Source: Gammaproteobacteria bacterium
GTDB lineage: Bacteria > Pseudomonadota > Gammaproteobacteria > Steroidobacterales > Steroidobacteraceae
Direction of reading: 5' to 3'
DNA length: 64,000 nt
Assembly: GCA_021323735.1 (NCBI GenBank)
Contig: JAJPKM010000021.1
Location: forward strand, 124,001 to 188,000
How positions within the stretch are numbered: position 1 is the stretch's first letter; every line of letters begins with the position of its first letter. A program made the translations under genes and the position numbers. Under the pieces are notes generated by a model. The model worked only from the letters and a program-made list of their open reading frames with translations. It was not told the DNA's origin and made no database searches. Shown here piece after piece: positions 1 to 64,000 of this stretch.

Positions 1-1889
1 CGGTCGGTAGCGGCGATGAATCCACCCAGAGCCATGATGATGGCGCCCAGCCAGATGTAGCGCACCAGCGGCTTGTATTGAATACGCATGCTCCAGGCGT
101 TGTCGCCCAGAGGGTCGCCCATGGCGACGAACAAGTCACGCGCCCAATTGACCGAGATGGCGGCTTTGCTGTTGAAAGTCTGCTGTACCCAGAAATGACG
201 CTTTTGCGGCAACAGCGTGGTCACCGGCTTGCCTCCGCGCGTGATCTCGATCAGGCCTTGCGCGGCATCGTAGTTCGGTCCACGCACATCGGTGGCGTGC
301 ACGAACTTGAAATCATAACCGGCAATCGCAAAGCTGCCCCCCGGTTTCAGCGCCACGTCTTTCTCGATCTTGTAGCTTTCCACACCGCTGGCGCCGATGG
401 CGAACACCCCGACGCCCAGATGGGCAATGGACATGCCCAGGAGCGCTGCGGTGAGCGTCTGCTTTTGCCTCAAGCGACGCAGCGGCTCGAGCACCGAAGA
501 GAAAATGATCCAGAAACCGAAGCTGAAGCCGATGAGGCCCACCGGATGAAATTCCCGGAAGACCAGCCCTTGAATCGCGACCGACAGCAGCACCGCGGCG
601 CCGGCCAGCCACCACAGGGGCTTTGCGGTCACCGTGAGCTTGCCTCGGCGCCAAGCCGAATGCATGCCGATCGCCAGAAACACCATCAAAGGGAATACCG
701 GCACCAAGAACATCAGCGCAAACACCGGAGGCCCCACGGAAATCTTGCCGATGTTCAGCATTTCATAGACCAACGGGGACAAGGTGCCCCACAGCACCAG
801 AGCGGCAACGCTCACCAGAATGACATTGTTCACCAGCAGGAAGAACTCGCGCGAATACAGCTCGAAACCACCCGGGGCGTACAGCTTCGGTGCACGCCAT
901 GCGTACAGTGTCAGCGATCCGCCGATGGTGAGCACGAGGAATGCAAGGATGTAAAGACCTCGCGTCGGATCGGTCGCAAAAGAATGCACCGACACCAGCA
1001 CGCCTGAACGCACCAGGAATGTGCCCACCAGGCTCAGCGAGAAGGCAAAAATGGCGAGCAGCAGCGTCCAGCTCTTGAAGATGCCGCGCTTCTCGGTGAC
1101 GCTCAATGAGTGGATCAGGGCCGTTCCGACCAGCCACGGCATGAATGAAGCGTTCTCGACCGGATCCCAAAACCACCAACCGCCCCAGCCCAACTCGTAG
1201 TAGGCCCACCAGCTGCCGAGCGCGATCCCGATGGTTTGAAACAGCCACGCGAAAATCGTCCACGGCCGTGTCCACTTGGCCCAGGTCTGATCCAGTCGGC
1301 CCTCGAGCATCGCCGCGCAGGCGAAGGCAAAGGCCACGGAGAAGCCGACATAGCCGGTGTACAGCATGGGCGGATGGATGGCGAGGGCAAAGTCCTGCAA
1401 CACGGGATTCAAGTCCGCGCCGTCCTGCGCCGCGGGAATCAGGCGCAGGAAAGGGCTCGAGGTCCACAGCGTGAAGAGCATGAATCCCGAGCTGATCAGG
1501 CCCATCACGCCGAGCACGCGGCTGGAGAAGGACAAGGGCAGCGCACGGCTGAATGCGGCGACCGCAACGCTCCAGATCGAGAGGATCATGATCCACAGCA
1601 GCAGCGAGCCTTCGTGCGCACCCCACAACGCCGCAATGCGGTAGAACAGCGGCAATTGCGAATTCGAATTGCGGGCCACATACAGCACCGAGAAGTCATT
1701 GTTCACGAAGCAGTACAGCAGGCAGGAAAACGCCATGGCCACGAACACGAACTGCCCGGTGACCGCGGGCCGCGCCACGGCCATCCAAACCGGCTTCGCC
1801 TTCCAGGCACCCACCAACCCGAAGAACGCTTGGCACAGGCTCAAGACGAAAGCCAGGATGAGGGCGAATATTCCCAATTCGGCGGCCAT
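1..1889 (-). CDS. ccmF: Cytochrome c maturation protein CcmF, 3' end outside window
   Basis: CcmF is the inner-membrane heme lyase core that attaches heme to apocytochrome c, taking it from holo-CcmE. Translating the minus strand from the ATG at 1889 gives an uninterrupted polytopic protein of about 629 residues that runs off the window start, so the C-terminus is missing. It carries the tryptophan-rich WWD-type segment (WGGWWFWDPVENASFMPW) typical of CcmF and CcmC, and the early segment FYRIAALWGAHEGSLLLW. The start lies 11 bases after the ccmE stop, so the gene is the sixth of a ccmABCDEF operon. The plus-strand open frames over this stretch are shadows. Confidence 0.95.
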   Translation of the reverse strand, partial: MAAELGIFALILAFVLSLCQAFFGLVGAWKAKPVWMAVARPAVTGQFVFVAMAFSCLLYCFVNNDFSVLYVARNSNSQLPLFYRIAALWGAHEGSLLLWIMILSIWSVAVAAFSRALPLSFSSRVLGVMGLISSGFMLFTLWTSSPFLRLIPAAQDGADLNPVLQDFALAIHPPMLYTGYVGFSVAFAFACAAMLEGRLDQTWAKWTRPWTIFAWLFQTIGIALGSWWAYYELGWGGWWFWDPVENASFMPWLVGTALIHSLSVTEKRGIFKSWTLLLAIFAFSLSLVGTFLVRSGVLVSVHSFATDPTRGLYILAFLVLTIGGSLTLYAWRAPKLYAPGGFELYSREFFLLVNNVILVSVAALVLWGTLSPLVYEMLNIGKISVGPPVFALMFLVPVFPLMVFLAIGMHSAWRRGKLTVTAKPLWWLAGAAVLLSVAIQGLVFREFHPVGLIGFSFGFWIIFSSVLEPLRRLRQKQTLTAALLGMSIAHLGVGVFAIGASGVESYKIEKDVALKPGGSFAIAGYDFKFVHATDVRGPNYDAAQGLIEITRGGKPVTTLLPQKRHFWVQQTFNSKAAISVNWARDLFVAMGDPLGDNAWSMRIQYKPLVRYIWLGAIIMALGGFIAATD

Positions 1890-1900
1890 ATCAATGCGCC

Positions 1901-2353
1901 TTACGTGATTGGCCGAACCGCAGCGGCGGCGGCGGTCTTGTTCTTGAGCGATGCGGCGACTTCGGGCGGCATGTACTTCTCGTCGTGCTTGGCGAGCACT
2001 TCGTCGGCGACGAACGCACCCTGCGCATTCATCGTGCCATGCGCGATGATCCCCTGTCCTTCGCGAAATAGATCCGGCAACACGCCGCTGTATTCCACCG
2101 GGACCTCATGCGCGAAATCGGTGAGCACGAAGCGCACTTCGATATCGCCGGGTTTGCGTTCCACGCTGCCCTTGACCACCATGCCGCCGATGCGAAAGCG
2201 CTTCGCCAGCGGCGCCTTGCCCGCCACCACTTGGCTGGGATCGAAGTAAAACATGATGTTCTCGCGCGACGCCATGACCGCGAGCGACACCGAAGCGGCA
2301 ACACCACCCAGGATGCCGAGCACGACCAACAAGCGCTTGCGGCGCGGAGTCAT
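1901..2353 (-). CDS. ccmE: Cytochrome c maturation heme chaperone CcmE
   Basis: CcmE is the periplasmic, membrane-anchored chaperone that binds heme covalently and passes it to CcmF. The 150-residue product has an N-terminal basic stretch and one membrane anchor (about residues 8-27), then an OB-fold domain. The heme-binding motif HDEKY is present, with the covalent-attachment histidine at 123 and the axial tyrosine at 127, followed by the usual PPEVA tail. Its ATG overlaps the ccmD stop as ATGA, so translation is probably coupled. Length and motif order are normal for the family. Confidence 0.96.
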   Translation of the reverse strand: MTPRRKRLLVVLGILGGVAASVSLAVMASRENIMFYFDPSQVVAGKAPLAKRFRIGGMVVKGSVERKPGDIEVRFVLTDFAHEVPVEYSGVLPDLFREGQGIIAHGTMNAQGAFVADEVLAKHDEKYMPPEVAASLKNKTAAAAAVRPIT

Positions 2354-2520
2354 CGTGCGTCACTCGCTGCCATCGCAAGTGCGCGCGCCGAACGCAGGCG
2401 CGCACCGGCCAGCAAGCGGCGTGCGGCCCAAAGATTCCACGCCAGAACCGCACCGGCAAATCCAAAACAGGGCCATACGTAACGCGCGTAACCGCCCATG
2501 GACCAGAAATTGCTCATCAT
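2350..2520 (-). CDS. ccmD: Heme exporter protein CcmD
   Basis: This 56-residue small membrane protein sits between ccmC and ccmE, exactly where CcmD is expected. CcmD stabilises holo-CcmE with the CcmABC complex. The product begins MMSNFWSMGGYARYVW, has one hydrophobic segment (about residues 14-33), then a basic tail (AARRLLAGARLRSARA). That matches CcmD topology: a short aromatic N-terminus, one helix, and arginines on the cytoplasmic side. The start ATG overlaps the ccmC stop (ATGA) and its stop overlaps the ccmE start. A longer open frame in another register covers the same bases and is a shadow. Confidence 0.88.
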   Translation of the reverse strand: MMSNFWSMGGYARYVWPCFGFAGAVLAWNLWAARRLLAGARLRSARALAMAASDAR

Positions 2521-3251
2521 GACTTGATCGCCTCCCGCACCCAGGCCGCCTGGCGCTCCCGATTGAGCACCTCAGCCTGCACGCGCGTACACAGCACGGC
2601 ACCGTAGAACAACATGAAACCCAGCCACATCGATAAAAGCGGCCAGAGCATGCTGCCCGGCATCGAGGGTGTGCCTAGTTTAACAATCGTTGCCCCCTGA
2701 TGCAGCGAGTTCCACCAGACGACGGAGAAATGGACAATGGGCACGTTCACGACGCCGACCACGGCCAACAGCGCTGCAGCGCGATCGCCGCGCGCCGGAT
2801 CCTCGAATGCCGATCGCAGCGACATCACCCCGATATAGATGAACAGCAAGATCAGTTCCGAGGTCAAGCGAGGATCCCAGGCCCAATACGCACCCCACAT
2901 CGGCCGGCCCCATAGTGAACCGGTGACCAGCGCCATGAGCGCGAACGATGCTCCGATTGGCGCGGACGCCGCCGCCACGGCATGGCCCACTTTGATGCGC
3001 CAAACGAGGGCCACGGCGCTGGCCGCCGCCATGACCATGTACACCGTCAAGGACAGAATGGCGCCCGGCACGTGCACATAGATCATGCGAAACGCATCGC
3101 CCTGCTGGTAGTCGGGGGGCGCAAACGCAAGACCGGCAATCAGTCCATAGGCGACCGCCAGCGCGGCACCACCGAGGAGCCAGGGCATCAGTGCAGCCGC
3201 GACCCCATAGACATGGGGAGGAGAGGCCAGCTTATAAAACCAAGTCCACAT
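2517..3251 (-). CDS. ccmC: Heme exporter protein CcmC
   Basis: CcmC handles heme at the periplasmic face and loads it onto CcmE. The 244-residue polytopic protein (about six helices) has the WWD-family segment WGAYWAWDPRLTSE at about 119-132. It also has the two heme-ligating histidines, His60 in VHVPGA and His184 in WWNSLHQG, the same numbers as in the E. coli protein. It lies 12 bases downstream of ccmB and overlaps ccmD by four bases. Nothing is unusual in length or composition. Confidence 0.96.
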   Translation of the reverse strand: MWTWFYKLASPPHVYGVAAALMPWLLGGAALAVAYGLIAGLAFAPPDYQQGDAFRMIYVHVPGAILSLTVYMVMAAASAVALVWRIKVGHAVAAASAPIGASFALMALVTGSLWGRPMWGAYWAWDPRLTSELILLFIYIGVMSLRSAFEDPARGDRAAALLAVVGVVNVPIVHFSVVWWNSLHQGATIVKLGTPSMPGSMLWPLLSMWLGFMLFYGAVLCTRVQAEVLNRERQAAWVREAIKS

Positions 3252-3263
3252 ACTCTCTCACTG

Positions 3264-3944
3264 CTATTCCAAGGTGATGCGCAATGCCGCCGTCGCCGCA
3301 AACGGCGCCAGCGTGCAGGTGAACACGCACAGCGCCGCCAAGAAATACAAAGCCCCCACCGTGCTCGCACCCGAAATCGCCCGCTCGGTCGCTGCGGCAC
3401 CAAAAATCAATAACGGTGTCGCCAGCGGCAGCACGATCAAAGACAGCAGCACGTTGCCGCGGCGCAGCCCGATGGTAAGACCCGCGCCAATGGCCCCCAG
3501 CCAGCTCAAAGTAAGGGTGCCCAGGGCCAAACTCAGCATCATTGTCGCAAATGCTGCGGTGGGAATATCCAGCGCAGTCGCCACAATCGGCGACACCACG
3601 ACCAAGGCTAGACCCGTTACCAGCCAATGGGCGCAGGTTTTGGCCACGACGATGAGCGTAAGTTCCTGCCCGCTGAGCGCAAGTTGCTCCAAAGTGCCAT
3701 CATCGGCGTCGCCTTTGAACAGGGAATCGAGCGACAGCAGCGACGATAACAGCGCCGCCACCCAAAGCACGCCGGGCGCAATGTCCCGCAGCTGCGACAA
3801 CTGCAGACTTAAACCCAATGGAAACAAGGTGGTGACGATCAAAAAGAACACCAGCGGCTGGCACAGATGCTCCGGCCGCCGAAAACTGAGACAAAGTTCA
3901 CGGTGCACGATCAGGGCAAAGGCCCGTCCTGCGCTCAATCTCAT
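3264..3944 (-). CDS. ccmB: Heme ABC exporter permease CcmB
   Basis: CcmB is the membrane subunit of the CcmAB ABC transporter that releases holo-CcmE from CcmC. The 226-residue product has about six hydrophobic segments and the family N-terminus (LIVHRELCLSFRRPEH, then a helix with FFLIVTTLFPLG). Its ATG overlaps the ccmA stop by four bases. Length matches the E. coli protein (about 220). An arginine-rich frame on the other strand over this gene is a shadow. Confidence 0.95.
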   Translation of the reverse strand: MRLSAGRAFALIVHRELCLSFRRPEHLCQPLVFFLIVTTLFPLGLSLQLSQLRDIAPGVLWVAALLSSLLSLDSLFKGDADDGTLEQLALSGQELTLIVVAKTCAHWLVTGLALVVVSPIVATALDIPTAAFATMMLSLALGTLTLSWLGAIGAGLTIGLRRGNVLLSLIVLPLATPLLIFGAAATERAISGASTVGALYFLAALCVFTCTLAPFAATAALRITLE

Positions 3945-4570
3945 GAATGGAGCTCCAGGCGCCGGACGCCGCAGGGAATCGCCAGTTCATGGTGCGCCAC
4001 GACCAGCGCCAGTCCACCCCCTTCCACATGCGCCTTGAGCAGCCCCGACAAGAGCTCTGCACCCGAGGCGTCAAGATTGGTGTACGGCTCGTCGAGCAGC
4101 CAGACCGAGGCGTTCATCGCCAAAACCCGTGCCATGGCGACCCGACGTCTTTGGCCGGCTGAGAGCACCCGGGCCGGCAGGTCCGCGCAGGCGCCGACTC
4201 CGGCGCGATTCAACGCACCAAGCAACTCTTGTGCACTGACGCGGCGCTTCAATCCCACGGAAAAACGCAGGTTCTCGAGCGCCGTCAGGTCGCCTTTCAG
4301 CGCCGGCTCATGCGAGGCATAGGCCAAATCCGCGTGGTATTCAGTCCGATAAGTCGTGATCGAGCGTCCCAACCAGCTCACCGAGCCCTGTTCCGGGCGC
4401 AACAGGCCGCTCACGACCCGGAGCAAGGTCGTCTTGCCCGTGCCGTTGGGACCCGAAATGTGCAGCAATTCCCGGCGGCGTATGTGCGCGCTGACGCCCT
4501 GGAGCACATGCCGGTCTCCGCGCCAAACGTGCACCTTCTCGAACTCAAGACCGGCGGAGACGGTATCCAT
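3941..4570 (-). CDS. ccmA: Heme ABC exporter ATP-binding protein CcmA
   Basis: CcmA is the ATPase of the CcmAB complex. The 209-residue product has a Walker A (GPNGTGKTT, about residues 40-48), an ABC signature reading LSAGQRRRVAMAR and a Walker B ending in LLDEPYTNLD, with the switch histidine in VVAHHEL. It is the first gene of the ccm operon. The 261 bases between it and the divergent radical SAM gene at 4832 must hold promoters for both directions; no clear -35/-10 pair stands out. ATG at 4570 gives the normal N-terminus. Confidence 0.95.
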   Translation of the reverse strand: MDTVSAGLEFEKVHVWRGDRHVLQGVSAHIRRRELLHISGPNGTGKTTLLRVVSGLLRPEQGSVSWLGRSITTYRTEYHADLAYASHEPALKGDLTALENLRFSVGLKRRVSAQELLGALNRAGVGACADLPARVLSAGQRRRVAMARVLAMNASVWLLDEPYTNLDASGAELLSGLLKAHVEGGGLALVVAHHELAIPCGVRRLELHS

Positions 4571-4831
4571 GGGGGCCAGAGCTTAACTAAATCAAAGAGT
4601 TGAGGCTACTAATTAATGTGTGACCCATGGCCCTAGATTCCTGGGTGTAAACTTTGTCGCTGAGGGTCTTGCTCAGGGGTCTGGTTGTCCGCACCGGTTA
4701 TGCAAATTCAGCTACATCCCATGAACTGTTTGCCGTCCGGCGGGCACTCACCATAAAGTCCGTTTATCTGGACGTTCGCTACCGCAAGTGTCGGTGGTTG
4801 GACAATTCATAAGATCATCGAGAGTCATAAT

Positions 4832-5896
4832 TTGCCCGCCGAAGCGTTTGCACATCGCCCGCCCTTGCGGCGGCTGCCACTGGTGACACTATATGTGACC
4901 GACCGGTGCAATTCCCGGTGTGTCACATGCGACTACTGGCGGCACGGGCGGGATGACATGACCCTTGCGGCAGTATCCCGGCTGCTCCCAAGTTTTGTTG
5001 AGCTAAAGACACAAATCGTGCTGCTGTCGGGGGGCGAGCCATTGCTCAATCCTGAATGGGCGGCAATTGCGCAGACGCTGCGCGCAAACGGACTCAAGGT
5101 GTGGCTGCTGACATCCGGACTGGCCTTGGCCAAGCATGCCTCGCGCGCCGTGCAGCTGTTCGATTCCATCACGGTGTCGCTCGATGGAACCGATGCCGCG
5201 ACCTATGCGGCGATTCGCGGTTTGGACGCATTCGACAAGGTATGCGAAGGAATCAGGGCGGCAGCGGCCCTTGGAATCTCGACCGGCATTCGCGTCACTC
5301 TGCAGCGTGCCAACTATCGGCAGCTGCGGCACTTTGTCGACCTAGCGAAAGAACTCGGCGCCCGCAACATTTCATTTCTCGCAGTCGATGTTGCCAATCC
5401 ACATGCATTCGCACGCACGGACGATTTCGTCTCCAATCTCGCCTTGCTTCCGGAGGATTTACCTGGATTCGAGCAAGCCTTGAATTCCATCGAGCAAGAT
5501 CACCGCGAAGACTTTCGATCCGGCTTCATCGCCGAGAGTCCACAAAAGCTGCGACACATCCACCAATACTTCGCCGCCATCTGCCGAAAAGGGCCTTACC
5601 CGCCCGTTCGCTGCAATGCGCCGGAGTTCTCCGCCGTGATCGGCGCGACTGGACGCCTGCAGCCCTGCTTTTTCATTTCCGGGCCGCCCGAAGCAAACGT
5701 GCTCGCAAGCCGCAGCGGACCGGGTGTCGATCTGCCGTTTGCATTGAACGGCACCTCTATGTCAGAACTGCGGGCCCAGATCGACGCCGGCTTGCGCAAG
5801 GAATGTAAGACCTGCGTGTGTTCCATGTGGCGGGATCCGGAACATATCCGCGCTTCAAATCATGCCGCGAAGTTTGCGGCGGAGGCTTCGGCATGA
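4832..5896 (+). CDS. Radical SAM/SPASM-type protein
   Basis: The product is 354 residues. It has the radical SAM cluster motif CNSRCVTC (Cys26, Cys30, Cys33) just after a TLYVTDR strand, then a glycine-rich SAM-binding segment (LLSGGEPLL). C-terminally it has cysteines at CNAPEF and RLQPC, with a final CKTCVCSMW group, a SPASM/twitch-like arrangement that usually binds auxiliary Fe-S clusters. SPASM enzymes modify peptides, sugars or lipids; no precursor peptide is evident nearby, so the substrate is unknown. The TTG at 4832 is taken as start because no ATG precedes the motif region. It is the first gene of a plus-strand operon of five; the next start overlaps its stop. Confidence 0.85.
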   Translation: MPAEAFAHRPPLRRLPLVTLYVTDRCNSRCVTCDYWRHGRDDMTLAAVSRLLPSFVELKTQIVLLSGGEPLLNPEWAAIAQTLRANGLKVWLLTSGLALAKHASRAVQLFDSITVSLDGTDAATYAAIRGLDAFDKVCEGIRAAAALGISTGIRVTLQRANYRQLRHFVDLAKELGARNISFLAVDVANPHAFARTDDFVSNLALLPEDLPGFEQALNSIEQDHREDFRSGFIAESPQKLRHIHQYFAAICRKGPYPPVRCNAPEFSAVIGATGRLQPCFFISGPPEANVLASRSGPGVDLPFALNGTSMSELRAQIDAGLRKECKTCVCSMWRDPEHIRASNHAAKFAAEASA

Positions 5897-7356
5897 CGAT
5901 GCGTTCCACGCTACCTACCGAGCCGGCCCAGTCGCCGCGAAAGCGGCTGAAGATCGTGCTTTACAATCCACAGGCCGTGTTTTTCACCATGCCCCTGGCC
6001 TTACTCGCGATCGGCTCCGAACTCGACCCGAACCTCTACGAAGTGGTCACAATCGACGCGCGCCTGGATCCTGATGCAGAAAAGGCCGTTCTCTCTCATA
6101 TCGGCGACGCATTGTGCCTTGGGATCACCGTACTCACGGGAGCGCCGATTTCAGATGCCTTGCGCATATCGCGTTCGGCCAAGCGAGCGCGGCCCGATCT
6201 GCCTGTCGTTTGGGGTGGCTGGCACCCGTCCATGTTTTCCAAGGAGTGCTTACTCGAGCAGTCGGTCGATGTGACCGTACGCGGCCAAGGAGAAGAGACG
6301 TTTGCCGAGATCGTGGATCGCCTTGCGCACGGCCGCTCTCTGGATGATTGCGCCGGATGCACCGTGAGGTTGAGTGACGGCACCATACAGGAAAATCCAT
6401 CACGGGCATTGGCGCAGGTCGATAATTTTCGAGCCCATGACTATGGCCTGATTCCCGTCGAGCGCTATTTCCAGCTGAAGGGCAAACGGCAGTTGGACTA
6501 CATCTCCTCCCAAGGCTGCAATTTTCGCTGCGCATTCTGTTCCGACCCGTTTGTATACGGGCGAAAGTGGGTCGGTTTGGAACCCGTGCGAATGGCGATG
6601 CGTCTGAAAGAACTTTGGGACAAATATCACTTCGACGACGTGAACTTCCAGGACGAAACTTTTTTCACCAAAGCCGGCCGGGTTGAGGCACTCGCCGACC
6701 GGATCGTTGAATCCGGGATGAAGATCACTTGGGCTGCCACGATGCGCGCCGATCAAGGAATTAGGCTCCCCGACCATGTCTGGGTGCGATGCAAGCAATC
6801 AGGACTACGCAGGCTGCTCGTCGGTGTCGAATCCGGGTCCAACGAGGTGCTGAAACGCATCAAGAAAGACATCAAGATTGAACAGGTGTATGAGACTGCC
6901 GAGAAGATGCTGCGGTTTGGAATCGCCGGACATTTTCCCTTCATTGTCGGATTTCCTGACGAGAGCGACGAGAATGTTCAGGCTACCTTGGACTGCGCCA
7001 AACGCCTGCGCTCCATGAGTCCGGAATTCCTGACGCCGATCTTCTATTTCAAACCCTATCCCGGCAGTGCACTGGTGATCGAGGCCGTGGAGCGTGGCTT
7101 TCGTCTGCCGGAAACACTCGAGGAGTGGGCGAAGTTCGACTACGTCGCCGGCGAGCCGGGTCCTTGGGTATCACCTGAGAAATTCGAGCTGATAGAGCGC
7201 TTCAAATTCTTCCACGAACTAGCCTGGAAAAAGGCGTCCCCGGGCAAGAGGCTGTTACAGCGGCTGGCACGTTATCGATGCAACAAGGACAACTATCGAT
7301 GGCCAGTGGAAATGCTGTTCATGCGCTGGCTGGCGCCTGCACAAACATTGTCATGA
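5893..7356 (+). CDS. B12-binding-type radical SAM protein
   Basis: The 487-residue product has an N-terminal Rossmann-like domain of the cobalamin-binding type (KIVLYNPQAVFF to about residue 170, with VVWGGWHPSM) followed by a radical SAM core with CNFRCAFC (Cys209, Cys213, Cys216). The classic DxHxxG cobalamin motif is absent, as is common in this BchE/HpnJ-like class. Later segments LVGVESGSNEVLKRI and FIVGFPDE are typical of the family. The ATG at 5893 overlaps the preceding stop (ATGA), which favours it over an upstream in-frame codon. The reaction cannot be assigned; methylation, ring closure and oxidative cleavage are all known for relatives. Confidence 0.88.
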   Translation: MTMRSTLPTEPAQSPRKRLKIVLYNPQAVFFTMPLALLAIGSELDPNLYEVVTIDARLDPDAEKAVLSHIGDALCLGITVLTGAPISDALRISRSAKRARPDLPVVWGGWHPSMFSKECLLEQSVDVTVRGQGEETFAEIVDRLAHGRSLDDCAGCTVRLSDGTIQENPSRALAQVDNFRAHDYGLIPVERYFQLKGKRQLDYISSQGCNFRCAFCSDPFVYGRKWVGLEPVRMAMRLKELWDKYHFDDVNFQDETFFTKAGRVEALADRIVESGMKITWAATMRADQGIRLPDHVWVRCKQSGLRRLLVGVESGSNEVLKRIKKDIKIEQVYETAEKMLRFGIAGHFPFIVGFPDESDENVQATLDCAKRLRSMSPEFLTPIFYFKPYPGSALVIEAVERGFRLPETLEEWAKFDYVAGEPGPWVSPEKFELIERFKFFHELAWKKASPGKRLLQRLARYRCNKDNYRWPVEMLFMRWLAPAQTLS

Positions 7357-8078
7357 TTGCTCCCGCGCCGTCCACCCAAGACTTGCTCAGGGTTGCCCGC
7401 GCCCCGCTGATCAATCGACTCATCGGCAAGGCGATGGCCTTGGGGTACAGGCTCGTTGGGAAACATCGCTATGACGATTTCCGTGTCGAGCACGTGCACG
7501 GTGCGCCATTTCTCGTTACGCCAAGTGTCTTCAACCCAAAGGTGCCTCGCACCGGTGAATTCCTGTCGTCACTCCTCGATTCGAACCTCATCAAAAAGGA
7601 TCACGCTGTCCTGGACATGGGAACGGGATCCGGCGTCTGCGCCGTACTGGCGGCCAAGCACGCACGCCGCGTCGTCGCGGTAGACATCAACGCTGCGGCA
7701 GTTCGCTGCACCGAAATCAACGCACTTCTGAATCACCTGGAGCACAAGATCGATGCGCGGCACGGAGATCTGTTCACCGCGGTGCCCGGGGAGCGGTTCG
7801 ATTTAATCCTGTTCAACCCACCGTTCCTGCGAGCCGCACCGCGGGATGACCGAGATCGCGCGTGGCGCTCCACCGACGTGGCGGAGAGATTTGCCGTTGG
7901 TCTCCCAGAGAAGCTCAATCCAGGTGGATTTGCCCTGGTGCTGTTGTCGACCTTTGGAGGAGACGGGGGCTTTTTCCTGGAAGAGTTTTCCAGGCGAGGC
8001 TTGCATATTTCGGTGCAGGCCGAGCGCCGTTTCGTGAATGAGAGGCTGACCGTATTCAGGCTCGCGCCGAGGCTTTGA
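7353..8078 (+). CDS. Class I SAM-dependent methyltransferase, HemK-like fold
   Basis: The 241-residue protein has a Rossmann methyltransferase core: motif I LDMGTGSGV (about residues 88-96), the acidic end of strand 2 (VAVDIN) and a catalytic NPPF at about 153-156. NPPY/F is characteristic of enzymes that methylate amide or exocyclic amino nitrogens (HemK/PrmC-like) and of some small-molecule N-methyltransferases. ATG at 7353 overlaps the previous stop as ATGA. Sitting between two radical SAM genes, it probably acts on the same product, but that is inference from position. Confidence 0.82.
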   Translation: MIAPAPSTQDLLRVARAPLINRLIGKAMALGYRLVGKHRYDDFRVEHVHGAPFLVTPSVFNPKVPRTGEFLSSLLDSNLIKKDHAVLDMGTGSGVCAVLAAKHARRVVAVDINAAAVRCTEINALLNHLEHKIDARHGDLFTAVPGERFDLILFNPPFLRAAPRDDRDRAWRSTDVAERFAVGLPEKLNPGGFALVLLSTFGGDGGFFLEEFSRRGLHISVQAERRFVNERLTVFRLAPRL

Positions 8079-8092
8079 CTTCAGAGGACAAG

Positions 8093-9607
8093 ATGACTGA
8101 TTTGCAGCGTATTCTACTCATCAACCCGACGATTACGTCGGAGGGCAACGCACGCTTTCCGCTGGCGATGATGAGTCTGTCTGTCGCGCTCGACGGCAAG
8201 TACCGGTCGACGATCATCGACGGCAATGTAGACCGAGAGTACGTTCGGACGGCCGTGCGCACCGTAAGCGATGGAACTGTCGCAGCCGTGGGTGTTACCG
8301 TCATGGGCGGGCCTCAGCTGCGTTCGGCGATTGCAGTGTCCAAGGCGATCCGCGAGAAGGCGCCCGAGGTGCCCATTATCTGGGGCGGCGCTTTCCCGAC
8401 CGTGTGTCCGGATGCGGCAATGAACTCTCCGTACGTCGACTACGTCGTGAGAGCGCAAGGAGAGGATACCCTCATTGAGCTGCTGGATGCGCTGGCCGCC
8501 GGTCGACGCGATGAGTTGACCTTCATCGTCGGACTGAGTTGGCGCCGGCACGACCAGATCGTGCACAACAAGGATCGTAAATTTTCCACCGCAAGTCTCA
8601 GCCGCATGCTGCCTTACGACAAGCTGGAAAACCCCCGGCAATACCTGAAGAACACCTATCTTGGCAGACACACCATCGGCTATCAGGCCGCCTTGGGCTG
8701 CCGCTTTCGTTGCACGTTCTGCGGCGTCGCCACGATGTATCGGGGCAAGACGGCGCTGCCGACAGCGCACAGGCTGGAACAAGACCTGGTGTATCTGAAG
8801 GAGCGGCTCGGTGCGGACGCAATACAATTCTATGACCATAACTTCTTCGATCGTGAAGTCGATATGGTGCCCTTACTCGAAATTCTCGCGAAATTGCAGA
8901 TGCCCTGGTGGTGCTTTGCGCGCTCCGACGCTCTGGTGAATCTATCGGAGTCGTCATGGGCTCTCATAAGGAAAAGCCGGTTGAGCATGGCATACATCGG
9001 AGCGGAGTCTCCGAGCGATTGGCTGCTGCACGATATCCGCAAGGGCACCAACCGCGATCAGACCCTGGAAGCCGTGGAGAAATGCCTGAGCAATGGTGTC
9101 ATCCCAGAGCTTTCGTTCATGCTGGCCCCGCCTCGAGATCCTGAGGGCGAGACCGAGAAAACCTTCGAGTTCATCCGCATGATCAAACGGCTCTACCCTG
9201 CGACCGAGGTCATGATTTACATCTACACGCCCCTGCCCCGGAGGCAGGACGACAAAAATCCCACGTCGGCCCGCATGGCCAGCGAGCTACGCGATCGCGC
9301 CGGCAATCCCGTGATATTTCCGCGAACGGCGGATGAATGGGCCGAGCCGCAATGGATCGACTATTGGTGCCACCAGGACGCTCCCTGGCTTGAAGAGCGT
9401 CTGCGCAAGCGAATCATCGATTTCACGACCGTTCTGGGATGCCGATATCCGACAATCATGGATGTACGCGCCCCAGCCTGGGGAAAAACCGCCCTACGAG
9501 CGCTGGCGTCATGGCGATATCGGTTTCAATTCTACGGTGCCCCATGGGAACTCAATCTGTCGAGAAAACTCATTCGACAGTGGGATCCCCGTATCATGAG
9601 CCTGTGA
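8093..9607 (+). CDS. B12-binding-type radical SAM protein
   Basis: This is the second long radical SAM protein of the operon (504 residues from ATG at 8093, preceded by AGAGGA; a TTG at 8075 would add six residues). The N-terminal domain begins RILLINPTITSEGN and runs to about 150 with IIWGGAFPTV. The cluster motif is CRFRCTFC (Cys203, Cys207, Cys210). The segments YIGAESPSD and FMLAPPRDPEG match the BchE/HpnJ-like class. It is clearly related in layout to the product of 5893-7356 but too divergent to be a recent duplicate. Confidence 0.86.
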   Translation: MTDLQRILLINPTITSEGNARFPLAMMSLSVALDGKYRSTIIDGNVDREYVRTAVRTVSDGTVAAVGVTVMGGPQLRSAIAVSKAIREKAPEVPIIWGGAFPTVCPDAAMNSPYVDYVVRAQGEDTLIELLDALAAGRRDELTFIVGLSWRRHDQIVHNKDRKFSTASLSRMLPYDKLENPRQYLKNTYLGRHTIGYQAALGCRFRCTFCGVATMYRGKTALPTAHRLEQDLVYLKERLGADAIQFYDHNFFDREVDMVPLLEILAKLQMPWWCFARSDALVNLSESSWALIRKSRLSMAYIGAESPSDWLLHDIRKGTNRDQTLEAVEKCLSNGVIPELSFMLAPPRDPEGETEKTFEFIRMIKRLYPATEVMIYIYTPLPRRQDDKNPTSARMASELRDRAGNPVIFPRTADEWAEPQWIDYWCHQDAPWLEERLRKRIIDFTTVLGCRYPTIMDVRAPAWGKTALRALASWRYRFQFYGAPWELNLSRKLIRQWDPRIMSL

Positions 9608-9697
9608 CGGCCAATTCGCATGCCCAGGCGTTGCCCTTGTGCAAAATAGTAAACGACCGGCTGCCGCAGTGAACGCGGCGAATGGTCGCGCGGCCTC

Positions 9698-11503
9698 ATG
9701 ACTCTATTTGCCGATTTCTGGAGTATTCTGACGCCGAAGCAGAGGCGCGGCATCCTGGCAATGCAGATTGTCTCCATGGCAATGGCCTTCTCGACCGTCG
9801 GAGGGATCGCGGCGATCGCTCCTTTTTTCGCGGTGCTCGGTCAGCCGGAACTCATCGATCACAACGCATTGCTCCACTGGGCGTATGTGCACGGAGGCTT
9901 CTCGAACAAACGCGGCTTCGTCGTGGCTCTCGGCATTGCATTCAGTGCAGTGGTGCTGATCGCTAATCTGATCAACGTCCTGGGCGCCCTGGCGATGAGC
10001 CGCCTAGCGCTGCGGATCGGCACCGAGCTGCAATCTACCTTGTTCGGTGAATATCTTTCGCGCCCGTACTCTTTTCACGTCCGCGCAAACGGCACGATGC
10101 TCTATAACAACATACTCTATGAGACCGCGAGGTTTACCAACGGCATCCTGCGGAATGCTTTTCTGCTAGTGACCAATCTGGTCACCGCTTCGTTCATCAT
10201 CTTGTCAATCCTATTGTTGAACCCGATGATCGCGCTCGCCATGAGCGCCGGTTTGGCCGGTGGCTACGCTCTGATCTATTTCGTCCTGCGCAACCGGCTG
10301 CTGCAACTCGGACAAACCCAGTCGCTCTCTTCCATCGAACAGGCGCAGATCCTGCACGAGAGCTTCGGGGCCATCAAGGAAATCATCGTCCTGCGGGCGC
10401 AGAATTTCTTCCGCGGCCGATTCGAGCGAGCCAGCAAGTCCTTTTCTCTCTCCGCTACTCTCAGTCAAATCGTATCAGACTATCCCAGGTACCTCATGGA
10501 ATGCGTGGCCGCGGTGGGCCTCGTTGGCCTCGCGCTCGTGCTCGCCGGCCGCGAGGATGGCGTCGGTCCCTGGCTGGGGCAATTGACGTTTCTCGCCTTC
10601 GCCGCGTATCGGCTCTTGCCTATCCTGCAGCAGGTATTTGCCGCATCCGTGAATATTCGTGCCGGCCGCGCCGGGCTAGCCCTGATTGCGCCGGATTTGC
10701 GGCGAGCTCGAACTGCAATTCACACTACCACTCCGGCAATCTCACAGAGTGACCGCGCATGGCAGGCGCGCCCTCAACAGGCAATCCGGCTCGAGGACGT
10801 GTCCTTTCGTTATGCCCCCGACCAACCCTGGGCCCTCAGAGGGGTCTCCTTGCGAATCCCCGCCGGTGCTGCGGTCGGCATCGTCGGCGTCAACGGCTCG
10901 GGAAAGACGACTCTGGTGGATGTGATCGTGGGGTTGCTGGCGCCTTCTGAGGGTCGCGTTGAAGTGGATGGGTGCGCGCTCGACGAGGCCAATCGCACGG
11001 CCTGGCAGTCCCGAATCGCCTACGTTCCGCAGAATATGTTTTTGCTGGACTCGAGCATCGCGCAGAACATTGCATTGGGAATTCCTGCTGCGGATATCAA
11101 TCGACAGCGGCTGGTGGAAGCCGCTCGACTGGCGCAACTCGATGAGTTCATCAAGACCCTCCCCTCAGGCTACGATCATAGGGTGGGTGAGCGAGGCATC
11201 CAGTTGAGCGGCGGCCAGCGGCAGAGAATCGGAATCGCGCGCGCGTTATATCGGGAAGCAACCGTCCTTGTGTTCGACGAGGCCACGAGTGCCTTGGACG
11301 GCCTGACGGAACAGGAACTAATGGCGACGCTCGGCCGTTTGCGCGGCCGCTATACAACCATTCTCATCGCGCACCGCATGAATGCAGTGCGTTCATGCGA
11401 CATCATCTTCGAGCTCGAAAATGGAAAAGTCACCGGCAGCGGTACTTATGACGGACTCCTGACGAGTTCGGCGGTGTTCCGCGGTATGACCGGGGTCCGC
11501 TGA
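9698..11503 (+). CDS. ABC exporter / lipid-linked glycan flippase, half-transporter
   Basis: The 601-residue protein has an N-terminal type I exporter membrane domain (about six helices, residues 20-320) fused to an ATPase. The ATPase has Walker A GVNGSGKTT (about 398-406), signature LSGGQRQRIGIAR (about 503) and Walker B LVFDEATSALD (about 525). Fusion and length fit MsbA/PglK-type homodimeric flippases for lipids or lipid-linked oligosaccharides. It starts 90 bases after the radical SAM/methyltransferase genes and ends the run. A role in moving their product, or a glycolipid made by the neighbouring glycan genes, across the inner membrane is a reasonable inference. Confidence 0.88.
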   Translation: MTLFADFWSILTPKQRRGILAMQIVSMAMAFSTVGGIAAIAPFFAVLGQPELIDHNALLHWAYVHGGFSNKRGFVVALGIAFSAVVLIANLINVLGALAMSRLALRIGTELQSTLFGEYLSRPYSFHVRANGTMLYNNILYETARFTNGILRNAFLLVTNLVTASFIILSILLLNPMIALAMSAGLAGGYALIYFVLRNRLLQLGQTQSLSSIEQAQILHESFGAIKEIIVLRAQNFFRGRFERASKSFSLSATLSQIVSDYPRYLMECVAAVGLVGLALVLAGREDGVGPWLGQLTFLAFAAYRLLPILQQVFAASVNIRAGRAGLALIAPDLRRARTAIHTTTPAISQSDRAWQARPQQAIRLEDVSFRYAPDQPWALRGVSLRIPAGAAVGIVGVNGSGKTTLVDVIVGLLAPSEGRVEVDGCALDEANRTAWQSRIAYVPQNMFLLDSSIAQNIALGIPAADINRQRLVEAARLAQLDEFIKTLPSGYDHRVGERGIQLSGGQRQRIGIARALYREATVLVFDEATSALDGLTEQELMATLGRLRGRYTTILIAHRMNAVRSCDIIFELENGKVTGSGTYDGLLTSSAVFRGMTGVR

Positions 11504-11807
11504 AATGACCGGCTTGCGATTTACACTCCGTGAGAGTGCGCGAAAATCAGCGATCTCGACAATCCTGGCACTATCGCTCTCGATCTGGCACTGCCCAGCC
11601 ATGCAGCAAGTCTGGCTGCAATTGCGCGGGATGACGAAAAATTGGAAGATGGGAATGGCCTGCGGCAAAAGCCCAGTTCGCGGTGGTGTTCGGCGATCGG
11701 TTCGAGGTCAATAGTTAACCAACCGGCTCAGAGCACAAAATTTCTGACAATCTCTGGCAAACGCCTCTTTAATTTCGGCCCTTTGTCCATGGCGTTGGAG
11801 ATCAAGC
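11504..11807 (+). other. Intergenic stretch, no supported gene
   Basis: These 304 bases separate the ABC transporter from the acyltransferase gene. A 69-codon frame starts at 11505 right after the ABC stop, but the product matches nothing I recognise and lacks convincing composition. It may be debris of a broken gene. No strong hairpin or promoter was seen. Confidence 0.4.
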
Positions 11808-12953
11808 TTGAACCTTATGCGTGAAACTAGGCACCCACGATCAGATGCCGCGTCCGCTGCCAACCCGGCGCGGACTGCAGACCCTCTACCGCCGGGTTCG
11901 GAGTCGACATTGATTCGCCCCATACAATACCTGCGTGGGTTGGCCTGCATGGTCGTCGTCTTGGTCCACGCTCTCTCCATGATTCCCGGGGTAGTAATCG
12001 AAGAGATCGGCACGCGTTTTTTTTCGGGCATCGAAATGCTCTTTCTCATCAGCGGTTTTGTCATGGTCGTGACCCTGGCGAAAAAAGACAGGACGCCATT
12101 GGAATTCTTGAAAATTCGCATCGCCCGCATCGTGCCGCTCTATTGGATTGCCACGCTTGCGACCATCGCGTTAAGGTCGTTCGACCATCTGTACTACTCG
12201 CCGGAAAATATTGCGAAGAGCTTGCTTTTCGTTCCCTACGCGGCGGTCCCGGGTCAGCCGGGGAGCATATGGCCCGTCCTGCAACAGGGCTGGACGCTGA
12301 ATTACGAGATGTTCTTTTACGTTCTATTCGCGCTTACGCTCACAGCGCCCCGACGTTATCTGGTACCCGCGCTTGCATCCGTGCTGATAGCCCTCGTAGC
12401 TGTCGGGAGGCTATTCGGACCTTTCGTGAACCCCCTGGCCATGGTTTACACCAGCGCGCTGTTACTCCCCCTGACGGCAGGGATGATCGTCGCTTACCTC
12501 TGGTTGCGAGATCGGGCGCAAAACTGGCTTCGGTGGTCCCCACTGTTCATCGTGTTCGGCTTGTACTGCATTGTTGTGCCGCATTCACGGGGCGTGATCC
12601 TAGGGGGAACATTCATCATCTTCGCCTCTTGCTTACATCCAAAACTACTCGCCACTCAAAGCCGTCCGCTCTTGGAACTCGGCAACGCCTCGTATTCGAT
12701 CTACCTATTTCATCATTTCGTGCTCCTTCTACTGTCAGGGATCTGGCTGCGCATGTTTCCGCTCACCTGGGTCTCGTCCGCGCTTTTCCTCCTGTTGGCG
12801 CTGATACTTTGCGTCGCTGCAGGGTGGCTCTGCTATGTATTCATCGAACTGCCCCTCACCTCGAGATTGTTGAATCTGCTGAGGAATAGCCCGAGACAAT
12901 CCCCTCCTCAGGCCGCGACACCCCGAGCCGCCTGCGGCGACTCCGGATCGTAA
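11808..12953 (+). CDS. Acyltransferase family 3 (OafA/YrhL-type) membrane protein
   Basis: The 381-residue polytopic protein transfers acyl groups, usually acetyl, to surface sugars or lipids in this family. Visible marks are [17 protein letters not shown] (family N-terminus with the conserved arginine and the histidine at the end of helix 1), a long [13 protein letters not shown] segment, RIVPLYW, and about ten hydrophobic helices ending near residue 350. The last residues (after about 366) are read from bases that on the other strand encode a metH remnant, so the natural C-terminus may have been replaced during a rearrangement. ATG at 11808 is the first good start. Confidence 0.85.
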
Positions 12954-13048
12954 CGCAAGCTGGGCGACAGCCAGCGCTTCGCGTCAGCGAGGCTCATACC
13001 CTTGCGTTCCGCATAGCTTTCGACTTGGTCGCGGTCGATCTGCCCCAC
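12908..13048 (-). pseudogene. metH: Stranded C-terminal fragment of cobalamin-dependent methionine synthase
   Basis: Reading the minus strand from 13048 to a TGA at 12908 gives 46 residues. They begin [17 protein letters not shown] and continue with [19 protein letters not shown]. This is the recognisable end of the MetH activation domain (the GMS..E..RWL.PNL.YD pattern). Upstream the frame is closed by a TGA and no MetH homology follows, so only the last few per cent of the gene is here. It overlaps the end of the acyltransferase gene on the opposite strand and marks a breakpoint. Assignment is from memory of the family, not an alignment. Confidence 0.72.
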
Positions 13049-13288
13049 CCGAAGTGATGATCAAACTGCTCCTGCACGTTTCGGCGCAGACGGCGATTCC
13101 ACGTCATTGACGAAAAGCAAAGAAGCTAAAAGGCTGGCCGGACTGCGCCGATTCGGACGAATGGCGTTCGACTACCATCATTACCCCTTGAGATGGGTCC
13201 CGACACATCGAGCGATGCGTCAAGACGCAATTACCAGCCGCTTGCTCAATTGGCAGCCTCCACAGCGGACATTTGGATTTGACCCTGG

Positions 13289-13383
13289 AGACCTTGGTCG
13301 CTTGGCTGACATTCGCCTTGCAAGGGACGTAGCGACGAACGTAACATTGCTGACTTAGCTTCCAGAAGCCGGCTCCAAATCAG
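13289..13383 (+). repeat. Direct repeat, copy A, in front of the first sulfotransferase gene
   Basis: About 95 bases are matched by copy B at 14582-14675. Shared blocks include CGCCTTG, CGAACGTA, TGACTTAGCT, CCAGAA and CCGGCTCC. Copy A ends 29 bases before the ATG of the sulfotransferase gene at 13413. In one frame both copies encode a similar short peptide ending just before the shared TAG, but the match continues past that stop. Confidence 0.8.
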
Positions 13384-13412
13384 CCTCACCGGAGCACAAA
13401 CGGTACGAGAGG

Positions 13413-14579
13413 ATGGTGATCTCCACAACTATCGTAGATCTTGAGCAAAGGCTCGATCGAGACCTGTCGCGGCCGCGCGTCGCCGCGGGCGATGCGCGAG
13501 CGTTGTCGCGTGTAGCGGCTCGGTGGTCTACGGCTGTGTGGGCTGCAGCCAGCGCGGCGGGTCCGATCAGGCTTCGGAAGGATGAAGTCGCGCAAGGGTT
13601 TCATGTGGCCCGGTTTCCCGTATTCATATGCGGCACACATCGAAGCGGGACGACTCTGGTTCGGGACTTGCTCGACAATCATCCGGCTCTGGCCGTGCTG
13701 CCTGCCGAGGGGACGTTCTTCACCCATCACGAATCGATGTTGCTGCGACAGCCGCGGATTCAGTGGCTACAGTCCCTTGGATGTGTATGGTTGCGTCGTC
13801 TCGCGAATCCAATTCACCAGGAACCGTATTGGCTGCTCGGCTCTTCTTCGGCAGAGCGGTCACCGTATGTGGAATTTGCGCGGACGTTGATGGCGTGGTG
13901 GCCCCTCGCGGAAGAGCGCATGAGCGCAACGGCCTCATCGTGGCCGCTGGTTGCCGTTGCTTTAGCTTACGCGCATTGCACGCGCGGCCTTAACGCGCAT
14001 TCCCGCCTGGAACGCTGGGTGGAAAAGACACCGACCAACGAACAGTTCCTGGATCGACTGCGATCAGAGTTTCCGCAGGCCAAGCTGATCCACGTCGTGC
14101 GGCACCCATTCGCAGTATATGCGTCGAACAAATATGAAAAGCAGCAGACAGGCCAAATGTTTCGGAAGAATACCAAGCTAGTGCTTCGCGACCTCAAGTT
14201 GTCCTATCAGATCGCGTCGGAGCAAAGCTGCGGCCGCAGAGCAGACCACCACCTGGTGATTCGTTACGAAGACTTGCTTCAAAGTACAAACGCTACAGTC
14301 GATCGACTTGCTGCCTTCCTCGATATCGAGCCGCTTCCGAGTCTCTTGCAGCCTACGGCTGCAGGCCTTGCGGTGCCCAGCAACACCTCATTTGGAACTG
14401 ATTCGGTTCCCGGACACCTTAATTCGATCCATCATCGGTGGACAACTACGTTGACACGTTCAGACCGCGAGCGGCTCACAGCAGTATTGGGAGAACCGGC
14501 TCGTTCTCTCGGATACGACCTCCCAACTGTGGCTCCTTGGCGCGCACGCCTGTTCCGTTTAGCGGCGCGGATCGGATAG
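13413..14579 (+). CDS. Sulfotransferase family protein
   Basis: The 388-residue protein has the PAPS-binding P-loop (5'-phosphosulfate loop) GTHRSGTTLVRDLL at about residues 74-87 and a 3'-phosphate-binding segment KLIHVVRHPFAVYASN near 227-242, the two hallmarks of the sulfotransferase fold. Such enzymes move sulfate from PAPS to hydroxyl or amino groups of sugars, lipids or peptides. It is the first of three sulfotransferase genes in tandem, lies just after repeat copy A and is followed by copy B. No membrane segment was seen, so it is probably cytoplasmic. The acceptor is unknown; a glycan or glycolipid is likely from context. Confidence 0.86.
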   Translation: MVISTTIVDLEQRLDRDLSRPRVAAGDARALSRVAARWSTAVWAAASAAGPIRLRKDEVAQGFHVARFPVFICGTHRSGTTLVRDLLDNHPALAVLPAEGTFFTHHESMLLRQPRIQWLQSLGCVWLRRLANPIHQEPYWLLGSSSAERSPYVEFARTLMAWWPLAEERMSATASSWPLVAVALAYAHCTRGLNAHSRLERWVEKTPTNEQFLDRLRSEFPQAKLIHVVRHPFAVYASNKYEKQQTGQMFRKNTKLVLRDLKLSYQIASEQSCGRRADHHLVIRYEDLLQSTNATVDRLAAFLDIEPLPSLLQPTAAGLAVPSNTSFGTDSVPGHLNSIHHRWTTTLTRSDRERLTAVLGEPARSLGYDLPTVAPWRARLFRLAARIG

Positions 14580-14581
14580 AA

Positions 14582-14675
14582 AGACCTTGCAGTCCGGCCG
14601 AAATGCGCCTTGTAACGGAAGTGGCGTCGAACGTAGCATTAGTGACTTAGCTCCCAGAAACCGGCTCCCAATCAG
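14582..14675 (+). repeat. Direct repeat, copy B, in front of the second sulfotransferase gene
   Basis: This is the partner of copy A (13289-13383), in the same orientation. It ends 15 bases before the GTG start of the next sulfotransferase gene, so each copy lies in the leader of one sulfotransferase gene. The last 70 or so bases are the best conserved part. Confidence 0.8.
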
Positions 14676-14690
14676 GAGCGGAGGCATAAT

Positions 14691-15635
14691 GTGAGGACTA
14701 CGCCAGATTTCTTCATCGCAGGTGCCCTCAAATGCGGAACCACCTCGCTGTGGAACTACCTCAGGGCGCATCCTGCGGTGTTCATGCCCGCAAACAAGGA
14801 GCCAAATTATTTTTGCAGCGACCTCGTAGCTCACTGGCCCCACGGAGGGAACTTCCGCGTCGGCACCCTCGCCGAGTACGAGGCGCTCTTCTCGACCGCT
14901 CCGCCGCAGGCGCTGACGGGCGAGGCATCGGTGTTTTACCTCTATTCGAAGCTCGCGATCGGTCAACTAATTGCGCACAACGTCAATGCCAAGATTATCG
15001 TAATGTTGCGTAACCCCATTGAGGCGGCGCGCTCTCTGCACGCCTTCCACTGGAACAACCACCTGGAAAACGTGCGCGATTTCGAGCAGGCGTGGCGACT
15101 GCAGGAGCCGCGTCTTGAGGGACAGCACTTGCCGCCGCGCTGGCCGTACCCTCAGCTGTTGCACTACGGAGCCCAATATTCCTATGCGCCGCAAGTGCGT
15201 CGGCTGTTGGCGCAGGTGCCGCGAAAGCAGTGTCTGTTCTTGCTCTTCGAGGAATTCTTTGCTGATCCATCGCACCACTTCGCGCGGGTGCTCGATTTTC
15301 TGGGATTGCCCCCCGACCCCGGCAGGACGGCTTTCCCGCTAGTGAATCAGACGATCGGGGTGAGATCCCTCCGCCTGAGTCGACTGTTGCGTCAGCCACC
15401 GCCGGCACTCCTGGCGCTGCGGCACGCGGCACATGCGTTTGGATTTCACCCCGTGCGTGCATTGAAGCTCCTCAACAGGGTCGCGGGCGAGGGGCCGCCC
15501 CTACGAGAGGCGTTTCGCGCGGAACTTGATGAATATTTTTCCGTCGATGTCGCGGAACTAGAACAGTTGCTCGGTCGGAAGCTGTGGTCGTCACTACCAG
15601 CGGCTGTGCCGTCTGTTATTCGCGAGCTCAATTGA
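14691..15635 (+). CDS. Sulfotransferase domain protein (heparan-sulfate-type P-loop)
   Basis: The 314-residue product opens with DFFIAGALKCGTTSLWNYL, the lysine-containing PAPS loop of the NDST/heparan-sulfate sulfotransferase type, followed by KEPNYF, another family mark. The 3'-phosphate segment is KIIVMLRNPIEAARSLHA at about 103-120. Start is the GTG at 14691, preceded by GGAGCGGAGG. It differs in P-loop type from both neighbouring sulfotransferases, so the trio is not a recent triplication. Confidence 0.87.
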   Translation: MRTTPDFFIAGALKCGTTSLWNYLRAHPAVFMPANKEPNYFCSDLVAHWPHGGNFRVGTLAEYEALFSTAPPQALTGEASVFYLYSKLAIGQLIAHNVNAKIIVMLRNPIEAARSLHAFHWNNHLENVRDFEQAWRLQEPRLEGQHLPPRWPYPQLLHYGAQYSYAPQVRRLLAQVPRKQCLFLLFEEFFADPSHHFARVLDFLGLPPDPGRTAFPLVNQTIGVRSLRLSRLLRQPPPALLALRHAAHAFGFHPVRALKLLNRVAGEGPPLREAFRAELDEYFSVDVAELEQLLGRKLWSSLPAAVPSVIRELN

Positions 15636-15657
15636 AGGAGCGGGAGCGCGCGCCTCC

Positions 15658-16686
15658 GTGGGCAAGGGAGATCATCAAGCGGGTGAGGGGTACTCGTACG
15701 CAGAGTCGGGCGTGGCTCCGTTCTTCATAGTTGGCTCCGGCCGCTCGGGCTCCACACTGCTCCGCCTGATGTTGGCCTCGCACTCGCGTATCGCTATACC
15801 TCCAGAAACGTGGTATCTCACCGCCTTGGTTGAGGAGTTTCCCTTCGACAGACTGCTTCAGGAGAATGAAATAGATCAGGCTGTTGCGGTGATGACCAAC
15901 CATTACCGGTGGCCCGATATGGGGCTTGACGCCGCAGAAATGCGCTGCCGGGTAGCCAGTTTGAGCGGGGTGCGATTGCGCGATCTGGTGGAGATTGTCT
16001 ATCGACGGCACATGGAGGTTGAAGGCAAGAGTCGGTGGGGAGATAAGACGCCGACCTATATCGAAATAGTTCCAGCCCTTGCCGCCCTGTTTGGTGATGC
16101 AAAGTTTATTCATCTGATTCGAGACGGACGCGATGTGGCGAAGTCCTTTCAGAGGCAGGGTTGGTACGGACCCTGGATGGAGGGATATACAAGGGAGTGG
16201 TTGAGAGCCGTTGAGTTGGATATGAAACTCAGCAAGACGCTGCTCAATGAACGAATTCTCCGTGTTCTCTACGAAGATCTGGTGCTACATCCGGAGGCGA
16301 CACTGCGCAGGATTTGTGACTTTATTGATGAAAAATTCGAGGATCAGATGCTCCTGTGGCACGGAAAGGTGGATAACGCGATACCAGTTTGGGAAAAGAG
16401 GTTTCATTCGGGTTTGCATAGAGACATGAATCCGTCCGACGTCAGTCGGTGGAAGCGGGAAATGAAATCTCGCGAAATCTTCGTTGCGGAGGCGCTCATC
16501 GGAACACAGCTGAGCCATTTCGGTTACGAACGTCGATATCGAAGCAAGTTGTGGAGTCCATTCCTCGCAGCAACGCGAATTTACTGTCGCAAGGTATTGC
16601 CGCTCGTTGGATTGCAACGCAGAGTCTTTAGCTTCGTTGGGCGCCAGCTCCAACGCAAGGTTAAAGGGAATGCGCCGTTGAAGTAG
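15658..16686 (+). CDS. Sulfotransferase family protein
   Basis: The 342-residue protein has PAPS loop FIVGSGRSGSTLLRLML (about residues 22-38) and the 3'-phosphate segment KFIHLIRDGRDVAKSF (about 148-163). WGDKTPTY just before the second motif is a common feature of this sulfotransferase_3-like group. A GTG start at 15658 lies 22 bases after the previous gene, so the three are probably co-transcribed. Substrate unknown. Confidence 0.86.
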   Translation: MGKGDHQAGEGYSYAESGVAPFFIVGSGRSGSTLLRLMLASHSRIAIPPETWYLTALVEEFPFDRLLQENEIDQAVAVMTNHYRWPDMGLDAAEMRCRVASLSGVRLRDLVEIVYRRHMEVEGKSRWGDKTPTYIEIVPALAALFGDAKFIHLIRDGRDVAKSFQRQGWYGPWMEGYTREWLRAVELDMKLSKTLLNERILRVLYEDLVLHPEATLRRICDFIDEKFEDQMLLWHGKVDNAIPVWEKRFHSGLHRDMNPSDVSRWKREMKSREIFVAEALIGTQLSHFGYERRYRSKLWSPFLAATRIYCRKVLPLVGLQRRVFSFVGRQLQRKVKGNAPLK

Positions 16687-16759
16687 CGGATGCAAGGAGA
16701 AGTAAACAAGTCATGGTTGTAGTGGATACATCAACACTAACCACATGGACGAAAACTCG

Positions 16760-17788
16760 CTACCGAACGCCTGCGGACGGTGCGGTAATAAGCGCCTTCG
16801 GCGTCAGCCCTCCATTGGGATCGGGCGTGAGCAAAAAGTACTGGAATTTCCCGCTCTCAGTCTCTCCGTACCCCAAAATGTCGCCGCGGTCGTTGATGGC
16901 GGCCGCCTCGGCAGAACGATAGCCGTCGGGTGTCAGGTCGAAAGCTCCCGAACTCGCACTCCACCTGAAGAGATGTCGCCGGTTGTAACCAGCCGGCTGA
17001 TAGTATCCGACGACACTCGCAGCAGAATTGATTCCGACCGCATAGCTGGGCAAACTCACAATCACGGTAGCAATGCCATTCTTGAAGACAGTTGCCATCC
17101 CTTGACCCTCTGAGATGGAGCCCCCGGCCGCTTCACCCGAATCGTTTATCGCATAGACAAACCCATTCAGGTACTGAGTGGTACCGCGGCTTACAACATA
17201 GCCGCGATCGCCCTTGCAACGCAGTTGGCCGGTGAAGAGACGCCGGATGAAACGCAGCCTACGGTTGCCGATGATGGTGCCACTGGAATTGATGCCCAGT
17301 GCGGTCGTGCTGGATCCGGACACAGGCAAGCTGGAATAGACGCCATTGGACCAAAGCCACCCTACTTCGCGTTTACTCGAGGTATAGTCGAGTCCAACCA
17401 CCTCTCCCCGGTTGTTGATGCCGATTGCAGCAGCGCCAAGATTCGTCGGGTCTGCCAGCGGTAGAACACTGAAACGACCGCGCTCATACATAAACCAACG
17501 CGACGGTATCTCGCCGGCCGAGGTATGGACAGTGCCTACGACCGCCCCTAAGTCGTTTATGCCGAACACCCGGGGCGCATTGAAGTCGGGGCTTGGAAGG
17601 CCTGGCGGGACGCCTAAGTTAGTGAGCACTCCTTTGGACCATTCCGCGAGTGAAACAGAGCCGTCAGAGTTGGCAATTCCGCCGACGACCACACCGTTGT
17701 TATTCAGGGCCTCGCCGCCAGTGCCAGAGAACGGGATAAAAGGCAGTGGGGTTACGTCGTACCGGTCAGCTGCAGAACTGGAGTTCAT
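16760..17788 (-). CDS. HAF-repeat protein
   Basis: The product contains seven copies of the HAF-type repeat pattern (A/G-I-N-x-x-G-x-V-V-G): ALNNNGVVVG, GINDLGAVVG, GINNRGEVVG, GINSSGTIIG, AINDSGEAAG, GINSAASVVG and AINDRGDILG. HAF proteins are usually exported and predicted to form beta-propeller-like folds of unknown role. ATG at 17788 gives 342 residues; an upstream in-frame start at 17911 adds 41 residues overlapping the deacetylase gene and still gives no good signal peptide. The expected signal peptide is therefore missing and the gene may be 5'-truncated. Orientation is opposite to the sulfotransferases. Confidence 0.72.
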   Translation of the reverse strand: MNSSSAADRYDVTPLPFIPFSGTGGEALNNNGVVVGGIANSDGSVSLAEWSKGVLTNLGVPPGLPSPDFNAPRVFGINDLGAVVGTVHTSAGEIPSRWFMYERGRFSVLPLADPTNLGAAAIGINNRGEVVGLDYTSSKREVGWLWSNGVYSSLPVSGSSTTALGINSSGTIIGNRRLRFIRRLFTGQLRCKGDRGYVVSRGTTQYLNGFVYAINDSGEAAGGSISEGQGMATVFKNGIATVIVSLPSYAVGINSAASVVGYYQPAGYNRRHLFRWSASSGAFDLTPDGYRSAEAAAINDRGDILGYGETESGKFQYFLLTPDPNGGLTPKALITAPSAGVR

Positions 17789-17849
17789 GGTATGACCACG
17801 GTGCGCGCATGCGTGACTACAATCAAAGGTCTCAGAGTATAATACGCCA

Positions 17850-18599
17850 TCATTTAGCAAGTACATGAGACACGCGCTGGCGCCAGCGCAGGCGTTCGTA
17901 AGGGGTCGCAACTTGCAGCAGGAACTTCCACAAGCCGCGCTCGCCGTTCACAAATATCCGCGGCAGCAACAGTCGGTCGTCCGACGCCCGCGCTACTCCC
18001 GGCAAGACCGTCATCGCCGAGGAGTAACCTGCTTGCCGCACCAATTCGACAATGTCGGCAGTGAAGTGGCCGTAGGGGTAGGCGAAATGCTCTATCGGGA
18101 CGCCAAGCATGTTGCGCAGCGCAGTCCGACTCTCCGCGATCTCGTACCGCGCCACATCTTGCGGCACTTCATGCAGCCGCAGATGCGAAAGCGAGTGCGA
18201 GCCCACCTCCATGCCGGCGGCCAACCACTGGTCAAGCTGATCGCGACCCATCAGTGGCTTACTTTCGCGCAGATACTCCGCGTCCCATTGGTTATACGTC
18301 CCAACGGCACCGCTGACGACGTAACAGGTGGCTCCGAAGCCATATCGTTTCAGGAGCGGCGCCGCCATCATAAGCGTGTCGGCATACCCATCGTCAAACG
18401 TGAACACGACGCAACCGCGCGACGTGCCATTGCTCTGCCGGGCAATGCCTTCGCTCGTGGAAACGCCACGCAGGCCAAGACGACGCAACGTCCAGAGCTG
18501 CCGCTCGAAGCTGTCCGGGCTGACGTACAGCAGCTTGAACGGCGCGTCTTTGGGCACCACCGCCACGTTGTGATAACAGAGAATAGGAAGAGCCGACAT
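17850..18599 (-). CDS. Polysaccharide deacetylase family protein (NodB-like)
   Basis: The 249-residue product from ATG 18599 (MSALPILCYHNVAV) has the family motifs: YHNV at the first strand, FTFDDGY (motif 1, catalytic base and metal aspartates, about residues 67-73) and HSLSH (motif 2, metal histidines, about 138-142), then FAYPYG (motif 3). NodB enzymes remove N-acetyl or related groups from glycans. A longer frame starting at 18689 overlaps the divergent methyltransferase gene and is unlikely. No signal peptide is seen from 18599, so it may act on a lipid-linked or cytoplasmic precursor. Confidence 0.87.
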   Translation of the reverse strand: MSALPILCYHNVAVVPKDAPFKLLYVSPDSFERQLWTLRRLGLRGVSTSEGIARQSNGTSRGCVVFTFDDGYADTLMMAAPLLKRYGFGATCYVVSGAVGTYNQWDAEYLRESKPLMGRDQLDQWLAAGMEVGSHSLSHLRLHEVPQDVARYEIAESRTALRNMLGVPIEHFAYPYGHFTADIVELVRQAGYSSAMTVLPGVARASDDRLLLPRIFVNGERGLWKFLLQVATPYERLRWRQRVSHVLAK

Positions 18600-18647
18600 G
18601 ATCGATAGAATGTTACCGGTAACCGCAATAAGCACGGATCGAGCGCC

Positions 18648-19307
18648 GTGAGCACACAAAGCGTGAACCGTTATGCGCTTCTGAAGCATGCAGGTCGTTG
18701 GCTGAAGTCGCTCGTAGGCCGCCGTCGGTCCGATGGCTTATTGCAGTCCGCGCAGACCTGGGAAGCGCAGTATGCCACAGGGAGGTGGGACTTCCTTGCG
18801 GAGCTTTCCGAATTGGCGCGCTTCAGCGTACTGGCAGGCTATATTTGCCACCTCAAGCCGGGCGGGACCGTGTTGGATACCGGATGTGGCCAAGGCGTTC
18901 TGTTGCGCAGACTCCCGAGCTCTGGCTATTCGAAATATGTTGGGATCGACTTGTCGGCGAGCGCGATCGCGGTGGCGCAGCAGCATGCCAACGACCGCAG
19001 CACGTTTCTCGCTGCGGACTGCGAGGAGTACTCACCTGCGCAGCAATTCGATGTGATTGTCTTCAACGAAGTGCTTTGTTGTCTGCACGATCCGCTGCGC
19101 ACAGTGCAACGGTATGTGCGAGCTCTGACTCCCGGCGGCATTTTGTTGGTCTCATTGTGCACGGCTGGGCGTGGTACAGGCAAAGTACTGTCCGGACTCA
19201 AGCAAGCCTATGCAACCGTTGATGAAGTTCGCATAGAGCACAGCGGCAGGAAAGTTTCCTGGGTGTGTACTGCCTTGCGCCCCGAGGCGCATAGCGGGCG
19301 GGTTTGA
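18648..19307 (+). CDS. Class I SAM-dependent methyltransferase
   Basis: The 219-residue protein has motif I LDTGCGQGVLLRRL (about residues 76-89), the acidic strand-2 end GIDLSASAI and a UbiE/Methyltransf_11-like core with FDVIVFNEVLC. It starts at a GTG 48 bases from the divergent deacetylase start and is followed without a gap by a glycosyltransferase gene. Methylation of a sugar or lipid intermediate is plausible but unproved. Confidence 0.8.
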   Translation: MSTQSVNRYALLKHAGRWLKSLVGRRRSDGLLQSAQTWEAQYATGRWDFLAELSELARFSVLAGYICHLKPGGTVLDTGCGQGVLLRRLPSSGYSKYVGIDLSASAIAVAQQHANDRSTFLAADCEEYSPAQQFDVIVFNEVLCCLHDPLRTVQRYVRALTPGGILLVSLCTAGRGTGKVLSGLKQAYATVDEVRIEHSGRKVSWVCTALRPEAHSGRV

Positions 19308-20254
19308 TGGCCGAACAGCCTACTGTGTCGGTCATTGTTCCGACATGCAATCGATTGGAATATCTTCGGCCGGCTATCGAATCAATTTTTCACCAAACGT
19401 ACTCTGACTGGGAATTGCTGATTGCCGACGATGGCTCGGAGGAAGCGACGCGCGACTATTTGCGCGAATTGAGCCGTCTTCCCAAAGTGAAGGTTATTTG
19501 GATGTCGCATACGGGAATTCCCGCCGCGGTCCGCAATGCCGCGTTGAGGGAGGCCGGTGGAAAGTACGTCGCCTTCTTGGATTCGGACGATCTTTGGGAG
19601 AGCCGCAAGCTCGAGGCCCAACTCGCGGTCATGCGAACTCACAACCTCTGTCAGTGGAGCTACACTGCTTTCACCAACGTCGATGAGTTCGGAGTTGCGC
19701 TGCCCACGGAGATTCGCCGGCGATGGCTGCCGTGCGACGGAGAGATTTTCGAGCGAATGTTGCGCGGGGAAGTCTCACTCAGGACTCCATGCGTTCTTGC
19801 AGATCGTCGGCTCCTCATGGAGGTGGGTGGGTTCGATGAATCGATTCTCTCCGGGGAGGACTTCGATCTGTGGTACCGTTTGGCGCTGCGCAGTGACATC
19901 GCCGTCATAAACGAACCATTGGTAAAAATACGCGCTCACCGCAAGAATCACAGTGCCAACTGGTCAAGCGCCTATGTCGGACAGGATCATACGTTCACGA
20001 AACTGCAGCATCTGGTCGATCCCCCTCGGCGCGATTTGCTGCGGCGCGAGCGCGCCAGGAACTCGTTGAGGCTCGCGCACCGGCATGCTGTGCTACGCAA
20101 TCGCGCAAGCGTTTTCCGGGCGCTATTTAATGCCGCCGCTTTCTCTTGGCATTACGCTGAGTGGTGGGCCCGTGCGCTTTGGATTGTATTGCGCGCATTT
20201 GTTCCGGAAGGCGCTATGGAAATCTATCGCCGCCGTTCCGACAGATCTGCATGA
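19307..20254 (+). CDS. Glycosyltransferase family 2
   Basis: The 315-residue protein has the GT-A fold: VSVIVPTCNRLEYLRPAI at the N-terminus, IADDGSEEATRDYL, and the metal-binding DSDD at about residues 92-95, with LSGEDFDLWYRL later (the ED catalytic region). It transfers a sugar from a nucleotide donor to a lipid-linked glycan at the cytoplasmic face. ATG at 19307 overlaps the methyltransferase stop (TGATG). Its last 31 bases overlap the end of the convergent gene at 20224. Confidence 0.88.
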   Translation: MAEQPTVSVIVPTCNRLEYLRPAIESIFHQTYSDWELLIADDGSEEATRDYLRELSRLPKVKVIWMSHTGIPAAVRNAALREAGGKYVAFLDSDDLWESRKLEAQLAVMRTHNLCQWSYTAFTNVDEFGVALPTEIRRRWLPCDGEIFERMLRGEVSLRTPCVLADRRLLMEVGGFDESILSGEDFDLWYRLALRSDIAVINEPLVKIRAHRKNHSANWSSAYVGQDHTFTKLQHLVDPPRRDLLRRERARNSLRLAHRHAVLRNRASVFRALFNAAAFSWHYAEWWARALWIVLRAFVPEGAMEIYRRRSDRSA

Positions 20255-21822
20255 GCCTTGTTGCCGGAGTCTGACGATTTCCTAACTTCGTAAATGGCCA
20301 ACCGCGAACGCGACCCAGGTTTTTCGAATTCAGCTATTCGACGCAGATGGAATTGATTACTTTGGCTGGTGCCAAAATCCGTGTCCAAGTAGAATTGCAA
20401 AAGCTCCTCGCTGATGAGAATCCAGATCGGCGCTTGAACCAGCAGATTCTCCAGCCGTGCGTCTGTGCTTTGCAATTCCTTGCCATCCTGTCCGTAAACG
20501 ATCGGTTTGACGCGGGGTGTCCATGAGGTCGGCAAGTAGGTCAGCAGCTGGTACGCGCTGTGACCATCCAGCGAATAGATCATGAGAGGCGGATTCGCTG
20601 CTTGAAGAGCGAATTTTGCGGCTTCCGGATACCCATATCCCGACCCCCAGCCCTCAAAGTATTGAAAGCGGTCCACGGGCGACCACGCGGCGTCAACCGG
20701 ATCGAGAACGATAAGCGCTGATTGATGCGCCATGAACCCTACACAAAGCGACAGCACACCGAATTGAACTGGTAGCCGGAATCGCCCGGCACGCAGCGAC
20801 AGGCCGCGCCAGCCCGATACGGCAGCGACGATTAACGGCGGTATTGTGAACAGCAGGTAGCGTGGATACCAAAATTGGGCGAGGAGACCAATGCCAAGCA
20901 TTGGCAACAGCCCAACCGCAATCAGCCACCGTGTGCGCCAATCGTTGATGAGCGCCGCGGCAACGAGTCCTATCAACGCGACCACCGTAACGGGCCATGA
21001 CAGCTGCGTGCTGAGTTCGTTCGCCAGGTTAGGTTGGGCAATTCCGATCGTCGCCGCAATATCGTGGTAGCGCCCCACGGCAATCCCAAGGAAATCCTGC
21101 AGGCCAAAACCGGGCGAATGCCCGCCCCGTAACCGAATGAACGCCGCAACAAACACAGCTACCGCCAGCAGCGCAGCGGGTGTGTGAGCAACTATGAGGT
21201 TGCGCAGCGCGGGCGGCCGCTGCAATTCTCGGCGGTCATGGGGAGGCATCAGTAGAAGCGCCAGTGGCATCGTGATGAGAAGGAAAAAGCCGACCGGAAA
21301 CTTACAGAAAGCGGTGAGCACCAGACTCATGGCCAGAAAAACGGCGTGGCGCCCGTCCGGACATCTCACGAACTTGACGATACTCAACAGCACCCACATG
21401 CCCGCTACGGACATAAAGGTGTCCGACAAGGCAAGCCGCTGCAAATACACCACATAGGGACAGAGGGTATAGAGCACGCCGGTCACGAAGGCCGTCCGGC
21501 GGTCGCCCATTTGATGCGCCAGTTGGTAGATCAATACGGCGCCAATCATCCCCGCCAAGACGTGCAATGCTCGTGCTGCAGTCAGCGGATGAATTCCCAA
21601 GCGAACCAGTGGCACCAGTGGCCATGCCTCCAGCGGTTTACCGTCGCCCAAAGGCTGAAGCCACTCGCCGGCTTCGATAATTCTCCAGACCCACCGCAAT
21701 TGAGAGCCTTCATCTTCGAAGATCGGCAAAGCCAGTAGGTGCACGAAAGCCAATGATCCAAGCAGCAGCAAGACGCTGATCGGCAAGATCTCGTATCGGT
21801 ACTGTCGGGCTGCCGCTGACAT
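20224..21822 (-). CDS. Polytopic glycosyltransferase, ArnT/GT39-like
   Basis: The 532-residue membrane protein has about eleven to twelve hydrophobic helices. It has an acidic motif right after the first helix (FEDEGSQLRW), which corresponds to the catalytic D/E region of lipid-phosphate-sugar-dependent glycosyltransferases such as ArnT and protein mannosyltransferases. A soluble domain follows from about residue 390. These enzymes use polyprenyl-phosphate-sugar donors on the periplasmic side. It overlaps by one base the start of the divergent-family neighbour on the same strand (TGATG), so the two genes are coupled. Confidence 0.75.
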   Translation of the reverse strand: MSAAARQYRYEILPISVLLLLGSLAFVHLLALPIFEDEGSQLRWVWRIIEAGEWLQPLGDGKPLEAWPLVPLVRLGIHPLTAARALHVLAGMIGAVLIYQLAHQMGDRRTAFVTGVLYTLCPYVVYLQRLALSDTFMSVAGMWVLLSIVKFVRCPDGRHAVFLAMSLVLTAFCKFPVGFFLLITMPLALLLMPPHDRRELQRPPALRNLIVAHTPAALLAVAVFVAAFIRLRGGHSPGFGLQDFLGIAVGRYHDIAATIGIAQPNLANELSTQLSWPVTVVALIGLVAAALINDWRTRWLIAVGLLPMLGIGLLAQFWYPRYLLFTIPPLIVAAVSGWRGLSLRAGRFRLPVQFGVLSLCVGFMAHQSALIVLDPVDAAWSPVDRFQYFEGWGSGYGYPEAAKFALQAANPPLMIYSLDGHSAYQLLTYLPTSWTPRVKPIVYGQDGKELQSTDARLENLLVQAPIWILISEELLQFYLDTDFGTSQSNQFHLRRIAEFEKPGSRSRLAIYEVRKSSDSGNKAHADLSERRR

Positions 21823-23105
21823 CAGAGTGCCTTGTTTCCCGCGCCAGCGTCCGGGTTGCTTGGCACCGCCCCCGCACGGGACCAGATAAAATAGGCGCTT
21901 ACCACGAGCATCGCGAACAATAGAAACAACCTCGGGAAGGCGAGCATGCCAAGCGCGCCTCTACCCGCGAATAGATTGCTGCGGCCATATGGGAAAAAGC
22001 CAATGAGCGCGTAGGCACCCAGAACAAAATACGCAAACAGCGCGGCTCCCTCGAGGAGAAAATAGCGGATCAAAAGTCCGATGGGTAGCCACAGCAGACA
22101 GAAGTGGTACGTTGCGGTAGCGGGCGCGAGCAGGAGCGTGACAATACCCAACAGTCCTATGGAGGGTCCAACCGCCGAGCCGCAAACCCGATTCAGCCTG
22201 ACAAGCGTCAAAACAGTAGCAGCCAAGATCAAACCCTTGGTTACCGCCACACCAGTGCTTGCAAAGGCTGCTGAAGCGACGAACGGCTGCGGATTCGAAG
22301 CCGCATCGTAAACGAACAATCGGCGGAAGAGCGTATCGAATGACTGAAAGCTCACGGCAAATGGGTCTTGCATACTCAAATGGGCGGTGAGGTGGTTACC
22401 CAGAACTGAAAACAGAAAATCTTGGTGAATCTTCCAACCCATGACACCGATACTGACCAAAGCCACCGCGACGATCGCAATGGCACCGCCAAGCACGACC
22501 CTCCACTCTTTGCGGAATGCAAAGTAGATTAGTATGACTAATGGAAAATACTTGATCGGCGAAAACAGTCCGAAACACAAGCCTGCAATGAGTGGTCGGC
22601 CCTTGAGGCGCGCGAAGTACCCGAGCACGCAGCACGCGGATATCAGGATGTAGGGCTGGCCGAGGCGTAACGCGTTTAAGACGGCATAGCCCGATAGCAG
22701 TACGAAGATACTTGAGTCAACCAATCTCCATGCCAGAATCCTGGCTAGTAGAATGATGGAGCCGATCAGACCGAATAGACTCACGACCGTCACAACCCGT
22801 AATGCATTGAGCGGCGTGAAACGGGTCAACGGGACCATCAGAAGTGCGGTCGGGGGAGGAAACGGCGAGAATTTTCCCTCGAACTGCCGCCCAATCTGGT
22901 AGTGGCGCATCTGCTCTTGGAACCACTGATCATCGTACAAACGGTCTAGGTCTCCCCCGTTTGCGACGATCTTTGCGGCGGTAAAGTAGTTCGGGAAATC
23001 GCTATCCACCTGGGATATGGCCGGAACAATACCCCGTATAGCGAGGATCATTCCCAGACCGGCTAACAGAAGGATCGCGATGAGCTGTCTGAAGTACAAT
23101 CGCAT
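21822..23105 (-). CDS. Polytopic glycosyltransferase, GT87/DUF2029-type
   Basis: The 427-residue protein has about ten helices. Its N-terminal periplasmic loop (VDSDFPNYFTAAKIVANGGDLDRLYD) contains the D-F-x-x-Y-x-A pattern and the later FSPFPPPTALL segment typical of GT87 (PimE/AftC-like) glycosyltransferases. These use polyprenyl-phosphate sugars. It is the first gene of the minus-strand pair with 20224-21822 and starts only 21 bases from the divergent epimerase gene, so promoters must overlap coding sequence. Confidence 0.78.
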   Translation of the reverse strand: MRLYFRQLIAILLLAGLGMILAIRGIVPAISQVDSDFPNYFTAAKIVANGGDLDRLYDDQWFQEQMRHYQIGRQFEGKFSPFPPPTALLMVPLTRFTPLNALRVVTVVSLFGLIGSIILLARILAWRLVDSSIFVLLSGYAVLNALRLGQPYILISACCVLGYFARLKGRPLIAGLCFGLFSPIKYFPLVILIYFAFRKEWRVVLGGAIAIVAVALVSIGVMGWKIHQDFLFSVLGNHLTAHLSMQDPFAVSFQSFDTLFRRLFVYDAASNPQPFVASAAFASTGVAVTKGLILAATVLTLVRLNRVCGSAVGPSIGLLGIVTLLLAPATATYHFCLLWLPIGLLIRYFLLEGAALFAYFVLGAYALIGFFPYGRSNLFAGRGALGMLAFPRLFLLFAMLVVSAYFIWSRAGAVPSNPDAGAGNKAL

Positions 23106-23126
23106 GTCGGCGAAATCCTAACTCAC

Positions 23127-24095
23127 ATGGGAAGAAAGTTGCGTTATTTCGTTACTGGTTGCGCCGGATTCATCGGAAGTACGCTTACCGAGCGGCTTCT
23201 ATTTGACGGCCATGTAGTGGTCGGGTACGACAATTTCTCCACTGGGCAAGAGAGCTTTCTACGTGCCGCTTCTACGTCCGATGGCTTTCGCCTGGTGCGC
23301 GGAGATGTTCTGGACCGCGCCACCCTATCCGAAGCAATGTCGGGTTCGGACTTTGTATTCCACTTGGCGGCAAACGCGGATGTTCGTTTTGGTTTCGAAA
23401 ATCCCCGTCAAGATATAGAGCAAAACACTGTAGCCACGCACAATGTATTAGAGGCGATGCGCAAGAATGGCATTGCCAAAATCGCATTCTCCTCTTCGGG
23501 TTCTGTGTACGGGGCGACATTGGCAATTCCCACACCCGAAGATGCGCCCTTCCCCATCCAAACCTCCCTTTATGGCGCATCCAAGTCAGCCGGGGAAGGA
23601 CTGATCACTGCATATTGCAATGGCTTCGGATTTCAATCCTACATTTTCAGATTTGTGTCGATTTTGGGAGAACGCTATACGCATGGTCATATATTTGACT
23701 TCTACAAGCAGCTGAAGGCCGATCCCGGCGTCCTTCGCGTGCTCGGCGATGGACGGCAACGCAAGTCCTATCTTTACGTGCATGACTGCATCGATGCCAT
23801 GCTTCTCGCAATTCAGCGATCGGACGCGAGAATAAATATTCTCAATCTCGGCACCGACAGCTATTGCGCTGTAAATGACTCCATCAAATGGATTTGCGAG
23901 AGTCTGGCGGTGAACCCAAAGGTAGAATACGGCGGCGGCGAGAGTGGGTGGATTGGCGATAACCCATTCATTTTCCTGGATACGACGAAGATTCGCGCCC
24001 TGGGATGGAAACCACGACTCACCATTCAGCAAGGCATCGTAAGAACAGTGGAATACCTCGTGGACAACCCGCACGTTCTCAGCACGCGCCTATGA
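23127..24095 (+). CDS. NAD-dependent epimerase/dehydratase (extended SDR)
   Basis: The 322-residue protein has the Rossmann motif TGCAGFIGS (about residues 9-17), a DNFSTG loop typical of UDP-glucose 4-epimerase relatives, SSSGSVYG and the catalytic YGASK. It probably acts on a nucleotide-activated sugar. It is the first gene of a nine-gene coupled run ending at 30784 that includes all enzymes for GDP-heptose, so the substrate may be a nucleotide heptose. That is inference; the sequence alone does not separate 4-epimerase from dehydratase. Confidence 0.85.
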   Translation: MGRKLRYFVTGCAGFIGSTLTERLLFDGHVVVGYDNFSTGQESFLRAASTSDGFRLVRGDVLDRATLSEAMSGSDFVFHLAANADVRFGFENPRQDIEQNTVATHNVLEAMRKNGIAKIAFSSSGSVYGATLAIPTPEDAPFPIQTSLYGASKSAGEGLITAYCNGFGFQSYIFRFVSILGERYTHGHIFDFYKQLKADPGVLRVLGDGRQRKSYLYVHDCIDAMLLAIQRSDARINILNLGTDSYCAVNDSIKWICESLAVNPKVEYGGGESGWIGDNPFIFLDTTKIRALGWKPRLTIQQGIVRTVEYLVDNPHVLSTRL

Positions 24096-25405
24096 ATATC
24101 GGCGTTCTTGGTCTGTGGCATCTTGGAACGGTGACAGCCGCGGGGCTGGCGACATTGGGTCACCGGGTGGTCGGTCTTGATTTCGATGAATCGCGGGTGG
24201 CAAATCTGAACAAAGGAGTTACACCAGTCTTTGAACCGGGTCTTGCGGAATTGATCACGCGCGGCCTTTCATCCGGCAATCTGCGTTTTTCTTCAACGAT
24301 GCGCGACGCAACAGATGTGGACCTTCTATGGGTTACTTACGACACGCCCATCGATGCGCGGGACAACGCCGATACGGATTTTGTCATGCAACAAATTGAG
24401 CGTGCATTTCTCGAGGTACGCACCGATTTGCCGGTGCTGGTTTCCTCGCAATTGCCCATTGGCTCGGTTCGTCGCCTGGAACAGGCCGTAACGTCACATG
24501 GAGGCGACCGACAGTGTAGATTTGCATATAGCCCCGAAAACCTCCGTCTGGGAAGCGCGGTGAATGATTTCCTACATCCTGGCAGAATCGTCGTCGGCAT
24601 TCGGTCGGACACGCATAAAGACATACTGCAGCGGCTTCTCAGCACCATCACCGACTCGATCGAATGGATGTCGGTCGAATCTGCCGAAATGACCAAGCAC
24701 GCCATCAACGCGTTTTTCGCAGCATCAGTGGTGTTCGCGAACGAAATCGCATTGATTTGCGAAAGAGTTGGCGCGGATGCGAAGCAAGTGGAGAGAGGAT
24801 TGAAAACTGAGCCGCGAATCGGCGGGCGGGCGTATCTCGCACCGGGCGGCGCCTTTGCTGGAGGAACACTCGCACGTGACATCGGATTCTTGAATCTAGT
24901 CGCGGGCGCTCATGGCATATCCACACCCCTGCTATCGTCGGTGCTGCCCAGCAATGAGGCGCATAAGTGCTGGGTGCAGAATACGCTTTTGGAGCTTTTT
25001 TCCGATTTCACGCGATTGACAGTCACCGTGTGGGGCCTTACATACAAGGCGGGCACAGATACCCTGAGAGGGTCGATGTCCGTGGACCTTTGCGATTGGC
25101 TGATTCTGCGGGGCGCATCTATTCGTGTGCACGACCCTGCTGTAAAGGACCTGCCGGTGCGTTGGTCCAACGCCTTACGGCGCTTTGATGACCCACTTGC
25201 TGCGCTGCAAGGGGCGGATGCGTTGGTACTGGCAACCGAATGGCCGGTTTATCGTCATGCTACTACGGATGAGACAATGCGGACACGTGCCGGCCTTGTG
25301 GTACTGGATGCGAATCGCTATTTGGCTGCTTTGGCGGGTTCGAAAGGACTGTTGAGATACTTTGCGGTGGGCATGCCGCTCGAGGCTGCGAAACACGATG
25401 CCTAA
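24092..25405 (+). CDS. UDP-glucose/GDP-mannose dehydrogenase-like protein lacking the catalytic cysteine
   Basis: From ATG 24092 (ATGA overlap with the previous stop) the product is 437 residues. It has the dinucleotide motif GVLGLWHLG, the substrate segment SPENLRLGSA (Glu149), the helix with Lys202 and Asn206 (EMTKHAINAFF) and the C-terminal VWGLTYKAGTDTLRGS domain of nucleotide-sugar dehydrogenases. At the active-site loop, where true dehydrogenases read GG-x-C-L/F-P-K-D, this protein reads GGTLARD, so the cysteine is replaced by Thr259. A four-electron oxidation to a uronic acid through a thiohemiacetal is therefore unlikely. It may do a single oxidation or another redox step. Confidence 0.84.
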   Translation: MNIGVLGLWHLGTVTAAGLATLGHRVVGLDFDESRVANLNKGVTPVFEPGLAELITRGLSSGNLRFSSTMRDATDVDLLWVTYDTPIDARDNADTDFVMQQIERAFLEVRTDLPVLVSSQLPIGSVRRLEQAVTSHGGDRQCRFAYSPENLRLGSAVNDFLHPGRIVVGIRSDTHKDILQRLLSTITDSIEWMSVESAEMTKHAINAFFAASVVFANEIALICERVGADAKQVERGLKTEPRIGGRAYLAPGGAFAGGTLARDIGFLNLVAGAHGISTPLLSSVLPSNEAHKCWVQNTLLELFSDFTRLTVTVWGLTYKAGTDTLRGSMSVDLCDWLILRGASIRVHDPAVKDLPVRWSNALRRFDDPLAALQGADALVLATEWPVYRHATTDETMRTRAGLVVLDANRYLAALAGSKGLLRYFAVGMPLEAAKHDA

Positions 25406-26276
25406 GCTACTTGAGGAGCGATACGCCATCATCACCGGTGCCAGCCTGGGGTTGGGATTTGAAATCGCCAGGAAATACCTTGAGGCCGGTGCCAGCTTGA
25501 TGATCTGCGCACGCAACGAGGCGCTGCTCGACAAGGCGGCGCTGGAGTTGAGAAAACTGGCAGGGACTGGACAGTCTGTACTGGCGATCGCCGCCGACGT
25601 GTCCAGAGCGCAGGATGTGACGGCGATTGTTGGAGCGGCACTCAAAGAGTTCGGCCGCCTGGATATTTTGGTGAATAACGCCGGCGTCGCCGGTCCAATC
25701 GGCACTGTCGAATCCACTGACTGGCAGGAGTGGATTCGGACAATCGAGATAAATCTATTGGGCTCGGTATTGCTAAGCCGAGCAGTATTGCCACACTTCA
25801 AGCGAGTGAAGCGCGGGAAAATAATTCAGTTATCGGGAGGCGGCGCGACCAATCCACTACCCATGCTGAGCGCATACGCCGCGTCCAAGGCGGCCATCAT
25901 CCGTTTCATGGAAACACTCGCCGAAGAAACGCGGCCGCACAATATTGATGTCAATTCCGTTGCGCCCGGCGCCCTGGATACTCGTATATTGGATGAATTC
26001 CTTGCTGCCGGTCCGGACATCATCGGATCGGACTTTCACGCGCGCGCGCTGCGGCACAAGCAAGAAGGCGGTGTACCTCTGAGCAAGGGTGCGGAGCTTT
26101 GCGTATTTCTGGCTTCACGACTCAGCGACGGCATAACGGGCAAGCTAATCAGCGCGACTTGGGATCCATGGAACCTGCTGCCGGAGCATTTGGACGATTT
26201 GAATGCTACCGATATCTACACTTTGCGCAGGATCGTACCCAAGGATCGCGCTATGACTTGGGGGAATGACAATTGA
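25398..26276 (+). CDS. Short-chain dehydrogenase/reductase
   Basis: The 292-residue classical SDR has TGASLGLG at the nucleotide loop (about residues 12-19), NNAG, a catalytic serine region (QLSGGGAT) and YAASK. The C-terminal extension after about residue 240 is longer than in typical 250-residue SDRs. ATG at 25398 overlaps the previous gene by eight bases. It is one of four consecutive oxidoreductases placed ahead of the heptose genes, probably modifying the same sugar; substrate unknown. Confidence 0.86.
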   Translation: MPKLLEERYAIITGASLGLGFEIARKYLEAGASLMICARNEALLDKAALELRKLAGTGQSVLAIAADVSRAQDVTAIVGAALKEFGRLDILVNNAGVAGPIGTVESTDWQEWIRTIEINLLGSVLLSRAVLPHFKRVKRGKIIQLSGGGATNPLPMLSAYAASKAAIIRFMETLAEETRPHNIDVNSVAPGALDTRILDEFLAAGPDIIGSDFHARALRHKQEGGVPLSKGAELCVFLASRLSDGITGKLISATWDPWNLLPEHLDDLNATDIYTLRRIVPKDRAMTWGNDN

Positions 26277-27265
26277 ATTTAGCCATCGTGGGGTGCGGCG
26301 CGATCGGCAGAAAGCGCGCCCAGCACCTCGGCAATATCCGGTTGGTCCATTGCATTGATATGGATATGCCGCGTGCTGAGCATCTTGCGTCTCTGCTGAA
26401 GCACGGCTGCCGTGCGGGCTCCGATTGGCGCGAACTACTGGATCGCACGGACATCGATGCAGTAATCATCGCCACGCCGCAGGACTCACAAGTGGAGATC
26501 GCGCGGGGTGCGATAGCGGCGGGTATTCACGTACTTGTGGAGAAACCCGCCGCTCGGCACCTAGATGAACTGCGAGATTTGCCTGCACTTGCCGCCAAAC
26601 ACAATGTGCGGGTGCGCGTTGGATTTAATCACCGCTATCACCGTGCCTTTCAGCAGGCAAGGCACCTAGTCGATTCGGGAGTATTGGGTCCCCTGCTGTT
26701 CGTACGAGCCCGCTACGGACATGGCGGCCGGCTCGGCTACGAAGGTGAATGGCGCGCACAGCCGCTGCGCTCCGGAGGCGGGGAACTGATCGATCAGGGC
26801 GTTCATTTGATTGACTTGGCGCGATGGTTTCTTGGCGAGTTTGTTGAAGTTACCGGCTTCGCACACACCTATTTCTGGGACATGCCGGTCGAAGACAACG
26901 CCTTCATGCTGCTCAAGACAGCAACACGACAAGCCGCATTCATGCATGTCAGTTGCACCGAATGGAAGAATATCTTCTCGTGGGAGCTTTACGGTCGCGA
27001 CGGCAAGCTACACGTTGAGGGACTGGGCGGCAGTTATGGCGTCGAAAGACTATCCTGGTACAAGAACCTGCCCAATATGGGTCCACCGGAAACCACGATC
27101 TGGGAATATCCTATGGAGGATAATTCGTGGGGAATCGAAATGGCCGAGTTCCTGGAGGATATCCGGTGTGCACGCGAGCCATCGGCAGGGTTGAATGACG
27201 CGATTGCGGCACTTGCCGTGGTAGGCAAGCTCTACAGGGAATCCGGATATGATCATCGCACGTAG
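26273..27265 (+). CDS. Gfo/Idh/MocA family oxidoreductase
   Basis: The 330-residue protein has the N-terminal NAD(P) motif IVGCGAIGRKR, the EKPAARHLDEL segment that carries the catalytic lysine of the family (EKP), and the C-terminal GGGELIDQGVHLIDLARWF signature with the active-site histidine. Members oxidise or reduce sugar hydroxyls, including nucleotide sugars. The start is a TTG overlapping the previous stop, since MNLAIVGCG begins exactly there. It overlaps hddA by 17 bases. Confidence 0.88.
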   Translation: MNLAIVGCGAIGRKRAQHLGNIRLVHCIDMDMPRAEHLASLLKHGCRAGSDWRELLDRTDIDAVIIATPQDSQVEIARGAIAAGIHVLVEKPAARHLDELRDLPALAAKHNVRVRVGFNHRYHRAFQQARHLVDSGVLGPLLFVRARYGHGGRLGYEGEWRAQPLRSGGGELIDQGVHLIDLARWFLGEFVEVTGFAHTYFWDMPVEDNAFMLLKTATRQAAFMHVSCTEWKNIFSWELYGRDGKLHVEGLGGSYGVERLSWYKNLPNMGPPETTIWEYPMEDNSWGIEMAEFLEDIRCAREPSAGLNDAIAALAVVGKLYRESGYDHRT

Positions 27266-28229
27266 CCCATTGCGCATCACGTTGGGTGGAGGTGGCACTG
27301 ATCTGGCGTCGTACTACGGTGAGCGCGAAGGATTCTTGGTTTCAGCCGCAATCGATAAATACATCTACGTCAGTGTAATGCGCCCTTTCAGTCCAGGCAT
27401 CTACCTTAAATATTCGTCCTTGGAGCATGTCGATAGAGTCGCGGATATCCAACATCGCATCATCCGCGAAGCATTGGCGATGCAGAATCTGGAAAAACCG
27501 CAAATAGAAATTAGCACCCTGGCGGACATTCCAGCGGGAACCGGCCTGGGTTCTTCGGGAAGTTTTACCACGGCTCTATTGAAGGCACTGTACACGCACC
27601 AACGCAAGATAGCTCATGCGCAAGAACTTGCGGAAATGGCGTGCGAAATTGAAATCGACCGGTTGGGCGATCCGGTCGGCAAACAGGATCAATTCATCGC
27701 CGCATTTGGCGGAATTACCAGCATGACATTCCACAAGGACCATCGAGTTACCGTAAAGCCCTTGCGACTTTCCCGCAAAACCATGTTCGATCTTGAGGAC
27801 AACCTGCTGCTTTTTTTCACAGGTTTTAACCGCACCGCTGCAAGCATTTTAAAAGATCAGCATGTCCGTTCGCTGACTGGCGATGCCGACATGCTGCGCA
27901 ATCTTGATTATGTAAAGGCGCTGGGCTACCGCAGCCAGGAGGCATTGGAATCCGGTCAATTGGAGCGATTCGGCGAGTTGATGGACGAACACTGGGAGCA
28001 CAAAAAGCGCCGCTCCGGCGGGATCAGCAACCCACAGATCGACAAATGGTACTCACATGCCATGAGTAATGGCGCTGTGGGCGGAAAGTTGGTCGGTGCG
28101 GGCGGCGGCGGCTTTCTGATGTTCTATGCGGCGGACCGTAGCCGTCTACGACAGAGCATGGCGGACGCAGGTCTGGAAGAAGTCCGCTTCCGCTTCGATT
28201 TTGAAGGCACCCGGGTTGTTCTGTCTTGA
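27249..28229 (+). CDS. hddA: D-glycero-D-manno-heptose 7-phosphate kinase
   Basis: This GHMP kinase of 326 residues has SPLRITLGGGGTDLASYY at the N-terminus (close to HddA), the ATP loop GTGLGSSGSFT (about residues 97-107) and the C-terminal GAGGGGFLMF motif. HddA makes D-glycero-alpha-D-manno-heptose 1,7-bisphosphate, the branch leading to GDP-heptose for capsule, S-layer or O-antigen rather than the ADP-heptose of inner core. Being next to hddC-, gmhA- and gmhB-like genes makes the assignment firm. Confidence 0.93.
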   Translation: MIIARSPLRITLGGGGTDLASYYGEREGFLVSAAIDKYIYVSVMRPFSPGIYLKYSSLEHVDRVADIQHRIIREALAMQNLEKPQIEISTLADIPAGTGLGSSGSFTTALLKALYTHQRKIAHAQELAEMACEIEIDRLGDPVGKQDQFIAAFGGITSMTFHKDHRVTVKPLRLSRKTMFDLEDNLLLFFTGFNRTAASILKDQHVRSLTGDADMLRNLDYVKALGYRSQEALESGQLERFGELMDEHWEHKKRRSGGISNPQIDKWYSHAMSNGAVGGKLVGAGGGGFLMFYAADRSRLRQSMADAGLEEVRFRFDFEGTRVVLS

Positions 28230-28231
28230 GC

Positions 28232-28939
28232 ATGCTTCCCGTTGCCATACTCGCCGGTGGACTAGCGACCCGTATTCGTCCGATGACGCAAAATGTGCCG
28301 AAAGCGCTTCTCAATATTGCCGGTAGACCTTTCATCTTTCATCAACTCGAGTTGTTGAAGAAACAAGGCGCCGATCGAGTAGTTCTATGTCTGGGTCACC
28401 TTGCCGGGCAGGTAGTGTCTGCTGTAGGCAATGGCCGCCAATTCGGACTCTCGATCCAATACTCATTCGATGGCAGCGAACTGCGGGGCACGGGCGGTGC
28501 GCTCATGCAAGCTCTTCCACTGCTAGGCAATAGTTTTTTCGTCCTGAATGGTGATTCATATTTGCGCTGTTCACTGACTGGTATTCAAAGTGCATTCGAA
28601 GTCGCGCGGCGTCCGGCACTCATGACGGTGCTGCGCAATAACGGCCAGTGGGACAGAAGCAACGTGATCTTCAGAAACGGCGAGCTGATCGAATACGACA
28701 AGGCTTCTTGGCGATCAGACATGACCCACATAGATTTTGGAATATCCGTCCTTTCCAGCGGCATCTTTTCGCCGTATCAAGAAACCAGGGTTATCGATCT
28801 GGCGGACATATGCCGGGATCTTTCGAAGATCGGCCAATTGGCGGCGCTTGAGGTCTCGGAACGTTTCTATGAAGTGGGCTCGCCGCAGGGAATCCGAGAA
28901 ACGGAATCCTTCCTGTCACATCAAATGGTCGATATATGA
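28232..28939 (+). CDS. hddC: D-glycero-D-manno-heptose 1-phosphate nucleotidylyltransferase
   Basis: The 235-residue nucleotidyltransferase has the pyrophosphorylase signature VAILAGGLATRIRPMT with KALL, plus FFVLNGDSYL carrying the metal-binding aspartate. HddC couples heptose 1-phosphate to GTP to give GDP-D-glycero-D-manno-heptose. ATG at 28232 lies two bases after the hddA stop; a TTG at 28226 is the alternative. The assignment rests on the fold plus the flanking hddA and gmhA; guanylyl specificity cannot be read directly. Confidence 0.88.
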   Translation: MLPVAILAGGLATRIRPMTQNVPKALLNIAGRPFIFHQLELLKKQGADRVVLCLGHLAGQVVSAVGNGRQFGLSIQYSFDGSELRGTGGALMQALPLLGNSFFVLNGDSYLRCSLTGIQSAFEVARRPALMTVLRNNGQWDRSNVIFRNGELIEYDKASWRSDMTHIDFGISVLSSGIFSPYQETRVIDLADICRDLSKIGQLAALEVSERFYEVGSPQGIRETESFLSHQMVDI

Positions 28940-29520
28940 CTTATACCCAAAGACACCTGCAGGAAACTGCGGAGATTCTTCAGAGACTGGACACGGTCGC
29001 GATTGAGAAAATCGCTGCAATACTGGCAGACACCAAGGCTGCGTCCGGGAGAGTGTTTTTTCTTGGGGTGGGCGGAAGCGCCGCCAATTGTTCGCACGCG
29101 GTAAATGACTTTCGAAAACTTGCCGGCATCGAGTGTTATGCGCCCACTGATAACGTGTCGGAACTGACGGCACGTATCAACGATGATGGTTGGGAAAGCA
29201 CATTCGTGGAATGGCTCAAAGTAAGCCGCCTCAACGACCAAGACACGGTGTTTATCTTGTCTGTTGGCGGCGGCGATGTGGATAGAAACGTCAGCCCGAA
29301 CCTGGTTGCGGCGGCGCGGCACGCAAAGCTCGTTGGGGCGAGAGTCATCGGGATACTCGGCCGCAATGGCGGCTATACTGCGCAAATTGCTGACGCAGCC
29401 GTCATTGTCCCGACGGTCAACCCCCTAACCGTAACACCGCACTCCGAGGCGTTCCAGGCCGTGATTTGGCATTTGTTGGTTTCTCACCCCCTTCTCAAGG
29501 TCAACGATACGAAATGGTAG
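28936..29520 (+). CDS. gmhA: Sedoheptulose 7-phosphate isomerase (phosphoheptose isomerase)
   Basis: This 194-residue SIS-domain protein converts sedoheptulose 7-phosphate to D-glycero-D-manno-heptose 7-phosphate. It has GVGGSAANCSHAVNDFRKL at about residues 36-54, which resembles the capsule-type GmhA2 group rather than core-type GmhA (GNGGSAADAQH). It also has LSVGGGD for the phosphate. ATG overlaps the hddC stop. Confidence 0.92.
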   Translation: MTYTQRHLQETAEILQRLDTVAIEKIAAILADTKAASGRVFFLGVGGSAANCSHAVNDFRKLAGIECYAPTDNVSELTARINDDGWESTFVEWLKVSRLNDQDTVFILSVGGGDVDRNVSPNLVAAARHAKLVGARVIGILGRNGGYTAQIADAAVIVPTVNPLTVTPHSEAFQAVIWHLLVSHPLLKVNDTKW

Positions 29521-30071
29521 ATCGAAGACAAACCATTCGCCCCGCGGTGTTCCTGGATCGAGACGGGGTCATCAATCGTGCCTTTACCCGCGATGGAACT
29601 CCGCATCCACCCGCCTGCCTCGCGGATCTTGAACTACTACCATATGTCGCCGAAGCGTTGAAGGAATTGAAGGCGCATGGCTATTTGCTCGTCGTGGTGA
29701 CGAATCAACCCGATGTAGCGCGCGGCACGTCGTCGCGTGAATTGGTCGACGCCATCCACGAGCAGCTCAGGATCGAGCTTGGTCTCGATGCGGTCCTGAC
29801 CTGCTTTCACGATGACGCCGATGGCTGCGACTGCCGAAAGCCAAGTCCCGGCTTGCTGCTTCGAGCTGCGCAGGAATTGGGAATCGATCTGAAGTCGAGC
29901 TTTATGGTGGGAGACCGCTGGCGCGACGTGCAAGCGGGTAGACGCGCCGGTTGCAGGACATTTTTCATCGATTGCGGCTATGCCGAAAAATCGCCCGACT
30001 GCTATGACTATAAAGTGAGGTCCTTGGCGGACGCTTCTCGAATCATCTTGGCCCAACCGGATTTGCAATGA
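29514..30071 (+). CDS. gmhB: D-glycero-D-manno-heptose 1,7-bisphosphate 7-phosphatase
   Basis: This HAD-family phosphatase of 185 residues from ATG 29514 has FLDRDGVIN with the nucleophile and general-acid aspartates (Asp15, Asp17) and VVTNQPDVARG (motif II). It has the zinc-loop CFHDDADGCDCRKP typical of GmhB and histidinol-phosphatase relatives, and GDRWRDVQAG (motif IV). It removes the 7-phosphate after HddA. It overlaps gmhA by seven bases and the next gene by four. Confidence 0.92.
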   Translation: MVDRRQTIRPAVFLDRDGVINRAFTRDGTPHPPACLADLELLPYVAEALKELKAHGYLLVVVTNQPDVARGTSSRELVDAIHEQLRIELGLDAVLTCFHDDADGCDCRKPSPGLLLRAAQELGIDLKSSFMVGDRWRDVQAGRRAGCRTFFIDCGYAEKSPDCYDYKVRSLADASRIILAQPDLQ

Positions 30072-30784
30072 GGTCGCTCGATCAACTTAAGGTCAAGCTA
30101 TTCGCCGACGGCGCGGATATCGCAGAGATGCTCAAGATGCACGCATTGCCGTACATTAGAGGCCTAACCACCAATCCAACACTGATGCGCAATGCCGGGA
30201 TTGCGAACTACCGCAGTTTCGCAAAGGATGTGCTCGCGCAAATCAACGACAAGCCGGTGTGTTTCGAGGTGCTTGCCGATGATTTCGCTGAGATGGAGCG
30301 CCAAGCCATGGAAATCGCGGGTTGGGCGGACAATGTTTTCGTCAAGATTCCCATCACGACTACCAAACGTGAAACTTGTCGCACATTGATCAAGCGTCTA
30401 TCGGAGCGGCAGGTAAAGCTCAATGTGACGGCCATCATGACTTTGGCGCAGGTGCGCGAAATCGTGGCGTCCCTGAATCCCAGCATCCCCAGCTACGTGT
30501 CGGTTTTTGCCGGTCGCATTGCCGATACGGGAATAGATCCGGCTCCGCTGATGCGCCAGGCCGTCGATATGCTGAAGACGAACACCAAAGCTGAACTCGT
30601 GTGGGCAAGCTCTCGCGAAGTCTTAAATATTTTTCAAGCAGACGCCGCGGGCTGCCACGTGATTACCGTAACCAATGACATTCTCAAAAAGCTTTCTATT
30701 GTCGGTTACGACTTGAACGAATATTCTCTCGATACCGTGAAAATGTTCTACAACGACGCGCAGAGATCAGGCTTTACGCTTTGA
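30068..30784 (+). CDS. Transaldolase-family protein
   Basis: The 238-residue protein has the transaldolase/fructose-6-phosphate aldolase barrel: LFADGADI, GLTTNPTLM and FVKIPIT, in which the lysine is the likely Schiff-base residue. KLNVTAIMT and SVFAGRIADTG follow. It is of the small F6P-aldolase/TalC class. Sitting as the last gene of the heptose operon, with an ATGA overlap, it may help to supply or drain sedoheptulose 7-phosphate for GmhA. That is inference from position. It overlaps the convergent glycosyltransferase gene by 11 bases. Confidence 0.85.
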   Translation: MRSLDQLKVKLFADGADIAEMLKMHALPYIRGLTTNPTLMRNAGIANYRSFAKDVLAQINDKPVCFEVLADDFAEMERQAMEIAGWADNVFVKIPITTTKRETCRTLIKRLSERQVKLNVTAIMTLAQVREIVASLNPSIPSYVSVFAGRIADTGIDPAPLMRQAVDMLKTNTKAELVWASSREVLNIFQADAAGCHVITVTNDILKKLSIVGYDLNEYSLDTVKMFYNDAQRSGFTL

Positions 30785-31655
30785 CCTCAAATGGCTCCGA
30801 CTGGGATCCATGAGCACCAGAAGCTACTTTTTCGCTTTCGAGGTCATTGCGGGGAGCTGGGTCGATCACCCCTTGATTCACGAGTCGTTGCTGCGGTTGT
30901 TTCCCGGGAATACCAAGCGCCGAATATCTACATCGAAGAATTGCCAGAATCCATGTGAAGGGGTCTCGAAACACACGAATTTTCTTGCCCTCATCGAATC
31001 CTCTGGATTTGTACCTTACTGGAATCTCCAATGGGCTAAATCCCCCGCGAATCAGCTTGCCCAACAATTCAAAATCGAAATCGAAACGGTTACTGGTGAA
31101 GGTCAGGTTTGCTAGACAATCCGATCGGAACACCTTGTACATCGTAGTGGGGTCCGTAAGACGGGTGGAAAATATCGCATTGAAAAAACCGTGAAATAAC
31201 AACCCGCCCGCATTCATCACAGCGGCCTGAATGCCGCGACGGCCGAATTTGCGAATTCTCCAGCGATCAGCGCCCATATGGCGGCTTCCGAGCACAAATG
31301 ACGCACGTCCCTCCATGATGGGCGCCAGCAGACTGGGGTAGTCGGCTACGTCATATTCCAGATCCGCGTCCTGAATCAAAAATATTTCACCGGTCGCGGC
31401 GGCGAATCCTTGCCTTATCGCGTAACCCTTTCCCATCGGACCCGACTGGTAAATTGCCCGCACTTGTATCGAAGATTCGTGCGCATGACGCCGCACAAAA
31501 TCGGCGACCACTTCGCGTGAGCCGTCCGTGGAATTGCTTTCAACGATAATGATTTCTTTGGTCACACCAGCAAGCGGTTGCGCCCACACGCGCTCAAGCA
31601 GCGCGGCGACGGTACGCATTTCGTTATAAACGGCAATGATGATCGATACTTTCAT
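30774..31655 (-). CDS. Glycosyltransferase family 2, DPM1-like
   Basis: The 293-residue protein has VSIIIAVYNEMRTVAALLERV, a diphosphate-binding IIVESNSTDGS, a QDADLEYD metal motif at about residues 94-101 and LGSRHMG. These are typical of dolichyl/undecaprenyl-phosphate sugar synthases (DPM1, ArnC-like without the membrane tail). Such an enzyme would make the polyprenyl-phosphate sugar donor used by the GT39- and GT87-type proteins upstream. It faces the heptose operon. Confidence 0.86.
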   Translation of the reverse strand: MKVSIIIAVYNEMRTVAALLERVWAQPLAGVTKEIIIVESNSTDGSREVVADFVRRHAHESSIQVRAIYQSGPMGKGYAIRQGFAAATGEIFLIQDADLEYDVADYPSLLAPIMEGRASFVLGSRHMGADRWRIRKFGRRGIQAAVMNAGGLLFHGFFNAIFSTRLTDPTTMYKVFRSDCLANLTFTSNRFDFDFELLGKLIRGGFSPLEIPVRYKSRGFDEGKKIRVFRDPFTWILAILRCRYSALGIPGKQPQQRLVNQGVIDPAPRNDLESEKVASGAHGSQSEPFEVKA

Positions 31656-31782
31656 GCTTATGTGGAGCTGGTGTATGGGGAGGGATGAGTCCCGCTTGGC
31701 CGGATGTTCGCCTCTTGAGTGAGTTCCCCCTTGCGCCCATTGGGTTACTTTCGATCAAAATATTTGCCAAATCGTTTGCCCA

Positions 31783-31929
31783 ATGTATTTCTCACCGCAC
31801 ATATTGCCGCCTGATCCAGAGGACATGCACACGGCCGCCGCCGGCGAAGTCATACGCAAGGCGATCGCGCACCTCGGCGGCAATCCGACTAGATCAATCT
31901 CGGCCGAGCACTTGAAGACGATGACTTAG
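31783..31929 (+). CDS. Possible small protein of 48 residues
   Basis: A 48-codon frame from ATG 31783 (MYFSPHILPPDPEDMHTAAA) to TAG 31929 lies in the 296-base gap between two minus-strand genes. No Shine-Dalgarno is obvious and I recognise no family. It could be a chance frame, gene debris or a small peptide. It is listed because the gap is next to radical SAM genes. Confidence 0.2.
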   Translation: MYFSPHILPPDPEDMHTAAAGEVIRKAIAHLGGNPTRSISAEHLKTMT

Positions 31930-31951
31930 GGATTGACCGAGAAATCCCTGA

Positions 31952-33340
31952 TCAGGCCTCGGTTTCCGAAGACGCCGCCGACAGCGACTCCCGAGCACGC
32001 ATCGCGGCCGCTCTGCACAGCGACGCCTTGTCGGGGTCAAGTGCTGCGACGCGCGCCGCGGTGACCTCGTTGTTCAACCAGGCATCGGCATGCTTGTAAT
32101 ATGCGCGCGAGTGACGTCCTTTGATCCGGTGGTCGCGATCCGTGGCCTGCGACCAGGGCTTGTCCGTGACCAGAAAATCCTGGGTCTTGTAGAAGAACCC
32201 GGTATTCTTGATCGGATACGCGACGGTGGTCAGATAGATGTCCGGTTGACACTCTCTGACCAAGTCGACCGTTGCGGCGATGTCCTCGATCTCCTCGCCC
32301 GGATAACCCCACATGAGGAACATTCCAACTTGAATTCCGTAACGCTTCGCCGCTTTGGTCGCCCAGATCACCTGCTCGGTTTTGACGCCACGTTCCATGC
32401 CGTCCAGAATGCGCTGGCTGCCGCTTTCGGAGCCGATCCAAATTCGATAACAACCCAGATCGGCAAGCGTCTGTAGAACTTCGTCCTTCATCATGCGGTC
32501 GGCCCGCGAGATGGTTTCGAAGGGCACCCGCAAGTTGCGCCGCTTCAGTTCTTTCGCATACCCGAATAGCCAAGGATGGCTGATGGTAAATACATCGTCC
32601 GCATACCAAACCTGGTCCGGGCGATATATCTCCATGATGTGTTCGAGTTCAGCCGCGCTGTCCATGCAACTTCTACGCCGATGCGTATAACCAAACACCG
32701 CATGCGAACACCAGTTGCATTTGTACGGACAACCTCGCGCGGTAATCATGTTGACGCTGCCCATGCCATGGGCCGCTCTCCAGACATCGACATACCTGGC
32801 TTGATCGATTTTGCCCCGGTCAGGCCAAGGTATTGTGTCCAGATCGGCTATTTTCATGCGTTCCGGGTTCGTGATCACGACACCCTCTTCATCGCGAAAT
32901 ACGGTGCCCGGTACGCCGTGCAGCCTGTGAACCCCCCTCGCCGCCAGCGCAGGCAACAATTCCGCCATGGTGAGTTCACCTTCACCCACGACGATGACAT
33001 CCGCTCCGGACATCAAGTACTCCACCGGATAGTTGGCGGATTCGGGCCCTCCCAAAATTACAGTCCATCCGTAACCTTTCGCTGCTGCGACGATATCGAG
33101 CACAGGCTTGCGGGTCATGAGGTTCGTATAGATACCAATCACTCCGCGATCCCGCGCCAATCTATGCAGCAACTCCTGACGCGACTGGAAAGTGGAATCA
33201 AATATCTCCACGTCGATGCCATCGCGGCGTAAATAGGCTGAGATGTACAGCAAGCCAAGAGTCGGATAGGGACGCATTATTTGCGCCTCTTTCTCATCCT
33301 CGAACAGGAAGTAACCATGCGTGAGGAGCAAATCGCTCAT
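31952..33340 (-). CDS. B12-binding-type radical SAM protein
   Basis: The 462-residue protein (from MSDLLLTHGYF; GTG/ATG-type starts up to 33352 are possible) has an N-terminal cobalamin-type domain (RPYPTLGLLYISAYLRR, ILGGPESANYP, VVGEGE) and the cluster motif CPYKCNWC (Cys204, Cys208, Cys211). A W-x-x-A-H-G stretch shortly before the cysteines and the IGSESGSQRILDGM segment are shared with the product of 36618-38078, so the two are paralogs. Substrate unknown. Confidence 0.88.
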   Translation of the reverse strand: MSDLLLTHGYFLFEDEKEAQIMRPYPTLGLLYISAYLRRDGIDVEIFDSTFQSRQELLHRLARDRGVIGIYTNLMTRKPVLDIVAAAKGYGWTVILGGPESANYPVEYLMSGADVIVVGEGELTMAELLPALAARGVHRLHGVPGTVFRDEEGVVITNPERMKIADLDTIPWPDRGKIDQARYVDVWRAAHGMGSVNMITARGCPYKCNWCSHAVFGYTHRRRSCMDSAAELEHIMEIYRPDQVWYADDVFTISHPWLFGYAKELKRRNLRVPFETISRADRMMKDEVLQTLADLGCYRIWIGSESGSQRILDGMERGVKTEQVIWATKAAKRYGIQVGMFLMWGYPGEEIEDIAATVDLVRECQPDIYLTTVAYPIKNTGFFYKTQDFLVTDKPWSQATDRDHRIKGRHSRAYYKHADAWLNNEVTAARVAALDPDKASLCRAAAMRARESLSAASSETEA

Positions 33341-33378
33341 ATCCGGTACCATATCCTCATGGATCGAGAATTCAATGC

Positions 33379-34425
33379 ATGACCCCCCATAAATCTCCTA
33401 CGAATGATCCGGATCCAGTGTCCGATCCCTTCGGCGAACGCTCCCAAGGCCGGTTCCGCAAGCGATTTCGAGTGCTCGGCGCAAATATCACCTTTGACAG
33501 CAATTCGCCTGAACTTCTGGCCCTGCTGGATTTTGCCTATCGCGATCTGCCGCGGCACCGGTTGAACGCTAAATTGCCGGAATTGCACATCACTTTGCAA
33601 CTTGCTCCGACCGCGCGACGCCGTTTCGACGCCACCGAACCGGATGCGCTGGTGCTGACGCATGGTGCCGATATGCTTGCGGGCTCGATCGGCCCCGGCA
33701 ATTTCGTGATTGTCGCACCGGCCCAGCGCTCCGCGCTGGTGGTCGTGGCCGCCGATATGCTGCATTTCCCTTACCATGTTCGCTACGAACTGCTGGAATT
33801 CGCCGTGTACACCCTCGCCGCCCGGGCCCAAGGGTTTGTACCCTTGCACGCGGCCTGCGTGGGCATCGCTGGCCGCGGCGTGATCTTGATGGGTCCGAGC
33901 GGCGCGGGAAAATCGACGGTAGCCTTGCATTGTGCGCTCGACGGGTTCGAATTTCTGGCCGAAGACAGCGTTTTCGTCGATGCGGACGCCATGCGCGCCA
34001 CCGGCGTGGCAAACTTTCTGCATATCCGCACCGATTCGCTGCATTGGCTGGTGCGATCGGATCGATCCAACGCGATTCGCCGATCTCCCCTGATCACACG
34101 ACGTAGCGGCGCGAAAAAGCGGGAGATCGATCTCAGGCGGCATGCCTTTCGCCTTGCGCCCCACGCCCTGCAAATTGTTGCCGTAGTCTTCCTCACCGAG
34201 GAGACGGCGGACAGAAACGCACTGTTGAGGCCGCTGCGGAAGCGTGAAGCTCGCCATAAACTCGTTGCCATGCAGGCCTATGGCTGCAGCAGACCTGAAT
34301 GGAAGAATTTCAATAAGGGTGTTGGGCATATCCAGACCTATGAACTGCGCAGAGGACGTCACCCCAATGAGGCTACGGCCGCATTGCGCGAGCTTCTGCA
34401 GGTCACGACACCAGTCGATGCATAG
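33379..34425 (+). CDS. HPr kinase-like (HprK-related) protein
   Basis: The 348-residue protein has LHAACVGIAGRGVILMGPSGAGKST with a P-loop at about residues 172-180 and FEFLAEDSVFVD, the arrangement of the HPr kinase/phosphorylase C-terminal domain. It lacks the true HprK N-terminal domain and capsule Q-H-x-signature. HprK-related kinases of this sort occur in exopolysaccharide and peptide-modification loci together with a nucleotidyltransferase of the type seen at 35370 and often a PqqD-like chaperone; no PqqD-like gene was found here. It starts close to the divergent radical SAM gene. Confidence 0.8.
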   Translation: MTPHKSPTNDPDPVSDPFGERSQGRFRKRFRVLGANITFDSNSPELLALLDFAYRDLPRHRLNAKLPELHITLQLAPTARRRFDATEPDALVLTHGADMLAGSIGPGNFVIVAPAQRSALVVVAADMLHFPYHVRYELLEFAVYTLAARAQGFVPLHAACVGIAGRGVILMGPSGAGKSTVALHCALDGFEFLAEDSVFVDADAMRATGVANFLHIRTDSLHWLVRSDRSNAIRRSPLITRRSGAKKREIDLRRHAFRLAPHALQIVAVVFLTEETADRNALLRPLRKREARHKLVAMQAYGCSRPEWKNFNKGVGHIQTYELRRGRHPNEATAALRELLQVTTPVDA

Positions 34426-34543
34426 ACCGAGTCGCGCTCGGCAGATGGCCAGGCGTTTGAGTTGGCGACGATACAGGTTCATGGAGCTGCCGGGCACGGT
34501 AACTCGATCCAGGTGGCATTGGTGTTGGGTGTTGGCCTAGCTC

Positions 34544-35326
34544 TCATGGCGGCAGGCGAACCGCTTCGACGATGAAGTGGTCCGACCAGGAAGCGAGCAT
34601 GCTCGATCGCTGCGCCCATCTTTCCAAGCAGGTCAATATTGACATGGCAATAGGTGAGCGATCGAGCCAGGCGGCTGCGTAGCTTGGAGGCAGCACAACT
34701 CCGAGCGGAGCCAGCCTCGTGACGGTGAAATAAGGCCGCAGAAGTGACCTCAACTGAGCCGGCGTCGGATATGAAATAGTCATGCCGCGCCATGGTGTGC
34801 CGCCCGCACGCAGGCGTCTCCAGGCCTTGCGCCATTGGCCCCGCGCTATATACCAAAACCATTCCCAGGGAGCATGGCGCCCCATGACCACCCACAGCAG
34901 GGGAGCACCCGGAGAGAGCCGATCAGCAACATCAGCTATAAGCGTCTGCAGATTCTGAGCGCAGTTGACGGCGCCAAAGTTCGATAGCACGCCGTCGAAC
35001 ACCTCCCCGTCAGCGAAGGAACCGACGTCTTCCATGGCCACGCAACGAAATTCAATTCGCTGCTGGCAATCCGCCATCCGGGCCTTGCTGTGCGCCATCT
35101 GAATCATCCGTGACGAGGGGTCGGTAGCCACCACGCTCACGCCGCTGCTTGCCAGCCGCACTGCATCCTCCCCGGTTCCGCATCCGAGTTCGAGAATGCG
35201 CTGGGAGGGCCGGAAGACTTGCTCCAACCGTGACCAGACAATCTCGCGCAAGGCCCTACCAACTTTGGTGTTGGTAAACGTTGCGTCATACGTGCCTGCC
35301 ATGTCGTCGAATGCGAGGTCGCTCAA
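34544..35326 (-). CDS. Class I SAM-dependent methyltransferase
   Basis: The 260-residue protein has motif I ILELGCGTGEDAVRL (about residues 44-58), strand-2 VVATDPS and a VLSNFGAVNC segment in place of the usual post-III motif, then a C-terminal part with several aromatic residues. It is downstream of the nucleotidyltransferase at 35370 on the same strand (43-base gap), and convergent with the HprK-like gene. It probably acts in the same pathway. Confidence 0.84.
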   Translation of the reverse strand: MSDLAFDDMAGTYDATFTNTKVGRALREIVWSRLEQVFRPSQRILELGCGTGEDAVRLASSGVSVVATDPSSRMIQMAHSKARMADCQQRIEFRCVAMEDVGSFADGEVFDGVLSNFGAVNCAQNLQTLIADVADRLSPGAPLLWVVMGRHAPWEWFWYIARGQWRKAWRRLRAGGTPWRGMTISYPTPAQLRSLLRPYFTVTRLAPLGVVLPPSYAAAWLDRSPIAMSILTCLERWAQRSSMLASWSDHFIVEAVRLPP

Positions 35327-35369
35327 AGCGCTTTTCCCGGGATCCGGAGAGCCTCCAGCATCTGCTCAG

Positions 35370-36611
35370 TCATTGCGCCTCCGTAAACGCCGCGGATATG
35401 GCGTGCATGGTCGTTGGGCGTGTCTGGCGCGAGACCAGCCAACGCAAGATGCGGCGACCTTGGGACATGCTCGACCATGGACCCTGCTTTGCCCAGGCCT
35501 CGGTTTTTGCAATTCGCTGGCGATGCGCCACGTGCTTCGCCTTGGGACGCACGCGGCTCGCGGCGTAACCTAACATTTCAAGAATCGATTGGGACCACTC
35601 GATCCCCGGAAAGGCTTTCACCCAAAGATACGAATAGGAGACTTCGATCAGAGATTTACGCGTCGTAAGTGCTCGCAAGAAATAGGAACAGTCGTCACGC
35701 AGTGCGGCAAGCACGCGCGCGGGCACTCTCGACTCATAGTATCGCGACATCAATTGGAGGGGCGGGAACGCCCACCACAAGCGAACGCCCCGCGAGCTCA
35801 CGGTGACAATTTCGTTCCAATCGGACTCGCTCATGCGTGCCGCCAGCAGCGCGATATCGTGCAGCTGCAGTATACGCAAGCCCTGGAATGCCATCGAGCC
35901 GGCTGCGTGCAACAGCAAGTGGCGCATCAACGCGCCATTCGATGGGTAGGCATTCAAACCTGGGCGCGGCTGCAATGGATATATGAATTCCGACACATCA
36001 GTCATGCGCCACGGCAATTTCTCGCAGATCCGTTCGTGCAACTCGATTTTCACGCTATTATTCGCATGTTCGCCGAACTCGGCGGGTGTCAGTTCCTCAA
36101 TGACGGTGAATACCCGTTCCTTCCAGGTCTCCCCGGATTGCCGGAATCCCGATGACACCAGCAATGCCGACATACGCTGCACATCGACCGGCCGCACCAG
36201 CAGATCGATATCCGCCATGGGTCTATCGCCGGCTGCGTACAAACCCAACTGGTGCAGCGCTGCGCCTTTCAACGGCGTTACTGCAATCCCCGCTTCACGG
36301 GCCTCGTGGCCGATGGACGCCAACACCGTTTGAACGCGCGCGTGCCTTGCGGCGGTGTGGATCCTCTGTTCGTCAAGGAATCGGGTCCAGCCACTAGGGC
36401 CTTGCCATCGCAAAGAGCGCGACAGCAATGGCGAAATTCCGTGCATGGCGGCAACCGCTCGCGCCATGGTCCATTCATACTCGGACCAATCGGGCGCGTT
36501 TTGGGTGGGGTTCGCGAGTTCACGCGCCAGCCGTTCGGTGACCTCGCACAGGGTCAGATTTAGTGTTGCCGGCGGCGGAACTTCGACTGCCTTTGAAACC
36601 GTGGCACGCAC
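35370..36611 (-). CDS. NTP_transf_5-type nucleotidyltransferase family protein
   Basis: The 413-residue protein has the segment LKGAALHQLGLYAAGDRPMADIDLLV (about residues 113-138 with the D-x-D metal pair), the mark of the putative nucleotidyltransferase family often paired with HprK-related kinases. The rest is alpha-helical. It begins with a GTG six bases after the radical SAM gene at 36618, so the two are co-transcribed. No member known to me has a proved reaction; nucleotidylation of a small molecule or protein is only suggested by the fold. Confidence 0.78.
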   Translation of the reverse strand: MRATVSKAVEVPPPATLNLTLCEVTERLARELANPTQNAPDWSEYEWTMARAVAAMHGISPLLSRSLRWQGPSGWTRFLDEQRIHTAARHARVQTVLASIGHEAREAGIAVTPLKGAALHQLGLYAAGDRPMADIDLLVRPVDVQRMSALLVSSGFRQSGETWKERVFTVIEELTPAEFGEHANNSVKIELHERICEKLPWRMTDVSEFIYPLQPRPGLNAYPSNGALMRHLLLHAAGSMAFQGLRILQLHDIALLAARMSESDWNEIVTVSSRGVRLWWAFPPLQLMSRYYESRVPARVLAALRDDCSYFLRALTTRKSLIEVSYSYLWVKAFPGIEWSQSILEMLGYAASRVRPKAKHVAHRQRIAKTEAWAKQGPWSSMSQGRRILRWLVSRQTRPTTMHAISAAFTEAQ

Positions 36612-36617
36612 GGCCGT

Positions 36618-38078
36618 CTACCCGGTCGCTGCCGCATACTCGCTGGACGAACGGTATTTCAACTCGTCCGTCAGCAATTCCTGCCAGCGTCGATCGATCG
36701 CCTGGAGCGACCTATTGTTGTCAAGCGTTCTTGAGGGGGCGGCTGTCTGCAACGTCACCTGATCGTGCAATAAATTGCGCACTGACCGATAAAAGTCCGA
36801 CGTGTAGGTACCCTGGAACATCATGTCCAGGTCATTGCTTTCCTGCCAATGCGTCTTGGCGCGCAACTGTGCCTTCACCAGTTCGTAGAACTTGGTGCCC
36901 GGCAACGGATAGGAAACACTCACACCGATGTCGTCGGGTTGCGCGGCGGCCAACAAATCCCGCGTCGCCAAGATGTCTTCCATCTGCTCATCCAAATACC
37001 CCAGCTGAATGAAAAACCCGACGCGAATGCCGGCCGCCTTGAGCCGCTCGCGCGCCGTGATGATCTCGGACACCGTCGTGCCCTTGTTCATGGCATCCAG
37101 AACCTTTTGGCTGCCGCTTTCCGCGCCAATCCATGCCTCTTTGCAGCCGGCATCGCGCAGCGCAAAAGCCATCCGTTCACTGATGAGGTCTGCCCGAGTT
37201 TGGATGGTGAACGGGATTTGCGCATCGGTGGCTCGCGTGGCGGTGGCGAACTCAGTCACCCAGTCGACCCGGAACCCGAAGATATCGTCGGCGAACCAGA
37301 TGTGATCCGGGTTAAAAACGCGTTTAAGATGGCTCATTTCAGCCGCCACTTCGAGCGGACTGCGTTGCATGTACTGATTGCCCCAGATGGGCTTGGAGCA
37401 CCAGGTGCAACGAAAAGAGCAGCCTCTCGATGCGGCCATGTTCAGGCTGAAGTAGCCGTGTGCCTTCATCCAGACTGCGCGGTACCGATCCATATCGACC
37501 AGGTCCCAGGCAGCAAGGCCGGGGTTTTGGGCCAGGGCGAGTCCCTTTGTGCCGCTAGCCTTCATGACTTTGCCGCCGGACATGGAGGCTATTCCCGAAA
37601 GCCCGCGGACCAGTTCCTCATTGTTGATATCCGGCTGCGCATCGAGCCGAGGCAGCAGGGCTAGGAGCGTCGACAGACCTTCGCCCACCAGGGCCAGGTC
37701 CGCACCCGCCCGAAGATAGGGTCCGGGAGCATCGCTGACGTCCGGACCCGCCGCGATCACGCGGGCGCGGGCACTCCGCGCCGATCCGATCATGTCGCAG
37801 GCCGCCCGGCGCATGGTGGCCAGGCACATTTTGCTCAAGAAATTGAAATTATCCTCATAGAACAGCACTACTTGAGGGGAATCCGCCTCCAGCAAGCGAT
37901 CATATTCCTCGATCCCCTCGGCCAGCATGGCGTCGAAAAAGGACACCCGATGCCCGGCCTCGCGTAGCAGCGATACCACCTGCAGCGTGGCCAGCGGCGG
38001 ATACGGTTTCGCGCGGGCGATCTGCTTCTGGTCCAGCCGCAGGAAATAGGAGTGGCAAACCAAGATCGAGAGCATCAT
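36618..38078 (-). CDS. B12-binding-type radical SAM protein
   Basis: The 486-residue product from ATG 38078 (preceded by GGAGA; a frame to 38108 adds ten residues) has a cobalamin-type N-domain (KPYPPLATLQVVSLLRE, ALVGEG) and CSFRCTWC (Cys220, Cys224, Cys227). VWMKAHGYFSLNMAASRG and IGAESGSQKVLDAM pair it with the product of 31952-33340. First gene of a minus-strand unit with the nucleotidyltransferase and methyltransferase. It begins the second radical SAM locus. Confidence 0.87.
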   Translation of the reverse strand: MMLSILVCHSYFLRLDQKQIARAKPYPPLATLQVVSLLREAGHRVSFFDAMLAEGIEEYDRLLEADSPQVVLFYEDNFNFLSKMCLATMRRAACDMIGSARSARARVIAAGPDVSDAPGPYLRAGADLALVGEGLSTLLALLPRLDAQPDINNEELVRGLSGIASMSGGKVMKASGTKGLALAQNPGLAAWDLVDMDRYRAVWMKAHGYFSLNMAASRGCSFRCTWCSKPIWGNQYMQRSPLEVAAEMSHLKRVFNPDHIWFADDIFGFRVDWVTEFATATRATDAQIPFTIQTRADLISERMAFALRDAGCKEAWIGAESGSQKVLDAMNKGTTVSEIITARERLKAAGIRVGFFIQLGYLDEQMEDILATRDLLAAAQPDDIGVSVSYPLPGTKFYELVKAQLRAKTHWQESNDLDMMFQGTYTSDFYRSVRNLLHDQVTLQTAAPSRTLDNNRSLQAIDRRWQELLTDELKYRSSSEYAAATG

Positions 38079-38225
38079 TTCTCCGTAGCTAGACCATCCA
38101 CGCGGCAAGACTATATGCAGAGCTTGGCTTGCGCCATATGAGCCCGGTTATATCGGGTATGTACCCGCCCCGGGGGCTTTAGTTTAACCAGAAGGGATTT
38201 CGCGCATTTTGCCGCCGCGCGGCGT

Positions 38226-38252
38226 TTGCGGCGCGTCCGGACCGCGCCGCAA
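38226..38252. repeat. Perfect 10-bp GC-rich hairpin
   Basis: Arms TTGCGGCGCG (38226-38235) and CGCGCCGCAA (38243-38252) with a 7-base loop. It lies 87 bases past the stop of the minus-strand gene at 38339. No T-run follows on either strand, so a rho-independent terminator is unproved. Confidence 0.5.
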
Positions 38253-38338
38253 CCGGTAGCCAGCGCTAGCTGGGAGCCTCCTAAAGATTCCCCGTGGACG
38301 CAAGCGAGACGGGTGGTCTTCAGTCGGCTCCTCAAGCC

Positions 38339-38650
38339 TCAGCGCTCCCAATGACCTGGTTCGTGATGCCAATGCTGTCCGCGTTGCTCCCAACGGTCGG
38401 GAACCCAGCGATATCCGCGGCGCTCACCGACCCAGCGGCCCGCAACCCATACATGCTCGTGGCCACGCCATTCCCAAAAACCCGGTGACCAAACGAAGCC
38501 CACACGGGGCGGCGGCACTACCTCGACGCGGACCGGGGGTGGCGCGATGTCGATGTCGATGGCGACTCCGGCCGATGCAATTGTGGGTACGCTCACGGTA
38601 CCTGCAGCCATGCATAAACCTAACAATAACGCCTTGCGAGAAGCTTTCAT
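38339..38650 (-). CDS. WXXGXW-repeat secreted small protein
   Basis: ATG at 38650 (AAGGAG upstream) gives 103 residues with a signal peptide (MKASRKALLLGLCMAAGTVS, cleavage probably after IASA). The mature part has a proline/valine-rich linker and tryptophan repeats (VWVAGRWVGE, YRWVPDRWEQ, HHEPGHWER) typical of the YXWGXW/BcpO-related family found in proteobacterial periplasm. Function of the family is unclear. Confidence 0.85.
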   Translation of the reverse strand: MKASRKALLLGLCMAAGTVSVPTIASAGVAIDIDIAPPPVRVEVVPPPRVGFVWSPGFWEWRGHEHVWVAGRWVGERRGYRWVPDRWEQRGQHWHHEPGHWER

Positions 38651-38979
38651 TGAACACTCCTTGATTGAACTGGTTCGGTCACCAAGCCACCAAACCTGGG
38701 ATCTAAACGGCACGGGCATGGTGTCCGTTGACCCACCTGCCGCGATGTGAACCGCCGCGCATTGTAACAACCCGTGCATCGCGCTTAAGTCATTGAGAAT
38801 CTGACGAATATGGCGTCACAGCTGCACCTTAAGACTCGGTAATGTGCGACCTGCCAGGGGTTTCTCCGCCTCACTCATCGTCAGTTAAAACCTACCCGAA
38901 GTCGCGGAGCGGCCGCCTATCCGAGCGGCACCATTTCCGTAGACTTCGTCAGCGTCCCCATCACCGTAGGGAAGCATCT
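38651..38979. other. Divergent intergenic region
   Basis: 329 bases between two divergent envelope genes (38650 minus and 38980 plus). It should carry promoters for both. No RNA gene, long hairpin or obvious operator was recognised. Confidence 0.4.
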
Positions 38980-39528
38980 ATGAAATCTCGTCATTTATTC
39001 ACGGCAGCGGGTTTCGCAGCCGTTGTTCTGCTTTGTAGTTCGGTATCGTCGGCTGCCACCAAAACTCAGATCGATGAGCGTGTACACCACGCGATGCAGC
39101 AGTTCTATCAGCTCGATCCCGCGCATCGGGACTTGGTCTCAAGAGCCAAGGGGGCCCTGGTATTTCCGCGCGTTACCAAGGGCGGCGTCGGCGTCGGTGG
39201 TGAATTTGGCGAAGGTGCATTGCGTATCGACGGCAAGAACGTGACCTACTACAGCGTCTCCGGTGCGTCGGTCGGCTTGACGCTGGGACTCGCAAAACAC
39301 AAGGAGATCATTCTGTTCATGTCGCAGGAAGCCCTGGACAAATTCATGACCAGCCACGGCTGGGCGATCGGCGCGGACACCGGCGTTGCCGTCATGTCCA
39401 AGGGTGCCGGCGGACAGTACGACACTCAGACCTTGCAGCGGCCTATATTGGCCTTCGTGTTTGGCGAGAAGGGGCTGATCGGCGACGTGTCGCTCGAGGG
39501 CACCAAGATCACCAAACTCGACAAGTAA
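38980..39528 (+). CDS. YSC84/SYLF-domain lipid-binding protein
   Basis: From ATG 38980 the product has 182 residues: a signal peptide (MKSRHLFTAAGFAAVVLLCS, cleavage after SSA) and a SYLF domain with RAKGALVFPRVTKGGVGVGGEFGEG, DTGVAVMSKGAGG and LAFVFGEKGLIGDVSLEGTK. SYLF domains bind phosphoinositides in eukaryotes; the periplasmic bacterial members have no settled role. An upstream in-frame start at 38842 would hide the signal peptide and is rejected. Confidence 0.9.
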   Translation: MKSRHLFTAAGFAAVVLLCSSVSSAATKTQIDERVHHAMQQFYQLDPAHRDLVSRAKGALVFPRVTKGGVGVGGEFGEGALRIDGKNVTYYSVSGASVGLTLGLAKHKEIILFMSQEALDKFMTSHGWAIGADTGVAVMSKGAGGQYDTQTLQRPILAFVFGEKGLIGDVSLEGTKITKLDK

Positions 39529-39668
39529 CGACATCGGTGCGCGGCACCTCCACCGCGCACCGTCCTCAGCAACGGCCACGCGTCACCAGGCGCGTGCCTG
39601 TCCAGCATCTTCGCGTCTGTCCAGCATTCTCGCCCCGGGCGGCTGATCCCAGTACACTGGGCTGCTCA

Positions 39669-39755
39669 GCCCCGATGGCGAAATTGGTAGACGCAACGGA
39701 CTTAAAATCCGTTGGCCGCAAGGTCATGCCGGTTCGACCCCGGCTCGGGGCACCA
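39669..39755 (+). tRNA. tRNA-Leu (UAA), CCA encoded
   Basis: Acceptor stem GCCCCGA pairs with TCGGGGC; the anticodon loop CTTAAAA gives anticodon TAA; a long variable arm (TGGCCGCAAGGTCA) marks class II; the T-loop reads GGTTCGACCC. CCA at 39753-39755 is encoded. Length 87 bases with CCA. Confidence 0.97.
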
Positions 39756-39766
39756 ATTTCGGCGTG

Positions 39767-40414
39767 CTACAGCGCCAGCCGCTCGGGCGCCGGCACGCAC
39801 CAGATGTCGATGGGACCGCGACGGCCGCGCAACTCGAATTGCGGAAGCTGCAGGAAGGATCTGGCTCCGCCGTGCCCATTGGTATCGGCGGAAATACTCA
39901 AAGCGGTCGCGATCGTGCAGGAGAACAAGACCTCCCCGGCACGAGCACGACTACAGAGCCGGGCAGCGACATTCACCGTGTCGCCGACCAATGTGGTGGT
40001 CTTGCGCTTCGGAGGGCCCAATACCCCGAAGGCAACTTCACCCAAATGCAGCCCGATGCCGATACCGGCCTCCACCGACAGCTCAGCGCGCCAGCGCCGG
40101 GCCACCGGGGCGAATCCGTTCAGCATGGCATGCCCCGCGGCAAGGGCCTCTGCCGCGCCGCCGTCGCTCTCGCCATTCATGCCGAATCCGGCCATGATGC
40201 CATCGCCTGCCATGTGGTAGATCTTTCCGGCGTATTGACTGGCGGCCGCGCCGAGCACCCGAAAGAATTCGTCCAACAGCGGCACCACGCGCGCCGCCGG
40301 TAGGCTCTCCACCATGCCGGTGTAACCTCGCAAATCGGCAAACAGCACCGTGGCATGCGCCGTGCGTATCTCCCGCGGCTCTCGGGCCCGGGTGACGAGC
40401 AGATTAGCGCTCAA
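39767..40414 (-). CDS. Class III adenylate/guanylate cyclase domain protein
   Basis: The 215-residue single-domain protein has the metal-binding VLFADLRGYT (about residues 23-32), MAGDGIMAGF carrying the second metal aspartate, and LVGDTVNVAARL with the catalytic asparagine and arginine. The position usually occupied by the purine-reading lysine (K-x-x-GDG) reads HMAGDG, so substrate choice is uncertain. No sensor or membrane domain is attached. It is divergent from the cydP-cydA operon. Confidence 0.86.
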   Translation of the reverse strand: MSANLLVTRAREPREIRTAHATVLFADLRGYTGMVESLPAARVVPLLDEFFRVLGAAASQYAGKIYHMAGDGIMAGFGMNGESDGGAAEALAAGHAMLNGFAPVARRWRAELSVEAGIGIGLHLGEVAFGVLGPPKRKTTTLVGDTVNVAARLCSRARAGEVLFSCTIATALSISADTNGHGGARSFLQLPQFELRGRRGPIDIWCVPAPERLAL

Positions 40415-40526
40415 ACGGTACTTCCAGATTCAGTCATGCGATTGATTATGCACCAAGTTCGCGTGCCACTTCACCTACATGGGATGGCGATGCCCTGGCG
40501 ACCCCCATCCGAAGCCGCCACGTGCC

Positions 40527-40599
40527 GGAAGCTGCGACCTTGCTGGAAACTGCGACCCTCGCCGGACGCCGCAACCCTGCTGGAAGCCGCGATCTTGTC
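40527..40599 (+). repeat. Four imperfect 18-base tandem repeats
   Basis: Copies begin at 40527, 40545, 40564 and 40582 with consensus GGAAGCYGCRACCYTGCT; a fifth, more degenerate copy precedes at about 40509. They lie between the cyclase gene and cydP, in what would be the leader of the cyd operon. Confidence 0.65.
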
Positions 40600-40657
40600 A
40601 GGAGCCGGTGAAGGGCGTAGTTTCCCAGTACCTGTTTGCAGTGTCGACGCCACCGGG

Positions 40658-40798
40658 ATGTTGCGCGTGGATGAAAATCACCCTGTAGTCGATACCTGGC
40701 AGCGGCAACTCAAAGTCAAGATCGTCTGGGCACTTGCCGCGAAACTCCTGGCATTGACGCTGCTTTGGTTGCTGTTCTTCAGAGCGCACGGCGCATGA
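40658..40798 (+). CDS. cydP: Cytochrome bd oxidase small subunit CydP
   Basis: A 46-residue protein of one helix (about residues 19-40, reading VWALAAKLLALTLLWLLFF) after an amphipathic, WQRQL-containing N-terminus. CydP proteins of this form precede cydAB in many proteobacteria. ATG 40658 is used; a frame reaching back to 40355 would overlap the cyclase gene. The stop overlaps the cydA start (ATGA). Confidence 0.75.
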   Translation: MLRVDENHPVVDTWQRQLKVKIVWALAAKLLALTLLWLLFFRAHGA

Positions 40799-42336
40799 TC
40801 GATTTCGACGTCGTGACGCTCTCGCGGCTGCAATTCGCGCTCACCGCCATGTATCACTTCCTGTTCGTGCCGCTCACCCTCGGCTTGTCCATGATTCTGC
40901 TCATCATGGAGTCGGTGTACGTGATGACCGGCCGAGACATCTGGAAACAGATGACCAAGTTCTGGGGGGTTCTGTTCGGCATCAACTTCGCCATGGGTGT
41001 CGCCACCGGCATCACCATGGAATTTCAGTTCGGCACGAACTGGGCCTACTATGCACACTATGTCGGCGACATCTTCGGCGCACCCTTGGCTATCGAGGGC
41101 CTCGCCGCTTTTTTTCTCGAGTCGACTTTCGTGGGGCTGTTCTTCTTCGGCTGGGACAAATTGCCGAAAATCGGGCACCTCGTCGTCACCGCGCTGGTGG
41201 CGCTCGGCTCAAGTCTTTCGGCATTGTGGATTCTGATTGCCAACGGCTGGATGCAGCATCCGGTCGGTGCGCATTTCAACTACCACACCATGCGCATGGA
41301 ACTGACTTCGTTCGGCGCCGTACTATTCAATCCCGTGGCCCAGGCCAAGTTCGTGCACACGGTGGCCGCAGGCTATGTGATGGGTTCGGTATTCGTGTTG
41401 TCCATCAGCGCCTGGTACTTGCTGCACGGGCGCAACATTGCCATCGCCAAACGTTCGATGGCGGTGGCAGCCAGTTTCGGGCTGGCATGCTCGATTTCCG
41501 TCGTGGTACTGGGGGATGAGTCTGGATACCTGGACGGCGAGAACCAAAAGATGAAAGTCGCGGCGATCGAGGCGGAATGGCATACGGAACCGCCACCCGC
41601 GAGCTTCACGCTGTTTGGATTTCCCGACATCGCGGCTCACGAAACCCGCGCGGCCTTGAGAATTCCCTGGCTTCTGGGTCTGATCGCCACCCGTTCGCTC
41701 GACCAGTCGGTTTTGGGTATCGAGGATCTGGTGGCCCGTGCCCGCGCACGCATCCTCGCGGGTCGGCAAGCGTACACGGCGCTGCAGGAGCTGCGCGCAA
41801 CCCCAACCGAACCGGCCGATCCTGCCCTGCTCCGGCGCTTCGAGGCGGATCAAGCCGACCTAGGCTACGGCTTGTTGCTGCTGCGATTCACCGATGACCC
41901 CGCCACGGCCACGCCTCGGCAAATCGACGCGGCGGCATGGTCCACGGTGCCCAATGTACCCGTGCTGTTCTGGTGTTTTCGCTTCATGGTGGGATTGGGC
42001 CTGTTTTTCATCGCGCTGTTTGCCGTCGCGTTTTACTTGGCCACGCGGCACCGCTTTGAACGTCATCCCTGGTTTCTGAAGCTGGCATTCTTCAGCTTGC
42101 CGTTGCCGTGGATGGCCGTCGAATTGGGCTGGGTGGTCGCCGAGTACGGCCGCCAGCCATGGGCCGTCGACGGCGTGCTGCCCACATTTCTCGGCGTATC
42201 GCGCACGCCGGCCGGCAACGTCTGGTTCTCGCTGCTGGGATTCGTGATTTTCTATTCCGCCTTGGCCTTGGTGGACGCCTTCCTGCTCACGCGTACCATC
42301 CGGCGCGGCCCTGACGGTCTGGGCTATTCGCCATGA
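40795..42336 (+). CDS. cydA: Cytochrome bd ubiquinol oxidase subunit I
   Basis: The 513-residue protein oxidises ubiquinol and reduces oxygen with hemes b558, b595 and d. It has SRLQFALTAMYHFLF with the b595 ligand His21 (His19 in E. coli), and GDESGYLDGENQKMK at the Q-loop start. The Q-loop is long and divided as in E. coli CydA. ATG at 40795 overlaps the cydP stop. Expression of such oxidases is normally raised at low oxygen; no FNR or ArcA site was identified. Confidence 0.97.
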   Translation: MIDFDVVTLSRLQFALTAMYHFLFVPLTLGLSMILLIMESVYVMTGRDIWKQMTKFWGVLFGINFAMGVATGITMEFQFGTNWAYYAHYVGDIFGAPLAIEGLAAFFLESTFVGLFFFGWDKLPKIGHLVVTALVALGSSLSALWILIANGWMQHPVGAHFNYHTMRMELTSFGAVLFNPVAQAKFVHTVAAGYVMGSVFVLSISAWYLLHGRNIAIAKRSMAVAASFGLACSISVVVLGDESGYLDGENQKMKVAAIEAEWHTEPPPASFTLFGFPDIAAHETRAALRIPWLLGLIATRSLDQSVLGIEDLVARARARILAGRQAYTALQELRATPTEPADPALLRRFEADQADLGYGLLLLRFTDDPATATPRQIDAAAWSTVPNVPVLFWCFRFMVGLGLFFIALFAVAFYLATRHRFERHPWFLKLAFFSLPLPWMAVELGWVVAEYGRQPWAVDGVLPTFLGVSRTPAGNVWFSLLGFVIFYSALALVDAFLLTRTIRRGPDGLGYSP

Positions 42337-43478
42337 CGAGCGCACTCCTCGACTACGCAACCCTGCGGGTCATCTGGTGGCTCATCATCGGCGTGTTGCT
42401 CATGGGTTTCGCCATCATGGATGGATTTGATCTTGGGCTGGGCGCGAGCTTTACCTATCTGGGGCGAACCGAAGCCGAGCGGCGTGCCTTGCTGCATGCG
42501 GTTGAACCTGTTTGGGAGGGCAACCAGGTATGGTTCGTACTGGGCGGTGGCGCCGTGTTTGCCGCATGGCCGCTGCTGTACGCGGCATCGTTCTCCGGTC
42601 TGTACTTGGCGATGTTTCTGCTGCTCGTCTCGTTGATACTGCGTCCGGTGGGCTTCGCATTCCGCGACAAACTCAGCGGTGTTCGATGGCGCGCGGTTTG
42701 GGATGCCGCTTTGACCGTTGCGGGCGGCGCCCCGGCGCTGTTGTTCGGCGTGGCATTCACGAATCTGTTTCTCGGCGTGCCGTTTTCCTTCGATGTCATG
42801 CAGCGGCCGGCGGCCACGGGCGGATTTTTCAATCTGCTGCATCCTTTTGCGTTACTGGGCGGCATCGTCAGCCTTTCCATGCTGGTTCTGCACGGCAATG
42901 CCTACGCCGCCATGAAGGTCGGTGAGCCCATGGCGGCGCGCGCCTGCACGGTGGGGCGCATCGCCTCCGCCACGTTTCTCGTGGCCTTTCTAGGCGCGGG
43001 CTTCTGGGTATCGACGCTGACCGGCTATGAGGTATCCGGCGCTATGGATCACGCGGGACCGTCAGATCCCACGCGAAAGATCGTCGGGCTGAGCGCAGGT
43101 GCCTGGCTCAAGAACTTTCACACTTGGCCGTGGATGTGGGCGGCACCGGTCTGCGCCCTGATCGGTGCGGCTGCGGCGCACACCCTGCTGCATCTGCGGC
43201 GGGGCGGGGGCGCATTCCTGGCCAGCGTCGCGGTTCAGGCGGGCACGATTTTGACCGGTGGGTTCGCGTTGTTTCCCTTCTTGATGCCCTCCTCCACCTT
43301 TCCCAATCAGAGCCTTACCGTGTGGGACGCCTCCAGCAGCGCCAAGACGCTGCTGATCATGCTCATCGCCGTTCTCATCATCTTACCCATCATTCTGGCG
43401 TACACCGCGTGGGTTTTCAGGGTCTTGCGCGGCCGTATTCGCGTCGAGGACATGCACGAACACCGGGGTGGCTACTGA
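42333..43478 (+). CDS. cydB: Cytochrome bd ubiquinol oxidase subunit II
   Basis: The 381-residue polytopic protein begins with LRVIWWLIIGVLLMGFAIMDGFDLG, the family hallmark, then EPVWEGNQVWFV and SSTFPNQSLTVWDASSS near the end. It is coupled to cydA by ATGA overlap and to cydX at its stop. Confidence 0.97.
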   Translation: MTSALLDYATLRVIWWLIIGVLLMGFAIMDGFDLGLGASFTYLGRTEAERRALLHAVEPVWEGNQVWFVLGGGAVFAAWPLLYAASFSGLYLAMFLLLVSLILRPVGFAFRDKLSGVRWRAVWDAALTVAGGAPALLFGVAFTNLFLGVPFSFDVMQRPAATGGFFNLLHPFALLGGIVSLSMLVLHGNAYAAMKVGEPMAARACTVGRIASATFLVAFLGAGFWVSTLTGYEVSGAMDHAGPSDPTRKIVGLSAGAWLKNFHTWPWMWAAPVCALIGAAAAHTLLHLRRGGGAFLASVAVQAGTILTGGFALFPFLMPSSTFPNQSLTVWDASSSAKTLLIMLIAVLIILPIILAYTAWVFRVLRGRIRVEDMHEHRGGY

Positions 43479-43636
43479 TGTGGTACTTCAGCTGGATTCT
43501 CGGCACCGGCCTGGCGCTCTCTTTCGCCGTGCTCAATGCGATTTGGTACGAGATCGTCGAACGGCAACCGGAGGCGGCGGTGGAAAGCACGGCGGTTCCG
43601 CCCCCCGGCGAGCGCTCGGCTCATCAGAACGGATAG
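43478..43636 (+). CDS. cydX: Cytochrome bd oxidase small subunit CydX
   Basis: The ATG overlaps the cydB stop by one base (TGATG) and gives 52 residues. It begins MWYFSWILGTGLALSFAVLN, the CydX pattern of an aromatic N-terminus and one helix, then IWYEIVERQP. CydX stabilises the CydAB complex. The hydrophilic tail after residue 31 is longer than in E. coli CydX (37 residues). It overlaps the end of the convergent outer-membrane gene by 13 bases. Confidence 0.93.
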   Translation: MWYFSWILGTGLALSFAVLNAIWYEIVERQPEAAVESTAVPPPGERSAHQNG

Positions 43637-44922
43637 TTGAGGCCGGTGAAAACCGCGGCACCGTCTTTGCCGTAGCCGACGTCGACGTAACCGACCACGA
43701 AGGGTCTGGCGATACCGCGAAATCCCACTCCCCCGACGGTATGCAAGTGATCCAGCGGATTGGTGCTGGTGCGCGAGAAGACGCGGCCGAGATCGACGAA
43801 GGGCGCAATCTCGACATCGAGCTTGGTGGTGACGGCATCGAAGGTGAACGCCTTGTGGCGCAGTTCGACCGTGGTCGAAAAGGAGTTCCGATCGTAGAAC
43901 CGCCCGGCGCCGAAGCCGCGCAGCGGCTGCTCCCCACCGACCACACTTTGGCCGCCGCCGATACTGCTCAACGCCCAGAACGGTGCGTCGCGCACCGTGG
44001 GTAAGTAGCGCAGCGACACATGGGCAGCCAGCACCGAGTCGAGGGCAAGCGGCCAAATTCCCCTCCCGTCAATGCCGGCCTCGCTGTACGAAGAGTCGTT
44101 GATCAGGCCGCCCTTGGCGGCGGCACCGACATAGGCCACCCATGCCACGCCACGGGTGGGCACGGTCAAATCGTCGCGGGTATCATAGACCAAGGAAACG
44201 CGATTGAGCAGTTGTTGATCGGTGCCGAGCGTACCGGGAAAGCGCGTTTGAATCGAAGGAACGCCGCCCAACGTACCCGGCAACACGTCCACCACCTGCA
44301 AATGCACGGTGTAGAGAATCTGCCAGGTATGGCTCAAGTTCAGGCCGACCTGGACCTGCGCCAGGTCCTGTTGATCCGTGTAATTGGTTTGCGCGCGTTC
44401 ACGCGTCCGGTTGCCGATGCCGAAAAATCTCGTGGTCCCGTCCCGATCGTAGATCAAGCTGTAGTTGATGGACCACCGATCCTCGCGCGAGCGTCCGATT
44501 TGATATTCACCGTCGAATTCTCGCTCCACCCTCTCCTTGATGCCCGCCACCATCGACCATTGTTCGTCGGCGGAGGAGAAGGAAAAGACGCGCGCGTGGA
44601 CTCCGAATCCGAAATTGGGGTTGTAGAGCACGTCGGGCGCAACGATGCGGCTCACGTCATTCTTGTCATCCGTGGTGACCCAGGTGGGAATCACTCCCAG
44701 CGTCAATCCGCTGTTGGGATCTGCGGAGATCAACGGCACGGGGATGAACGGCGCCGTGGCCGGGTTGAACCACTTGGTCCATGACGGCGTGTCCGTCGGC
44801 GCCGCCGGCATGGGTTCACCCAGCACTTGCGCACCGACGTCCTTGGGCGGTGTATCGGACCAACAGGGAGCGGCGAGCGCCATCCAACCGGCCACCGCGA
44901 TCGCGGTCGTCGAGATTCTCAC
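43624..44922 (-). CDS. Outer-membrane beta-barrel protein, Omp85/surface-antigen type
   Basis: A GTG at 44922 gives 432 residues with a signal peptide (VRISTTAIAVAGWMALAAPC, cut near CWS). The barrel has alternating strands, YDTRDDLTVPTRG (a loop typical of the Bac_surface_Ag/Omp85 C-terminal domain), ALSSIGGGQSVVGGEQPLRGF (the conserved L6-like loop RGF) and a C-terminal phenylalanine. POTRA domains are absent. It starts 65 bases after the nucleotidylyltransferase gene on the same strand and may share its transcript. Function unknown; lipid or glycolipid placement is a guess from context. Confidence 0.8.
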   Translation of the reverse strand: MRISTTAIAVAGWMALAAPCWSDTPPKDVGAQVLGEPMPAAPTDTPSWTKWFNPATAPFIPVPLISADPNSGLTLGVIPTWVTTDDKNDVSRIVAPDVLYNPNFGFGVHARVFSFSSADEQWSMVAGIKERVEREFDGEYQIGRSREDRWSINYSLIYDRDGTTRFFGIGNRTRERAQTNYTDQQDLAQVQVGLNLSHTWQILYTVHLQVVDVLPGTLGGVPSIQTRFPGTLGTDQQLLNRVSLVYDTRDDLTVPTRGVAWVAYVGAAAKGGLINDSSYSEAGIDGRGIWPLALDSVLAAHVSLRYLPTVRDAPFWALSSIGGGQSVVGGEQPLRGFGAGRFYDRNSFSTTVELRHKAFTFDAVTTKLDVEIAPFVDLGRVFSRTSTNPLDHLHTVGGVGFRGIARPFVVGYVDVGYGKDGAAVFTGLNYPF

Positions 44923-44986
44923 CGCAGAGGCCGCGCCATGCAATCCACGAGCCCAATGACCGCCGATGTCAGGCCAATCGCGCCCA

Positions 44987-45775
44987 TCATGAATTGACGC
45001 CCGATCGCGATGGATCGGCACTCGATAACGGTTGAAGTTGCGGCAACACTTCTTCGGCGGCACGCAGCACATCGCCGGGAAAATCGATTTCGATCCAGGG
45101 TAACCCGGTGACATCGGCTACTTCAAACATATCACCTCTCTCTCGGAGCAGATCACGCACGGCTTCTTCGTGGGGCATGTGCGCTCGCCCACTATCGATG
45201 TAAGCGGCGACCACGGTCGCCAGCCGGCGCGCGCAGGTCTGGTCAAAGCGGAAAAATCCTACGGATTCGCCAATGGTGTCGAATTTAAGGTCGGCTGCCA
45301 ACTGCTTGCGCAGCTCGATCGGCACCCTGTCCTTGAGGCACAGCTTGACCGGTTCATCGCCGGCTTGATAGTCGCGATCGATCAGCAACCGGTTCACCGG
45401 ACGGCTGTCGGCCAGCAGGGCCCCTAGCATGCGCTCGTCGTACAGCACATCGGCATCCATCAATAAGGCGTCGCCGCCGCGGCACAGAGCCGCAGCGGCG
45501 GTATGCACCGTCAACATGCTGCCTAGTTCGAACTGTGGGTTGAGCACGACTTCCGGCTTAGGTTTCCAGCGCAGGCGGGCAAGTTCGTCGGCGATGAGCT
45601 CGTGGCGAAAACCGACCGCCAGCACCACCTCCTCGACGCCGGCCTCTTTTAGCATGCGTAAATGCCGCTCGAGCAGCGTCAACCCGCCGAAGCGCAGTAA
45701 GCACTTCGGCAGCTGATTGTCCTCGGGGAGCTGCAGGCGCACGCCTCGTCCCGCCGCCAGAATGATCGCACGCAT
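44987..45775 (-). CDS. Sugar-phosphate/phosphoalcohol nucleotidylyltransferase
   Basis: The 262-residue protein has AIILAAGRGVRLQ, the pyrophosphorylase signature, then LPKCLLRF with the conserved lysine and a DADVLYDER metal aspartate. Layout and the partnership with a CDP-alcohol phosphotransferase at 47501 resemble phosphocholine- or inositol-1-phosphate-cytidylyltransferases. It would make the CDP- (or other NDP-) alcohol used by that enzyme. ATG at 45775 overlaps the previous stop (TGATG). Confidence 0.84.
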   Translation of the reverse strand: MRAIILAAGRGVRLQLPEDNQLPKCLLRFGGLTLLERHLRMLKEAGVEEVVLAVGFRHELIADELARLRWKPKPEVVLNPQFELGSMLTVHTAAAALCRGGDALLMDADVLYDERMLGALLADSRPVNRLLIDRDYQAGDEPVKLCLKDRVPIELRKQLAADLKFDTIGESVGFFRFDQTCARRLATVVAAYIDSGRAHMPHEEAVRDLLRERGDMFEVADVTGLPWIEIDFPGDVLRAAEEVLPQLQPLSSADPSRSGVNS

Positions 45776-46755
45776 CAAACTCCTTCCACGCCCACGCGCC
45801 TCGCCACGCGCAGGTACAGTAATCCCGGCAATCCCAACAACAGTTCACGCGCGCGCTTGGCCAGCGACAGCGCGAGGGCCGCATCGGGCGGCAATCCTGC
45901 CAGGGGAGCGAGCAGGAAATATCCCCCCTCCTGAACCCCGAGGGCACCAGGAATGGCAAAACCAGCGCCGCGAATGGCCTGCCCCAGACTCTCCAGCAGC
46001 AGCGCATCACGCCAGCTTACCGGCGTCCCGAGAAACCCGGCAATGAAAAAGACCTCGCCGGTGCCGACAATCCACCCTACCAGACTGAGCAAGAAGCTGG
46101 CGGTGACGGCCCCGTTGCGCCGGTAAGTACCCGCGACCTTAAGATCGATGGCCTGCGCCTCCGCAATGCGCTGCGACCAGTCGCGATTGCCCAAAAAGTG
46201 CCTGGCCGCGCGCATGAGTTTACCGAAAAGACCGCGCCGCTGAATGAGATAAAAGCCGCCCACTTGCACGGCCAGAAACGCGCTTGCGATCAATGCCGAG
46301 GTCCGCAGTGCCGGGTATTCCAAATGGGTGGCCTGCGCGCCGAGCAGCATGACGCCGCACAGGGCAAACACGATCTGTGCAAAGGTTTGCAAAGTCGTGC
46401 TGACCGTGATCGCGGCCGCGGCCTCATCCATCCGCATGCCGCGTTGGGTCAGGTGCCGCGCCATCAGCACCGGACCGCCGAGCTGACCGGCCGGCATGAG
46501 GCTGTTGGCGGACTCTCCCACCCACCGCGCCAGCAATGAATCGCGGAAGCCGCCGCGGTGGGATTCGGCTTCGAACAGCACGCAAATGGCCCAGGCATCG
46601 AGCAGCAGCGGCAGCAAATGAAACAGGGTCACCGGCAGCAATCCCCAACCGGCATGGACCAGCATGGCCAAGATGGCAGGCAGGTCCTGGGAGAGCAGCA
46701 CCGCGACGAAAAGCACCACCCCGGCGCCCAGCAGCCAGCGGGCCGTCCTCGTCAC
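45775..46755 (-). CDS. YbhN/HpnL-like polytopic membrane protein (LPG synthase TM type)
   Basis: A GTG overlapping the preceding stop (GTGA) gives 326 residues with about eight helices. Segments ANSLMPAGQLGGPVLMARHL and GFAIPGALGVQEGGYFLL are the two conserved glycine-rich motifs of the UPF0104/lysylphosphatidylglycerol-synthase membrane family, also called HpnL. Some members are linked to lipid flipping or hopanoid modification. A longer reading start at 46839 would overlap the oxygenase and is not preferred. Confidence 0.83.
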   Translation of the reverse strand: MTRTARWLLGAGVVLFVAVLLSQDLPAILAMLVHAGWGLLPVTLFHLLPLLLDAWAICVLFEAESHRGGFRDSLLARWVGESANSLMPAGQLGGPVLMARHLTQRGMRMDEAAAAITVSTTLQTFAQIVFALCGVMLLGAQATHLEYPALRTSALIASAFLAVQVGGFYLIQRRGLFGKLMRAARHFLGNRDWSQRIAEAQAIDLKVAGTYRRNGAVTASFLLSLVGWIVGTGEVFFIAGFLGTPVSWRDALLLESLGQAIRGAGFAIPGALGVQEGGYFLLAPLAGLPPDAALALSLAKRARELLLGLPGLLYLRVARRVGVEGV

Positions 46756-47498
46756 TTGCGGCCGCTCAGAAACCGGTGGAATACCTGGCGAAAACCGAAA
46801 TAGCCAAAGGCGTCCTTCATATTGGAAATCAGGCGCCAACCAGGATGCATGTACGTGTCGGTCACGTACTCGAAGGTCAAGGACACGCGCGTCTCTCCCG
46901 GCAGCGAGGAGGTGATGCGATGCCGAAGGGCATCGCCATCGAACACCACCAAGCCGCCCGGCGCGATTTTGATGGAGCCCGATACCGTCGGGATTCCTGC
47001 CTCGCGCGTGTGTAGCTGATAGTCAAGGCGGCACGAGGAATCATCGATCAGACCCAACAACAAGGTGTAGCGGCGGCCCGCATAGTACGACGTGTCATAG
47101 TGCCAGCCGATGTGATCGCCGGGGCGCGTATAGAAATACAGCGCGTAGGCATGCGGATCGCCGCGAGGCGATAATTGGAGGCGCTCTCCCGTCAGCTGCT
47201 CGAGCCACCGCAGCAGCGCCGTGGAACGATAAAGCTCGGCGATGATCGGGGCTTGGGCATCGATGACATGCCGGCTGACGCTCCCACCCCGCTTATGTCC
47301 CGGCAAATAATTGCGATTGACCAACCCTGACATGCCACCGACGGCGGCAATCAGCCGCGCGGTAAGTGCGGGCGGCAGAAAGTTCTCGACATACAGGAAT
47401 GAGCCCTGCCTGGCATACTCGCCGCGCAACCCCTCCAAGTTCAGGGAATTCAGGCGGGAGATTAAGTCCGGACCGTCGCCGGTTGCCGATGCGAACAC
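46752..47498 (-). CDS. 2-oxoglutarate/Fe(II)-dependent oxygenase-like protein
   Basis: From a GTG at 47498 the product is 248 residues. The double-stranded beta-helix motif is seen as HYDTS (His133, Asp135) and DALRHRITS (His193), with Arg204 in RVSLTF able to bind 2-oxoglutarate: the full H-x-D...H...R set. The substrate is unknown; hydroxylation of a lipid alcohol or head group fits the flanking genes. An ATG-type start at 47570 overlaps the phosphotransferase gene by 70 bases and is less likely. Confidence 0.8.
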   Translation of the reverse strand: MFASATGDGPDLISRLNSLNLEGLRGEYARQGSFLYVENFLPPALTARLIAAVGGMSGLVNRNYLPGHKRGGSVSRHVIDAQAPIIAELYRSTALLRWLEQLTGERLQLSPRGDPHAYALYFYTRPGDHIGWHYDTSYYAGRRYTLLLGLIDDSSCRLDYQLHTREAGIPTVSGSIKIAPGGLVVFDGDALRHRITSSLPGETRVSLTFEYVTDTYMHPGWRLISNMKDAFGYFGFRQVFHRFLSGRK

Positions 47499-47500
47499 GC

Positions 47501-48217
47501 TTATCCGGCAATACCGGCGGCCATGCGGCGATTTCGGCGCACCGCCCGTTGATAGTCGATCACGACCCAAACGGCGTACAGGGGCGCACAGATGGAAGCC
47601 ACGAGCAGCGTCGGGGCGAGCGCGTCGCTTAGGGTCGCCAAGGGGAATAGATACAGGACATCTTCCGTTTCAAAACCACCCAATGACGCCTGCTGCGCGG
47701 CATGCTTACCGTGCAGTTCCTCGATGCGCATACGCAAGAAGAAAATCAATGCGATCGCCGTGCCGGCAACGATCCCCAGCAGCACCGATGATGCACCCTG
47801 CAGCACGCTGAGCAACGCCATATCGGTGTCCATCCCGGGTTTGCCGGACAGGCCGACACCGATTGCGATGAACAGCAGGATGGTCACCAGCGCATCGCTG
47901 GCCAAATCGTACCAATGTCCCGTTCGGCTGGTCTTGCCGCTCAGTCGCGCAAGTTCGCCGTCGGCATGATCCAGAAAGTTCGATAGCACCAGCAACAAGG
48001 CCGCGATATTCGACCAGCCATAACGTCCCGGGACGAAAGCCGCTGCTGCGCACAGTCCGACGCCCAAGCGCAAGGTGGTCAAATGATTGGGCGTCACCCA
48101 ACTCTCGGCCAGCGGCGCCACCATGCGGCTCGCCAATCGTGCGTCCCAGAGACGGCGCGCCGATGTGAGGGGATGGGCGAATCGTTGTGGGTTTAGCATA
48201 AGTGCATCGCGTATCAT
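47501..48217 (-). CDS. CDP-alcohol phosphatidyltransferase family protein
   Basis: The 238-residue membrane protein has the family motif D-x2-D-G-x2-A-R-x8-G-x3-D-x3-D (here DHADGELARLSG then GHWYDLASD, about residues 83-108) and about six helices. Such enzymes join a phosphoalcohol from CDP-alcohol to a second alcohol, for example in phospholipid or di-myo-inositol-phosphate synthesis. It is the first gene of the four- or five-gene minus-strand operon; a downstream start at 48199 is possible. Its substrate may be the product of the 44987 enzyme. Confidence 0.87.
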   Translation of the reverse strand: MIRDALMLNPQRFAHPLTSARRLWDARLASRMVAPLAESWVTPNHLTTLRLGVGLCAAAAFVPGRYGWSNIAALLLVLSNFLDHADGELARLSGKTSRTGHWYDLASDALVTILLFIAIGVGLSGKPGMDTDMALLSVLQGASSVLLGIVAGTAIALIFFLRMRIEELHGKHAAQQASLGGFETEDVLYLFPLATLSDALAPTLLVASICAPLYAVWVVIDYQRAVRRNRRMAAGIAG

Positions 48218-48251
48218 CCTATTTTACGTCAGATCAACCTTTGTCATCAAA

Positions 48252-50510
48252 ATGAAATGCAGCGAACACGTGAGTCCCGGATTCCACAAATTGGGCGCCT
48301 GGGTGGCGGCACACCCTCGGCGGGTGCTGGGATTCTGGGCAGCGGCGATCCTCGTGGGTGCCGTGGGTGCCTACAAGCTACCGCAGGTTGCCGTGGGCGG
48401 CGCCGGGGGTATCGACGGCAGCCCATCGCAGTCGGCCAGCGACAGGCTGCGCACGGATTTTGAAAATCCCTTCATCGATCCTCTGGTGGTCGCAGTCTCG
48501 GCGCCGCGCTTGAATGTGGATACGCCGGTCTATCTGGACTGGGTGAAGCATACCGCCGAGGTGCTCGGCGCCTTGCACGAGGTGCGGAAGGTCAGCAGCT
48601 ATGCCGATTCCCATGAGACGCGCATGCGCTCTACCGATGGCCACGTGACGCTGCTGCTGGTCGGCCTGGCCTCGCCCAATGCGGAAGCGCAGCAGCGGGC
48701 GGTCGCCGTGGTCCGCGATACTCTCGCCCCGCTTCGCACCGAACTGACGGCGCTCGACCCGAGCGCGCTCGTCGCCTTGACCGGAGGACCCGCTGGAGAT
48801 TTCGACGTCAACGCCTGGAGCGCCACCGGCGGCCGCGATGGGGAGCTGTACGCCCTGCCGCTGACACTGATCATTTTAATGGTTGCGTTCGGTACGCTGG
48901 TCGCCGCCAGCTTGCCCTTTCTGATGGGCCTTGCGACCACGACCGTTGCCTTGGGCATGGCCTTCCTGCTCGCGGAACTGGTGCCGGTTTCCAATCTACT
49001 CAGCAATGTGGTCACCATGGTGGGCCTGGCGATCGGCATCGACTATTCATTGCTCATGGTCACCCACTTTCGCGAGCATGCGCGCCAAGAGACGGCGGCG
49101 CAGACAGTCGCCGGCACGGTGGCTCAGGCCGGCCAGACCATCACTTGGTCGGGTGTGACGGTGATGGTCGGGTTTCTCGGTTTGTTGTTCAGCCCGATTC
49201 TGGAGACGCGCTGTGCCGGCATCGGCGGCGCCATGGTGGTCTGCGTCTCGGTGCTCGCCGCGCTGACACTGCTGCCCGCATGCCTGGTTCTGCTGAGCCC
49301 CTACATCGATCGGTGGCCGGTCGTGCCCAAGGGGCTGCGACGCCTGGACACCGTTGCGTTCTGGCACCGGTTGGGCAATTGGATCGTGGCTCATCCGCTG
49401 CCGATCTTGATCGTCTCTGCCTGCTGCGTGCTGGCGCTGGCAACGCCTTTGCTGCAGGCCAAGAGCGGTGTCACCAATGAGCGCTGGTTTCTGCCGCGCG
49501 TCACCGAGTCGCGAATGGGCGCGGAAATACTCACCGCCGTGCGCAACGACAACGCGTCGATCCCCATCTATGTCATCGTGACCGCCGCCGATGGTTCGCC
49601 GTTGCTCAGCGGCGCGCACATCGATCCGCTGGTCGACTATGCCGCGCGATTGCAGCGCGACCCGCGGGTCGCGGCGGTGGCTTCGCCTTTCTCGCTGCGC
49701 AAGGGCTTGGGCGTGGCCGAATACTCGATGCTATACCAAGATCCCGAACAGGCGCTGCGCGACTACCCTTCCATCGCCGAACTCTATCTGAGCCGCGACC
49801 GCCGTTCTGCACTGTTCGAAATCACCCCGGCCAACGGGCTGTCCGTCAAGGACATCGAGCGCCTGACGCGCGACATCGAAAAGATCCTGCCGAGGGGTCG
49901 CTTCAATACGACGATCGGCGGTACGCCGGCCGAACACAATGATTTCAACGACTACATGTTCAAGAGCCTGCCGCGCATTTTTGCATTCGTCGTGGGCGCG
50001 ACGCTGCTGTTTCTCTTCCTGGCTTTTCGTTCCTATCTCTTGCCCATCAAGGCAGTCATCACCAACCTGTTGGCGGTGGCCGCGGGCATCGGCGCCGTCG
50101 TCGCGGTATTTCAGCTGGGTTGGTTCAACGGCCTCGTGGGACTCGAACGTCCGTTCACCGCCATCCCGCTCGAAGTCCCCATGATGGTTTTCTGTCTCAG
50201 TTTCGGCCTGTCGATGGACTATGAGTTGTTTCTCTTGTTTCGCATCAAGCGCCAATACGACCGGGACCGCGACAACGACCGCGCCACCGTCGAAGGATTG
50301 GCGGCGGTGGCACCCGTGATCACCGGCGCCGGGCTCATCATGGCGGTAGTATTCGGGGCCTTTGTGGGCGCCGATCTGCCGGTGCTCAAGATGATGGGCG
50401 TGGGGCTGTGCGTTTCGGTGCTGGTGGATGCGACGGTGATTCGTGCCTTCGTCGTGCCGGCCATCATGACCCTGGCCGGCCGCTGGAATTGGTATCCGGG
50501 GCGCCGCTGA
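48252..50510 (+). CDS. MMPL/RND-superfamily transporter (HpnN-like)
   Basis: From ATG 48252 the product is 752 residues, two halves each of one helix, a large periplasmic domain and five helices. The second halves contain VVTMVGLAIGIDYSLLMVTHFREH and FCLSFGLSMDYELFLLFRIKR, the conserved GxDY and SMDY segments of MMPL proteins. Family members move lipids, hopanoids or siderophore conjugates. It is divergent (34 bases) from the CDP-alcohol phosphotransferase and probably exports the lipid made by that operon. Confidence 0.87.
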   Translation: MKCSEHVSPGFHKLGAWVAAHPRRVLGFWAAAILVGAVGAYKLPQVAVGGAGGIDGSPSQSASDRLRTDFENPFIDPLVVAVSAPRLNVDTPVYLDWVKHTAEVLGALHEVRKVSSYADSHETRMRSTDGHVTLLLVGLASPNAEAQQRAVAVVRDTLAPLRTELTALDPSALVALTGGPAGDFDVNAWSATGGRDGELYALPLTLIILMVAFGTLVAASLPFLMGLATTTVALGMAFLLAELVPVSNLLSNVVTMVGLAIGIDYSLLMVTHFREHARQETAAQTVAGTVAQAGQTITWSGVTVMVGFLGLLFSPILETRCAGIGGAMVVCVSVLAALTLLPACLVLLSPYIDRWPVVPKGLRRLDTVAFWHRLGNWIVAHPLPILIVSACCVLALATPLLQAKSGVTNERWFLPRVTESRMGAEILTAVRNDNASIPIYVIVTAADGSPLLSGAHIDPLVDYAARLQRDPRVAAVASPFSLRKGLGVAEYSMLYQDPEQALRDYPSIAELYLSRDRRSALFEITPANGLSVKDIERLTRDIEKILPRGRFNTTIGGTPAEHNDFNDYMFKSLPRIFAFVVGATLLFLFLAFRSYLLPIKAVITNLLAVAAGIGAVVAVFQLGWFNGLVGLERPFTAIPLEVPMMVFCLSFGLSMDYELFLLFRIKRQYDRDRDNDRATVEGLAAVAPVITGAGLIMAVVFGAFVGADLPVLKMMGVGLCVSVLVDATVIRAFVVPAIMTLAGRWNWYPGRR

Positions 50511-50535
50511 CCGCCGCCGCTCTGGCCGCCGGTCG

Positions 50536-51633
50536 TTAACTCATCGGCAGGCCGCAGCGAGCCAGGACGCCGCGCAAATCCTTGATCGGCGGAAACACCT
50601 CGTTGTTCCAGTCCGCGCCCTGGGCATCGTAGGCGCGCTGCTCGTGTTCCACGATGTCCTTGTCTTCGCGAAAAATGTTTTCGGTAAACCAGGTGACGAA
50701 GGGCCACACGGCGTGAATGAGACCGGGAAAGCTCGGCTTCTTCACCGATAGGTAGCCGTAGGTGCGATTCGTGCGCTGCTCGGCATCGAGCGGCGTGTAG
50801 CCCAACCATACATCGAGCACGGGATCCTCGGTCATCTGGATATTCCGTCCCACCCAGACCTTCAGACTTTGGGTCGGGTAATCGGTGCGAATGCGCATGT
50901 GATCGCAAAAATCCTGTTTGGCCTCACCGCGCTTGCGCATCAGGTCGACGATGACTTGCTCACCGACCGAGGATCTTCCCTCGGTCCGGCTGAAGCTGTA
51001 TTCGACTTCCGCCCAGTTGTCGCCGTGATTGCGACCCAGGCAACGGGCCCTGATCGAGCCCATTTGCTTGCGGTGCATGAACTGATGGTTCATGTCGAAA
51101 AGATTCTCGTGCATGAAGGTATAGTGGCAAGCCACCTCACGATTGAGCCGGCGGGTCTTGTAGTCGCCGCGCTGCGATGAGCCCAGACTCGCCGGAACAC
51201 GGGCGTCGGCGAGCGCCGCATTTCCCGGGAACACGAAAATCAACCCATCCACTTCACGCGCCGGATAGCCCTTCACGCCGGTGGGCAATCGCTCCGGTCC
51301 CATGTAGGGCACGTTGATGCACTTGCCGCTGCAGTGATAGACCCAACCGTGGTAGTGGCACTTCAGGTCATCGCCGCTGACCACCCCTAGGTGCAATGGA
51401 ACCTGGCGATGGGCGCAGCGATCCTCCAACGCGAACACTTTTCCACTGGTACCGCGGTACAGAACAATGGGTTCACCGGCGAATCGCCTGGCCAGTGTCT
51501 TGCCCACTTTAAGTTCGTGGGACCACGCCACTGGATACCAATGGTCGGGGTGCGCTCCGATGCGGCGCAAATCAACCGGCTCGGGCGCAGGTGCCGCGCG
51601 CAAAGCCACCAAATTCGAGCCTTCCTCGGACAT
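50536..51633 (-). CDS. Rieske-type oxygenase, large subunit
   Basis: The 365-residue protein has the Rieske site CAHRQVPLH...CHYHGW (Cys73, His75, Cys92, His95) and the mononuclear iron site NLFDMNHQFMH (Asp180, His183, His187), so both redox centres are intact. This arrangement occurs in ring-hydroxylating dioxygenases and also in sterol, carnitine and other aliphatic oxygenases. The 51633 ATG is preferred to a TTG two codons upstream. It is convergent with the MMPL gene, and no reductase is present nearby. The lipid cluster may be its context. Confidence 0.89.
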   Translation of the reverse strand: MSEEGSNLVALRAAPAPEPVDLRRIGAHPDHWYPVAWSHELKVGKTLARRFAGEPIVLYRGTSGKVFALEDRCAHRQVPLHLGVVSGDDLKCHYHGWVYHCSGKCINVPYMGPERLPTGVKGYPAREVDGLIFVFPGNAALADARVPASLGSSQRGDYKTRRLNREVACHYTFMHENLFDMNHQFMHRKQMGSIRARCLGRNHGDNWAEVEYSFSRTEGRSSVGEQVIVDLMRKRGEAKQDFCDHMRIRTDYPTQSLKVWVGRNIQMTEDPVLDVWLGYTPLDAEQRTNRTYGYLSVKKPSFPGLIHAVWPFVTWFTENIFREDKDIVEHEQRAYDAQGADWNNEVFPPIKDLRGVLARCGLPMS

Positions 51634-51764
51634 TTGCAAATTCTACAGACCTTTTGTATGAAAGCGGCTTTTATGTACGGAGGAGCGGGTCCGCAAGTAG
51701 GATTACGCCGCATAATGCGCTTGAGATGGGCTTGAACACCGCAGGGTGGGCGAAAGAGGCATCC

Positions 51765-52094
51765 ATGAGTACATCGCACCGGCAGACTTCTTGCCCAACC
51801 ATCGCTTATTCTGCGGTCATGCAGCGAGTGACGCACCCTGATCCGGACCTCGAATTGGAATTCATCCGAGAGTTCTCGGTCCGCGGAGAGCAACTCATGG
51901 CTGCAGCGACCGATGACCGTCGAGAACGGATTCGCATCGCCATCTATGTGCAGAATCTGGTGCACCAGCCTTTCCGCGACACCGGCATGGACTATGCCGC
52001 CGCCTATCACAAGTGCTATGGGCGGCCGATTGAAATGCGCCGCACCGTGAGACCACAGCTCAAGCCGCGGGCGGACACGGCGTCTGAGCATTAG
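51765..52094 (+). CDS. Conserved-looking hypothetical protein
   Basis: From ATG 51765 the product is 109 residues (MSTSHRQTSCPTIAY); a start at 51726 gives 122. The composition (HPDPDLELEFIREF, DDRRERIRIAIYVQNLVH) looks protein-like and helical. I do not recognise a family. It ends just before the tRNA-Cys gene. The opposing long frame is made of tRNA and shadow sequence. Confidence 0.45.
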   Translation: MSTSHRQTSCPTIAYSAVMQRVTHPDPDLELEFIREFSVRGEQLMAAATDDRRERIRIAIYVQNLVHQPFRDTGMDYAAAYHKCYGRPIEMRRTVRPQLKPRADTASEH

Positions 52095-52101
52095 AATTTG
52101 G

Positions 52102-52175
52102 TGGAGGCTAAGGTCGGAATCGAACCGGCGTACACGGCTTTGCAGGCCGCTGCATGACCACTCTGCCACTTAGCC
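52102..52175 (-). tRNA. tRNA-Cys (GCA), CCA encoded
   Basis: On the minus strand the acceptor GGCTAAG pairs with CTTAGCC, followed by T and CCA. Anticodon loop CTGCAAA gives GCA. T-arm GGTTCGATTCC is present. Length 74 bases with CCA. Confidence 0.97.
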
Positions 52176-52192
52176 CAACGTCAAAAATAGCA

Positions 52193-52213
52193 AACCCCGG
52201 ACTGGCCGGGGTT
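52193..52213. terminator. Hairpin beside tRNA-Cys, possible terminator
   Basis: AACCCCGG and CCGGGGTT (8 bp) around a 5-base loop; on the minus strand it is followed by TTTGCTATTTTTG. It lies between the tRNA-Gly remnant and tRNA-Cys. Confidence 0.5.
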
Positions 52214-52227
52214 CCAAGCTTTACATG

Positions 52228-52250
52228 TGGAGCGGGAAACAACACTCAGA
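52228..52250 (-). repeat. 3' remnant of tRNA-Gly, likely att site of an island
   Basis: TGGAGCGGGAAAC here is identical to the 3' end (with CCA) of the intact tRNA-Gly at 63830-63842. Beyond that AxACTC also matches with two or three changes, so about 18 of 21 bases agree. Same orientation as the intact gene, and only about 50 bases from tRNA-Cys. This is the signature left when an element enters the 3' end of a tRNA gene. Confidence 0.7.
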
Positions 52251-52355
52251 CCTTACGAACCGCAAACATCATGCCTTGCGATCCTGAGGCCATTAACTCA
52301 TTGGTTTCCCAGCCAATTTTGAAGTCTAGCAGTTCGCGCCAGGTCGCACAAGAAC

Positions 52356-52378
52356 GGGCCGGCCCGATCGGCCGGCCC
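52356..52378. terminator. GC-rich hairpin downstream of 52496 gene
   Basis: GGGCCGGCC and GGCCGGCCC (9 bp) around CGATC. On the minus strand it follows the stop of the 52496 gene by about 118 bases; the T-rich tail (GTTCTTG) is weak. Confidence 0.4.
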
Positions 52379-52495
52379 ATCCTTGATATGACGTCTTAGA
52401 ACGATGCCTCACGCACGCTGTGGCCGATTTCACGTCGGCAACGTGGCGCGCACGGGATTTCTCGTTCCATGTTGTCTATCGACTCTCCGGCAATG

Positions 52496-54646
52496 CTATC
52501 GGTCGCAATCCCCCGCCTCGCATCGCACGGCGGCGAGCAGATCCTGCGCTTCGTCGATGAGATGCCGTGCATCGTCACTATCGATCGCTTGATCGTCGAA
52601 CGCGGCGGCCTCGAGCATTGCGATCATGCGGCTTGCAATGGCGTTGCGTCGCGCGGTCAGGTCATTGAGGCCGTCGTCGATACCGCCCAGCGTGGTGGCA
52701 TCGCCGGTGAGCGCCCGAGTGGAGATCTTCAGGGATCTTCGGCCAAGCTCGCCGCGCGGTGCATTGATCGCCTTGTAGGCAGCCGCCAGTTTCGACAGCA
52801 ACTCATGGTTTTTGTGCAAAGCATGAGGCAGCGCGTCCTTATCGAGAACCTCGAATAACACACGACCGTCGTGGCTATAGTCGTCGCGCAGACCCGCCAG
52901 CGAAATCATGGTCGGCCTCACATCGGTGTGATCCGAGAACACTTCGCCCGTGCTACCTAAGCGCCGCACGCCCGGGCCTGCCAGCCCCAGCCACGTATGG
53001 GTGATGTCGTTCTGGAAGTCGCCGTGATTCCAATTGAATCCCGGCTGCTGATTGGAACACGCGGCAATGGATGCGCACGGCGCTGCCTTGGCGCTGGCCG
53101 TGATGAAGAAATCATCATTGGCAAAGTAAGTAAAGGTCGGGGTGCGCGCCGGATCCTTGGTCACCATGTGCAGCAGCGACATCTCGGCGCCATCGGCCAT
53201 AGCTTTCATCAGGGGCACGTTGGCGCCCACCACCGAATCGAAGGCCAGCAGCGCCCCCATATTGTGCTCGAGCGCACGCGTCGTGGCGTCTGCCGGACCC
53301 GGATTCCCGGCTACATAGACCGTGGGCGCATCATCGCTATGCACGGCAAAGGACGGCAGCAAGAAAGTCGGGTTCTCCGTCTGCAGCAGCGAGCGGACGT
53401 CGACAGCGACCTCGCCTAAGTTCGTGGTCGCACAGGGAACGAAGTCTCCGTCGCAACCCGCGGGCAAGCGCACATAGGTGCATGGCGTGTGCACACCGTC
53501 GCACCCCGCCGGGGAACCCGCCTGTCCGACGAAGTGATCGTTTTCATCGGCGGTGACGATGAACAGCGTGTTCTCGGTGGTGATACCGTCGGCCGCCAAT
53601 CGAGCGAAGAATTTGCCGAACGCGGCATTGTAGACGGCAAGCTGCTTCACGTAGCCTGCCTCGCCGGGACCAAAGCTGCCCGGGCCCGAGTGATTGTCGT
53701 GCGCGTCGGCGATGTAGGCATAGACCACGGGCACGCCCGCCTCCAGCATGGTCGCAAGGTATCCTAGGGACTGCGAGGCCGTCGGGTCAAAACCCGGAAA
53801 ACCGACATTGCCGTTGCCATCGGTGATCGGGGTTCCATCCAGATCGTTGACTACCGGCTGACCACCGTTGATCTGCGGTGCGACGGCGACGTTGCCGAAC
53901 AGCGCGTTGAAACCCACGTAACCGCCCGGCTCATCGGGCAGAAGGTCAGGCGCTGCGCCTTTGCCGCACAGCCGGCTGTCCTTGGCACAGTGAATCGCGA
54001 TACCCTCGAAGTCGGCGACCGCCTTTTTCGGAGTCGCCTTTGCCTCGGCGGCTTGCGGGGAAGCGGCCCCAAACACATTGGTAATGTCGCTGCCGATGTT
54101 CTCGAACTCGATGTTGGCGGTAGCGAATGCACCGACATCGCAACCTGCGCGAGTAAACGGCACCCAGGGGGCCGGATGCACCTTGCCGCGCTGATCGATC
54201 ATCTGGGGCTGGCCATCCGGGGCGATATCGGTCCAGTAGGCAAAGGAGCTGGAAAAGCCGACAGAGCCGTCCGCGCGGAAGAAGCCGTAGGAATTGGCCA
54301 CCGGCTGGCCATGCTTCTCGGGGTAAACGCCGGTGAGAGTGGTGATGATGTCATCCGCCGTATGCGAAATCAGCGGCGTGTGGTGATTGGTCAGCATGGT
54401 GCCCTGCCCTTCCAGAAGATTCAGAAGGTTGGGCATTTGCTCGAGATCGGAGGGTACGTTGGGGTTATCGCGGCGCAGATGCACATTGTCGAATTGAATC
54501 TGCACGATGTGAGTAATGCCTCCCCCGAGGCGGCAGCTGTCGCCCGTATGCGGCGCATTGGCAGCATGGGCCGGCGCACCGCACATTGCGGCGACGATGA
54601 GCGCGGGTAGAGCACTCGCGCGCAGAGGAATTCCGAGACTTTTCAT
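52496..54646 (-). CDS. Secreted alkaline-phosphatase-superfamily protein
   Basis: From ATG 54646 the product has 716 residues with a clear signal peptide (MKSLGIPLRASALPALIVAA, cut after APAHA). Marks of the alkaline phosphatase/sulfatase fold are QIQFDNVH at the first strand, NHHTPLISHTADDIITTLTG (nucleophile threonine or serine region), YAYIADAHDNH and VTADENDHF (metal aspartate and histidine sets), and a late FSDHTDVRPTM. It is a periplasmic or secreted hydrolase or transferase of phosphate or sulfate esters; the substrate is unknown. The gene lies at one edge of the putative island. Confidence 0.78.
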   Translation of the reverse strand: MKSLGIPLRASALPALIVAAMCGAPAHAANAPHTGDSCRLGGGITHIVQIQFDNVHLRRDNPNVPSDLEQMPNLLNLLEGQGTMLTNHHTPLISHTADDIITTLTGVYPEKHGQPVANSYGFFRADGSVGFSSSFAYWTDIAPDGQPQMIDQRGKVHPAPWVPFTRAGCDVGAFATANIEFENIGSDITNVFGAASPQAAEAKATPKKAVADFEGIAIHCAKDSRLCGKGAAPDLLPDEPGGYVGFNALFGNVAVAPQINGGQPVVNDLDGTPITDGNGNVGFPGFDPTASQSLGYLATMLEAGVPVVYAYIADAHDNHSGPGSFGPGEAGYVKQLAVYNAAFGKFFARLAADGITTENTLFIVTADENDHFVGQAGSPAGCDGVHTPCTYVRLPAGCDGDFVPCATTNLGEVAVDVRSLLQTENPTFLLPSFAVHSDDAPTVYVAGNPGPADATTRALEHNMGALLAFDSVVGANVPLMKAMADGAEMSLLHMVTKDPARTPTFTYFANDDFFITASAKAAPCASIAACSNQQPGFNWNHGDFQNDITHTWLGLAGPGVRRLGSTGEVFSDHTDVRPTMISLAGLRDDYSHDGRVLFEVLDKDALPHALHKNHELLSKLAAAYKAINAPRGELGRRSLKISTRALTGDATTLGGIDDGLNDLTARRNAIASRMIAMLEAAAFDDQAIDSDDARHLIDEAQDLLAAVRCEAGDCDR

Positions 54647-55027
54647 GGTTGTTGCCCCCAAAGTTATTTGCTTGAATCGCATTTGCCGAAACGGCTGGGG
54701 GACTGTGCGCCGATCGCGCTACACGACTATGTCACTGTGATTGCAGAACCATTTCTCGCTCAGAGGCGAGTCGTGGCAACACCGTCATATATCTGGTTGT
54801 GCAAACTCAGCTTGCCGTTGAATTATTTACAAGGGAGAGAGATCCATGAAACCGGCAACTTCGTCGATGTCAAGCCGGTGCACAACGATAGGAACGTGCA
54901 AGCGTACGGTCCACCTCCGATGCCGTGTTTGCGGAGGATGTTGATCTTTGAGAATTTACAGTTGTACTTCGCAATATCACAACACTGTACTATCATAAAA
55001 TACAAATGAAGTAGAACAGTTCGGGGC
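54647..55027. other. AT-richer intergenic region
   Basis: No gene recognised in these 381 bases. The part from about 54770 to 55015 is clearly richer in A and T than the surrounding genes. It carries the start region of the 52496-54646 gene and then runs into a duplicated gene fragment at 55028. Confidence 0.4.
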
Positions 55028-55168
55028 AAGGACGCGAAGCAAGGCGCGCTGCTGTTGAGTACGATAGCGGAGCGCATGCCACACTTTCCGCTCGACGATG
55101 CAATTCGCGATGAACTACCCTCCGAGTTGAGCCTCACTTTCGATCGGTGGCGCAAGGAAAAGTATTAA
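55028..55168 (+). pseudogene. Broken 3' copy of the GSU2403-type gene
   Basis: Forty-six residues from KDAKQGALLLS to FDRWRKEKY match the C-terminus of the product of 56653-57651 at 38 of 46 positions, ending at an equivalent stop (47 codons in both). Similarity continues a few tens of bases beyond the stop. The 5' nine-tenths of this copy is absent. Confidence 0.8.
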
Positions 55169-55247
55169 GAATGGTTGCCAGCGACAGCCTTGCCGAGTTC
55201 TTGCACGAGGTGGGCCTATAAACAAGTCCTCGCGATCCGCGGATTCA

Positions 55248-56354
55248 GTGCATGCCTATCGTGGAAAGCGTTCGCAGCGCCGCGCGGCCGATGAATGGAC
55301 GGTGCGCGAGCTCTCTCTGATCGAACAACACTACGGCCGCACGCCACGCAAGGAACTGGTTGTGCGCTACCTGCCGAACCGCACCATCAAGGCCATCGAG
55401 TATCGCGCGCGCCTGCTCGGCGTTTGCCGCAAGAGAAAACCCGTCACCTATTGGACGTCGGCCGAGGTTGCGGTGCTGCGGCGGCATTTCGGCACAATGC
55501 CACGCAAGGAGCTGATTGCGCGCTACCTGCCTCATCGCTCGATCAAACAGATCGATTTTAAGGCGGGCCAGCTGGCCTTACGCCGCCGCCGGCCTGCCGT
55601 CAAGTCGTGGAGCACGGAGGACCTGGCGCTGTTGCGCCGGCACTATGGAACGATGCCGAATGCCGCGTTGCGAGCCCGCTATTTCCCGCGTATCAGCATC
55701 CCAGCGATCCGTCATCGGGCGGTGCGGCTGGGCTTGCGCAGCAAAGAGCCGAATTGGACGGCGGCGGAAGACCGTTTGATAAAACGACACTATGGACAAA
55801 TGTCCAATCCGGCGTTGGTCGCACGTCATCTGCCGGGTCGCTCGCCCGAGGCCGTGCAGAGCCGCGCCCGTAAGTTCGGGCTCACGCAAGGGGTGCATGA
55901 CGTGTGGAGTGCAAGGGAGCTACGCCTGCTGAAGAAGCACTACCCCACGCATACCCTGCCTGAGATGGCGCGGTACTTGCCGAATCGCACGTTGTTCGCG
56001 ATCCGCTCGCGGATACTGATCGAAGGGCTGCGGAAGGCGCAGCGACACCTTGTATGGACCGCGCCCGAACATAAGCTGATTCGCCGCCACTATGAAGCGA
56101 AGAACGGCCTGCAACGGCTGGTGCGCGAACTCGTCGGTCGCACCCGGCTGGCCATCCAGCAGCAGGCCCGCAAACTGCACTTGTCGCGAGCCGGTAATCC
56201 GTGGACGGCGCAGGACGATGCGCTGTTGCGGCGACTTTATCCGCGCGACGGGCTCAAGACCCACATTCCCGGCCACACGCAGGGCTCGATGCGCGTGCAC
56301 GCGCAGAAGCTTGGCTTGCGAATAAGGCCACGCAAAGCGCGTAAGTCCCGCTAA
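55248..56354 (+). CDS. Protein of seven tandem Myb/SANT-like repeats
   Basis: The 368-residue, strongly basic protein starts at a GTG. It consists of seven repeats of about 50 residues, beginning with a tryptophan at about residues 17, 69, 121, 170, 220, 270 and 319. Pattern: W-T/S-x2-E/D-x2-L-L/I-x2-H/R-Y-G, about 10 residues, L/R-Y-L-P-x-R-S/T-x2-A-I-x3-A-x2-L-G-L. This resembles Myb/SANT three-helix domains. DNA binding is likely. The function is unknown; such a long array is rare in bacteria to my knowledge. Confidence 0.8.
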   Translation: MHAYRGKRSQRRAADEWTVRELSLIEQHYGRTPRKELVVRYLPNRTIKAIEYRARLLGVCRKRKPVTYWTSAEVAVLRRHFGTMPRKELIARYLPHRSIKQIDFKAGQLALRRRRPAVKSWSTEDLALLRRHYGTMPNAALRARYFPRISIPAIRHRAVRLGLRSKEPNWTAAEDRLIKRHYGQMSNPALVARHLPGRSPEAVQSRARKFGLTQGVHDVWSARELRLLKKHYPTHTLPEMARYLPNRTLFAIRSRILIEGLRKAQRHLVWTAPEHKLIRRHYEAKNGLQRLVRELVGRTRLAIQQQARKLHLSRAGNPWTAQDDALLRRLYPRDGLKTHIPGHTQGSMRVHAQKLGLRIRPRKARKSR

Positions 56355-56606
56355 GCACTTCGGCATGCCCAGCCGGTCCACGCATACCGTCTCACTGATC
56401 GATTCAGACGGCAGCAGGCTCATCCCGCAGTCTGCGGACACGTCAGTTTCACCAGCTAATTACAGTCTTTTGACATTGCCGGTCACCGGGGCCTCAAATC
56501 CGACGACACTGGTTTCCTATACCGACGCAACCTCTACATAGTCCAAGACCCGACCGATACAATTCGGATTGTCGTCGTCGAACTACTTAATTATTTGATT
56601 TTACAT

Positions 56607-56650
56607 GAATTATCCTTTATAAATTCATAATTCTAAATAAAGGATAATTC
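56607..56650. promoter_or_regulatory. Perfect 14-bp inverted repeat, likely operator
   Basis: GAATTATCCTTTAT (56607-56620) and ATAAAGGATAATTC (56637-56650) are exact reverse complements with a 16-base AT-rich spacer. The right arm ends two bases before the TTG start of the gene at 56653, and the AGGATAA of the right arm may serve as its ribosome site. A dimeric regulator, or RNA folding that hides the start, could act here. Confidence 0.6.
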
Positions 56651-56652
56651 TC

Positions 56653-57651
56653 TTGATATCAAATAGTTACGAGATTGACGACGAATCTCTGCGATTGCAG
56701 GCCAATCTCGAACAGCACTACGCAGCGTGGATCGATGCCGAACGCATTTTGCTACCAGGCCGGCTTGCCTGGAAAACGGTGGCGGGTCGGGACTATTTGT
56801 ACCGTCTTACCAATGGCCGCGGTCACGGCCGCTCTCTAGGCCCTCGCTCGCCGAAAACGGAAGCTCAGTATGAAGCCGCGCAGATGGCACGCCAAAGCAC
56901 GGAAACGCTCTGGCCGCTCCTGCGCCGCGAGGGAGCGATGTATCGCACCCTCCGCCTGCCGCGTATTTCTTCCGCAGCGGCCGATCTCCTGCGAGAATTC
57001 GATCGGCATGAATTGCTCGGCAGCAGCCTGGTAGTCGTCGGTACCAACGCGATGGCCGTCTACGAAATTGAAGCGCGCCTACGCTTTGCGACAGCGGCCG
57101 GCGTGGACGGCACATTGGATTTCGACATGACCTGGGTTGCCTCAGAAGCCAGGCAAACCACACTTGCCGCGGTAGGCGCCGCACCTCGCACGCTCTTGGA
57201 TGTCATGAAGCGCGTGGATCTGACTTACACAGTCAACACGGAGCGCAGCTTTCAAGCGCGCAACTCGAGTGGATATGAAGTGGAGCTTCTGCTGCCGCTG
57301 AGCCTCGCAGGAGCTTTGCCACGCAACGAAACCCTGTTTCCCATTGCGCTGCCCGAGCAGGACTGGCTGCTACCAGGAAGAAGAGTGGAGCACGTCGTGT
57401 GCGGTCTTGACGGATTGCCCTCGCGAGTGATCGCGCCGGATCCACGACGCTTCGCGCTGCAAAAATTGTGGCTGGCGGAAAAGCCCTCGCGCAATCCATT
57501 GAAGAAGACCAAGGACGCGAAACAAGGCGCGCTGCTGTTGAGTGCGATAGACGAGCGCATGCCACACTTTCCTCTCGACGATGCATTTCGCGACGAACTA
57601 CCCTCCGAGTTGACGCCTTACTTCGATCGGTGGCGCAGGGAAAAGGATTAG
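56653..57651 (+). CDS. GSU2403-type nucleotidyltransferase-fold protein
   Basis: The 332-residue protein has VVGTNAMAVYEIEARLRF followed about 25 residues later by GTLDFDMTW, the glycine plus D-x-D pattern of nucleotidyltransferase folds, in the family I know as GSU2403. The AT-rich leader with the inverted repeat and a TTG start with AAGGATAATTC before it support the start. Reaction unknown; the fold is used by toxin and tRNA-modifying enzymes. The C-terminal part exists as a second broken copy at 55028. Confidence 0.7.
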   Translation: MISNSYEIDDESLRLQANLEQHYAAWIDAERILLPGRLAWKTVAGRDYLYRLTNGRGHGRSLGPRSPKTEAQYEAAQMARQSTETLWPLLRREGAMYRTLRLPRISSAAADLLREFDRHELLGSSLVVVGTNAMAVYEIEARLRFATAAGVDGTLDFDMTWVASEARQTTLAAVGAAPRTLLDVMKRVDLTYTVNTERSFQARNSSGYEVELLLPLSLAGALPRNETLFPIALPEQDWLLPGRRVEHVVCGLDGLPSRVIAPDPRRFALQKLWLAEKPSRNPLKKTKDAKQGALLLSAIDERMPHFPLDDAFRDELPSELTPYFDRWRREKD

Positions 57652-57767
57652 GAATGGTTTGCCGGCCACGGCTTTCCCTAGTTCGCCAGGGCGCCGGCAA
57701 GCGTGGTCATTCCCCCTGTCAGCTTGAGGTATTCCTTGATGTTCGAACAAACCTACCGCATGGCGGG

Positions 57768-59201
57768 CTATGCTGCGATCACGCGGTTGCGGCCTTGGTG
57801 TTTAGCCTTGTACAGGCGTTCATCGGCTACTCGCAGAATGTCATCGATAGTGTCGCCGTCGCTGCCGGACTGCGCTATCCCGATGCTCACCGTAACTCCG
57901 GTCAACCGCTGCACGCCGCTCTGAAACGAAGCGCTTGCAACTGCGATTCGCAGGCGCTCTGCGACGACAAGTGCGGCTTCGAGTACGGTTTGAGGGATCA
58001 GTACCATGAACTCCTCCCCGCCCACACGAGCGACGCCATCATACGGCCTGATCTCAGAGATGCATGTCTGCACGAACTCCCTTAGGACGTCATCACCTAC
58101 CCGGTGTCCGTAGCGGTCGTTGACAGATTTGAAATGGTCCAGATCGAGTGCCAGCACGCAGAACGGTGCACCGCCGCGCCCGACGCGCTGAAACTCCATT
58201 TCGACGTGCTCGATGAACCGGCGTCGATTGTCCGCGCCCGTCAGCGGATCGGTCGCAGCCAGAATCTCGAGCGTTTCGTTGGTGCGCCGGAGTTCCCCAA
58301 GTACCGTCTCGGTACGGGCCCTCGCCTCGGCAAGTCGCGCCATCATCTCCTCTTGGCTATAGATCGTCGAGAACGAGCGCGTCGTCAGGAACGCCCGCAC
58401 CACGCCGAAGCTCAAGAGGAAGAATCCGGCGGCGAAGATCGCATGAGCGAGCCACCACATATGATTCCACGGTTTCGCGAGCACGAACGCGAGAGACGAC
58501 AACGCGAACGCCGTAACCGAGATGGTGAAAATCACCATCAGCGGGGAACGGATACGACGCAGCAGAATCAGCGTTACGTTGACCGAGGAAAGTACGAGAG
58601 CCCCGCCTTCCATCGAGAGACGCACCGCAGGGTTGCCCGCGATGGGCGAATTCGCGAGGTACGCCACGGCCAGGTCGGCAACCAGGAACAGACCTATCCA
58701 CGTCAACCACGGGCGGAGCTTCACGCGCCGGACCACCGCATCGGGCGGCCGGTAGAACGACAGCAGCGAGATGAACAGCAGGATCGCCATCACCAGCCGT
58801 GAGGCCGGCCCATAAAACAAAAAGAGCCAGATGTTCCGGTGCGCCAGCCCGGTGAACGCGCCGTGCAGCGCATAGATCAGCGTAAAGCCGAGAAAACTGA
58901 GCGTCATCCATCGCAACAAAGGCTCCCCGGATGACCTGTAGCAACACCACGTCACATAGCAAACAAAAAGGCCTTCCAGCGTGGCGACCGCGATCGCAAT
59001 GACATGGAACGCATGGTTCTCGAATTTGAGGGAGGGATCCTGGAAGAAGAACATGTAGCCGATCAGAGCGGCAGGAATCAGTGCGGCGCCTGCAAGGAGC
59101 AATCGTGCATAAGTCTCGATCACGAAAGTGATTGCGAGCCCTTCGAACTTGGTCACGAGGGGGACTGGCTGCAGCGGGTCGGCTACCAGCACAGCGCTCA
59201 T
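57768..59201 (-). CDS. Membrane-bound diguanylate cyclase (GGDEF)
   Basis: The 477-residue protein has about eight helices in residues 25-275, a coiled linker, then a GGDEF domain starting at ATDPLTGADNRRRF (about 316). The active site reads RVGGEEF and the inhibitory I-site RPYD lies five residues before it, so it should both make c-di-GMP and be feedback inhibited. No EAL domain is attached. Confidence 0.9.
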   Translation of the reverse strand: MSAVLVADPLQPVPLVTKFEGLAITFVIETYARLLLAGAALIPAALIGYMFFFQDPSLKFENHAFHVIAIAVATLEGLFVCYVTWCCYRSSGEPLLRWMTLSFLGFTLIYALHGAFTGLAHRNIWLFLFYGPASRLVMAILLFISLLSFYRPPDAVVRRVKLRPWLTWIGLFLVADLAVAYLANSPIAGNPAVRLSMEGGALVLSSVNVTLILLRRIRSPLMVIFTISVTAFALSSLAFVLAKPWNHMWWLAHAIFAAGFFLLSFGVVRAFLTTRSFSTIYSQEEMMARLAEARARTETVLGELRRTNETLEILAATDPLTGADNRRRFIEHVEMEFQRVGRGGAPFCVLALDLDHFKSVNDRYGHRVGDDVLREFVQTCISEIRPYDGVARVGGEEFMVLIPQTVLEAALVVAERLRIAVASASFQSGVQRLTGVTVSIGIAQSGSDGDTIDDILRVADERLYKAKHQGRNRVIAA

Positions 59202-59506
59202 GTGCGAGAGCCTCCCAGAGCGGTCGCCGCTACCGCCGCCAAGTCGGCGTCGGCTTCGTGGTCACGGCCGAACCCACGGAGCGTGCGCTGCGCAACGAAG
59301 CGCAGCGGCCACAGGTTGCGCTGCGGGCATCGAAGTTGGGTTTGCGCAGTCGGTCTGTTGGTCGATGGTAGCACCCTGAACAGGGTAGCCGCAGCGCAGC
59401 CGCCGGTCGGTGCGCCAGCGAACATGGGACGACCTAGTGCACCAAATCATAAGACGAAGTGTTGAGCGCTCACATTAGACCGGCAAGATCGAATCAAGCG
59501 TCCAAA
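59202..59506. other. Intergenic region, no gene
   Basis: 305 bases upstream of the GGDEF gene and downstream of the PAS-GGDEF-EAL gene, both on the minus strand. Several open frames occur but none resembles a protein; no clear terminator or promoter was seen. Confidence 0.4.
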
Positions 59507-62254
59507 CTAAAGGCCGTGATATGCAACAGCGGGTGCGGCCACGCCCGACAGGTCCGGGACAATGACTCCGACGCGCAGCAGCGTCGTCATCGCGGCAACC
59601 CGCAGAGGCTCCGAGAAGTAGAAGCCCTGGATCAGCCTGCCGCCCCAGGATTTGATGAGCGCGAGTTCCTCGGCGGTCTCCACGCCCTCCACGACGACAT
59701 GCAGAGCGAGGTCGTGCGCCAGATGGATGGCCGCTCTCACGATCGCCGCATTGCGCGGGTTCGTCGGCAGACCGAGAATGAAATTTTGGGCGATCTTGAT
59801 GTGGTCGACCGGGAAATGGCTGAGATATTCGAGCGACGAATACCCGTTTCCGAAGTCATCGATCGCGAGCTTGATGCCGCTGTCGCGCAGCCGGAGCAAG
59901 ATGTCATGGTGGGCCCGGTTCACTTCCATGAGCACGCTCTCCGTAAGTTCCAGCTCCAGCATCTGCGGCGGCAAGCCGGTTTTGGCCAGGACCGCCGCAA
60001 TGTCGTTCTCGAGTTCGAGCGGCGTCTTGAACTGGAGCCCGGAAAGGTTCACCGACATGAGCGCCGGCGCTATACCCGCATCGAGCCATAATTTCATCTG
60101 GCGACACGCCTCGCCCAAGACCCAATGCCCGAGTGCCACGATCAGGCCGCTATGCTCGGCCACTGGAATGAACTCGCCGGGCGAGACCAGCCCGCGCTTG
60201 GGATGATGCCAGCGGGCCAGCGCCTCGAGAGCGACGATGCGGCCGGTTCCGATGTCGACTTGCGGCTGGTATACGAGATAGAGCTGGCCCGCGGTGATCG
60301 CCGCGCGAAGCTCCGCCGCAAGGGCGACCCTATTGCGGACCTCCGCGTCCATGGCCTCGGTGAAAAAGCGGTAGGTGCCCCGCCCATCCTGCTTCGCTCG
60401 GTATAGAGCCACATCGGCACGCGACAGTAACGTTTCGGCATCGGGCGAATCCGGCCCGAACACCGCGATTCCGACGCTGGCTCCGGGCCGAACTACCTTT
60501 CCACCGATTGAGAATGGTCCACTGACGGCATTCAACAGCTTGTTGGCGAGCACAACGGCGGTCTCGGGGTCCCCGGTGCCGACCTCAATGACGGCAAACT
60601 CGTCGCCACCGAACCGCGCCACCGTGTCCGTCTCGCGCACGGCTGCCCGGAGGCTCTGCGCCACAGCCTGAAGCAGCAGATCGCCGATCGGATGGCCAAG
60701 CGTGTCGTTGACGTCCTTGAAGTGATCCAAATCCAGATACAGCACGGCGAAGCTGCTTTCGCCCTGGCGCGCGCGGGCGATCGATTGCTCGAGCGCCTCG
60801 ACAAAGACACCGCGGTTCGTCAAGCCGGTCAGCACGTCAAACCGGGCCATGCGCATGATGCGCTCTTCCGCGCACTTGCGCTCCGTGACATCGTGAAAAC
60901 AGCCGACCATATACATTCGCCCGGCAAGAATCATGGTCTGCCCGGTGATATCGGCGAAGAACACCGAGCCGTCCTTTCGTTTTACCGGAAAGTCGGCAGA
61001 TACCTTTATCTTGCCTTGCGAAAAGCTTGCGAAGTCTTCGCGGGCTCGCGCATGCGTCTCCGTCGGATGAATGTCCGGAACACTGAGCGCCGGCACCTCC
61101 TCGACACCATAGCCAAGCATGTCGCAAAACGCCCGGTTCGCGAACTGGAACTTCTTCGTCTCCGCATCCACCACCACGATGCCATCGCCATTGGTCTCCA
61201 GAACGGCCCGCAGCCGGATCTCCGAGTCCGCCAGTCCCCGTTCCGCCTTTTTCCTGTCGGTGACGTCGCGGACGAAGCAGAGGAACTGTGCCGCGCTCCG
61301 CCACAGCGAGATGCTGACTTCGGCCTCGAAGACGCTGCCGTCCTTCCGGCGCTGGCGGGTCTCGAAGCGATCGAAACCGGCAGCCACGACCTTCGCCAGA
61401 TGGTCGGCCGCCGCCACGGGCGATTCGATGGCATCGATATCCGTGACATGCAAAGTCAGAAGTTCGTTGCGGGAATAGCCCGTCATGCGGCAATAAATGT
61501 CGTTCACCTCGACGAACCTGCCATTCGTGTCCAGAATCCAAAATCCGTCTGCCGTCGTCGACAACATCGTCGCGTACTGGTCCGCCTGCCGCCGGATGGT
61601 CTCCTCGTCATGCTTGCGCTCGTCGATATCCCGCCCGGTGGCGAGGACAAGATCGCGCGAGCCGAACGTCGTGGAGCGGATGGAAAGCTCCACCCAGAAA
61701 TGCCGCCCACCCTTATCCTTCGCCTGCCACTCAAAGGTTTGCGGTCCGTTCGCTTGCGCGCGCCTGAGCGCCTCGCTCACCGCTTCGGGGGTGTAGGGAT
61801 ACACCTCCGACGACAGCGACGAGATTTTTCGGCCGATGATTTCCTCCCGCAGATAACCGAACATCGCGCAGCCACGCGGGTTGGCATCCACGAATTGGTC
61901 CGTCGCGGGATCCACGAGAAAGATCCCTTCATTCACGGCGTCATAAATCGTGCGGAACCGCTGCTCGCTCTCTTGCAGTGCTGTTTTGGTCTCTGCGGCA
62001 GCGCGGTCGTATGCCCTGCGACGCGCCGATGCATAAAGATACAACCCCGCCAAGGCGGTCATGAGAAAGCCCACCAGCAGCGCCCCCCAAGCGTTTGCCG
62101 GCACCGCTCCAGGGTGGGCTCCCGCAAGGGATACTGACGCGGTGGTCCAGGCTTGACCGGAGGACGTCACAGTCCGCGTGAAGAGCAGGCCGATCCCGAT
62201 GACCGCGGCAACCGGCCAATAGCGTCTCGCGCCTGCGCTATCTAACACTTTCAT
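59507..62254 (-). CDS. PAS-GGDEF-EAL sensory c-di-GMP protein
   Basis: The 915-residue protein has two N-terminal membrane segments (about residues 12-30 and 52-75), three PAS domains (about 93-210, 222-340, 345-465), a GGDEF domain with RFGGDEF (about 560) and an EAL domain with ALEALARW, DDFGNGYSSLEYL and VVEGVET. The catalytic residues of both domains look intact, so the balance between synthesis and breakdown of c-di-GMP cannot be told. Signals sensed by the PAS domains are unknown. Confidence 0.92.
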   Translation of the reverse strand: MKVLDSAGARRYWPVAAVIGIGLLFTRTVTSSGQAWTTASVSLAGAHPGAVPANAWGALLVGFLMTALAGLYLYASARRRAYDRAAAETKTALQESEQRFRTIYDAVNEGIFLVDPATDQFVDANPRGCAMFGYLREEIIGRKISSLSSEVYPYTPEAVSEALRRAQANGPQTFEWQAKDKGGRHFWVELSIRSTTFGSRDLVLATGRDIDERKHDEETIRRQADQYATMLSTTADGFWILDTNGRFVEVNDIYCRMTGYSRNELLTLHVTDIDAIESPVAAADHLAKVVAAGFDRFETRQRRKDGSVFEAEVSISLWRSAAQFLCFVRDVTDRKKAERGLADSEIRLRAVLETNGDGIVVVDAETKKFQFANRAFCDMLGYGVEEVPALSVPDIHPTETHARAREDFASFSQGKIKVSADFPVKRKDGSVFFADITGQTMILAGRMYMVGCFHDVTERKCAEERIMRMARFDVLTGLTNRGVFVEALEQSIARARQGESSFAVLYLDLDHFKDVNDTLGHPIGDLLLQAVAQSLRAAVRETDTVARFGGDEFAVIEVGTGDPETAVVLANKLLNAVSGPFSIGGKVVRPGASVGIAVFGPDSPDAETLLSRADVALYRAKQDGRGTYRFFTEAMDAEVRNRVALAAELRAAITAGQLYLVYQPQVDIGTGRIVALEALARWHHPKRGLVSPGEFIPVAEHSGLIVALGHWVLGEACRQMKLWLDAGIAPALMSVNLSGLQFKTPLELENDIAAVLAKTGLPPQMLELELTESVLMEVNRAHHDILLRLRDSGIKLAIDDFGNGYSSLEYLSHFPVDHIKIAQNFILGLPTNPRNAAIVRAAIHLAHDLALHVVVEGVETAEELALIKSWGGRLIQGFYFSEPLRVAAMTTLLRVGVIVPDLSGVAAPAVAYHGL

Positions 62255-62529
62255 CTATACGATCATCCGGTGGAGTGATGATGAAGTGCAGTGCAGCACA
62301 TCCTAATCCCACACCCCTGCCCTGGCCGCCGTACAAGCGTCTTGCCGAATTGACGCACGGATTCGCCGACCCTGGCTCGTCGTAATCGCCTACCCAACCG
62401 CTGGAGCAAACACGACAATTAGTTGCGTGTCAACCATGGTCCTGGGGATGGCCCGCAGCAATCGATTCACCCCATACGATTGTCTGGCCTATAAGCGTTG
62501 CCAGCACCGCGATGCCCTAGATTCCCTAC

Positions 62530-63024
62530 CTATTTTCGTTTAGCGAATCTATTTCGCCAATTCTCCCGCGCTTGGCGACGTACTTCCTCAAGATCGAATT
62601 TCGAGGGCTGCTGCACTCGCATACGTTTCCATACTTCCCTGGCTCTTAGCTGGATTTCCGCGAGTCCCATTGTTCGTTTCGAACCAACGCCATGAGGTGG
62701 TTTCGCCGACCGATTGCTTTCGGAGTCGACCGACGCCGCAAATTTTCTGACCGGTAGCGGTGGTGCCGGATACCTGCCCATCTTGGAATTCCAGTAAGCC
62801 CAAGATCGAGGATCGATGATGCCGGGAGGAGCCTTATCGAGCGCTTCACGAATATCGTCATCGGTCACATGGCGGCGTATCAGCTGCATATCTTCGTGAC
62901 GAGCGTAAGTCATGGCATAAGCCATGAAACGAATCGGCTCGGCGAGCGCTTGCTCCGGCGGTTCAAACCAAATGATCCGCCGCGCTATCTCGCGAGTTAG
63001 CGCCGTCAGCGGGATGGCGTTCAT
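62530..63024 (-). CDS. Partner protein of AbiEii-type nucleotidyltransferase
   Basis: The 164-residue protein has no recognised domain. Segments: an N-terminal helical part (ALTREIARRIIWFEP, AYAMTYARHEDMQ, DDDIREALDKAPPG) and a basic C-terminus (RQARENWRNRFAKR). Its ATG overlaps the stop of the upstream nucleotidyltransferase gene (ATGA), so the two are translated together. It is not an AbiEi-type antitoxin in sequence or order, so it may be a different kind of antitoxin or an accessory protein. Confidence 0.6.
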   Translation of the reverse strand: MNAIPLTALTREIARRIIWFEPPEQALAEPIRFMAYAMTYARHEDMQLIRRHVTDDDIREALDKAPPGIIDPRSWAYWNSKMGRYPAPPLPVRKFAASVDSESNRSAKPPHGVGSKRTMGLAEIQLRAREVWKRMRVQQPSKFDLEEVRRQARENWRNRFAKRK

Positions 63025-63707
63025 ATTTCCTGCTCGTAGTCGTCATCGGACCTGGAGGAGTTGCGATCCAGAGGCGGCAAATGATCCAAGTCCACTTGCC
63101 TTACGGTATCAACCAAGCGCTGCTTTAGGTCTTTCGGCAAGTCTTGCAAATTCCCGTCATCGAAAAAGGATAAGGCCTTCAGCGTGACCTCGGGATTGAA
63201 GCTGGGACCGTACAGCATTTGCGCCGCGGACAGGGCAGTAGGCAGATCGATCTTGCCGGAAGTTAGGAGCGCGTCCATATCCACGTAATCCTTGGCTTCG
63301 GCGCGAACCTGAATCACAGATGCTTTGGCGCCAGCCAGATCGAGCAACGAGGCAATTTTCAAATCGTTCTCTTTCACCACATGAGGCTGTGCCAACCTTG
63401 GCAATTTCGGCACGCCAAAAAAGGAAACCTTTACAGGCTCGCCTCGGTCCACTATCGCAGTCAGCGTGTTCTTTTCGCGCTGAATTGTTTTTGCGTCTCT
63501 CAGGAAGGGAATGCTGCCCTCCAGAGCTTCCAGATTTAGCGGCCGGTTGCAAAAAAAATCAAAATCAACTGACGTCCGATGCCCGAGGTGCAGAGCAATG
63601 GCAGTTCCACCATACAGAACAAATTCATCGGGCACCGCCGACAATTCGCGCCAAAGACGCAGTTGTGCTGCGGGAAGAATGTCCGTGCGCGGAGAAAACT
63701 CCTTCAT
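63021..63707 (-). CDS. AbiEii/AbiGii-type nucleotidyltransferase
   Basis: The 228-residue protein has FVLYGGTAIALHLGHRTSVDFDFF (about residues 30-53) with the GG-T and D-x-D motif of the AbiEii toxin family, plus KENDLKIASLLDLAGAKASV, the following family segment. AbiEii-like enzymes are the toxin of abortive-infection toxin-antitoxin pairs. The gene starts about 120 bases from tRNA-Gly and is the first of a two-gene operon, at the tRNA-proximal end of the putative island, a usual place for defence or stability genes. Confidence 0.82.
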   Translation of the reverse strand: MKEFSPRTDILPAAQLRLWRELSAVPDEFVLYGGTAIALHLGHRTSVDFDFFCNRPLNLEALEGSIPFLRDAKTIQREKNTLTAIVDRGEPVKVSFFGVPKLPRLAQPHVVKENDLKIASLLDLAGAKASVIQVRAEAKDYVDMDALLTSGKIDLPTALSAAQMLYGPSFNPEVTLKALSFFDDGNLQDLPKDLKQRLVDTVRQVDLDHLPPLDRNSSRSDDDYEQEI

Positions 63708-63829
63708 CTAAGGGAGTTTAAAGGCACGGCCGCGCGCGCGGAAGGCTGATCTTGCCGATCAGTTGCTTGCGCCTCCCCCGATAGGATTAACCGGAGGGAA
63801 TGCCGCCTGGGAGCGCGCTGTGAAAATTT

Positions 63830-63905
<76 letters not shown>

Positions 63906-64000
63906 CTCAAACAGAGGCGCAATTGTAGGGCCGTACTGCCGGGAGTCAAGAAGAAATCACCGAAAAATGCGGCTAACGCCTTGAACCGCCCGACAATTTC

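Follow-up and report, generated by a model that had tools for sequence, protein, structure and literature searches.

Gene and island

The window (the whole 64,000-nucleotide stretch of DNA analysed here) carries a gene for a protein of seven Myb-type units, located on an island between a tRNA-Gly(GCC) and a tRNA-Cys(GCA) gene. The features are listed in Table 1. The coordinates and reading frame proposed for this gene in an earlier note on the DNA were correct. By eye, no clear ribosome-binding site was seen at its start, and its codon-position G+C (66/49/75%) resembles that of the neighbouring genes.

Table 1. Features of the tRNA-Gly island and of the multi-Myb gene (window coordinates)
Feature	Position	Strand	Remarks
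tRNA-Cys(GCA) gene	52102–52175	−	
Island, 11.6 kb, between tRNA-Gly(GCC) and tRNA-Cys(GCA)	52228–63849		From DNA comparison and relatives' tRNA spacing
Left attachment-like repeat	52228–52247	+	tRNA-Gly 3′-end remnant adjoining tRNA-Cys; 18/20 bases
Phosphodiest-like gene	52496–54682	−	Just under Pfam cut-off
Broken NTP_transf_8 (GSU2403-type) copy	55027–55176	+	3′ end only, last ~46 codons; repeat of 57510–57659
Seven-unit Myb-type protein gene	55248–56354	+	368 aa, GTG start, TAA stop
Myb-type unit 1	55296–55436	+	Residues 17–63; 50.1 bits; helices 19–28, 34–41, 47–57
Myb-type unit 2	55452–55589	+	Residues 69–114; 48.7 bits; three predicted helices
Myb-type unit 3	55608–55745	+	Residues 121–166; 45.3 bits; three predicted helices
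Myb-type unit 4	55755–55889	+	Residues 170–214; 48.8 bits; best-scoring PF00249 stretch
Myb-type unit 5	55905–56036	+	Residues 220–263; 39.7 bits; three predicted helices
Myb-type unit 6, degenerate	56055–56192	+	Residues 270–315; 22.2 bits; three predicted helices
Myb-type unit 7, degenerate	56202–56321	+	Residues 319–358; 10.6 bits; two predicted helices
Intact NTP_transf_8 (PF12281) nucleotidyltransferase-fold gene	56653–57651	+	PF12281 E 3.1e-35
GGDEF gene	57768–59201	−	
PAS-GGDEF-EAL gene	59507–62254	−	
Gene without Pfam match, 164 aa	62530–63024	−	No PADLOC match either
AbiEii-like nucleotidyltransferase gene	63021–63707	−	PF08843 3.5e-16
Right attachment-like repeat	63830–63849	+	3′ end of intact tRNA-Gly gene; 20 bases
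Intact tRNA-Gly(GCC) gene	63830–63905	−	

The suspicion of an island in the earlier note was supported, and its ends could now be placed at a tRNA-Gly integration site. The two tRNA genes, which are separated by 11.65 kb in the window, are spaced by 49–53 bp in the relatives G021, G008, G013 and G007, and the window DNA beside tRNA-Cys is much like that of the relatives up to the 3′ end of tRNA-Gly. These relatives come from a scan of 14 loci for the tRNA pair, eight of which had no tRNA in view and two tRNA-Cys alone, one of the latter being from G020. A third copy of the 20-base attachment-like repeat was not found in the window at up to 3 mismatches (0.01 expected). Judging by these comparisons, integration at the 3′ end of tRNA-Gly left the 20-bp repeat as its footprint. 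Pfam recognised no integrase among the seven main island ORFs. In G020 (L035) the Gly and Cys tRNAs are 1.8 kb apart, possibly a second insertion at the same site. A Gly-Cys-Leu tRNA cluster that is together in L024 and L032 is split in the window, where tRNA-Leu (39669–39755) lies 12 kb from tRNA-Cys on the opposite strand.

As had been noted before, the Myb gene stands between a broken and an intact copy of the GSU2403-type gene. The broken copy is one arm of a 150-nt direct repeat, 89% identical without gaps and 91% with gaps, whose two arms flank the Myb gene together with most of the intact copy, as after a tandem duplication followed by partial loss. At the start of the intact copy, a 33-nt imperfect inverted repeat (56588–56669, 82%, arms AATTATCCTTTAT and ATAAAGGATAATT) is a possible operator. 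The AbiEii-like gene and its 164-aa partner form a two-gene unit on the reverse strand, possibly a toxin–antitoxin-like pair.

The repeat units

The protein is strongly basic, as described earlier, with 16.8% Arg, a calculated charge of about +60 and a pI of 11.8. The charge is spread along its length, each of the seven units having a net charge of +4 to +9. Pfam matched Myb_DNA-binding (PF00249; E 3.2e-15, 56.4 bits, above the curated cut-off of 24.4) and also Myb_DNA-bind_6 (E 7.8e-08). The single NCBIfam match, VapB, was far under its cut-off (21 versus 60 bits). With PHROGs, the protein matched phrog_323, a D5-like transcriptional regulator family (E 1.6e-34), and residues 219–286, corresponding to units 5–6, matched the HNH endonuclease family phrog_1891 (1.3e-09). 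HNH homing endonucleases with repeat domains have a catalytic HNH; neither this nor another catalytic domain was found in the window protein by Pfam or NCBIfam, and no enzymatic or secretion domain was recognised by Pfam, NCBIfam or PHROGs. The GcrA family (PF07750) gave no Pfam match, and PADLOC, searched for a defence role, gave none at E 0.01. The best sequence match in the PDB was c-Myb (E 0.006).

The units were counted with a repeat profile for which nine relatives supplied 48 repeat segments, the window protein being excluded; the segments were cut automatically, and a few of them overlap or are misframed. This independent profile found exactly seven domains, five of them at 40–50 bits and units 6 and 7 weaker, in agreement with the seven regular Myb-like repeats of the earlier note. 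Each unit is headed by a tryptophan, at a spacing of 49–52 residues. When the window protein was shuffled 200 times, the profile gave 283 domain hits, the best of them at 14.8 bits. Units 1–6 are thus beyond chance. Unit 7 lies below this best shuffle score and so is not significant by itself; it is assigned by its tryptophan, its register and the helices predicted for it. Compared pairwise, the seven units are on average 36% identical, as against 22% (largest 28.7%) in 20 shuffled sets.

The conservation within the units is looser than had been claimed. The earlier note placed an L-P-x-R-S/T-x2-A-I helix in every unit, whereas the exact motif occurs in units 1 and 5 alone (2/7). In the alignment, units 2, 3, 4 and 6 each show one or two departures from it, and unit 7 (I-P-G-H-T-Q-G-S-M) shows four. 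A canonical Myb repeat has three regularly spaced tryptophans, of which all seven window units keep the first alone.

The base-contacting K-N pair in the recognition helix of c-Myb aligns with repeat columns 33–34, and column 34 is, tied with column 30 (2.52 bits), the most variable of the 43 columns among the seven window units. In four relatives of one chromosomal family (the G675 family, below), identity between units at the same position was 63%, compared with 28% between different positions, so on this alignment the units of these four proteins are seen to keep separate identities. The window units could not be paired one-to-one with those of relatives, their nearest neighbours (40–49% identity) being scattered. 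Conservation by unit position is compatible with a possible modular reading of a long DNA site, and is not proof of it. The earlier note also allowed for an RNA site; no sign of RNA binding turned up in the analysis.

Predicted fold and comparison with known proteins

An AlphaFold2 model of the window protein, made from six sequences (the window protein and five from genome searches), had a mean pLDDT of 77.5 and a pTM of 0.28. Three helices were predicted in each of units 1–6 (block pLDDT about 77–94) and two, at lower confidence, in unit 7. The low pTM would fit beads on a string, the relative placement of the units not being predicted by the model. The units thus came out helical, and not as the non-helical fold that the earlier note had set as the contrary outcome.

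In Foldseek, the model gave 46 PDB matches at a limit of E 10, of which none fell below 0.001; those at the top were mainly DNA complexes of the Myb family. Ranked highest were SNAPc (E 0.038) and c-Myb–DNA complexes (0.10 and 0.33), and the top matches also included Reb1–DNA and Trichomonas Myb2/Myb3–DNA; the c-Myb (1h88/1h89) and Trichomonas complexes had probabilities of 0.97–0.98, all being weak in E. The plant single Myb units 7fdo and 7fdl superposed at 1.1–1.6 Å, but at E 3.3–9.2. Against viral models there were 211 matches, three of them below 0.001 (two unnamed and one phage DNA mismatch endonuclease), followed by a Pithovirus Myb-like protein (0.0015); the Vibrio phage D5 protein A0A6M9Z6H9 was also matched (E 0.029). 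The proposal of Myb/SANT-like helical units is therefore supported by Pfam and the AlphaFold model, and weakly by Foldseek.

Eukaryotic Myb proteins, including c-Myb R2R3, share the predicted fold and the W...LPGRT...AI core with the window protein. They have two or three units with three tryptophans, whereas the window protein has seven units with the first tryptophan only. GcrA has a similar helix-turn-helix unit (7ye1, E 8.8 in Foldseek with the window model). The phrog_323 match raised the possibility that the protein belongs with D5, but this was dropped after direct comparison with T5 D5, which did not align with the window protein (BLASTP E 9.8), reached 8.2 bits against the repeat profile, less than the best domain from the shuffles, and lacks an LPxR motif.

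Distribution of relatives

In a protein search (E up to 1e-5) the gene was present in 1 of 60 related genomes, its own counted, and so in none of the 59 others; in 1 of 296 genomes of the order (its own); and in 2 of 369 of the class, again with its own. The phrog_323 profile matched 3 of 274 class genomes, own included, and two archaeal control genomes. The G675 family, of the same class as the window, matched in 6 of 151 genomes at eight places; the G756 copy is a remnant only, and in that of G793 an in-frame stop occurs close to the end. Among 72,556 plasmid records there were 27 matches: 20 from sphingomonads and other alphaproteobacteria, five enterobacterial and two from Aeromonas. Plasmid searches seeded with two relatives added mainly the same genera. 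Scans of genome-contig and viral-contig collections gave no confirmed relative, and E. coli genomes had no blastn match to the Scandinavium gene. Phage kinship was considered and set aside: the only matching phage record, MT836346.1 (L006), labelled Bacteriophage sp., is probably plasmid sequence, its protein sharing 98% identity over 287 residues with a multi-Myb protein from a Sphingomonas plasmid.

The homologue search and repeat count suggested in the earlier note thus returned relatives, the closest at about 30% identity and mostly with 4–5 units rather than seven; 3 to 7 units were seen across the group. Like the window protein, those of Scandinavium (WP_125354384.1; 32% identity in alignment, BLASTP E 1e-32, five units), Enterobacter (QMM55225.1; 31%, five units) and Citrobacter (WP_087784738.1; 29%, four units) consist entirely of Myb repeats and match the same profile. 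These three differ from it in lying in type VI secretion clusters, where they are annotated as hypothetical; indeed, all nine annotated plasmid relatives are called 'hypothetical protein'. Since the nine profile relatives are also made of such units, the all-repeat form looks old and stable, as far as can be told from their sequences.

Relatives at type VI secretion and vgrG loci

The closest relatives were at type VI secretion or vgrG genes in 11 of the 14 loci read, or 11 of 15 with the window locus. This count omits the alphaproteobacterial plasmid loci as well as two loci of the window's class, in G491 (L036) and G358 (L037), which were found by the phrog_323 profile and not by the window protein. 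As a rough guide, if 4.8 Mb are taken to hold five such loci, a randomly placed gene has a 1.5% chance of falling within 7 kb of one. The window protein shares the LPxR-type tandem units of this group, but not its type VI/vgrG location.

On enterobacterial plasmids, all five loci read were at type VI genes. In L002 the Myb gene comes after tssF/G/J/E and an ImpA_N gene, from which an IS separates it; it directly follows a VasL gene in L003, and follows one in L038, where no other tss gene is in view. In L039 and L040 it is divergent from tssB; these two are near-identical, with 361 bases across the Myb–tssB gap identical in both. On the one Aeromonas plasmid read of the two (L007), no type VI genes were in view.

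In the G675 family, six of the eight loci were at vgrG, VgrG being assigned by Pfam in L053 and L055 and by similarity elsewhere. The Myb gene is divergent from vgrG in L030 and L050, as is the remnant in L056. In L055 it shares the strand of vgrG and lies just ahead of it. In L053 it is found 4.5 kb downstream of vgrG, likewise on the same strand, beyond a DUF4123 gene and two Pfam-less genes, and in L054 about 6 kb downstream; the last two loci are 92–96% identical where aligned and so not independent. No vgrG was seen at L051 and L052, two G705 copies which lie 4.2 and 5.4 kb from contig starts. Divergent placement beside the controlled operon is a usual position for a regulator. The Myb gene is optional at one of these places: it lies between TauE and vgrG in L050, while the syntenic L083 has 203 bp there. 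At another vgrG locus it is intact in L030 and a remnant in L056.

At the level of whole genomes, TssC was present in 6 of 6 Myb-positive and 70 of 145 Myb-negative genomes (one-sided Fisher p 0.015), but we do not rely on this link, which is weak, and the genomes are related. TssC is absent from the window's own genome (G000, an assembly 95.9% complete) and VgrG from all 23 genomes of the genus, own included. A type VI role therefore cannot apply in the window host. Among the matches listed from open PMC, none was a publication on bacterial Myb-repeat proteins or on Myb at type VI loci.

Search for a binding site

Arrays of TGTAAG-N6-CTTACA-like palindromes, with a period of 20–22 bp, lie between vgrG and the Myb gene in G675, G793 and G756. 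The exact pattern occurred at 7, 6 and 6 sites in G675, G756 and G793 (0 in the reversed control), and at 1–3 sites in six further genomes, four of which had 1–2 in the control. Palindromes were found ahead of vgrG, in the interval from tssB to hcp and close to DUF4123 and PAAR genes, and also away from type VI genes, for example on the 3′ side of what we read as an enolase-like gene. Loci with palindromes, several of them in arrays, were L030, L056, L076, L077, L078, L082, L083, L086, L089 and L092 (G675, G756, G793 and G705).

These palindromes were considered as a Myb operator and rejected. The exact pattern was present in 76 of 151 genomes and the Myb gene in only six, one a remnant. It lies about 1 kb from TssC in three Myb-positive genomes (G675, G756 and G793), and also 1.1–2.6 kb from TssC in at least seven Myb-negative ones (G695, G701, G761, G781, G792, G804 and G817); these at least ten genomes were picked by eye among the matches listed, and the distances were computed. 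Because of the Myb-negative genomes, TGTAAG-N6-CTTACA is probably the site of another regulator. The motif resembles the TyrR box, and it may be a type VI operator of the G675 family that is independent of the Myb gene. None of the listed half-site words occurred within 9 kb of the window gene. Searching 54683–55300 for repeats of at least 20 nt (seed 11) gave none, and so no candidate binding site there, and a promoter scan of 54600–57800 was at chance level (2 found, 1.6 expected).

Proposed function

We propose that the window protein is a modular double-stranded DNA-binding protein acting as a local regulator, a repressor or silencer, carried as mobile cargo; we give this reading a probability of about 0.5. 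It would consist of seven small helix-turn-helix units of Myb/SANT type with no other recognised domain. Such a protein would run along the DNA double helix and place several units in the major groove, the short linkers letting the tandem basic units follow the DNA, and would hold a long site through many weak contacts. Since no catalytic domain was recognised, the simplest role would be occupancy, that is, repression, silencing or architecture, and the targets would be genes on the carrying element. DNA binding itself is likely, a regulatory role has roughly even odds, and the binding may be sequence-specific. The kin would be the 4–5-unit proteins of enterobacterial plasmids and of one chromosomal family of the window's class, where they would be optional type VI/vgrG cargo. 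The window gene would have arrived on the tRNA-Gly island and, since the host genome yielded no core gene of type VI secretion, would now regulate island or host genes, or drift.

The position of relatives beside tssB and vgrG, together with their optional presence, favours a local regulator carried as cargo. A rival reading is effector or immunity cargo of vgrG loci, a protein that shields DNA from an injected nuclease, for instance, and is not a regulator. Optional presence at vgrG suits such cargo, as does the one-strand array of L053, in which vgrG is followed by a DUF4123 adaptor gene, the two Pfam-less genes and the Myb gene last. We regard it as quite improbable: the protein has no recognised enzymatic or secretion domain, on two plasmids the Myb gene adjoins the structural gene tssB and not an effector gene, and the window host lacks TssC and VgrG. 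That the gene is what is left of a degenerated homing endonuclease gene, or of another phage gene, after the catalytic domain was lost and only the DNA-reading repeats were kept, is suggested by the HNH-family match to units 5–6 and by two phage endonucleases within the ten best viral fold matches. It appears very improbable given the missing HNH or other catalytic domain, the nine profile relatives that are likewise all-repeat, and codon-position G+C like that of neighbouring genes.

The main rival, in view of the basic charge of each unit and of the D5-like profile, is a DNA coater. This would be a nucleoid-type or architectural protein whose basic units, with little sequence preference, compact or silence foreign DNA in the manner of phage T5 D5. 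The T5 record has D5 as a DNA-binding protein needed for DNA replication and late transcription. The best PHROG match is to the D5-like family, a phage D5 protein is among the viral fold matches, the total charge is spread over all units, and the units vary at the recognition column. On the other hand, T5 D5 itself is not alignable with the window protein and scores below the best shuffle with the repeat profile, and the conservation of unit position between relatives argues for specificity. We consider a coater rather improbable, and prefer the local regulator.

A more far-reaching version of the regulator reading, which we put forward as speculative and on balance unlikely, is that these proteins form an undescribed bacterial multi-Myb family. 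Each unit would read its own subsite, and the number of repeats (3 to 7) and the recognition helices would set a long, programmable DNA address. The relatives would control type VI/vgrG cargo islands on enterobacterial plasmids and related chromosomes, and the window protein would be their seven-unit representative, caught on a tRNA island of a host that lacks the system. Tandem Myb units are typical of eukaryotes, and bacterial proteins built of Myb units alone are little annotated. While Myb units and phage multi-helix-turn-helix proteins are already known, an all-Myb bacterial family of 3–7 units at type VI loci is apparently undescribed, as far as the matches from open PMC go. If each unit does read its own bases, the family would provide a natural modular scaffold for reading DNA, of 3–7 units. 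The repeated occurrence next to tssB and vgrG suggests that type VI secretion loci have a player which has yet to be named.

Other multi-Myb loci

The sphingomonad plasmid proteins (L004 Sphingobium, L005 Sphingomonas, L008 Novosphingobium) are 403–410 aa long and form a row of Myb/GcrA-like units, with 7–8 profile hits each, several of them weak. With the repeat profile none of their units exceeds 25 bits, compared with 40–50 bits for window units 1–5, and these proteins give sub-cut-off matches to GcrA PF07750, which the window protein does not. At three of four sphingomonad loci (L004, L005 and L008, not L041) the Myb gene directly follows a gene for a DUF87/HerA-like ATPase. In L004 (4706–9104) and L005 (4697–8897) the ATPase gene overlaps the multi-Myb gene, which is followed by a gene for an ATP-binding protein; the L004 ATPase matches PADLOC mad8 (1.9e-14), and the L004 ATP-binding protein has a weak HATPase match under the cut-off. 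L036 encodes on its reverse strand (4667–5938) a protein with GcrA/Myb-like repeats (phrog_323 E 1.7e-21), whose gene, by eye, adjoins a relaxase-like gene.
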